Below, in pieces: positions 1-35,880 of a stretch of 35,880 nucleotides of DNA (position 1 is the stretch's first letter; every line of letters starts with the position of its first letter). A program made the translations under genes and the position numbers. The notes beneath the pieces are model-generated. The model saw only the letters and a program-made list of their open reading frames with translations, did no database searches and was not told where the DNA came from. Source of the DNA: Lawsonibacter sp. (GTDB taxonomy: Bacteria > Bacillota > Clostridia > Oscillospirales > Oscillospiraceae); contig JAAWCR010000058.1 in NCBI GenBank assembly GCA_022793355.1, positions 1-35,880 on the forward strand, read 5' to 3'.

Positions 1-13
1 CCGTGACTCCTTC

Positions 14-727
14 GTGCTGTCCCTTATCGCCGCCCCCATCACCGCCCTGCTGTCCATGATTATCTCCTATCTGGTGGTAAAGCGGAAATTTAAGTCCAAG
101 GGCTTTATCGAGGCGGTGTCCATCCTGGCCAGGGCCGAGCCCGGCACCGACCAGGGCGTGGGGTACATCCGGGGCTACTCGGGCGGCCTGTTCCACAGTG
201 CCAACTGGTCAATTTTTGCCGACGCAGTTGTGGAAAACGGCAAGGTGATCCAGGAGGCCGGCGCTCTGCATGGTCTGTTTCCCAACGGTCTGCTGGGGGG
301 CATCTACGGCAGCGCGGCCATTCTGATTATTGTCTTTGTGGTGCGTTCCCTGCCCACGGGAACAAGGAGCGGCATCTCCGCCCTGCGGCAGATCGACAAG
401 TCCATCGAGGAGTCGGCCTACGACATGGGGGCGGACAGCTTCAAGGTGTTCATGACGGTGACCCTCCCGCTGATTAAGGACTCCTTCCTCTCCGGACTGG
501 TGACTGCCTTCGTCCGGTCCATCACCGCCATTTCCGCCATCATCCTGCTGGTCACCCCCAGCGTCTACCTCATCACGGTGCAGATCAACGAGTTCGCCGA
601 GAAGGGCGCTTACTCTATCGCCTGCGCCTTCGCCACCATACTGATCCTCATTACCTACGGCTCGGTGCTGCTGATGAACCTGTTTATCAAATACTTCGGC
701 ACCAGCAAGAAAATTAAGGAGGGCTAA
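14..727 (+). CDS. ABC transporter permease, C-terminal part (Fe3+/polyamine-type inner membrane permease; gene runs off the window start)
   Basis: Open frame from window start; binding-protein-dependent permease motif region EESAYDMGADSFKVFMTVTLPLIKDSFLSGL; abuts an ATPase gene. Confidence 0.85.
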   Translation: MLSLIAAPITALLSMIISYLVVKRKFKSKGFIEAVSILARAEPGTDQGVGYIRGYSGGLFHSANWSIFADAVVENGKVIQEAGALHGLFPNGLLGGIYGSAAILIIVFVVRSLPTGTRSGISALRQIDKSIEESAYDMGADSFKVFMTVTLPLIKDSFLSGLVTAFVRSITAISAIILLVTPSVYLITVQINEFAEKGAYSIACAFATILILITYGSVLLMNLFIKYFGTSKKIKEG

Positions 728-730
728 ACC

Positions 731-1807
731 ATGTCAAAAGTCAAAAAGGGGGTCCGGCTGGACCACATCTCCAAGATTTATCAGGACCCCAAGACCGGCA
801 AGGACTTCTACGCGGTGAAGGACACCTCCCTGACCATCGAGCCGGGCTCCTTCGTTACGCTGCTGGGTCCCTCCGGCTGCGGCAAGACCACCACTTTGCG
901 GATGATCGCCGGCTTTGAAAGCCCGGACGAGGGGGAAATCTACCTGGGGGAGGAGGCCATCAACGCCCTCACCCCCAACAAGCGGGACACCGCTATGGTG
1001 TTCCAGAGCTACGCCCTGCTGCCCCACTACAATGTCTTTGACAACGTGGCTTATGGCCTGAAGCTGCGCAAGGTGCCCAAGGACGAGATTAAAAACCGGG
1101 TTATGCGCATTCTGGACCTGGTGGAGCTCACCGGTATGGAGGGCCGCATGACCAACCAGCTGTCCGGTGGCCAGCAGCAGCGGGTGGCCCTGGCCCGGGC
1201 CCTGGTCATCGAGCCCAGCGTGCTGCTCTTTGACGAGCCCCTGTCCAACCTGGACGCCAAGCTCCGGGTTTCCATGCGCACCGAAATTCGCCGCATCCAG
1301 CAGGAGGTGGGCATCACCGCCATCTACGTCACCCACGACCAAAGCGAGGCTATGGCCCTGTCGGACAACATTATCATCATGAACAAGGGCGTGGTGGCCC
1401 AAATGGGTTCCCCTCAGGACATCTACTACCACCCCAACAGCGAGTTTGTGGCCGACTTCATCGGGGAGGCCAACTTCCTCAAGGGAAGGCTGGATCGGAT
1501 GGACGGCGACCACGCGGTTCTGAATGTGGAGGGCTCCTCCGCCCGGGTTCCGGCCAAGGCGGGGATGACCCAGGGGAAGGAGTACACCGTGGTCCTGCGG
1601 CCCGAGTCCGCCGTTCTGGCCGACCAAGGTGGCCTGCCCTGCCAGGTAACCCTGTCCTGTTTTATGGGATCCTATCAGAATTACCATGTGAAGGTGGGGG
1701 ACACGCTGGTGAAGCTCACCGACTACAACCCCAAAAATAAGCGTATTTATCAGGTAGGCGAGAGCTGCTCTCTGGTCTTTGATCCGGAGTCGGTGCATAT
1801 CCTGTAA
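731..1807 (+). CDS. ABC transporter ATP-binding protein (FbpC/PotA-like)
   Basis: Walker A GPSGCGKTT, signature LSGGQQQRVALARAL, Walker B VLLFDEPLSNLDAKLR, C-terminal TOBE-like region. Confidence 0.93.
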   Translation: MSKVKKGVRLDHISKIYQDPKTGKDFYAVKDTSLTIEPGSFVTLLGPSGCGKTTTLRMIAGFESPDEGEIYLGEEAINALTPNKRDTAMVFQSYALLPHYNVFDNVAYGLKLRKVPKDEIKNRVMRILDLVELTGMEGRMTNQLSGGQQQRVALARALVIEPSVLLFDEPLSNLDAKLRVSMRTEIRRIQQEVGITAIYVTHDQSEAMALSDNIIIMNKGVVAQMGSPQDIYYHPNSEFVADFIGEANFLKGRLDRMDGDHAVLNVEGSSARVPAKAGMTQGKEYTVVLRPESAVLADQGGLPCQVTLSCFMGSYQNYHVKVGDTLVKLTDYNPKNKRIYQVGESCSLVFDPESVHIL

Positions 1808-1849
1808 ATCTACAGCGCTGCGCGTGATCCCTTATAAGGAGGTGTCGAA

Positions 1850-2536
1850 ATGAAGCGCAGTCAGATCAATGCCGCCCTGCGAGAGCTGGAGGCCATGTGT
1901 GAAACGTACCGCTTTGCCCTGCCCCCTTTCTGCCATTTCACCCCGGAGGAGTGGCAGTCCAAGGGCCATGAGTACGACGAAATCCGGGCGTGTATGCTGG
2001 GTTGGGATATCACCGACTACGGCATGGGGGATTTCGACAAAATAGGTTTTTCCCTCATCACCATCCGAAACGGAAATCGGGCCATGGCGGATCAATACCC
2101 CAAGGTGTATGCGGAAAAGCTGCTGTACCTGAAAGAGGGGCAGTATTCCCCAATGCACTTCCATTGGTACAAGACAGAGGACATCATCAACCGGGGCGGC
2201 GGGAATGTGCTTATCCAGGTGTACAACTCCATGCCTGACGAGGAGATTGACCGCAGGTCGGACGTCACAGTCCACACCGATGGTCGGACATACACCGTCT
2301 CCGCCGGCACCCGGATCCGGCTGACTCCCGGCGAGAGCATCCACATCCAGCAGCGTCTGTACCACGACTTTACCGTGGAGGAGGGCTCAGGCCCAGTTCT
2401 GCTGGGCGAGGTCAGCCAGTGCAACGACGACACCACGGACAACCGCTTCAACCCGCCTGTGGGCCGCTTCCCCACCATCGAGGAAGATGAGCCCCCTTAC
2501 CGGCTGCTGTGCAACGAGTATCCCCCGGCCCGCTGA
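1850..2536 (+). CDS. D-lyxose ketol-isomerase family protein (cupin-type sugar isomerase)
   Basis: Family-like sequence with MHFHWYKTEDIINRGGG metal-binding region and C-terminal GEVSQCNDDTTDNRF; RBS aaggaggt upstream. Confidence 0.85.
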   Translation: MKRSQINAALRELEAMCETYRFALPPFCHFTPEEWQSKGHEYDEIRACMLGWDITDYGMGDFDKIGFSLITIRNGNRAMADQYPKVYAEKLLYLKEGQYSPMHFHWYKTEDIINRGGGNVLIQVYNSMPDEEIDRRSDVTVHTDGRTYTVSAGTRIRLTPGESIHIQQRLYHDFTVEEGSGPVLLGEVSQCNDDTTDNRFNPPVGRFPTIEEDEPPYRLLCNEYPPAR

Positions 2537-2603
2537 GCCCATCAGGCGCTGGCTGACTCCAAACATCCGCAATTAGCAACACCCTGTTTTGCCGGGAAGG
2601 CAA

Positions 2604-2634
2604 ACCCCGCCTTGAATAAGAGGCGGGGTTTGGG
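2604..2634 (+). terminator. Rho-independent-type hairpin after the isomerase gene
   Basis: aaaccccgcc-ttgaataaga-ggcggggttt inverted repeat. Confidence 0.7.
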
Positions 2635-2663
2635 CATGTTGACATGTTTCAAACAAGCCCTAG
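2632..2663 (-). repeat. Dispersed 32-nt repeat, inverted relative to 12081-12112
   Basis: Reverse complement CTAGGGCTTGTTTGAAACATGTCAACATGCCC matches CTAGGGCTTGTTTGAAAAATGTCAATACGCCC at 29 of 32 positions. Confidence 0.75.
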
Positions 2664-2712
2664 GCTGGCGGCGGCGGTTCCGTGTCAGTGTGGGTACCGA
2701 AGGAGGCCATAT

Positions 2713-2745
2713 AGCGGCACATCCATTGCGGATGTGCCGCTTTTA
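2713..2745 (+). terminator. Strong hairpin, probable terminator
   Basis: AGCGGCACATCC-attgc-GGATGTGCCGCT-TTTTA, 12-bp perfect stem. Confidence 0.65.
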
Positions 2746-2834
2746 TGACCTCTGTGATGGTGTCACAGCGCTTTGATGTCATTCTGAAATACCGGGAAGG
2801 AGCAGCTTATATACGAGGATGGCAAGCCGGTGTG

Positions 2835-2932
2835 GCAGTCGCCAAAAACTATCTTAACGAGAAAGAGATATCCTGTCTGGAATGAATCGTAACACTCTAT
2901 CTGGATTATGCGGAACTCCAGGCAGAATGGTA
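2835..2932 (+). pseudogene. Relic of a RhuM-family (virulence RhuM) protein
   Basis: Frame reads GVAVAKNYLNEKEISCLE*IVTLYLDYAELQAEW*, resembling the conserved C-terminal region of RhuM proteins (YLNEKEI..L..IV..YLDYAE.QA) but broken by TGA and TAG. Confidence 0.6.
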
Positions 2933-2988
2933 GATATGCTTTATTCTAGAACAGAGTTCAATATTTTGAGCGGGTTCTTATGCGCGCC

Positions 2989-3017
2989 TTGACAACCGCT
3001 GAATCTGCGAGTACAAT
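2989..3017 (+). promoter_or_regulatory. Sigma-A-type promoter in the decayed segment
   Basis: TTGACA-17 nt-TACAAT. Confidence 0.5.
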
Positions 3018-3149
3018 AAGTATAAAATATATCCGAAAAACGTTCAAAGTGGGCAAAAGCGACTACAAAATGAGCCAAACCGCTCTGATTGCTTCTGTGG
3101 GGAGAGGTGAAAACATAACGCTTCAAGACTTGAACGGCAGGCATCCGGG

Positions 3150-3653
3150 GTGGGTCTGCATCTGCCGTCCGCACCTGCGCGATGCTTGGAACGGTCGGGT
3201 TGCGCACTGGATATGCTTACAGCCTTTGCCGGCATCGACACCACAAGCACAGCCCTGAACGGCTTCGAACAAGACGGTGTGACGGACGCGGTCCTTATCT
3301 CCACAACCAATCAAATTCCCATAGGGGAGCTGGCGGCAGGTGCTACAGGGTTTTCCTTGGGATGGAGCAGTGAGCTGGCGGGGTATGCCGGGAAAAGGAT
3401 GAGATCGCCTATGGTGATGATAGATATAAAGTATGGACTGCCTCTGTCGAAATTCAAAGAAGAGGTTCGCCGTAATCCAGACACCGATCTGGTTCCATAC
3501 ATGCAGACGCTTGCAGATGTGTGTCGAAAACAGAAAAAATACGGAAAGAACGGTGCATTGGCACGTTGTTCACATACCTGTATGCTTCGGATATTCAGTC
3601 ACTCAGGAGAGATTTATGCAGGCTTGAGCCATAGGAAGTTTTATGTAAGCTAA
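3150..3653 (+). CDS. Unrecognised ORF in decayed segment; possibly a gene remnant
   Basis: 167-aa ORF without a clear RBS; contains LSKFKEEVRRNPDTDLVPYMQTLAD, echoed in the ORF at 3797. Confidence 0.3.
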   Translation: MGLHLPSAPARCLERSGCALDMLTAFAGIDTTSTALNGFEQDGVTDAVLISTTNQIPIGELAAGATGFSLGWSSELAGYAGKRMRSPMVMIDIKYGLPLSKFKEEVRRNPDTDLVPYMQTLADVCRKQKKYGKNGALARCSHTCMLRIFSHSGEIYAGLSHRKFYVS

Positions 3654-3796
3654 AGGCGTTTGACACCGTAAAAGACAAACTCCCTCAACGCGCTCGTGTG
3701 CTTGGCTGCCTCCATAAGGTATTATCTTTCGGCCTTTCGTTCTATCCTGGATAGGATTACTTCTCGTTCATTCAGGAGCTCTCCTCGAGCAGTGCG

Positions 3797-4120
3797 ATGA
3801 GTGATAACGCCGTTGAAATTTGCCAAGAAAAATTGAAAATGATTCTGTCAAAGTTCAAAGCAGAGCTCTGCCATAATCCAGACGCAGATTTAAGCCCATA
3901 TAAGCAGATGCTGGTGGATGAGTACAGCATGATGAAAGCGGCGTGTATAGAAAGCATCATTAAAACGTTGCTTCTAAACCTGTATGCGTGTGGTTTTTGG
4001 GTAATATGCCGCTGTAGTTCTTCAGTTTGCGAATATTCTATAATAACGTTTCATTGCGCAAATAGAGGTCAACGCAAGTCAGTTTTGGGGAACCAATCCA
4101 TTTCCAGCGCACTGCCTTGA
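3797..4120 (+). CDS. Unrecognised ORF in decayed segment; possibly a gene remnant
   Basis: 107-aa ORF with LSKFKAELCHNPDADLSPYKQMLVD resembling the ORF at 3150-3653. Confidence 0.3.
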   Translation: MSDNAVEICQEKLKMILSKFKAELCHNPDADLSPYKQMLVDEYSMMKAACIESIIKTLLLNLYACGFWVICRCSSSVCEYSIITFHCANRGQRKSVLGNQSISSALP

Positions 4121-4298
4121 TCCCCATACTGCCCCTTGGAGGCGTACAGCTATCAGGATATCATTAACCAGGAAAGCGCTGGTTGCATGCGGAAGGTAAC
4201 AACATACAAATCGTCGTTTGAGCCGGACAGGAGGTTTCTATTCAATTCACGACTACCCCTGCTGTCCGCAAAATTGGGTTAATAACAGGAGTATACCG

Positions 4299-5210
4299 AT
4301 GGACTTTCGAAAACTGATTTATTTTGAAGCTGTGTGCCGGGAAAAGAGCTTTACCAAAGCGGCGCAGAGGTTGCACATTACCCAGCCCTCTGTTACCATG
4401 GCGGTTCGGGATTTGGAACACGACTTGAACGTATGCCTTATTGACCGGCGCCGCGGAGAATTAACTCCAACCCCGGAGGGGGAATATATCCTTCAAAAGG
4501 CCCGCCACTTAATTCAGGAGCTGGAGCAGACGGAACAAGAAATTCACACATTCCTGCAAAAGCAAAAGGGTGGTGTCCGGATCGGGTACGCAATTCAAAT
4601 GCGAAATGCCCTGTCAAAGCTTTTGAATCGCTTCCGGGCAGAGTATTCCGACATTACCGTAGCGGAACATGAGAGTTCCACCCCCGCCATCATCGCCCAA
4701 CTACAGCGTGGGGCACTGGACTTGGGAATTATAGCAGTCTCGAAAGGCTGGGAAAAGGCCCTGCATATTCATCCCCTGTACCAGGGGGAGCTGCGGGTCT
4801 GTGTCAGCAGGCAGAATCCTCTCAGCCAAGCTCAGTCAGTGACTCTGGAGCAATTTGAACACCAGCCGCTTGTATCTTTGGCAATTAAAAACCCCCTGGA
4901 CAGTTACATTTTTCGTATTTTACAGGATGCCTACCCCGATAAAAAGTTAGCTCTGCGCCCCTGCATATCAACCATGATGCTGGAATCCTACTTCCGAAAC
5001 ATTGCAAACAATCAGGGCGTTGGACTGACCTATTACGATTCCTGGTTTACGCCTTCCCTATATCAACACAGCGCAGAAGAGAAACCATCCTGTGTTTTTC
5101 TTCCCTTCGATCCCCCCTGTTTTTACAGCGTGGCGGTAGTTTTTATGAAAAACCGGCCGTTGAGCCAACAGGGAAAACGATTAGTGGACTTTATCGAAAA
5201 CGCAGTATAA
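4299..5210 (+). CDS. LysR-family transcriptional regulator
   Basis: N-terminal HTH MDFRKLIYFEAVCREKSFTKAAQRLHITQPSVTMAVRDLE; ATG at 4299 preferred to the upstream in-frame ATG at 4218. Confidence 0.93.
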   Translation: MDFRKLIYFEAVCREKSFTKAAQRLHITQPSVTMAVRDLEHDLNVCLIDRRRGELTPTPEGEYILQKARHLIQELEQTEQEIHTFLQKQKGGVRIGYAIQMRNALSKLLNRFRAEYSDITVAEHESSTPAIIAQLQRGALDLGIIAVSKGWEKALHIHPLYQGELRVCVSRQNPLSQAQSVTLEQFEHQPLVSLAIKNPLDSYIFRILQDAYPDKKLALRPCISTMMLESYFRNIANNQGVGLTYYDSWFTPSLYQHSAEEKPSCVFLPFDPPCFYSVAVVFMKNRPLSQQGKRLVDFIENAV

Positions 5211-5251
5211 AATTAATTTATGGTAACATCAATTATAAGTATTGTACAAAA

Positions 5252-5287
5252 AATCTCGCCAATGCTATTATTTGCTTGGCGAGATTC
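5252..5287 (+). terminator. Hairpin between LysR gene and M20 peptidase gene
   Basis: aatctcgcca ... tggcgagatt, 10-bp perfect inverted repeat. Confidence 0.55.
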
Positions 5288-5332
5288 CTATTTTAGTTCG
5301 CTGGCCAGCGGAATACGGAGGAAGGAATAAGC

Positions 5333-6502
5333 ATGAAAAACAATTTTCTCGCACAAGGACTTGAGTTAAAAAAACACCTTATTAAAATCCGGAGAGATCT
5401 GCACCAATGCCCTGAGCTGGGCGCGCACCTGCCCCAAACCACAGCCTATGTGAAGGTGCAGCTGGAAGAGATGGGATGCCAGGTTCAGGAAATTCCAGGA
5501 GCTGGTTTGACGGCCTGTATCGGGGCAGGGCGGAAAAAGACACTTCTGCTCCGGGCCGATATGGACGCTCTTCCGATGGATGAAAAAAGCGGGGAACCCT
5601 TTTCCTCTCCCGTTGCGGGACAAGCTCATACTTGCGGACATGATTTGCACACCGCGTTTCTCCTTGGAGCTGCCCGGCTTTTGAAAGAGCGGGAAGCGGA
5701 ACTGCCCGGACAGGTAAAGCTGGTTTTTCAAACCGGCGAGGAGACCTTGGAAGGCGCTCAAGCCATGCTTCGTTCCGGAATTTTGGAACAGCCAACGGTA
5801 GACGCAGCTTTGGGCATCCATGTGATGCCTACAGAACCCATTGGGCATCTGTATTTTCCCAAAGGGGTCGTTCTCTCTTCCAGCGACATGTTTGAAATTG
5901 TGATAGAAGGAAAAGGAGGTCATGCCGCAGCGCCGCATTTGGCGGTGGATCCGATTAATGCGGCGGCTCACATCATACTTGGCCTTCAGTCCCTGCAAGC
6001 CAAGTCGGTACCACCGGATCAGAATGTTGTACTGAATGTATGCCGGGTGGAATCTGGCAGCGCAACCAATATCATTCCAGAGCAGGCCAGACTTTGGGGA
6101 ACTCTGCGCACATTTCATGATCCTCTCTGCCGCCAAATTCAGGAACAGATGGAGCAGGTAGTCAATTGTACCGCCCAGGCTTTTGGTGCCTCAGCCCGGC
6201 TTAGATTTTCGGAGCACTGTCCCTGTACCCGCAATGATCCGGCACTGGTGGAAGCGCTGGAGCCGTGCTTGGACCGCTTCAGTCCAGACCTGGTTAGACA
6301 TTCCGTTTACCGCCTTCAGGTTTCAGACGATTTCGGTTTCTATAGCCAAAAGGTTCCCTCCGCTATGATCTTAATTGGCTGTCGGCCCTCAGAAGGGGAG
6401 GCCTGCCACAATCACAGTCCTTTTGTGCGCTACAATGAAGACGTATTAACCACAGGCGCCGCTCTGCTGGCCCACTGTGCCTATGAGTGGCTGCTGCGCT
6501 AA
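5333..6502 (+). CDS. M20 family amidohydrolase (N-acyl-amino-acid / hippurate hydrolase-like)
   Basis: LLRADMDALPMDE, HTCGHDLHTAFLLGAA, VFQTGEET(L)EGA, GGHAAAPHLAVDPI motifs. Confidence 0.93.
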   Translation: MKNNFLAQGLELKKHLIKIRRDLHQCPELGAHLPQTTAYVKVQLEEMGCQVQEIPGAGLTACIGAGRKKTLLLRADMDALPMDEKSGEPFSSPVAGQAHTCGHDLHTAFLLGAARLLKEREAELPGQVKLVFQTGEETLEGAQAMLRSGILEQPTVDAALGIHVMPTEPIGHLYFPKGVVLSSSDMFEIVIEGKGGHAAAPHLAVDPINAAAHIILGLQSLQAKSVPPDQNVVLNVCRVESGSATNIIPEQARLWGTLRTFHDPLCRQIQEQMEQVVNCTAQAFGASARLRFSEHCPCTRNDPALVEALEPCLDRFSPDLVRHSVYRLQVSDDFGFYSQKVPSAMILIGCRPSEGEACHNHSPFVRYNEDVLTTGAALLAHCAYEWLLR

Positions 6503-6523
6503 AACGAAAAGGAGAGAATTTCT

Positions 6524-7687
6524 TTGACAGCTATCTATGCACTTACGATTATTTTGGTTATTTTTGCGATTGGCGAATTCTGTTCCGCAAAAACAAACGC
6601 CGTTCTCTCTCAGCCTCTGGTTGGAGCGATTTTGATGCTGCTCTTCTTCTGGCTGGGCTTTCCCAAAACCCTGGTGGCCGACGCCGGATTAAACGTAATT
6701 GGATCTGTCATCAGTGGCATTCTTATTGCGGGGGTGGGCTCCACCATTAACCTGACCGAGCTGGTCCGGCAATGGAAAACCATTCTGATCAGTGTCGTGT
6801 CTGTTATTGCAGGCGTAGCGGGTATTATTCTGGTCGGCTCCTTCATAATCGGACGGGAGCAAGCCGCCGCCGGAGCGCCAGTATTTGCCGGCTCTATCTC
6901 CGCAGTTATTATCATGCGCGACCACTTCAATGCCGGCGGGCGGGAGTACCTTTCGGCCCTGTGCAATATGATTTTAACCGTGCAAACCCTGGTGGGGCTC
7001 CCTCTCTCCACCATTATGATGCGCAGGGCCGCTAAGGACTTCCTAACGGATAAACATAATTTAGCCCTGTATAGCGGCGCAGCGGAGGAAACGGCCGACG
7101 TTAAAAAGAAGCCCCTCCAGCTTCCGCAATCGCTGAGTACGAGCATCATTATCCTGGCCAAGCTGGCTGTGGCCGCTGCCCTGGCAAACTTTTTGGCAGG
7201 CCTGACCAACAACGTTGTCCACTATATGGTCATGGCAATGTTTATCGGCCTGATTTTTACGCAGCTCGGTCTCCTGGAAGAAAACGCCATGGCTAAAACA
7301 GGCTGTTCCAGTCTGTTCCTGGTACTGATTTTAGCCAGCCTGTTTGAAAGCTTCTCCTATATCACGCCGCAGGACTTGCTGGGTATGATTGTTCCAATCC
7401 TGGTGGTGTTGGGCTTGGGAAGCCTGTTCGCCGGATTCGTGTCTATTTTGGTTGCTAGGTTTACCGATACCAACCCCTATCTGGCGATTGCAATGAGTCT
7501 GACCTGTATGTACGGCTTCCCCACCACGCTGTTCATTTCTCAGGACGTAGCCAAGGCCTGCGGCTCAAATGACGAAGAGCGGGCCGCGCTGAATAATTAC
7601 CTGGTGCCTAAGATTGTCACCGCCGGCATTGCTACAGTGACAATTGCCTCTGTAATTATTGCCAGCTATGTCGTTAAACTGGTCTGA
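6524..7687 (+). CDS. Polytopic membrane protein, putative transporter of unknown substrate
   Basis: 387 aa with about ten hydrophobic segments; 21 nt downstream of the M20 gene. Confidence 0.7.
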   Translation: MTAIYALTIILVIFAIGEFCSAKTNAVLSQPLVGAILMLLFFWLGFPKTLVADAGLNVIGSVISGILIAGVGSTINLTELVRQWKTILISVVSVIAGVAGIILVGSFIIGREQAAAGAPVFAGSISAVIIMRDHFNAGGREYLSALCNMILTVQTLVGLPLSTIMMRRAAKDFLTDKHNLALYSGAAEETADVKKKPLQLPQSLSTSIIILAKLAVAAALANFLAGLTNNVVHYMVMAMFIGLIFTQLGLLEENAMAKTGCSSLFLVLILASLFESFSYITPQDLLGMIVPILVVLGLGSLFAGFVSILVARFTDTNPYLAIAMSLTCMYGFPTTLFISQDVAKACGSNDEERAALNNYLVPKIVTAGIATVTIASVIIASYVVKLV

Positions 7688-7699
7688 GGGAACACGGTT

Positions 7700-8386
7700 A
7701 TGCCCTGGGGAATTATTGTAGACTGTAGCAGCGTAGCATTGGGCGGACTGCTGGGCGGAACATTGGGAAAATATTTTCCTCAACGTATATGCGACTATCT
7801 GTCCAAATTCTTTGGAATTACCTCCATTGCTGTAGGCATAAACCTGATTGGACAGACCCAATCCCTCTCCCCGGTAATATTGGCGCTACTTCTAGGGGCA
7901 ATTATTGGTGAGGCGTTAAAGCTGGAAGAGCACATGGACCAATTGCCCATGCGGTTTGGGTGCGCAAAGGGAGACAGCATCTTTGTTCAGAAATACACAA
8001 GCGTTCTAATCCTAATCTGCTTCGGCAGCCTGGGGTTAATAGGCGCTATGACAGAAGGAATGACTGGCGATTCCTCTCTTTTGTTTATAAAAGCAATGCT
8101 GGACTTCTCGGGCGGGGCCATTTTCGCTGCCAGTTTGGGAATCAGCGTAGCGCTGGTCGCCCTGCCGCAATTTGTGTTGTATCTGCTTCTTTTCTTCGGC
8201 GCGAGCTTTATCATGCCCTACATAGACACACGGATAATTGCAGATTTCAGCGCCTGTGGGGGTGTAATTGCCCTGACCGCCGGACTGCGGATTGCAGATA
8301 TCAAGCCAATCCGTATCGCCAGCTTACTTCCTGCGCTGCTCTTTGTAATACCAGTATCGGGACTTTGGCATCGGATGTTAGGATAA
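7700..8386 (+). CDS. DUF554 family membrane protein
   Basis: MPWGIIVDCSSVALGGLLGGTLGKYFPQ and following AVGINLIGQTQSL...ALLLGAIIGEALKLE pattern. Confidence 0.8.
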   Translation: MPWGIIVDCSSVALGGLLGGTLGKYFPQRICDYLSKFFGITSIAVGINLIGQTQSLSPVILALLLGAIIGEALKLEEHMDQLPMRFGCAKGDSIFVQKYTSVLILICFGSLGLIGAMTEGMTGDSSLLFIKAMLDFSGGAIFAASLGISVALVALPQFVLYLLLFFGASFIMPYIDTRIIADFSACGGVIALTAGLRIADIKPIRIASLLPALLFVIPVSGLWHRMLG

Positions 8387-8397
8387 TCTTGGATCAC

Positions 8398-8444
8398 AAA
8401 AAGCGCTGACTGTCACATTCTTAATATGGCAGTGAGCGCTTTCT
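8398..8444 (+). terminator. Terminator-like hairpin after DUF554 gene
   Basis: aaaagcgctgactgtcac ... ggcagtgagcgctttctt imperfect inverted repeat. Confidence 0.6.
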
Positions 8445-8628
8445 TATGCACAAAATTTGGAATACCATCAGCCCCCAAGGGGCGTGGTCAAGTCGAATGG
8501 ACAGGACAAGGGCGCCAGAACAATCCCGGCACCCCCGCTATACTAAGATAATAGTGCCATTTCCCAATATATCATCATTCCATTTCCCTGATATTATCCT
8601 GTATAATTTTGTCGAAAGGGGAATTGCT

Positions 8629-8973
8629 ATGGGAATGCTGGAAAATATGGCCGAAACGATACGAATGCTGAAACAATATAGTGGGAAATCTGTCGGGGAA
8701 TTTTCTGCGGATCTTGATATTTCCCCATCCACACTTCAAGAATATCTCAGCGGGAAGGGAAACCCAACCATCAGCATGATCGAGCACCTGGCCGAGAAAC
8801 TCGGGGTTGATCCCCTCGCCCTTGTATCTGGAAAAATAGAGCCTGAGCTGCTGCAGATTGTCTTTTTGCTGCTGGATACCATTCAGGCCGTGGCCGGACT
8901 CCCCCAGCCCCGGCGCTTGAAATTCGCTGAACTGTTTCTGGAGATTGTACAGCTGTGGGAGGTACAGGATTGA
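8629..8973 (+). CDS. XRE-type helix-turn-helix regulator
   Basis: HTH KSVGEFSADLDISPSTLQEYLSGKGNPTISMIEHLAEKLGVDPLALV; ATG at 8629 preceded by aaagggg. Confidence 0.8.
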   Translation: MGMLENMAETIRMLKQYSGKSVGEFSADLDISPSTLQEYLSGKGNPTISMIEHLAEKLGVDPLALVSGKIEPELLQIVFLLLDTIQAVAGLPQPRRLKFAELFLEIVQLWEVQD

Positions 8974-9179
8974 ACAAAAAACAACCGCCCATTCTGGAGC
9001 TGTCCTACCGGACAACCATGCCTGTTACCCAGATTCGTCTATTCCCCTCAGACGGCGCTTATCCGGTATGCCCTCGCTGCGCCATTTCACTAGACCGGGA
9101 ATATCAGCGCTTCTGCGACCGCTGCGGCCAGCGCCTGGGCTGGCAGGGCTATAAAAAAGCAAGGATCATTCATCTGTAA
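8955..9179 (+). CDS. Small zinc-ribbon protein
   Basis: CPRCAISLDREYQRFCDRCGQRL (CxxC...CxxC); true start may lie inside the listed ORF. Confidence 0.5.
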   Translation: MGGTGLNKKQPPILELSYRTTMPVTQIRLFPSDGAYPVCPRCAISLDREYQRFCDRCGQRLGWQGYKKARIIHL

Positions 9180-9205
9180 AAATCAGGTCTGTCGGACAGA
9201 AAGCC

Positions 9206-9976
9206 CTACTTTTTCAGGTTTTTTTGGTAGATGATACTCAGTCCCTTAAGGAGCAGATCCTTCTCCAGCTTGATCTCCCTGCGGCACAGAGGGACGATAA
9301 ATTGGGCCATCCCTCCGGTTGCCACCACAGCGGACGAAACGCCCAGTTCCTCCTCCACCCGGTCCAGCATGCCGTCCAGCATGGCGGCAGTGCCGTACAT
9401 GATACCGCTGCGCATGCAGTCCTCCGTGTTCTTACCAATCACCCGTTTCGGCCTGTCCAGCCGGATACCCGGCAGCTGGGCGGTCCGGGAGGTAAGGGCA
9501 TCCAGGGAGATGCGCACCCCGGGGATGATACAGCCCCCCAGGTAGGTACTCCCCTTTCCAACCACCTCAATAGTGGTCGCGGTGCCCAGGTCCAGAAGGA
9601 TCAGAGGGGGCTCATACTCCGCCAACGCCGCAACGGCGATAACAATCCGGTCGCTGCCCACCTGACCGGGGCTGTCCATCTGAATATTCAGCCCCGTCTT
9701 CAGCCCCGGCCCCACCACCATGGGAGCCTTGCCGATCACCTTCATAATCCCGGTGCGCACCGAGTTGAATACCGGCGGCACCACCGAGGAGATGATGCAG
9801 CCCTCCACGTCCTGGGGTTTGGTGTCAAACAGGCCCAGCATGCTCTTAATCTCCGCCCCGTACTGGTCAGAAGTTTTAATCCGATCGGTAGCGATGCGGG
9901 CCTCAAAGGCGATCTCCCCCCCGTCAATGCCGCCGATAACAATATTGGTATTACCGATGTCGATGGCCAGGAGCAT
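9206..9976 (-). CDS. coaX: Type III pantothenate kinase
   Basis: MLLAIDIGNTNIVIGG, DQYGAEIKSML, ILLDLGTATTIEVV, GGCIIPGV motifs; start placed at MLLAIDIGNT. Confidence 0.93.
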   Translation of the reverse strand: MLLAIDIGNTNIVIGGIDGGEIAFEARIATDRIKTSDQYGAEIKSMLGLFDTKPQDVEGCIISSVVPPVFNSVRTGIMKVIGKAPMVVGPGLKTGLNIQMDSPGQVGSDRIVIAVAALAEYEPPLILLDLGTATTIEVVGKGSTYLGGCIIPGVRISLDALTSRTAQLPGIRLDRPKRVIGKNTEDCMRSGIMYGTAAMLDGMLDRVEEELGVSSAVVATGGMAQFIVPLCRREIKLEKDLLLKGLSIIYQKNLKK

Positions 9977-10029
9977 AGCGCTCACCAAACTCTCTGTGTA
10001 AATTTGATTGTCCCCCTTGGGGGACACAT

Positions 10030-10710
10030 TTATGCCTTTGCCCGGGCCCGCGGTCCCAGCACCGGAACGTGCAGCAGCGCCTTGCACACTGCGGTAACCA
10101 GCACAGCGGCCGCAATGGCCTCCGCCACGCCAGAGGTGGTCACAACCCCCATCACCAGCCCCAGGACCATCTCCATCCCCACATTTTTCGCCGCGGCGAA
10201 CTCAGGAGCCAGGAGGAAAAAGATGCTGCCCATCACCAGCACGGTATTCGTCAGCGCCCCAGCCACCCCTACCACGGGCAGGGCGGCGAAGTCGTTAACC
10301 CTTAGCTTTTTCAGTCCGATCCAAAGCCAGCCGGACACCACGCCAATGAGGATACGGCAACCCAGGGCGATCCACACCGCCTTCACCGCGCCGGCCGCGC
10401 CGCCGGTCTCCATGGCCCACACGGGAGAGAACGCGAAGGACAGCGCCGTGGGCGCCATGGTGGCGGTCCACATGGAGCACAGCCCAAACACGCCCCCCAA
10501 GAGCGCCCCGGCCAGGGGACCAAGGAGTATTGCCCCCACGATGACCGGGATGTGGAGGGTGGTGGCGTTGATCAGGGGCAGGGGAATCAGGCCGATGCCG
10601 GTGAGCTGAAGGACCAGCTGAAGGGCCACAAACATGGCCACCCCCACGGTCCAGCGGGTGTCGCGCTTACGGTTTTTCACAATTATTACCTCCTGCTGCC
10701 GCTCCGCCAT
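10030..10710 (-). CDS. ECF transporter S component, probable pantothenate uptake (PanT-like)
   Basis: Polytopic S-component pattern (GLIPLPLINATTLHIPVIVGAILLGPLAGALLGGVFGLCS) directly upstream of coaX on the same strand. Confidence 0.82.
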   Translation of the reverse strand: MAERQQEVIIVKNRKRDTRWTVGVAMFVALQLVLQLTGIGLIPLPLINATTLHIPVIVGAILLGPLAGALLGGVFGLCSMWTATMAPTALSFAFSPVWAMETGGAAGAVKAVWIALGCRILIGVVSGWLWIGLKKLRVNDFAALPVVGVAGALTNTVLVMGSIFFLLAPEFAAAKNVGMEMVLGLVMGVVTTSGVAEAIAAAVLVTAVCKALLHVPVLGPRARAKA

Positions 10711-10775
10711 ACGCGGATGCAGTGCATTATTTAAGAGGGAAAGGGCACGGGATGCCCCCGCCCTCTCAGCCGATT

Positions 10776-10804
10776 ATTATACAGGATGGCCGCCCAATAT
10801 GCAA
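10776..10804 (-). promoter_or_regulatory. Promoter for the S-component/coaX transcript
   Basis: On the minus strand TTGCAT-17 nt-TATAAT. Confidence 0.65.
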
Positions 10805-10812
10805 GAAAAAAC

Positions 10813-10841
10813 TTGCAGGCGAGAGGAAAAAACGGTATACT
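10813..10841 (+). promoter_or_regulatory. Promoter for coaBC
   Basis: TTGCAG-17 nt-TATACT. Confidence 0.6.
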
Positions 10842-10898
10842 GGTGGAAACATGGAACGCCCCCCTGCGCATAGGAAGCTTGAGAAGGAGGAACCCGCT

Positions 10899-12095
10899 GT
10901 GTTAAAGGGAAAAACCATCCTGCTAGGGGTCACCGGGGGAATCGCAGCCTACAAGGCTGCGGCCCTGGCCTCGGCTCTGGTAAAGCAGCACGCCAATGTC
11001 GAGGTGATCATGACCTCCCACGCCACTCAATTTATCGCCCCCCTCACCTTCGAGCAGCTCACCGGGCGGCGGTGCATGGTGGACACCTTCGACCGTAATT
11101 TCTCCCATCAGGTGGAGCATATCGCCCTGGCCGACCGAGCCGATCTGGTCATCATCGCCCCGGCCACCGCCAACGTGTGCGCGAAGCTGGCCCACGGCCT
11201 GGCAGACGATATGCTCACCACCACCGTGCTGGCCTGTACCTGCCCAAAACTCGTCGCCCCAGCCATGAACACCAAGATGTTTGAAAACCCGGTGACCCAG
11301 GACAATTTGGACATCCTCCGCCGCTATGGCTGGGAGGTAATCGCCCCCGCCTCCGGCCGACTGGCCTGCGGCGCGGTGGGAGAGGGCAAGCTGCCCGAGC
11401 CGGAACATCTGCTTCAGCACATCCTTCGCGCCATAGCCCTGCCCCACAACCTGGCTGGCAAACGTGTTCTGGTCACTGCCGGCCCCACCCAGGAGGCCCT
11501 GGACCCGGTGCGCTATCTCACCAACCACTCCACCGGCAAGATGGGCTACGCCCTGGCCAGAATGGCCATGCTCCGGGGGGCCGAGGTGGTTCTCATCACC
11601 GGTCCCGCCGCCCTCACTCCCCCCCCTTTTGTAGAGGTGGTAAACGTCGTCTCCGCCCAGGACATGTTTGAGGCCGTGGCCCGCCGGCAGGACTGGGCCG
11701 ACTTCATTTTCAAGGCCGCCGCCGTGGCTGACTACACCCCCGCCGGATACTCCGACGACAAAATCAAAAAGAAGGACTCCGACTTGTCCATCCCCCTGAA
11801 ACGCACCCAGGACATCCTCAAGCACCTGGGCGAGCACCGCCGCCCGGGTCAGGTTCTGTGCGGCTTTTCCATGGAGACCCGGAACATGGTAGAAAACAGC
11901 CAAGCCAAGCTGGAAGAAAAGAATGTGGACATGATCTGCGCCAACAATCTAAAGGTGGCCGGAGCCGGCTTCGGCACCGACACCAACGTGATGACTGTCA
12001 TCACTCGGACCGGACTGGAGGAACTGCCCCTCATGTCCAAGGAGGACGCGGCCTCCCGTATCCTTGATATTGCAGCCGGGCTAGGGCTTGTTTGA
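10899..12095 (+). CDS. coaBC: Bifunctional phosphopantothenoylcysteine decarboxylase / phosphopantothenate-cysteine ligase
   Basis: KGKTILLGVTGGIAAYKAA, APAMNTKMFENP, VLVTAGPTQEALDPVRYLTNHSTGKMGYALA; GTG start at 10899 after gagaaggagg. Confidence 0.93.
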   Translation: MLKGKTILLGVTGGIAAYKAAALASALVKQHANVEVIMTSHATQFIAPLTFEQLTGRRCMVDTFDRNFSHQVEHIALADRADLVIIAPATANVCAKLAHGLADDMLTTTVLACTCPKLVAPAMNTKMFENPVTQDNLDILRRYGWEVIAPASGRLACGAVGEGKLPEPEHLLQHILRAIALPHNLAGKRVLVTAGPTQEALDPVRYLTNHSTGKMGYALARMAMLRGAEVVLITGPAALTPPPFVEVVNVVSAQDMFEAVARRQDWADFIFKAAAVADYTPAGYSDDKIKKKDSDLSIPLKRTQDILKHLGEHRRPGQVLCGFSMETRNMVENSQAKLEEKNVDMICANNLKVAGAGFGTDTNVMTVITRTGLEELPLMSKEDAASRILDIAAGLGLV

Positions 12096-12168
12096 AAAAT
12101 GTCAATACGCCCAGGCGGCGGTCCTTTTCCGCCATTGTGCATAGCTCCATTTTTCAAGCGGCACCTAG
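12081..12168. mobile_element. 88-bp foldback / MITE-like element
   Basis: Imperfect terminal inverted repeats CTAGGGCTTGTTTGAAAAATG / CATTTTTCAAGCGGCACCTAG (aligned without gaps) plus internal ggcgg/ccgcc stem; left end repeated at 2632-2663. Confidence 0.6.
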
Positions 12169-12190
12169 CGGAAAACAGGTTTAAAAACAC

Positions 12191-12242
12191 TTGACAAATA
12201 TCCGAAATCGGACTAGAATGCTACAGGTCCGGTTTCGGATAT
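12191..12242 (+). promoter_or_regulatory. Promoter overlapped by a double operator (marR-MATE)
   Basis: TTGACA-17 nt-TAGAAT; arms ATATCCGAAATCGGAC (12198-12213) and GTCCGGTTTCGGATAT (12227-12242), 15/16 inverted match. Confidence 0.8.
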
Positions 12243-12262
12243 ATTTTTTAGGAGGCCTCGCC

Positions 12263-12724
12263 ATGGAACAGTTGACCTTTCAGCAGTTTATCACCGAAGT
12301 AAACCGCACCTATAAGGAAGAGGAGGACTTTTACCGGCGTCTGGCCCGGCGCTCCGGACTGTCTGACGCCGCCTTCTGGGTTCTGTATTCCATCGAGACC
12401 GCCCCGGGTCCCGTCACCCAGACCGACATCGGCGGCACGCTGATGCTCAGTAAACAGACCATCAACTCCGCCCTGAAGCAGCTGGAGCATTCCGGCCATA
12501 TCTGCCTCACCGATGGGCCGGGGCGAAAAAAATATCTCCAGCTCACCCAGCGTGGCCAAGCTCTGTCAGACCGGGCTATCCGTCCAACACTGGAGGTGGA
12601 GCGAGGGGCTTTCCTCGGCATGGCCGAGGAGGAGAGGGCCAGCCTGCTGGCCCTGGAACGAAAATATCTCTCCCTGCTGCTCCAGAAATCGGAGCAAATT
12701 TTCAACACATCCCAGGAGGAATAG
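12263..12724 (+). CDS. MarR-family transcriptional regulator
   Basis: winged-HTH pattern PVTQTDIGGTLMLSKQTINSALKQLEHSGHICLTDGPGRKKYLQLTQRG; RBS aggagg upstream. Confidence 0.88.
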   Translation: MEQLTFQQFITEVNRTYKEEEDFYRRLARRSGLSDAAFWVLYSIETAPGPVTQTDIGGTLMLSKQTINSALKQLEHSGHICLTDGPGRKKYLQLTQRGQALSDRAIRPTLEVERGAFLGMAEEERASLLALERKYLSLLLQKSEQIFNTSQEE

Positions 12725-12730
12725 AGCACT

Positions 12731-14062
12731 ATGGCTATAAAGCTTTCTGACCATTTCACGTCCGGAAAACTGCTCCGGTTTACCCTGCCCTCCATCATTA
12801 TGATGATTTTTACCTCCATATACAGTGTTGTAGACGGCCTGTTCGTCTCCAATCTGGTGGGGCAGAATGCGCTATCCGCAGTGAACATTATTTTTCCCGT
12901 GTCCATGATTTTGTCCGCCGCAGGCTTTATGCTGGGCTCCGGAGGCAGCGCTGTCGTGGCACGCACCATGGGGGAAGGCAAGGCAGAGCTTGCCAACCGG
13001 TACTTCTCCATGATTGTCCTGGTGACACTGGGATTGGGGGCTGTATTCTCTCTGGGAGGCGCACTGTTTATTGAGCCCATCGCCCGGCTGGCCGGAGCCA
13101 GCGACTTGCTGATAGACAGCTGCGTGGCCTATGGCCGGATCCTGCTGGGCGGGAGCGTAATGTTTATGCTTCAGGCAACCTTTCAAGTCTTTTTCGTCAC
13201 CGCAGAGCTGCCTAAGACCGGTCTGTTCTTCTCGTTGGCCGCAGGAGCTACTAACATTGTTATGGACTACCTTTTAATCGGCCCTCTGAATATAGGGATT
13301 GCCGGCGCCGCCTGGGGGACGGTGCTCAGCTACTCTGTGGGCGGGCTTCTGCCTCTGCTCTACTTCCTCAAGCCTCCCCGAGGCGCCCTGCGGCTATGCA
13401 GAACCAGGCTCTACCTCCGGGAGCTGAAAAATGCCTGTGCCAACGGCTCCTCCGAGCTGATGAGCAACCTGTCCGCCTCGGTAGTAAGTATTCTGTTCAA
13501 TCTTCAGCTGATGCGTATCATTGGAGAGTCAGGGGTAGCGGCCTACTCGGTGATGATGTATGTGGATTTTGCCTTTGCCGCTGTCTTTTTGGGCTTCTCC
13601 ATGGGCAGTAGCCCCATTGTCAGCTTCCATTTTGGCGCGGACAGCCGGGAGGAGCTGAAAAATGTCTTTCGTAAAAGCATGACAGTCATTGCGCTGGCCT
13701 CCTTGGCTATGGTACTTCTGTCCGAACTCCTCGCCCTGCCTCTGACCGCCGCCTTTGTGGGCTACAATCCTGAATTGCTTGAGATGACCGTCCACGGCTT
13801 CCGCATCTTTGCTCTAAGCTATCTTTTCGCCGGTTTCGGCATATATGGCTCCGCTTTCTTCACCGCTCTTTGCAACGGGCCGGTGTCCGCCCTAATCTCC
13901 TTCCTGCGCACATTCCTGTTTCGTGGCGGGATGGTCCTGCTTCTTCCCCTGTTTCTGGACGTGGACGGAATCTGGCTGGCCGTGGTGGTGGCCGACGGCC
14001 TAGGTGCGGCGGTGGCTCTGTGGCTCATGTGGCGGTATCGAAAGCGCTATCATTACCTGTAA
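12731..14062 (+). CDS. MATE family efflux transporter
   Basis: 443 aa polytopic; FTLPSIIMMIFTSIYSVVDGLFVSNLVGQNALSAVNIIFPV characteristic of MATE. Confidence 0.92.
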   Translation: MAIKLSDHFTSGKLLRFTLPSIIMMIFTSIYSVVDGLFVSNLVGQNALSAVNIIFPVSMILSAAGFMLGSGGSAVVARTMGEGKAELANRYFSMIVLVTLGLGAVFSLGGALFIEPIARLAGASDLLIDSCVAYGRILLGGSVMFMLQATFQVFFVTAELPKTGLFFSLAAGATNIVMDYLLIGPLNIGIAGAAWGTVLSYSVGGLLPLLYFLKPPRGALRLCRTRLYLRELKNACANGSSELMSNLSASVVSILFNLQLMRIIGESGVAAYSVMMYVDFAFAAVFLGFSMGSSPIVSFHFGADSREELKNVFRKSMTVIALASLAMVLLSELLALPLTAAFVGYNPELLEMTVHGFRIFALSYLFAGFGIYGSAFFTALCNGPVSALISFLRTFLFRGGMVLLLPLFLDVDGIWLAVVVADGLGAAVALWLMWRYRKRYHYL

Positions 14063-14067
14063 GTGTC

Positions 14068-14098
14068 AGAGCTTCCCTCGGTGGAGGGGAGCTCTGCA
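14068..14098 (+). terminator. Hairpin after MATE gene
   Basis: cagagct-tccct ... agggg-agctctg. Confidence 0.55.
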
Positions 14099-14187
14099 TT
14101 TTACCCCCCGAAAAACGCACCCAGGGGGTACAGCCCTTGCCATTTCCCCTGGTTTTTGATAGGCTGTCCTTGAAAGGGGGGAAAACC

Positions 14188-14625
14188 ATGAAAATCACCG
14201 TGGAGCACACCGGCTCGGCGGAAAACGAGGTTGTCTTGCGCTGTCCCTCATTGGACGAGGAGATGCTGGGCGTGCTGTCTCTGCTGCGCTCCGGGCTTCA
14301 GCGGCTGTGCGTGTGGGACGGCAGCCGTCAAACCACTCTCCTCACACCAAACGAGGTGGTCTACTGCGAAACGGTAGAGGACCAGGTATTTGTCTACACC
14401 GGCCAAGCCATGTACCAGACCGCCTTGGGCCTTGGGGAGCTGGAGAGCCGCTACGGTGGCCTGGGCTTCTTCCGGGCGGGCAAATCGACGGTGGTGAATC
14501 TGCACCACATCCGAAATCTGGAGAGCCAGGGGGCCGGACGCATCCAGGCCACTCTGGCGACGGGAGAGAAACTGATTGTATCCCGCCATTACGCGCCCCT
14601 CCTGCGGGAGCGGCTGGGACTTTGA
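14188..14625 (+). CDS. LytTR domain DNA-binding protein
   Basis: C-terminal VVYCETVEDQVFVYT...FFRAGKSTVVNLHHIRNLE...LIVSRHYAPLLRERLGL; ATG at 14188 after gaaagggggg. Confidence 0.85.
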   Translation: MKITVEHTGSAENEVVLRCPSLDEEMLGVLSLLRSGLQRLCVWDGSRQTTLLTPNEVVYCETVEDQVFVYTGQAMYQTALGLGELESRYGGLGFFRAGKSTVVNLHHIRNLESQGAGRIQATLATGEKLIVSRHYAPLLRERLGL

Positions 14626-14639
14626 GAAAGGAGCCAATT

Positions 14640-15080
14640 ATGGAACAATTCAACCGATTTTATCTCTGGGGCGTCAATGCCAAATACCGCATGGGCCTGT
14701 ACTTTTCCGCCGCCGTATCTTTTAAAGGGCTGGTCAACGCCCTGCTGGGCAGCTGGACTGTGGAAACTCTGATTTTACTGGAGATGCTGCTGGCCTGCTT
14801 TGCCTTTGCCTGTCTGGAGACCGTCATCTTCCCTTCCGGAAAAAATATGCTGTCCGAGGGGAAACGAATCGCCCTCTGGGCCGCCCTGGCCAATGTCATT
14901 TTCATCGGCTGCGGCTGGATGCTGCGCTGGTTCCCCGGCGTCCCCCTGTGGGGCGCTCTTGTGCTGGTCCTCTTTCTGGAGAGCTCCCTAGGGGGCATGT
15001 GGTACGCTCTCTGGCTGAAGGAGAAGCGGGACACCGCCGCCCTGAACCGGGGCCTGCGGCGCTTTCAGAGCGAACATTAG
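14640..15080 (+). CDS. DUF3021-like membrane protein, partner of LytTR regulator
   Basis: 146 aa, four hydrophobic segments, immediately follows LytTR gene as in known LytTR-DUF3021 pairs. Confidence 0.75.
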   Translation: MEQFNRFYLWGVNAKYRMGLYFSAAVSFKGLVNALLGSWTVETLILLEMLLACFAFACLETVIFPSGKNMLSEGKRIALWAALANVIFIGCGWMLRWFPGVPLWGALVLVLFLESSLGGMWYALWLKEKRDTAALNRGLRRFQSEH

Positions 15081-15100
15081 AAAATATTCCCTCTTCCCCA

Positions 15101-15158
15101 TTGACAAAGCCGGTTTCCACTGCTATAATGTCTCTATCCTTAATGCAAATAATTATCA
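15101..15158 (+). promoter_or_regulatory. rubrerythrin promoter with Fur/PerR-type box
   Basis: TTGACA-17 nt-TATAAT (15101-15129); TGCAAATAATTATCA (15144-15158) fits the 7-1-7 Fur pattern TGATAATNATTATCA at 12 of 14 fixed positions. Confidence 0.75.
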
Positions 15159-15180
15159 TTAAGAAAGTGAGGACGCCAGC

Positions 15181-15717
15181 ATGCCTGAACTGAAGGGGAG
15201 CAAAACCGAACAGAACCTGTGGACCGCCTTTGCCGGGGAGAGCCAGGCCCGGAACAAGTATAGCTACTTCGCCTCCAAGGCCAAGAAAGAGGGCTATGTT
15301 CAGATTGCCCAGCTCTTTGAGGAGACTGCCGCCAACGAGAAGGAGCACGCCAAGATCTGGTTCAAGCTTCTGGGGGGCATCGGCACCACCGCCGAGAACC
15401 TGGAGGCCGCAGCCGCCGGAGAGAATTTCGAGTGGACCGACATGTATGCCAAGATGGCCCAGGAGGCCCGGGAGGAGGGCTTTGCCGATATCGCCGCCCT
15501 GTTTGAGGGGGTCGCCAAAATTGAGAAGGAGCACGAGGAGCGCTACCGCAAGCTGCTTGCCAACGTGAAGGACGGCCTGGTTTTCTCCCGGGACGGCGAC
15601 ATGATTTGGCAGTGCGCCAACTGCGGCCACATCCACGTGGGCCCCAAGGCCCCCGAGGTCTGCCCTGTCTGCGCCCATCCCCAGGCCTATTTCCAGTTAA
15701 AAGCGGAGAACTATTAA
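15181..15717 (+). CDS. rbr: Rubrerythrin
   Basis: Ferritin-like ExxxR..E..H region and C-terminal rubredoxin-like [29 protein letters not shown]. Confidence 0.95.
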
Positions 15718-15728
15718 ACTGTATCAGA

Positions 15729-15761
15729 AAGCCGCCCCTTCCCAAAGCGGGGGCGGCTTTG
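15729..15761 (+). terminator. Terminator after rubrerythrin
   Basis: aaagccgcccc ... gggggcggcttt. Confidence 0.75.
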
Positions 15762-15787
15762 CCCTGTTTTTCTGTTGCTTTCCCCCC

Positions 15788-15821
15788 TTGCAACCGCATA
15801 TAAAAAGGGGTATAATACCCC
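15788..15821 (+). promoter_or_regulatory. purA promoter with palindrome on the -10
   Basis: TTGCAA-17 nt-TATAAT; GGGGTAT-A-ATACCCC perfect palindrome at 15807-15821. Confidence 0.65.
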
Positions 15822-15885
15822 CGTTACAGGGACGGAAAAGGCAAACCCTTTGCGGCTGCGAATCCCGCCCCCGGAGGTAACAACT

Positions 15886-17178
15886 ATGGTAAAAGCGATT
15901 GTAGGCGCCAATTGGGGCGACGAGGGCAAGGGCAAGATCACCGATATGCTGGCCCAGAGGTCCGACATAGTCGTCCGCTTCCAGGGAGGCGCCAATGCCG
16001 GCCACACCATCATCAACGACTACGGCCGGTTCGCCCTGCACACCCTTCCCTCGGGGGTGTTCTACCCCCACGTCACCAATATCATCGGCAATGGCGTGGC
16101 TCTGGACATCGCTAAGCTTGCCGGCGAGCTGGAACAGGTGGAGGCCCAAGGAGTACCCGCTCCTAGGCTGATTGTTTCCGACCGTGCCCAGCTGCTCATG
16201 CCCTATCACATTCTACAGGACACCTACGAGGAGGAGCGGCTGGGGGGCAGGGCTTTCGGCTCCACCAAGAGCGGCATCGCCCCCTTCTACTCCGACAAGT
16301 ACGCCAAAACCGGCATTCAGCTGTGCGATCTCTTTGACGAACCCCGGCTCCGGGAACGGCTGACGGCGGCGGCAGCATTGAAAAACGTGCTCTTTGAGCA
16401 CCTGTACCACAAGCCCCCCGTCAGCGCGGAGGAGCTCCTGGCCCAGCTCCTGGAGCTGCGAGAGCGCATCCGCCCCTATGTGGGAGACACCGTTTCCTTC
16501 CTCCACCGAGCGTTGGCCGAGGGCAAAACCATCCTGCTGGAGGGCCAGCTGGGCTCCATGAAGGACCCGGACCTGGGCATCTTCCCCATGACCACCTCCT
16601 CTCACACCCTGGCTGGCTACGGCTGTGTGGGGGCTTCCGTGCCGCCCACCGCCATTGAGGATGTCATCTGCGTCACCAAGGCCTACTCCTCCTGCGTCGG
16701 CTCCCAGACGGAACCCTTTGTCAGCGAGGTCATCGGGCCAGAGGGGGACGAGCTGCGCCGCCGGGGCGGCGACCACGGAGAATTCGGGGCTACCACCGGC
16801 CGGCCCCGCCGGGTGGGCTGGTTCGACGCCGTGGCTACCAAATACGGCTGTATGGTCCAGGGGGCTACGCAGGCCGCCCTCACCTGCCTGGATGTGTTGG
16901 GCTATCTGGACCAGATTCCTGTGTGCACCGGCTATGATATTGACGGCCAGATTACCGATTCCTTCCCCACCACCCCCGCTCTGCTCCGGGCTAAGCCGGT
17001 ATTCGCCACCCTCCCTGGCTGGAAAACCGACATCCGGGGCTGCAAGGACTACAATTCCCTCCCCCAAAACGCAAAGGCCTATGTGGACTTCCTGGAACAG
17101 CGCATCGGCACACCGGTTACCATGGTGTCCACCGGACCCACGCGGGAGGATATGGCATACCGAAAGCCCTTGCTGTGA
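15886..17178 (+). CDS. purA: Adenylosuccinate synthetase
   Basis: VGANWGDEGKGKITDML, GGANAGHTI, RRVGWFDAVATKYG; ATG at 15886 after ggaggt. Confidence 0.94.
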   Translation: MVKAIVGANWGDEGKGKITDMLAQRSDIVVRFQGGANAGHTIINDYGRFALHTLPSGVFYPHVTNIIGNGVALDIAKLAGELEQVEAQGVPAPRLIVSDRAQLLMPYHILQDTYEEERLGGRAFGSTKSGIAPFYSDKYAKTGIQLCDLFDEPRLRERLTAAAALKNVLFEHLYHKPPVSAEELLAQLLELRERIRPYVGDTVSFLHRALAEGKTILLEGQLGSMKDPDLGIFPMTTSSHTLAGYGCVGASVPPTAIEDVICVTKAYSSCVGSQTEPFVSEVIGPEGDELRRRGGDHGEFGATTGRPRRVGWFDAVATKYGCMVQGATQAALTCLDVLGYLDQIPVCTGYDIDGQITDSFPTTPALLRAKPVFATLPGWKTDIRGCKDYNSLPQNAKAYVDFLEQRIGTPVTMVSTGPTREDMAYRKPLL

Positions 17179-17252
17179 CCCCCGAGCGGCAGGCCTCCTT
17201 TCAAACGGAGCCTGTTTCTTACCCTATGTTTCTTTCACTAAAGGAGAACACT

Positions 17253-19121
17253 ATGAAAAAACTGCTATCCTCTCTGCTGGCCCTGTGCCTCACCCTGTCC
17301 CTGACAGCTCTGCCCACCTCCGCCCTGGAGCTGGAGGATGCCAAACAGCTGTTGGCCGTCCATTATGTAGACGGCGTGCCCCCGGAAGTGCTGGAGCTGG
17401 ACTCCCTGGACGCCATTCTGGAGGCCATCGGCGACCCCTACACCTTTTACATGACCGCTGAGCAGTACAATGCCTTCAACCAGTCCGTCAACGGCCAGAC
17501 GGTGGTGGGCATCGGTGCTACGGTGGAAACCGCCTTTGACGGCGGCTACCGCATCATGTCCGTCCTGCCCGATTCCCCCGCCCTGGAGGCGGGCATTCAG
17601 CCCGGCGATATCCTCACCGCCGTGGACGGAGAACCTCTCACCGCCGAAATTGACCCCCGGGTGCCCATTGTGGGCCAGGAGGGCACTGAGCTGACCCTCA
17701 CCCTCACTCGGAACGGCCAGGTGCTGGAATTTACTCTCACCCGCCGGGCGGTAAACATCCCCATTGTCACCTACGAGCAGCAGGACAGCGCTGGAGTCAT
17801 CAGCTGCATCAGCTTTGGAGCCACCACCTCCCTGTCCATCCAGGAGGCCATCTATGAGCTGGACGAGCAAACCGCCGTATGGATTGTAGACCTGCGCGCC
17901 AACCCCGGCGGGGACAGCGGAGCCACCGCCCTGTCCGCCAGCCTGTTCACCGGGGGCGGCGTTATGCTCTACTTCCGGGACGGCTCCGGCCAGTACCACT
18001 ACAGCTACACCGACGACGGTTTCCCCGACCTGACGGATAAGCCGGTGATTGTCCTTACCAGCCCTCACTCCGCCAGCGGCTCCGAGCTCTTCGCCGGGGA
18101 TATCCGCACCTACGGCGCGGGCATCGCCCTGGGCCAGCGCTCCTTCGGCAAGGGGACTGCCCAGATTGTGGTGGACGAGACCAACAGCAGCCTTATGGTA
18201 AACGGCGAGGCCATGAAAATCACCGCCTACCGCTTCTTCTCCCCCGACGGGGCCACCAACCACATTGTAGGCGTGCTGCCCACCCTGCTTATCTCCCCGG
18301 AGAACACTGAGCGCGCGGCCCTGTTGCTAACCTGCGCCGCCTCCCCCTCCCCGGAAAACCATCTGAAGCTGGACATCGCCGGGCAGACCTTCTATGTCAG
18401 CCTCTCCGAGGCCCTGAAGGAGGAAAACCGCCCCGCCCTCACCGAGCTTCTGGAGGCCCTGCCCCCCTCCGCCGAGCTGCGCTACAGCACGGGGAAGAAC
18501 TGGAACCAGTGCAGTCCCATGGCCCCCGCCGCAGTAGCCGAAGCGCTGGGCTTGGACTTCACCCCCCGCACCTTCTCCGACACGAAGGACAGCCAGTTTG
18601 CCCGGGAGCTGGACACCATGGCCGTCTACGGTCTGCTTGGCACCTCTGACGACGGTACCTTCCGCCCCCAGGAAACCATTACCCGGGCCCAGTTCGCCGC
18701 CCTCACCGCCACCGCCCTGGGCCTGCCCGCGGGCAAGAGCGCCAAGTTCACCGATGTGGCGGAGGACGCCTGGTACGCTGCCCCGGTCAACGCCATGGCC
18801 GACCTGGGCTTCCTCTCCGGCCAAGGAAACGGCCTCTTCGGTCCCGACGACAATCTCACCTATCAGGAGATGGTCACCTGTCTGTCTAAAGTAGCTGCCT
18901 GGACCAGCATGGACGGTTACGACCTGGACCAGCAGGCCCTTCTTTTGGAGCAGATGCTGGATTTTTACGACTACGCTGAATACGCCCAGATTCCCGCCCG
19001 CAACCTGGCTGTTCTGGGCGCCCTTGTGGAGAACGTCTCCCCCACCGAGGACGTCACCCGGGAGCTGGCCGCCGCCACCCTTTGCCGGCTGATGGAGAGC
19101 ATTCACCTAATCTGGGGATGA
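17253..19121 (+). CDS. S41-family carboxyl-terminal protease with PDZ domain and C-terminal SLH-like repeats, secreted
   Basis: Signal peptide MKKLLSSLLALCLTLSLTALPTSA; PDZ-like DSPALEAGIQPGDILTAVDGEPL; catalytic SASGSELFAGDIRTYGAGIALGQRSFGKG; SLH-like DVAEDAWYAAPVNAMADLGFLSGQGNGLFGPDDNLTYQEMV. Confidence 0.88.
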   Translation: MKKLLSSLLALCLTLSLTALPTSALELEDAKQLLAVHYVDGVPPEVLELDSLDAILEAIGDPYTFYMTAEQYNAFNQSVNGQTVVGIGATVETAFDGGYRIMSVLPDSPALEAGIQPGDILTAVDGEPLTAEIDPRVPIVGQEGTELTLTLTRNGQVLEFTLTRRAVNIPIVTYEQQDSAGVISCISFGATTSLSIQEAIYELDEQTAVWIVDLRANPGGDSGATALSASLFTGGGVMLYFRDGSGQYHYSYTDDGFPDLTDKPVIVLTSPHSASGSELFAGDIRTYGAGIALGQRSFGKGTAQIVVDETNSSLMVNGEAMKITAYRFFSPDGATNHIVGVLPTLLISPENTERAALLLTCAASPSPENHLKLDIAGQTFYVSLSEALKEENRPALTELLEALPPSAELRYSTGKNWNQCSPMAPAAVAEALGLDFTPRTFSDTKDSQFARELDTMAVYGLLGTSDDGTFRPQETITRAQFAALTATALGLPAGKSAKFTDVAEDAWYAAPVNAMADLGFLSGQGNGLFGPDDNLTYQEMVTCLSKVAAWTSMDGYDLDQQALLLEQMLDFYDYAEYAQIPARNLAVLGALVENVSPTEDVTRELAAATLCRLMESIHLIWG

Positions 19122-19189
19122 GCTTATCCGTCTCGCTTTGCGCGAACGTTTTCCCTGTGGAACAATTTTTAGGAAAGGACCTGAACAAA

Positions 19190-20269
19190 TTGACCAAAAT
19201 CGACATTATCTCCGGGTTTTTGGGGGCTGGCAAGACCACCCTCATCAAGAAACTGCTGGATGAGAGCTTCAAAGGGGAAAAAATCGTCCTCATTGAAAAC
19301 GAGTTCGGCGAAATTGGCATCGACGGCGGCTTCCTCAAGGACGCTGGGGTGGAGATCACCGAGATGAATTCCGGCTGTATCTGCTGCTCCCTGGTGGGGG
19401 ACTTCGGTTCGGCCCTCAAGCAGGTGCTGGCCGACTACTCCCCCGCCCGTATCATCATCGAGCCCTCCGGGGTGGGCAAGCTGTCCGACGTGGTGGCCGC
19501 CGTGGAACGGGTGCAGGCCGAGACCCCCGATCTTCATCTGAACAGCTTCGTAACTGTAGTGGACGCCGCCAAGGCCAAGGTATACATGAAGAATTTCGGC
19601 GAGTTCTTCAATAACCAGGTGGAACACGCCTGCGCCATTATCCTGTCCCGCACCCAAAAGATTGACCAGAAGAAGCTGGACGGAGCGGTGACTCTCCTGC
19701 GGGAGAAAAACCCCAAGGCCGCCATTCTCACCACCCCCTGGAACCAGCTCACCGGGGCTCAGATTCTCTCCGCCATGGAGGGAGGGCAGGACCTGGCGCA
19801 TGAGCTGATGGAGGAAATCGAGCACCATGGTCACGACCACCAAAACCATGACCACGCTCACTGCGAACACGAACACGAGCACGGCCACTGCGAACACGAA
19901 CACCAGCATGAACACCACCACGACCAGGGCGACACCTGTACCGCCTGCTGCGGCCACGACCACCATCACCACCACGATCACGACGCTGACGAGGTGTTCA
20001 CCTCCTGGGGCCGGGAGACGCCCCGGAAATACAGCCGTGAGGACCTTCAGGAGGCCCTGTCCGCCCTGGCGCTGGGAGACGATTACGGCTATATCCTCCG
20101 GGCCAAAGGGATGGTCCCCTGTGACGACGGCCAGACCTGGCTCCATTTCGACCTGGTGCCCGAGGAGTTCCAGATTCGTGAGGGAGCGGCCGACTACACC
20201 GGCCGACTGTGCGTGATTGGCTCCGATCTGAAGGAGGAGCAGCTGGAGAAACTGTTCCTGCTGGCTTAA
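19190..20269 (+). CDS. CobW/COG0523-family GTPase with His-rich metal-binding region
   Basis: Walker A GFLGAGKTT, CxCC motif NSGCICCSL, His-rich stretch at about 19820-19990; TTG start at 19190 after aggaaagga. Confidence 0.88.
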   Translation: MTKIDIISGFLGAGKTTLIKKLLDESFKGEKIVLIENEFGEIGIDGGFLKDAGVEITEMNSGCICCSLVGDFGSALKQVLADYSPARIIIEPSGVGKLSDVVAAVERVQAETPDLHLNSFVTVVDAAKAKVYMKNFGEFFNNQVEHACAIILSRTQKIDQKKLDGAVTLLREKNPKAAILTTPWNQLTGAQILSAMEGGQDLAHELMEEIEHHGHDHQNHDHAHCEHEHEHGHCEHEHQHEHHHDQGDTCTACCGHDHHHHHDHDADEVFTSWGRETPRKYSREDLQEALSALALGDDYGYILRAKGMVPCDDGQTWLHFDLVPEEFQIREGAADYTGRLCVIGSDLKEEQLEKLFLLA

Positions 20270-20331
20270 GCCAAAGCCGCCTTTTTAACGGGTCCTTTTC
20301 TCCCTATCAACAACCCGCGAGGTGAACAACA

Positions 20332-21279
20332 ATGCCCGATTCACGGATACCCCTGTATCTTATCACCGGCTTTCTGGATGCCGGCAAGACCACCCTGCTC
20401 ACCGACACGCTGAATATGGATTATTTCAACGACGGCCAGCGGACCGTTCTTCTCCTGTGTGAGGACGGCGAGGAGGAGTACGACCAGCAGCAGCTGTCCC
20501 ACCGCAACTGCCGCCTCGTTCCCATCGGGGACCAAGAGCAGCTGAACACCGAATTTTTAAAGGAGATTGACCGCCGCTATCAGCCTGAGCGGGTGCTTCT
20601 GGAGTTCAACGGCATGTGGCCGGTGGATGTGCTGCGCAAGTGCCGTCTGCCCAAGGGCTGGGGGCTGTACCAGGCCATCCATGTAGTGGACGGCTCCACC
20701 TTTGAACTGTACTTGGCCAATATGCAGTCCATGTTTATCGACATGGTAACGGAAGCGGATATGGTGCTCTTCAACCGCTGTACCCCCGATATGCCCCTGT
20801 CTGGCTGGAAGCGGTCGGTCCGGGCGGTAAACCGGATGTGCGAGATTGTCTTTGAGGATAACCGGGGCGAGGAGCTGGAGGTGGAGGACATCCTTCCCTA
20901 CTCCCTGAATGAGTCCCACATCGCCCTGGAAGACGCCGACTACGGCATCTGGTATCTGGATATTCAGGAGCATCCGGACCGCTATATAGGTAAGACCATC
21001 ACCTACAAGGCCCAGGCTATGACCGGCATGAAACTGCCCAAAGTCTCCTTCGTCCCTGGTCGAAACGCCATGACCTGCTGCGCAGAGGACATCCGCTTTT
21101 TCGGCTTCCTGTGTAAGTACGACAAAGCCCGAGCCCTGAAGAAGGGGGAGTGGATCACCGTCACCGCCGAAATCAAGTGGGAGCACGCTGGCGTCTATGA
21201 GGACGAAGGGGTAGTGCTCTACGCCCAGTCCGTGGAAAAAGCGGAGCCCCCCGAGGATCCGCTGGTATACTTTCGATAA
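20332..21279 (+). CDS. CobW-like GTPase fused to a YcgQ/DUF1980 (TIGR03943)-like C-terminal domain
   Basis: Walker A GFLDAGKTT; no CxCC motif; C-terminal RNAMTCCAEDIRFFGFLCKYDKA...GEWITVTAEIKWEHAGVYEDEGVVLYAQSVEKAEPPEDPLVYF resembles the YcgQ C-terminus. Confidence 0.72.
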   Translation: MPDSRIPLYLITGFLDAGKTTLLTDTLNMDYFNDGQRTVLLLCEDGEEEYDQQQLSHRNCRLVPIGDQEQLNTEFLKEIDRRYQPERVLLEFNGMWPVDVLRKCRLPKGWGLYQAIHVVDGSTFELYLANMQSMFIDMVTEADMVLFNRCTPDMPLSGWKRSVRAVNRMCEIVFEDNRGEELEVEDILPYSLNESHIALEDADYGIWYLDIQEHPDRYIGKTITYKAQAMTGMKLPKVSFVPGRNAMTCCAEDIRFFGFLCKYDKARALKKGEWITVTAEIKWEHAGVYEDEGVVLYAQSVEKAEPPEDPLVYFR

Positions 21280-21316
21280 AAAATCAGCGTTCCCAACCAG
21301 GGAACGCTGATTTTTT
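21278..21316. terminator. Bidirectional terminator between convergent genes
   Basis: aaaaaatcagcgttccc-aacca-gggaacgctgatttttt. Confidence 0.85.
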
Positions 21317-21333
21317 AAAGCAGTTTCTTGCCT

Positions 21334-22719
21334 TTATTTCGACCGGAACTGATTCCAGTAGCCCATAACAAAGATAAACAGCACAATCAGGGGCAGAATA
21401 TAGCTGACGTAGAACCGCACCCCCTTGGGGAAGGCCAGCCCCTCCCCCGCATTGGCCTCGTCCAGAAACCGATTCCAGCCCCAGCCATGGGTGCAGAACA
21501 ACAGATAGACCAGCGACCCCAGGGGCAGGATGTTCTGCGAGACCAAAAAGTCCTCAATACCGGACACATCCATCCCCAACACGGTAACCCCGGACCACAG
21601 GTTTGAGCCCAGCACGCAGGGCATGGACAGCAGGAACACCCCAATCAGGTTTATCAGCACCGCTTTCTTCCGGGAGACCCACCACCGATCCATGGTGAAG
21701 GAGATGATATTCTCAAACACCGCAATCACTGTGGACAGGGCCGCGAAGGACAAAAACAGGAAGAAGGCCCCTCCCCACAGCCGGCCCATGGGCATGTGAT
21801 TGAAGATGTTGGGCAGGGTAACAAAGACCAGGGCGGGCCCCTCCCCGGTGGACACCCCAAAGGCGGAACAGGCGGGGAAAATGATCAGACCTGCCACAAA
21901 GGCCACGCAGGTATCCAGCACGCCAATGCGCAGGGCCTCCCCCGCCAGCCGGTGCTCCTTGCCGATATAGCTGCCGAAAATAGCGATGGCGCCAATCCCC
22001 AGGGAGAGAGTAAAGAAGGCCTGACCCATGGCTGCAAAAACCGCCTCGCCTAAAATCCAGTTGCCCTCGGCGTCGTAGGCCAGGTTGTGGAAGTTGGGCC
22101 GGAGATAAAACGCCAGTCCCTCCTCCGCCCCCTCCAGGAGGACGGAGTTCACCGCCAGCACCACCATCAGGGCCAGCAGGCAGAGCATCATCAGCTTGTT
22201 GACTCGCTCCACACCGTTGCGCAGCCCCTGGGCGCACACCAGCATTCCGATGCACACCACCACAGACATGTAGACCGTCATCGTGACCGGACGGCTCAGC
22301 AAATCGCTGAATTTCCCGGCCACTCCTTGGGCGTCCAGCCCCTCAAAGCCGCCTTGCAGCATCTCCACAAAATAATACAGCAGCCACCCGGCGATTACGG
22401 TGTAAAACATCATCAGCAGATAGTTGCCCGCAAAGCCCACGTAACTGTACCAGTGCCAGCGGGAACCCTTCCGCTCCAGCCGCTGGAAGGACAAGGCAAT
22501 GCTCCGCTGGCTGGCCCGGCCCACCGCCAGCTCCATCACCATAACGGGCAGGCCCAAAATCACTAGGAACAGCAGATACAGCAGCACAAAGGCCGCTCCG
22601 CCGTATTTCCCCGTAATATAGGGAAAGCGCCACACATTGCCCAGACCGATAGCGCAGCCCGCCGAGATCAGCACAAATCCCAGGCGGGAAGAAAATGTCT
22701 CTCTTTTCTCCATTGACAA
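21334..22719 (-). CDS. Sodium-dependent NSS/SNF-family transporter
   Basis: FSSRLGFVLISAGCAIGLGNVWRFPYITGKYGGAAFVLLYLLFL is the classic NSS N-terminus. Confidence 0.95.
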   Translation of the reverse strand: MSMEKRETFSSRLGFVLISAGCAIGLGNVWRFPYITGKYGGAAFVLLYLLFLVILGLPVMVMELAVGRASQRSIALSFQRLERKGSRWHWYSYVGFAGNYLLMMFYTVIAGWLLYYFVEMLQGGFEGLDAQGVAGKFSDLLSRPVTMTVYMSVVVCIGMLVCAQGLRNGVERVNKLMMLCLLALMVVLAVNSVLLEGAEEGLAFYLRPNFHNLAYDAEGNWILGEAVFAAMGQAFFTLSLGIGAIAIFGSYIGKEHRLAGEALRIGVLDTCVAFVAGLIIFPACSAFGVSTGEGPALVFVTLPNIFNHMPMGRLWGGAFFLFLSFAALSTVIAVFENIISFTMDRWWVSRKKAVLINLIGVFLLSMPCVLGSNLWSGVTVLGMDVSGIEDFLVSQNILPLGSLVYLLFCTHGWGWNRFLDEANAGEGLAFPKGVRFYVSYILPLIVLFIFVMGYWNQFRSK

Positions 22720-22850
22720 TCCATTTCTCCTTTGCTATAATAAATGCAGGAAGGGCGGCCTGGTGGTGCAGGTCCCACGGCTCTTCCTCGAAGATTTAGA
22801 ATCTGTAGAAAAGCCGGTTCCTTACACTGGGGGGCCGGTTATTTCTTTAT
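22713..22850 (+). ncRNA. Candidate antisense RNA (predicted RNA ~22748-22850) opposing the small hydrophobic ORF at 22839-22916
   Basis: Consensus promoter TTGACA(22713-22718)-17 nt-TATAAT(22736-22741); transcript contains ggaagggc/gctcttcc stem, agatt-tag-aatct hairpin and a final ccggttcc/ggggccgg stem (with G-U pairs) followed by a U-rich tail; no ORF with an RBS. Confidence 0.6.
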
Positions 22851-22916
22851 ATTAAGAATACCGAACACAACAACGGCAATCAGGTTAAGTAGTGACAGGA
22901 CTTCCAACACTGACAT
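22839..22916 (-). CDS. 25-aa hydrophobic peptide MSVLEVLSLLNLIAVVVFGILNIKK, putative holin-like / type I toxin
   Basis: ATG at 22916 preceded by aaggaggtgacaag; single transmembrane segment with charged tail. Confidence 0.7.
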   Translation of the reverse strand: MSVLEVLSLLNLIAVVVFGILNIKK

Positions 22917-22922
22917 CTTGTC

Positions 22923-22938
22923 ACCTCCTTACGGAGGT
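22923..22938 (-). promoter_or_regulatory. SD-sequestering hairpin of the small toxin-like ORF
   Basis: Minus-strand ACCTCC-GTAA-GGAGGT: 6-bp stem, GNRA-type loop, containing the SD. Confidence 0.65.
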
Positions 22939-22963
22939 CGAGCCGTTCCCTTCCCGCCCGAAT

Positions 22964-22993
22964 ACTATACCACAGAACCGCTCATGGGGACAA
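22964..22993 (-). promoter_or_regulatory. Possible promoter for the small toxin-like ORF
   Basis: Minus-strand TTGTCC-18 nt-TATAGT. Confidence 0.45.
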
Positions 22994-23008
22994 GCCCTCT
23001 TTTTCCGG

Positions 23009-23046
23009 AAAATTCCCCTTGACAGGGGAATTTTTTGCGCTATAAT
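23009..23046 (+). promoter_or_regulatory. Promoter with -35 hexamer in a perfect inverted repeat, upstream of radical SAM gene
   Basis: AAAATTCCCC-TTGACA-GGGGAATTTT (23009-23034), TATAAT at 23041-23046. Confidence 0.7.
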
Positions 23047-23095
23047 GATAGTACACAAGTTCTATCGAACGCATTTTCGCAGAGGAGGCCCACCT

Positions 23096-24361
23096 ATGGA
23101 GCTGCTGGAAAAGCTGAACATTCTGGCCGACGCCGCCAAGTACGACGCAGCCTGCACCTCCAGCGGACTGGACCGCTCCGGTCGGCCGGGGACCATTGGC
23201 AGCACAATGATGGCGGGCTGCTGCCACTCCTTTTCGGCGGATGGCCGGTGCGTAACGCTGCTGAAGGTCTTGCAAACCAACTTCTGCGTCTACGACTGCC
23301 AATACTGCGTCAACCGCCGGTCTAACGACGTCCCCCGGGCAGCCTTCACTCCCCAGGAGCTGTGCGAGCTGACCATCGGATTCTACCGGCGCAACTACAT
23401 TGAAGGGCTGTTTCTCTCCTCGGCGGTCATCCAAAACCCGGATTACACCACCGAGCTGATGATCCGCACCCTGGCCATTTTGCGGGAAAAACACCGATTC
23501 GGCGGCTATATCCACGCCAAGGCCATTCCCGGGGCGGATCCGCTGCTCACCCGGCGGCTAGGCCTGCTGGCCGACCGGCTATCGGTGAACATTGAGCTGC
23601 CCAGCTCCCCCAGCCTGGCCCTGCTGGCCCCGGACAAGAGGAAGGAGGCCATCCTCGCCCCCATGGGTCAGATTCGGGATGGAATCGACCAGTCCAAGCG
23701 TGAACTGGCCGTCTACCGCCACGCCCCCCGGTTTGCTCCAGCGGGGCAGTCCACCCAGATGATTGTGGGGGCCACCCCGGAGAGCGACCGGCACATCCTC
23801 ACCCTCACCCAGGCCCTCTACGACCGCTATCAATTGAAAAGGGTGTTTTACTCCGCCTATATGCCCGTCTCCTCCAGCCCGCTCCTGCCGGTGGCGGAGG
23901 GCTACCAGCCCCCTCTGCTCCGGGAGCACCGGCTGTACCAGGCCGACTGGCTGCTGCGCTACTACCACTTCCGGGCGGAGGAAATTCTGGATGAGACTCA
24001 GCCCGACCTGGACCCTCGGATGGACCCCAAGTGCTGCTGGGCCCTGCGCCATCTCGACTTTTTCCCGGTGGAGGTCAACCGGGCCGACTACGAGGCCCTG
24101 CTCCGGGTCCCTGGTCTGGGGGTGCGGTCGGCCAAACGGATTTTAAGGGCAAGGCGGGTGGGGCCGCTCAATTTCGAGGGTCTGAAACGCCTGGGCGTGG
24201 TACTCAAGCGGGCCCAGTATTTCCTCACCTGCTCGGGGCGTATGGCGGCAGGCCTCCACGTCAGCGAGGATGGCCTGCTCCGCCATCTGGTCTCTCTGGA
24301 GGCCCCCGCACTGGCACAGCCTATGCCTGAACAGCTGTCGCTGTTCGGGGACGCCGTATAG
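23096..24361 (+). CDS. Putative DNA modification/repair radical SAM protein (TIGR03916-like)
   Basis: CVYDCQYC (CX3CX2C) radical SAM motif; C-terminal helix-hairpin-helix-like RVPGLGVRSAKRILRARR; ATG at 23096 after gaggaggcc. Confidence 0.85.
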   Translation: MELLEKLNILADAAKYDAACTSSGLDRSGRPGTIGSTMMAGCCHSFSADGRCVTLLKVLQTNFCVYDCQYCVNRRSNDVPRAAFTPQELCELTIGFYRRNYIEGLFLSSAVIQNPDYTTELMIRTLAILREKHRFGGYIHAKAIPGADPLLTRRLGLLADRLSVNIELPSSPSLALLAPDKRKEAILAPMGQIRDGIDQSKRELAVYRHAPRFAPAGQSTQMIVGATPESDRHILTLTQALYDRYQLKRVFYSAYMPVSSSPLLPVAEGYQPPLLREHRLYQADWLLRYYHFRAEEILDETQPDLDPRMDPKCCWALRHLDFFPVEVNRADYEALLRVPGLGVRSAKRILRARRVGPLNFEGLKRLGVVLKRAQYFLTCSGRMAAGLHVSEDGLLRHLVSLEAPALAQPMPEQLSLFGDAV

Positions 24362-24402
24362 GGGCCCTCCCGCCGCGACGAATTCTGAAAGGAGGCCTTT
24401 CC

Positions 24403-25188
24403 GTGTCCTGGACCCAGATTTCCTGTCAATACGACGGCACTTACCCCGGCTTTCTCTCCTGCGTATTCGACTGCTACGTCCATCAGGAGGAGCCAGTGGA
24501 GTTCCGCGTGCCTTCGGACATGTGCTGTTCCCTCTACCCTCTGCGCACCGTGGAGACGGACGAGGCCCACGCCCTCCGGGTATACAAATCCTTCTCCAAA
24601 TTCGGGGCGGAGGGGCAGCGGCTGGCGGTGCGGTGCTTCCTCACCTGTCTGCCAGACAAGGAGCTGTGGCTGTGGCGTTTTCTCCGCCTGGGCTATGCCC
24701 AGGGGGCCAGGGTGGGCCAAAATCTTACCGACCCCACAGTGGACAAGGTGCGCAAGGCGGTGTGGCACCTGGAGCATGAAGCTCACCAGTATAAGGGGTT
24801 CACCCGTTTTTCTGAGCTGGAGGGGATTCTGGTCGGGGAAATCGAGCCCAAAAACCAGGTTCTCCCCCTGCTGCGGCCCCACTTCTGTGGGCGCTATCCC
24901 CAGGAATGTTTTGTCCTCCACGACCGCACCCACCATGCGGCCCTGTTCCACCGGCCGGGCCCCCGCGGCTGGAACATCCTGCCCGTGGAACACTTCTCCC
25001 CCGGCCCCGCCGGCGAGACGGAGCTGACCTATCGAAAGCTGTGGCGGACCTTTTACGACACCATCGCCATTGAGGGCCGCTACAACCCCAAGTGCCGCAT
25101 GACCAACATGCCCAAGCGCTACTGGGCCATGATGACCGAGTTTCAGAAGGATTGGGACACCGCCCTGCCGGAGGTAAAGGGCGTGTGA
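24403..25188 (+). CDS. TIGR03915/DUF4130-like putative DNA metabolism protein, partner of radical SAM protein
   Basis: Adjacent same-strand gene; YDGTYPGFLSCVFDCY N-terminus and C-terminal MTNMPKRYWAMMTEFQ. Confidence 0.78.
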   Translation: MSWTQISCQYDGTYPGFLSCVFDCYVHQEEPVEFRVPSDMCCSLYPLRTVETDEAHALRVYKSFSKFGAEGQRLAVRCFLTCLPDKELWLWRFLRLGYAQGARVGQNLTDPTVDKVRKAVWHLEHEAHQYKGFTRFSELEGILVGEIEPKNQVLPLLRPHFCGRYPQECFVLHDRTHHAALFHRPGPRGWNILPVEHFSPGPAGETELTYRKLWRTFYDTIAIEGRYNPKCRMTNMPKRYWAMMTEFQKDWDTALPEVKGV

Positions 25189-25199
25189 AAACGGATTTC

Positions 25200-25228
25200 T
25201 TGCAATTCCGGCCGTTTTATGTTATCAT
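25200..25228 (+). promoter_or_regulatory. Promoter for leader peptide/MFS transcript
   Basis: TTGCAA-17 nt-TATCAT. Confidence 0.5.
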
Positions 25229-25276
25229 GTTGCCGCGCCGTTGATGCTGCGGCGAGTTTGACAGGAGGAATACGTT

Positions 25277-25315
25277 ATGAAGCTCTGCATTGTCTCCGCT
25301 CTGCGCAAGGTCTGA
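25277..25315 (+). CDS. 12-aa leader peptide MKLCIVSALRKV
   Basis: ATG at 25277 preceded by aggagg; stop TGA at 25313-25315; 98 nt upstream of the MFS start. Confidence 0.7.
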   Translation: MKLCIVSALRKV

Positions 25316-25413
25316 CCGGGCGAACTGCGCGGGGCGTTAAGCTGTAAGTGATTTCGCCCATTCGGGCTTTGCGCTTGTTTGAACCATCAAAACAAGTAAG
25401 GAGCAAAGTCCAT
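25301..25413 (+). promoter_or_regulatory. Attenuator-like leader with competing stems and SD sequestration
   Basis: 25301-25307/25326-25332 (ctgcgca/tgcgcgg); gccc-attc-gggc 25356-25367; gggctttgc 25364-25372 / gcaaagtcc 25403-25411; cttgttt 25374-25380 / aaacaag 25390-25396; SD aaggag at 25398-25403. Confidence 0.65.
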
Positions 25414-26727
25414 ATGAACTATAACACGGAACCAAGCCGCACTTTGCGGCCCTTTCTCATCCTCTGGTCCACCCAGTCGCTGTCCACCCTGGGCAGCTCC
25501 ATGACCGCCTTCGCCCTGGTGCTGTGGTCCTACCAGGCCCAGGGCTCCGCCCTTACCACCGCCCTGCTGTCGGTGTGCTCCTACGCCCCCTACGTCGCCA
25601 TGAGCATCTTTGCTGGAGCCCTCAGCGACCGGTGGGACAAAAAACGCACCATGCTGGCGTGCGACACCCTGGCCGCCCTGTGCACCCTCACCGTACTGGG
25701 ACTGGCGGAGGCCAACGCGCTGGAGCTTGGGCACCTGTATCTGGTCAACGCCCTGTCCGGGCTGATGAACACGGTGCAGCAGCCCGCCGCCGACGTGGCA
25801 GTCACCCTGCTCACCCCCCGAGAGCACTTCCAGCGGGCAGGCGGTCTGCGGTCTCTGTCCTACTCCCTGAACAACATGTTGGCCCCTGCCCTGGCCTCTG
25901 GACTGTACGCCTTGGCCGGCCTGCGGGCCGTTATTTTGTTCGATTTGGTCACCTTTTCCGTGGCTTTTCTCTCCCTGCTGTTCCTCATTGACCTCCCCCG
26001 CCCCTTCGAGCAGGAGGAACCTGAGCCGGTGTTCCAATCCGCCAGGGCAGGGCTGACCTATCTGCAGCGGGAACGGGGTGTGCTGGATATCATTCTTTTT
26101 CTGGCGGCCATCAACCTCACCGCCTCCATGTTCAATGCCGCTCTGCCCGCCCTGGCCCTCACCCGGCCCTGGGGCGGAGAGTACGCCCTGGGCCTGATCC
26201 AGAGCATCAGCGGCGGGGCCATGCTGGCGGGCGGCCTGGCCTCTTCCCTCCTGCCCGCGCCCAAAAGCCGGGTGAGGGTCATCTGCAACTGCCTGCTGCT
26301 GGCTATGTCCACCGAAAACTTCTGCCTGGCCTTCGGAAAAAACCTGTCTGTCTGGTGTGTGGGCGCGGCCCTGGGCTGGGTGGGCATCCCGGTGATGAAC
26401 GCCAACTTGGACGCCCTGGTGCGCGGCCGGGTACCGGTGGAACTCCAGGGCCGGGTATACGCCGCCCGGAACACCCTGCAATTTTTTACCATCCCCTTGG
26501 GGTATCTGCTGGGCGGGCTTCTGGTGGACCGGGCCTTCGAGCCTTTGGCCGCCCGGATGGGACCGGGTTCGCTGTGGGCCCTCCTGTTCGGATTGGGAAA
26601 AGGCTCCGGCGCCGCCGGGTTGTTCCTGGTTCTGGGCTTTCTGGGGGTGCTGACCTGCCTGATTTTCCGCCGGGACCGGCACATCTGGTTGTTAGAATCG
26701 GCATCCATGCCTGAAAACCCCAAATAA
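25414..26727 (+). CDS. MFS efflux transporter (MefA-like family)
   Basis: 437 aa polytopic; LSDRWDKKRTMLACD motif and general macrolide-efflux-like MFS pattern. Confidence 0.85.
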   Translation: MNYNTEPSRTLRPFLILWSTQSLSTLGSSMTAFALVLWSYQAQGSALTTALLSVCSYAPYVAMSIFAGALSDRWDKKRTMLACDTLAALCTLTVLGLAEANALELGHLYLVNALSGLMNTVQQPAADVAVTLLTPREHFQRAGGLRSLSYSLNNMLAPALASGLYALAGLRAVILFDLVTFSVAFLSLLFLIDLPRPFEQEEPEPVFQSARAGLTYLQRERGVLDIILFLAAINLTASMFNAALPALALTRPWGGEYALGLIQSISGGAMLAGGLASSLLPAPKSRVRVICNCLLLAMSTENFCLAFGKNLSVWCVGAALGWVGIPVMNANLDALVRGRVPVELQGRVYAARNTLQFFTIPLGYLLGGLLVDRAFEPLAARMGPGSLWALLFGLGKGSGAAGLFLVLGFLGVLTCLIFRRDRHIWLLESASMPENPK

Positions 26728-26850
26728 CCGCCGCTTGGTTATTTATGAGGCTTTGAAAACCCAAAATTTTCAAAAAGGCCTGTACACTCCCTGCATATTG
26801 TGGTACAATGGGTTAGAAAACACCCCTAAATACAATAGGAGGTATGCGCT

Positions 26851-27306
26851 ATGAAATGTCCCTACTGTGCCTTTTTAGAGAGCAAGGTGGTGGATTCCCG
26901 CCCCGCCGACGAGGGGGCCAGCATCCGCCGCCGCCGGGAGTGTCTGTCCTGCCACAAGCGCTTCACCACCTACGAGACTGTGGAGAGTCTGCCCCTTATG
27001 GTCGTCAAAAAGGACGGCAGCCGCCAGAGCTTCGACCGCAGCAAAGTGCTCGGCGGCCTGATTCGGGCCTGTGAGAAGCGGCCCGTCTCCTATCAGGCCC
27101 TGGAGCACATGGTAACGGAGATCGAACAGGTGCTGCAAAACCAGATGGACCGGGAGATCAGCTCCGCTGTAATCGGCGAGCTGGTGATGGAGCGGCTGAA
27201 AAAACTGGACGAGGTGGCCTATGTCCGCTTCGCCTCGGTCTACCGCCAGTTTAAAGACATCAACACCTTTATGACCGAGCTGAACAAGTTGCTGGAGGAT
27301 AAATAG
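26851..27306 (+). CDS. nrdR: Transcriptional repressor NrdR
   Basis: MKCPYC...[31 protein letters not shown] and ATP-cone [16 protein letters not shown]. Confidence 0.97.
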
Positions 27307-27340
27307 CGGAACGTCCCCCTAAAGAAGCGTATAATAAGGA

Positions 27341-27370
27341 AGCGCCCCGCATACGCGGGGCGCTTTTTTC
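27341..27370 (+). terminator. Terminator after nrdR
   Basis: gcgccccgc-atac-gcggggcgcttttttc. Confidence 0.85.
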
Positions 27371-27467
27371 ATTGATACAGTTTTGCCTCCTCTCAAATGA
27401 TGAGGTCATTATATCAGGACAGCCCCTCCCCTTCCACCAGGGAAACCTGACAATTTTACCCGGTTTC

Positions 27468-28385
27468 TTAACAGTCCCCCTCCCACACCAGGTCCTCCCG
27501 GGGCAGCTTTTCCCAGGAAAAGAGCGGTATCAGCTCCCGGGGCGTGACCGCCTCGGGCCGGTCGATGAGACGGGCAGCACAGGCCAGCCGGCCCACCAGC
27601 TCCGGGGCGGTGTGCCGCTCCTGAAGCCGGCCCAGCTCCAGGTCCCGGTCCCGCTTGGCCAGGCGGCGGCCGTCGGGGGCCAGCAGAAGGGGCAGATGGC
27701 CATAGTCTGGGTGGGTCAGGCCCAGCTGTTCCTGGAGCCAGCGCTGCCGGGGGGTGGAGGAGAGCAGATCGCTCCCCCGGACCACCTGGGTCACGCCCAT
27801 GGCTCCATCGTCCACCACCACGGCCAGCTGGTAGGCAAACACCCCGTCAGACCGGCGGAGGATGAAGTCGCCGCAGTCCCGGGCCAGATTCTCCCGATAC
27901 TCCCCCTGGAGTAGGTCGGTGAAGGACACCTCCCGCCCCGGAACCCGCACCCGCCAGGCGGGACGGCGCCGGGCGGACAGCTCTTCCCGCTCCGCCCGGG
28001 ACAGGCGTCCGCACCGGCCGCTGTACACCGCCGCCCCATCGGACCGATGGGGTGCAGAGGCGGCCAGCCGCTCGGCCCGGGTGCAGAAGCAGGGGTAGAG
28101 CAGCCCCTGTTCCTCCAGCTCCCGGAAGGCCTGGGCGTAGATGTCCGTCCGGCGGCTCTGATACACCGGCCCGCCATCCCAGTCCAGCCCCAGCCACTCC
28201 AGGTCCCGCATGACCTGGTCGCAGTATCCCTGGCCGCACCGGTCCGGGTCCAGGTCCTCCAGCCGCAGGACCATCCCGCCCCCCGCGCTCCGGGCGGACA
28301 GCCAGGCCAGCAGGCAGGACCACAGGTTGCCCATGTGCATCCGTCCGCTGGGGCTGGGAGCAAACCTTCCCACAACCCTACTCAT
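27468..28385 (-). CDS. gluQ: Glutamyl-Q tRNA(Asp) synthetase
   Basis: GRFAPSPSGRMHMGNL, RLEDLDPDR, CFCTRAERLAAS, KRDRDLEL; start placed at MSRVVGRFAPSPSG. Confidence 0.92.
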   Translation of the reverse strand: MSRVVGRFAPSPSGRMHMGNLWSCLLAWLSARSAGGGMVLRLEDLDPDRCGQGYCDQVMRDLEWLGLDWDGGPVYQSRRTDIYAQAFRELEEQGLLYPCFCTRAERLAASAPHRSDGAAVYSGRCGRLSRAEREELSARRRPAWRVRVPGREVSFTDLLQGEYRENLARDCGDFILRRSDGVFAYQLAVVVDDGAMGVTQVVRGSDLLSSTPRQRWLQEQLGLTHPDYGHLPLLLAPDGRRLAKRDRDLELGRLQERHTAPELVGRLACAARLIDRPEAVTPRELIPLFSWEKLPREDLVWEGDC

Positions 28386-28755
28386 CGCCATACTCTGCCA
28401 GCGCCTCCCGCAGAAACTCCATGTCCTTGTCATCCAGGGCGTGGAGGCCGGCGGTCTCCTCCAGGTGGTGGGTGAACTCGTGGGCTATGGTGGTAAAAAT
28501 CTCGTCCTTCCAGCCCCCCTCGTTCTCCTCGGACAGCAGAGCGGCAAAGGAGCCGTAGTAAAGCAGGATGTACCGGCCCAGCAGATCGTGGACATACTCG
28601 CCCATGACATACATCTCGTCCGGGGGAAAATCCGGGTCGGTGAGGGCCTCCTCCTCCAGCTGAATGCCGCCGTCCAGGTCCTCAAAAAAGGCCTCCGGAA
28701 AGCGGGCCGCAATCTCCTCCAGCCAGTCGCCCATCTGGTCGTATGTGGGGATCAT
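28378..28755 (-). CDS. Zincin-like metallopeptidase family protein
   Basis: TTIAHEFTHHLEE (HExxH) motif. Confidence 0.82.
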   Translation of the reverse strand: MIPTYDQMGDWLEEIAARFPEAFFEDLDGGIQLEEEALTDPDFPPDEMYVMGEYVHDLLGRYILLYYGSFAALLSEENEGGWKDEIFTTIAHEFTHHLEETAGLHALDDKDMEFLREALAEYGDE

Positions 28756-28799
28756 GGTCTCATCTCCTTAACCGTTCCGTTCAAAAGGGTGGGGCCGCA

Positions 28800-30014
28800 T
28801 CAGGGCGACAGATCCGCCTTCCGCCGCAGCAGCGACAGAGGCGGGACCTGCCGGGGCAGCTTAATGCGGAAAGCCATCTGGGGGCGGCGCACCTCCTCCA
28901 GGGGGCGGCCGTCTGTGTCCCACAGGGCTTCCACCGTAAGGGCCTGGGGCCGCACGCCGGGGCCCACCAGCTCCAGGGGTTCTCCCACCCCAAACTTGTT
29001 ATTCAGGGTAAGAACGGCGTTTCCGTCCCCGTCGCAGGACTGCACCTTGGCCACAATCTGCCAGTCCCGGACATACCGCGAGTTTTCGGTAAATTGCCCC
29101 GGCGGACCGTAGAAAAAGCCGGTGGAATAGTGCCGGTGGCTGATGTGCTCCACCTCGTCCCGCCACACCGGGTCCAGGGGGACCCCCACCGCCGCCGCGT
29201 CCACAGCATGGCGGTAGGCTCCGGTGACGACAGCGGCGTAGTAGGCGGACTTGGCCCGCCCCTCCAGCTTAATGGAGTCCACCCCGGCCTCCGCCAGCTC
29301 CGCCAAGTGGTCGATCATGCACATGTCCCGGGAGTTCATAATATAGGTCTCACCGTTCTCCTCGTAGACGGGGAAGTATTAGCCGGGCCGCTTCTCCTCC
29401 ATCAGGGCATACTGGTCGCGGCAGGGCTGGGCGCAGGCCCCCCGGTTGGAGTCCCGGCCCGTCATGTAGTTGGACAGCAGGCACCTCCCCGAGTAGCTGA
29501 CGCACATAGCCCCGTGGGCAAAAACCTCAATTTCCAGCTCGGGGGGCGTTTTGGCCCGAATCTCCCGAACTTCCTCCAGCGACAGCTCCCGGGCCAGAAT
29601 CACCCGCCCGGCCCCCAGGCTGTGCCAGGCCCGGGCGGCCTGGTAATTAACGATGCTGGCTTGGGTGGAGATGTGGCACTGGACATGGGGGGCGTATTGT
29701 TTGGCCAGGGCCAACACCCCCACGTCGGCCAGGATAATCGCGTCCACCCCCAGCACCTCCAGATGCTCCAGCCACTCAGGCAGGCGGGCCACCTCCCCGT
29801 TCCGGGGCATGGTGTTGCAGGTAACGTGGACCCGCACTCCATGGGCCCGGCACAGCTCCACCGCCCGGTTCAGCTCCTCGGGGGAGAAGTTGCCGGCGAA
29901 GGAGCGCATTCCGAAGGCGTTCCCCGCCAGATAGACGGCATCCGCCCCATAGGCTACCGCCATTTCCAGCCGCTCCATATCTCCCGCAGGGGCAAGCAGC
30001 TCCATTTTTTTCAT
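28800..30014 (-). pseudogene. U32 family peptidase interrupted by an in-frame TAA
   Basis: ELLAPAGDMERLEMAVAYGADAVYLAG and SYSGRCLLSNYMTGRDSNRGACAQPCR motifs; frame continues after the stop at 29379-29381 as EEKRPG*YFPVYEENGETYIMNSRDMCMIDHLAEL. Confidence 0.85.
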
Positions 30015-30029
30015 CTGTGTCTCTCCTTA

Positions 30030-30061
30030 AAAATATCCACCGGCAATGCCGGTGGATATTT
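30030..30061 (-). terminator. Hairpin after mltG
   Basis: aaatatccaccggc-aat-gccggtggatattt. Confidence 0.8.
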
Positions 30062-30062
30062 G

Positions 30063-31274
30063 TCATTTTTTGTATCGCTCCTGACTGGCGATAAACTGCT
30101 GGTGCTGGTCGTAGGTGCGGAAGAAATGGTGGATGTCGTCATCCCCCAGGGCGTAGTAGAAGTCGCGGCTGTCTGCCGGATTCAGGGCCGCCAAAATGGA
30201 CTCCAGGCCTGGATTGGCAATGGGTGCGGGGGGCAGGCCCCTGTACAGATAGGTGTTATAGGGAGAATCAATGCCCTTGTCCGCCTCGGTGGGCTCCTTG
30301 CCCCCGTTGATATAGACCAGGGTGGCATCCACCTGGAGGTAGCCCTGCGTACCGGCGTTCGGGTTTTCCAGACGATTGTGGATGACGGCGGAAATCTCCT
30401 CTCGGTCCTCGCCGGTGGTCTCACGTTCAATCATAGAGGCGATGGTAAGCAGCTCCCGCAGAGTATAGCCGGACTCCTCCACCTTGGGCATAACGGCCTG
30501 CTCAGTCTGGTTGTAGAAATAGACCAGGAACTTGTTGATGGCGTAGATGGGGTCGTGGGGGGTATAGAATTCGTAGGTGGCAGGCATGAGATAGCCCTCC
30601 AGGCGGCGGTAGTCCCCCAGGGGGATGTCCGCAAGGAAATCAAAGGCATAGTCGTGGGTGGCGGCCGCCTCTTGCAGCTCCTCCACTGACGAAGCCACCC
30701 CCTTGTCCACCATGAGCTGGAAGATCTGGTCAATGGTGTACCCCTCGGGAACTGTCACCGTCACCACCGCGCGATTGGCGGAGTTGGCCTGCATGCCGGC
30801 CAGAAGGGCCCGGTAGTCCATATCGGTGTTCAGGGTGTAGGTGCCCACAGACAAGGTGTCCTTCTTATGAGTAAAGGAGGCAAAGAGGTTGAACAGCAGC
30901 TTATATTCAATAAGCCCTTCCTCTTTCAGCCGGTCCGCCACCGAGTCGAAATCGTCCTCGGCAGTAATGGTAAAGGTAACCACCTTCTCCGGCTTGTCCA
31001 GAGCCAGCACATCTCCGGCGGCCACCCAGCCCGCACAGGCCAGCAGGATGGACAGGCCAATCACCGCCGTCACATAGAGCAGCACCAGGGCCGCGGTGCG
31101 CCCGGCGGATCGCCTTTTCTTCTTTTTGGGCCGGCGGGGAGGCTCTCGGTCCCCTGAACGACCGCCTCCGTATTCCCCGGAGGAGCGGGGGGCTCCGCCC
31201 CGCTCCCGACTCTCATAGGGGGAGCGGCGGTCGTCCCGCCTCCGGCTGGGCTCGTAATAGCTATCCTGGGACAT
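30063..31274 (-). CDS. mltG: Endolytic transglycosylase MltG
   Basis: VPEGYTIDQI, LEGYLMPATYEFY, SMIERET, LQVDATLVYING, SPYNTYLYRGLPPAPIANPGLESI motifs. Confidence 0.95.
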   Translation of the reverse strand: MSQDSYYEPSRRRDDRRSPYESRERGGAPRSSGEYGGGRSGDREPPRRPKKKKRRSAGRTAALVLLYVTAVIGLSILLACAGWVAAGDVLALDKPEKVVTFTITAEDDFDSVADRLKEEGLIEYKLLFNLFASFTHKKDTLSVGTYTLNTDMDYRALLAGMQANSANRAVVTVTVPEGYTIDQIFQLMVDKGVASSVEELQEAAATHDYAFDFLADIPLGDYRRLEGYLMPATYEFYTPHDPIYAINKFLVYFYNQTEQAVMPKVEESGYTLRELLTIASMIERETTGEDREEISAVIHNRLENPNAGTQGYLQVDATLVYINGGKEPTEADKGIDSPYNTYLYRGLPPAPIANPGLESILAALNPADSRDFYYALGDDDIHHFFRTYDQHQQFIASQERYKK

Positions 31275-31385
31275 AGGGGTCAGCTCCTAACATTTTTTCT
31301 GTCACCCGGGACAAGTCGGGGCCATAGAATAGTACAGAACGCAGGGACAGCATCCCGGCGGATTTTATAGTGAGGTGAAATATCT

Positions 31386-31577
31386 ATGTTCTTTGGGAAC
31401 AACGGTTGGGGCGGCAACAGTGCGCTGTGGATCATCATTCTGATTATCATCCTGTTCGGCTGGGGCGGCAACGGCTGCAGCAACAACTGCGGCTGCAACA
31501 ATGGCTGCGGCTGCAACAATGGCTGCGGCTGCGGCAACGATTGCGGCTGTGGCTGCGACAACGACTGCGGCTGCTGA
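31386..31577 (+). CDS. Small Cys/Gly/Asn-rich protein with N-terminal transmembrane segment
   Basis: MFFGNNGWGGNSALWIIILIIILFGWGGNGCSNNCGCNNGCGCNNGCGCGNDCGCGCDNDCGC; RBS gaggtgaaat upstream. Confidence 0.75.
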   Translation: MFFGNNGWGGNSALWIIILIIILFGWGGNGCSNNCGCNNGCGCNNGCGCGNDCGCGCDNDCGC

Positions 31578-31597
31578 CGCCAGCGCTACACACAGCG

Positions 31598-31628
31598 GAA
31601 AAGGCGGGGGAACCATCTCCCGCTTTTT
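31598..31628. terminator. Hairpin between convergent genes
   Basis: aaaggcggggg-aacca-tctcccgctttttt. Confidence 0.6.
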
Positions 31629-31637
31629 TCCAGCCGT

Positions 31638-32213
31638 TCAGAAGGACAGGCCCTCATCCTCACTGAGCAGTACGTCCACCCTGGCGTCGTGGGCCTCGGC
31701 GGGAACCCGGTCCTGAAGGACTGCCCTCCGGCACAGCCCCGCCGTAAAACCGCCGAAGCCCTCCAGCCAGCGGTCGTAATAACCGCCGCCGAACCCTAAG
31801 CGGCAGCCCCTCCGGTCGTAGCACACGGCGGGCACAAGCGCCAGGTCAATCTCCTCCCGAGCCAGCAGGGGACAGTCCTCCCCCGGCTCGGAGATGCCGA
31901 AGGACACCCGAACCAAAGGCTTGTCCGGGTCGTACCGGCGCACCTCCATCTGGTGTCCCGGCAGCATCCGGGGCAGGCCCACCGTCTTACCCCGGGCAAT
32001 CAACTCCCCAATCAGGCGGGCGGTATCCGGCTCCTTTCCGGGGATGCCCCAGAAGGCGAAGATGGTCTTGGCTGCCTCCACCTGGGGTAAGGCCAGAAAC
32101 CGGGCGAACAGGGCGCTGTCGCTCACCCGCAGCTCCTCCGGAGACAGCCCAGCCAGCCGCTCCCGCACCTGGCGGCGCAGCTCCTTTTTTTCCAAATCAA
32201 TAGCGGATGGCAT
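31638..32213 (-). CDS. 5-formyltetrahydrofolate cyclo-ligase
   Basis: KKELRRQVRERL N-terminus and LVPAVCYDRRGCRLGFGGGYYDRWL motif. Confidence 0.93.
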   Translation of the reverse strand: MPSAIDLEKKELRRQVRERLAGLSPEELRVSDSALFARFLALPQVEAAKTIFAFWGIPGKEPDTARLIGELIARGKTVGLPRMLPGHQMEVRRYDPDKPLVRVSFGISEPGEDCPLLAREEIDLALVPAVCYDRRGCRLGFGGGYYDRWLEGFGGFTAGLCRRAVLQDRVPAEAHDARVDVLLSEDEGLSF

Positions 32214-32742
32214 TTCGCACCTGCTCCGCCGCGCCCTTTCCCTTCAGCGCTTCCACCAGGGCCAGCCCGAAGTCAAAGGCGGAACCGGCGGCCCGGCCGG
32301 TGATAATCCTTCCGTCCGTTACAACGCCGCAGGCCACATCCGGCTTGGCCTGAGCGCCAGCGAGCTGCCCCTCCATCCCGGGGTAGCACACCGCCTCTTT
32401 TCCGATCAAATGCCCCCAGCGGCCCAGCAGCGTAGGGGCGGCGCAGATGGCGGCCACCCACAATTCCCGGTCCATGGCCTCTTTTACCAGTGTCTCTACG
32501 GCGGGCTCGGCCCCCAGGTTCTTCACACCCATACCGCCGCCGGGCAAAACCACCATCTCTGCCCGGGACAGATCCACGCTGTCCAGGGACAGGTCCGCCG
32601 CCACGGTGATCCCATGGCTCCCGGTGACAGTATCTCCCTGGAGGGATACCAGCGCGGTTTCAATGTCCGCCCGGCGCAGCAGGTCGGCGGGCGTCAGGGC
32701 TTCCGCCTCCTCAAAGCCGGGAGCTAACAGAATATATACCAT
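32197..32742 (-). CDS. DJ-1/PfpI family protein
   Basis: VYILLAPGFEEAEALTPADLLRRADIE and AAICAAPTLLGRWG nucleophile elbow. Confidence 0.93.
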   Translation of the reverse strand: MVYILLAPGFEEAEALTPADLLRRADIETALVSLQGDTVTGSHGITVAADLSLDSVDLSRAEMVVLPGGGMGVKNLGAEPAVETLVKEAMDRELWVAAICAAPTLLGRWGHLIGKEAVCYPGMEGQLAGAQAKPDVACGVVTDGRIITGRAAGSAFDFGLALVEALKGKGAAEQVRNAIRY

Positions 32743-32800
32743 TAATTTTCCTCCTAATATACTGTTCCTGTGCGCTTTTCGCGACAGTCAGCTGCCTTCC

Positions 32801-33520
32801 CTACTTTTTCAGCCGCCTGCCCGCGGCTTTTATCAGCACCAGGGGGAGCTTGGCCATGCGTCCAGCCCGCTGGGGTTCCTTTTTCAGGCGGTAGGCCCAC
32901 TCCAGGCCCAGCTTCCGCCACCCCTCCGGGGCCCGCTCCACCCTGCCGGCGAACACATCCAGCGCGCCCCCCAGGCCGATGGCCATCCGGGCTCCGGTGT
33001 GCTTGCCCCACCGGGCCATCCACTTCTCCTGCTTGGGGGCCCCCAAACAGACGAAGAGCAGATCCGGCCGGGCGGCGGACACCTTCAGCAGCGCGGCCTC
33101 CTCATCCTTAAAATAGCCGTCCTGGGTACCGCACAGCTCAATATTGGGGCGCTCCTCCAGAATGCGCCGGCCGGCCTCCTCGGCCACGCCGGGCTTGGCC
33201 CCCAGCAGATAGAGCCGCCCGCCCCGCTGGTTGAGGCAGTCCAGCATATCGGCGGCGAACTCCACCCCGGGCACCCGGCCTTTCAGAGGTGTGCCCTGAA
33301 TTTTGGCGGAGTACACCACCCCGATGCCGTCGGGCAGCACCAGGTCCGCACGATTGAGCACATCGCGGAACTCCTCGTCCTTTTCCGCAGCCAGAATAAA
33401 CTCCGGATTGGGTGTAACGACATAGTGAAACCGGTCCTCCTCCAGAAGCCGCGCACCCGCCTGGGCCGCCTCCTCCCGGGTGAGGTCGTCAAAGGCAATG
33501 CCTAAAATTTCTTTTTTCAA
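32801..33520 (-). CDS. WecB/TagA/CpsF family glycosyltransferase
   Basis: VVTPNPEFILAAEKDEEFRDVLNRADLVLPDGIGVVYSAK and FVCLGAPKQEKWMARW; TTG start at 33520 after ggaggtaca preferred over the longer ORF. Confidence 0.9.
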   Translation of the reverse strand: MKKEILGIAFDDLTREEAAQAGARLLEEDRFHYVVTPNPEFILAAEKDEEFRDVLNRADLVLPDGIGVVYSAKIQGTPLKGRVPGVEFAADMLDCLNQRGGRLYLLGAKPGVAEEAGRRILEERPNIELCGTQDGYFKDEEAALLKVSAARPDLLFVCLGAPKQEKWMARWGKHTGARMAIGLGGALDVFAGRVERAPEGWRKLGLEWAYRLKKEPQRAGRMAKLPLVLIKAAGRRLKK

Positions 33521-33700
33521 TTGTACCTCCACGCACCCTGACGGCGCTCTCCTCCTCCGCCGCTGTTTTGCTCCCCTGAAAGTCTCCCCAGGAGGGCAGT
33601 CGCTCAAACAGGGACGGACATATTTTTCCTTATACTGTCTCCGTATTTTACCATGAAATGCCGGAAAAGTCTATGAAAATTCCGTGAAGTATTTTTTAAG

Positions 33701-33758
33701 TTTGTAACCGTTTGTAACTGGCTTGTAACTTGACCCAAAACGTTCCCCGTTCTAAGAT
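33701..33758 (+). promoter_or_regulatory. Promoter with three phased TTGTAAC repeats (WalR/PhoP-like)
   Basis: TGTAAC at 33703, 33713, 33724; then TTGACC (33730-33735)-17 nt-TAAGAT (33753-33758). Confidence 0.7.
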
Positions 33759-33808
33759 AAAATCGACAATATTTACCGGCTTTCGACCGCAAAAGAAAGG
33801 AGCCTACC

Positions 33809-35431
33809 ATGACCAAAACGCCGCGCGCAGCCCCCCTGCTTCCGCTGCTTCTGCTGTTTTGCCTGTTTGGCCTGACCTCTTGCCAGCAGGAAAACATGGA
33901 GCCGCCCCAAGAGCCGCCCCAGCCCCTTGCCCTCACCATGAGCCTGCAATACTACGACAAGCTGGGCAACTACCTGGAGGTGCCCACCCTCTCCGGAGGA
34001 GAACCGACGGAGGACCTGGCCCTTATCAGCCAGGAGCTGGACAGCTACGCCCAGGAGCTGCAAGCCAGGGTGGACGCGCTGAACACCTCCAACGAGCCGG
34101 GTTTTTTGCGCTGCCTGTGCCTCCCTGTCTCCGGGGAGCGGTATCTCAGCCTGGCGCTCTTTGAATACAGCGAACAGGCGGACAACCTCCTCACCGAGGG
34201 GCCGGCGCTGCACTCCTGGGTCTACGACCAGGAGGAGGGGCGGCTGGTAACGGAGGACGAGGCCCTCGCCATGGCCGAAACCACCTTGGATGAAATTTTT
34301 AAGCAAATACTCCGCCAGCACACATCCCCTCCCCGGTCGCCGGAGGAGCTGGATCTGCTGGGCTTCCTGCTAAGCAAGGAAGGAACGCCTACTTTCTTTC
34401 TCAATGCCTGGGTTCCGGTGACGGATGGGCAATTCTCCTATCTGTACACCTGGTCCCAGGGGGAACTGACGAGGTTATACACCTACGACCTGCCCTTCTT
34501 CTCCCTGAATCTGGACAGGTTTGACCCGCCCCTGTACCACCAGTGGTACTCCGACTGGAACAGCCAGCCCCCAGGGGGCTTTGACGACCCGCCCTTCAAT
34601 GAGTACACCATCCCCAAGCTGCTGGCCGAAGAGGCGATGGGCCTTCAAAGCACTTGGCACCCGGCTCCAGAGGTCCTGGCCCGTCACACCGCCGGGCCGT
34701 ACACCCTGCTGCTCATTCTTCAGGACAGCGGCGTCCATGTGGGCGGCTTTGGCAACCTGGCCCTGGGGGTGTGGGACAGCCGCGACCAGACCAACGGTGA
34801 CCTCTGGACCCTGGGCGGGGACTACGGGCTCTGCGCCTCCTGGGAGGAGGATGGGGCTTATTATCTGCTGTGCGCCAACACCAGCGCCGGCTCGGGCTGG
34901 GAGAGCAGCTCCGGGACCGGCTGGTTCCGGTTCGACGAAACCGGCCTGGAACAGCTCACCACCCTGCCCGATCTCGCTCGGGAGGCCCTGCCGGAGCTGC
35001 CTGATGACGCGCAGCTTTTCGACGATACATACGAGTACGACTGGCATGATGACCACAAAATTCTCCCCGTCCCCGGCGGTATGGAGCTGTACACCCGGAA
35101 CGAGGACTACAACGCGGCCCGCCCTGGTACTCGCCAGTGGGACTACACCGGCTTTGTCCCCCTCTCCCGGAATGCGGCGGAGTACGCTCCGGCGGCTCAA
35201 TTCCTCCGGGAGCGGCTGTGGGCCCGGGAACTGGAAGGGGACGACTACGCATCCTTTTTCGGCCCCTACCTGCACATCTCAGAGGTTTCCGCCGTCGAAA
35301 ACGGCTGGCGGTTTGGGATTGTGAACCGGGACTGGGACAGCAACGGCTTTCCGTCTCAGTTCACCCTCACCGTTACCCAAAGCGGGCAGGGCTGGACCAT
35401 ATTGGAGGATATTCCCGTCTCCGGCAACTGA
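33809..35431 (+). CDS. Putative lipoprotein of unknown function
   Basis: Signal peptide and lipobox LLPLLLLFCLFGLTSC; 540 aa; RBS agaaagga upstream. Confidence 0.8.
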   Translation: MTKTPRAAPLLPLLLLFCLFGLTSCQQENMEPPQEPPQPLALTMSLQYYDKLGNYLEVPTLSGGEPTEDLALISQELDSYAQELQARVDALNTSNEPGFLRCLCLPVSGERYLSLALFEYSEQADNLLTEGPALHSWVYDQEEGRLVTEDEALAMAETTLDEIFKQILRQHTSPPRSPEELDLLGFLLSKEGTPTFFLNAWVPVTDGQFSYLYTWSQGELTRLYTYDLPFFSLNLDRFDPPLYHQWYSDWNSQPPGGFDDPPFNEYTIPKLLAEEAMGLQSTWHPAPEVLARHTAGPYTLLLILQDSGVHVGGFGNLALGVWDSRDQTNGDLWTLGGDYGLCASWEEDGAYYLLCANTSAGSGWESSSGTGWFRFDETGLEQLTTLPDLAREALPELPDDAQLFDDTYEYDWHDDHKILPVPGGMELYTRNEDYNAARPGTRQWDYTGFVPLSRNAAEYAPAAQFLRERLWARELEGDDYASFFGPYLHISEVSAVENGWRFGIVNRDWDSNGFPSQFTLTVTQSGQGWTILEDIPVSGN

Positions 35432-35453
35432 CCCAAAAATTTCCCATCCCCTC

Positions 35454-35482
35454 TTGCGTTCCCGGGCAAAAGCGGTTATACT
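35454..35482 (+). promoter_or_regulatory. Promoter upstream of hbd
   Basis: TTGCGT-17 nt-TATACT. Confidence 0.55.
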
Positions 35483-35563
35483 GGTGTGCAAGAGAGCGGG
35501 GCCGGGAAACCGGCCAGTCCCGCCGGCGAGGCCGGCAATCACATATTTAGGAGGAATACAAGT

Positions 35564-35880
35564 ATGAAAGTAGCGATTTTCGGCGCCGGCACCATGGGCA
35601 GCGGCATTGCCCAGGTCTTTGCGGCCAAGGGCCACACCGCCCTGATGTACGCCAGCAGCGTGGCTTCCGCCCAGCGGCACAAGGACAATCTGGACAAATC
35701 CCTTCAGAAGCGGGTGGACAAGGGCAAGATGGACCAGGCCGCCAAGGACGCCCTGATGGCCAACGTGCTGGTGGAGGAGAAGTCCGCCGCAGCTGATGCC
35801 GACCTGATTATCGAGTGCGTCAAGGAGGACATGGTCACCAAGAAGGAGCTGCTGGGCGAGCTGGACGCTATGTGCAAAGA
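35564..35880 (+). CDS. hbd: 3-hydroxybutyryl-CoA dehydrogenase, N-terminal part (runs off the window)
   Basis: MKVAIFGAGTMGSGIAQVFAAKGH Rossmann motif; RBS aggagg upstream. Confidence 0.88.
   Translation, partial: MKVAIFGAGTMGSGIAQVFAAKGHTALMYASSVASAQRHKDNLDKSLQKRVDKGKMDQAAKDALMANVLVEEKSAAADADLIIECVKEDMVTKKELLGELDAMCK

Follow-up and report, generated by a model that had tools for sequence, protein, structure and literature searches.

The MFS transporter gene in the window (the whole stretch analysed, 35,880 nucleotides, a 35.9 kb contig within a draft genome of 1.9 Mb) is preceded by a short leader ORF and three competing RNA helices. We interpret this arrangement as a cis-acting translational attenuator of the pump, opened by early arrest of a ribosome on the leader, and assign this reading a probability of about 0.7. 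The inducer would most likely be a peptidyl-transferase-centre antibiotic, a phenicol or a drug of a related class. Translational attenuation keyed to a ribosome on a short ORF had been proposed in a first-pass annotation made from the DNA alone. It is strongly supported by codon conservation in the leader, by the three mutually exclusive helices and by an in silico switch that spans a single codon.

Leader ORF and pump gene

As first noted, a 12-codon ORF with its own Shine-Dalgarno (SD) sequence is present between a promoter and the MFS gene (Table 1). On its upstream side the leader borders a TIGR03915-family gene (24403-25188); on the other side lie the MFS gene and, downstream, nrdR. A consensus scan identified this one promoter, compared with 0.2 expected in shuffles, and promoter scores of at least 10 occur in 37% of ortholog upstream regions vs 1.5% of shuffles. 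A DNA-repair pair (TIGR03916/TIGR03915, window 22892-25188) lies directly upstream of the MFS gene, and in locus L157 a TIGR03916 gene (1-1297) also adjoins a CatA-like gene with this leader. The predicted transporter scores 155.8 bits against TIGR00900, 92.9 bits against Mef(A) and 100.8 bits against Mef(C), all under the respective cutoffs of 319.6, 675 and 870. Its closest orthologs (86-88% identity) come from MAGs that carry the labels Bacillota and Lawsonibacter sp.

Table 1. Features of the leader region and the MFS gene in the window.
Feature	Position	Strand	Evidence
Promoter TTGCAA - 17 nt - TATCAT, extended -10 (TG ahead of -10)	25200-25228	+	Consensus scan
Leader SD, AGGAGG	25263-25268	+	Sequence; SD-like sites also before most ortholog leaders
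Leader ORF, 12 codons, MKLCIVSALRKV; ATG 25277, stop TGA 25313-25315	25277-25315	+	Codon tables, tree-based synonymous test
Strand 1a (GCTCTGCGCA), within leader ORF, pairs with strand 2	25298-25307	+	Conserved helix, 98% of cells paired
Strand 1b proximal (GCAAGGTCTG), leader ORF end, pairs with strand 3 as anti-sequestor	25305-25314	+	Covariation
Strand 1b distal (GGGCGAA), lengthens anti-sequestor helix	25318-25324	+	Complementary to 25353-25359
Strand 2 (TGCGCGGGGC), partner of 1a	25326-25335	+	Folding, covariation
Strand 3 distal (TTCGCCC), partner of 25318-25324	25353-25359	+	Sequence, centroid fold
Strand 3 (CGGGCTTTGC), pairs with 1b in the open form or with 4 in the closed form	25363-25372	+	Mask folding, covariation
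Inner stem-loop of sequestering hairpin, CTTGTTT (25374-25380) / AAACAAG (25390-25396)	25374-25396	+	Folding
MFS SD, AAGGAG, internal loop of sequestering hairpin	25398-25403	+	Sequence, folding
Strand 4 (GCAAAGTCC), closes SD hairpin on 25364-25372 (GGGCTTTGC)	25403-25411	+	98.8% of cells paired, 52 loci
437-aa MFS transporter, distantly related to Mef/TIGR00900	25414-26727	+	Pfam PF07690, 7.5e-33

Eighty orthologous MFS loci were taken from named genomes, and others from the genus and family of the window. A short ORF with a shared C-terminal motif occurs at about -90 to -230 in nearly all orthologs. A covariance model built from 52 ortholog loci (its E-values are rough, as calibration was short) finds the element ahead of 79 of the 80 orthologous MFS genes, in many families of Clostridia; because part of its training came from these loci, the count indicates presence and is not an independent test. 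Independent genome searches identified the element in 24 of 391 genomes of the class, mostly before MFS orthologs. The model gave no match before MFS paralogs of 20-31% identity, and comparison with Rfam covariance models gave none, whether at the gathering threshold or with E relaxed to 1. In one locus (L162, about 1497-1740) an intact leader is joined to the final 46 codons of the MFS gene, apparently by internal deletion of the pump gene.

The leader family has the consensus x-L-[CAM]-I-[AV]-x-A-P-[CR]-[KRE]-[VA]-stop. Positions are numbered from the Pro of A-P (0), which places the Leu at P-6 and the Ile at P-4. Leu is found at P-6 in 77 of the 80 leaders and is encoded by all six Leu codons; at P-5, 76/80 have Cys, Ala or Met (Ala in 25/80), and at P-4, 66/80 have Ile. 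When codon changes are inferred along the MFS protein tree, 29 of 32 at P-6 are synonymous, where 39% would be expected (P about 2e-9), as are 11 of 26 at P-5 (P 0.006); at P-4 there are 16 changes, 4 of them synonymous, and the test has no power. The first-pass annotation had named a lack of codon-level conservation in homologous loci as one ground for giving up its proposal; conservation was found. N-terminal extensions of up to five codons (e.g., MQNITLPLCIASAPCKV) leave the spacing between the Leu and the switch unchanged.

The downstream part of the leader follows other rules. GCT and CC are invariant or nearly so among the 80 aligned leaders, and the +1 codon alternates between TGC and CGC (Cys/Arg) in step with the base that it faces in strand 2 (UA in 42, CG in 6). 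With strand 2 compensating for these Cys/Arg changes, RNA pairing is what shapes the 3′ half of the leader. The unpaired 5′ half is under selection at the peptide level, and the one 12-codon ORF is split into a peptide-selected and an RNA-selected half. The window leader has Leu at the site occupied by Pro in 79/80, giving A-L-R (25300-25302) in place of A-P-R or A-P-C, a single C to T change by which pairing is kept as G-U. A search of the open-access literature with pieces of the leader peptide returned no paper on this leader, which is weak evidence of absence. To our knowledge, the motif differs from the arrest peptides of mef, erm and cat leaders.

Helices and ribosome position

The MFS SD was seen, as earlier described, in the internal loop of a long stem, formed by strands 3 and 4 around an inner stem. 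The previously noted pairing of CTGCGCA with TGCGCGG is real and reaches 10 bp (helix 1a:2). Two other proposed pairings exist but were extended or reassigned: GCGCAA with TTGCGC is only the inner end of the longer anti-sequestor 1b:3, and GGGC with GCCC (25356-25359) is better read as part of the distal helix of that anti-sequestor. The distal stem varies in sequence among orthologs, with pairing maintained. Helices 1b:3 and 3:4 share strand 3, and 1a:2 and 1b:3 overlap in bases, making each pair mutually exclusive.

Folding energy alone gives a weak signal (z -1.3 for the whole leader, -2.5 for its 3′ part). The main evidence is instead ortholog conservation, both the occurrence of the element in 79 of 80 loci and the covariation. 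Covariation was evaluated on a fixed-segment alignment (A1), in which strand 2 was picked by best complementarity and five loci failing this were omitted. In view of that choice and those omissions, the test was redone on a plain MAFFT alignment (A2), and the two gave the same result for the helices. On A2, 98.1% of cells are paired in 1a:2, 92.6% in 1b:3 and 98.8% in 3:4, with 16, 52 and 9 cells, respectively, changed on both sides. For each helix, the number of such cells and the covariation score exceed those of all 500 shuffles and all slid controls. Double changes affect 9 of 15 pairs in 1b:3, a value reached in 0/500 shuffles, and 3 of 9 in 1a:2; the count of such pairs alone is not above shuffles for 1a:2 and 3:4. 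As the shuffles keep relatedness, the strongest arguments come from the slid controls and from the fact that three helices which exclude one another are all conserved. Three loci upstream of MFS genes (L038, L125 and L126) have insertions of >100 nt, either separating strand 2 from strand 3 or within the flank of strand 2, with the arms kept; these resemble inserted repeats.

The effect of a ribosome on the leader was predicted for 73 loci by folding with the covered bases masked, for a ribosome extending 16 nt downstream from the first base of the P-site codon. Helix probabilities were used as the measure, since mean SD unpairedness says little about an SD located in an internal loop. The mean probability of 1b:3 is 0.38 with the Leu codon in the P site, 0.71 with P-5 and 0.86 with Ile (P-4), where 88% of loci have 1b:3 as the dominant helix. 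At the next codon it is 0.04, whereas 3:4 reaches 0.93 and is dominant in 97%. The open form needs the 3′ edge of the ribosome at CCA+2 to +4, and the closed form prevails from +6 on. The codon that gives the open form depends on the assumed footprint: P-3 with 13 nt, Ile with 14-16 nt and P-5 with 17-18 nt. Thus, the conserved peptide ends where arrest would open the hairpin. When no ribosome is placed on the RNA, the window folds at equilibrium into the open form (1b:3 0.96), and the average over all loci is about half-half. Given a ribosome-free fold that is open or balanced, we infer that the off state relies on ribosomes that reach the end of the leader or on 1a:2 forming during transcription, that is, on ribosome traffic or folding kinetics.

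Proposed mechanism and alternatives

In uninduced cells, the ribosome would run to the leader stop codon and cover 1b, and on its departure from the leader end the 1a:2 hairpin would re-form. With 1b covered or 1a:2 formed, strand 3 would pair with strand 4 and bury the pump SD. The inducer would cause early arrest of a ribosome that has just made the conserved Leu-[Cys/Ala/Met]-Ile, with 1a covered and 1b left free. Free 1b could then take strand 3, releasing strand 4 and allowing the pump to be translated; the pump may in turn export the inducer. Of this scheme, the leader, the helices, the conserved peptide and the dependence of the switch on ribosome position are computational results, from which we infer the arrest, where it occurs, the inducer and its export. 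A U-run after the SD hairpin is missing in 69 of 73 loci (mean of 1.8 T in 10 nt; 4/73 have 5). Thus, control is exerted on translation rather than on termination, and transcription attenuation was rejected.

Peptide-specific arrest might be dispensable if the leader sensed ribosome occupancy only, the SD hairpin being opened when ribosomes are lost from the leader end through poor initiation or translation stress. The near balance of open and closed forms over all ribosome-free loci, and the dominance of the open form in the window, would suit such a sensor, as would the precedent of the E. coli toiL uORF, which answers at least five drug classes via arrest at different codons (PMC12121999). 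We nevertheless regard it as unlikely, given that Leu at P-6 varies synonymously, P-5 and P-4 are restricted, and the distance to the switch is fixed while N-terminal extensions vary. This constraint at a fixed distance from the switch argues that a particular nascent peptide matters. The same codon-level selection in the unpaired 5′ half makes it quite improbable that the RNA acts alone, as a riboswitch or protein-bound leader with an incidental ORF, and no Rfam match was found even at lax thresholds. In favour of an RNA-only element are the strong covariation, the way in which the 3′ half of the ORF tracks pairing despite peptide change (Cys to Arg, T-A to C-G), and the cfr and CD3324 relatives described below, which have an overlapping ORF in another frame.

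Conserved Leu and Ile residues, correctly spaced from the switch, could also indicate amino-acid attenuation, with slowing at Leu, Ile or Cys codons when charged tRNA is scarce. This is very improbable: P-5 varies (Cys, Ala or Met) and the single critical Leu codon takes six synonymous forms, common ones included, and on these two points the explanation was rejected. In addition, the regulated genes encode an MFS pump, CatA-like proteins and Cfr, and are not amino-acid genes. The modest folding z-scores of the window might suggest chance pairing around a spurious short ORF, an explanation that is refuted by the presence of the element in 79 of the 80 orthologs. If attenuation by peptide-specific arrest is correct, a widespread family of MFS pumps of gut Clostridia gains a testable role in intrinsic, inducible resistance, and L-[CAM]-I-[AV] would be added as a new candidate arrest peptide.

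Related elements and known systems

The element also precedes other resistance genes. Three loci with CatA-like genes have a 12-codon leader of the same frame and length (MKRGLDAAPCEA, MKRGLDNAPCEA, MKFCIAVFPCKA). Because the same leader precedes these genes, the element could be used as a sequence tag for genes that answer ribosome-targeting drugs. The best solved relatives of the CatA-like proteins are type III CAT (E 8e-45), and their score of 210 bits is under the curated CatA cutoff of 270. CatA relatives of 30-52% identity mostly lack the element, with only 3 of 30 CatA loci matching. In L155 (about 1490-2970, locus reverse strand), the CatA locus whose flank was examined, the leader is followed by a CatA-like gene and then by a gene for a Vat-like acetyltransferase, apparently in one operon.

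More distant relatives were identified by weaker model matches and an exact pattern search, for which a reversed control gave a count of zero. Two occur before cfr (L159 and L198, about 1500-2640), with 57% identity to plasmid Cfr and a Cfr family score of 677.8 bits (cutoff 468). In L198 the element is directly behind an Lsa-type ABC-F gene, and in neither locus did we identify a convincing in-frame uORF with an SD. Also present are elements before CD3324-family HTH genes (L158, L160, L163, L197 and L201, about 1450-1950 in element orientation), with the pattern CTCCATGCAAAG...GGCGAT...GCATGGAG...CTTTGC...GGAG and GGCGAT conserved between the arms. Three of these (L160, L197 and L201) have an 18-codon leader ORF in which LHA[KR] replaces APCK (frame shifted); the overlapping ORF of the cfr and CD3324 relatives is in another frame. 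Mask folding gave the same order of open and closed helices in the cfr and CD3324 loci and in 2/3 CatA loci; the open form was not seen in the fold of the third (L156). Plasmids gave no DNA match for the cfr leader. From the annotation, an element before cfr(C) was rejected, as in each of two records 53 bp separate this gene from aph(3′)-IIIa, with little or no space for a leader, and likewise before the one plasmid cfr examined, with 32 bp after a DUF536 gene. Two pattern matches were found in viral contigs, but in neither case did the other parts of the element stand ahead of a resistance gene.

Drugs of the peptidyl-transferase centre are what CatA-like, Vat-like, Cfr and Lsa products have in common. 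Thus, we propose an antibiotic of this type as inducer; the related elements before CatA-like and cfr genes point to phenicols or similar drugs rather than macrolides. Chloramphenicol and linezolid prefer penultimate Ala, then Ser/Thr (PMC8987054). Ala at P-5 (25/80) fits this preference with Ile in the P site; Cys and Met at P-5 have no obvious fit. Tentatively, and with less than even confidence, we suggest that one modular RNA switch (CTCCATGCAAAG...GCATGGAG...CTTTGC...GGAGCAAAG) may have spread through Clostridia and neighbouring Firmicutes. It would control responses to peptidyl-transferase-centre drugs by an unrecognised efflux family, CatA-like and Vat-like enzymes, Cfr and a CD3324-family DNA-binding protein, with the RNA logic kept and the leader frame changed between branches.

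The system resembles the translational attenuators of ermC, ermA and ermB (ermB leader in PMC8274638) in having an SD-led short uORF, a sequestered resistance-gene SD, exclusive helices and a switch set by ribosome position. In ermC the anti-sequestor strand is the 3′ arm of the leader hairpin, whereas here the last part of the leader ORF serves as this strand and is located in the leader-end hairpin loop. Unlike in erm systems, the peptide is L-[CAM]-I-[AV]-x-A-P and the regulated gene is a pump. As with cat, cml and fexA leaders, phenicol resistance may be leader-controlled, given that three genomes have a leader of this type ahead of a CatA-like gene. The cat-86 and cmlA leader peptides do not resemble this one, and we know of no three-helix layout common to a pump and a CatA-like gene.

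The mef(A)-msr(D) leader responds to macrolides by transcription attenuation (PMC10314930 for MsrD). It shares with the present system a leader ORF ahead of a Mef-related MFS gene. The first-pass annotation had likened the element to erm/mef-type leaders; a family link with mef leaders is not supported: the window element has no terminator, its MFS protein scores far under the Mef cutoffs and its peptide differs. The uORFs of cplR, lmo0919 and vmlR likewise attenuate intrinsic resistance genes of Firmicutes, Clostridia among them; they have 3-4 codons (MRI, MIN, MK[L/Q], MAGN), and in cplR the SD is sequestered and a terminator is used as well (PMC10201436), whereas here the peptide has 12 codons and control is of translation only. 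In kind, therefore, the system is already known, as erm/cat-like translational attenuation; its peptide, helix layout and set of genes are new to us.
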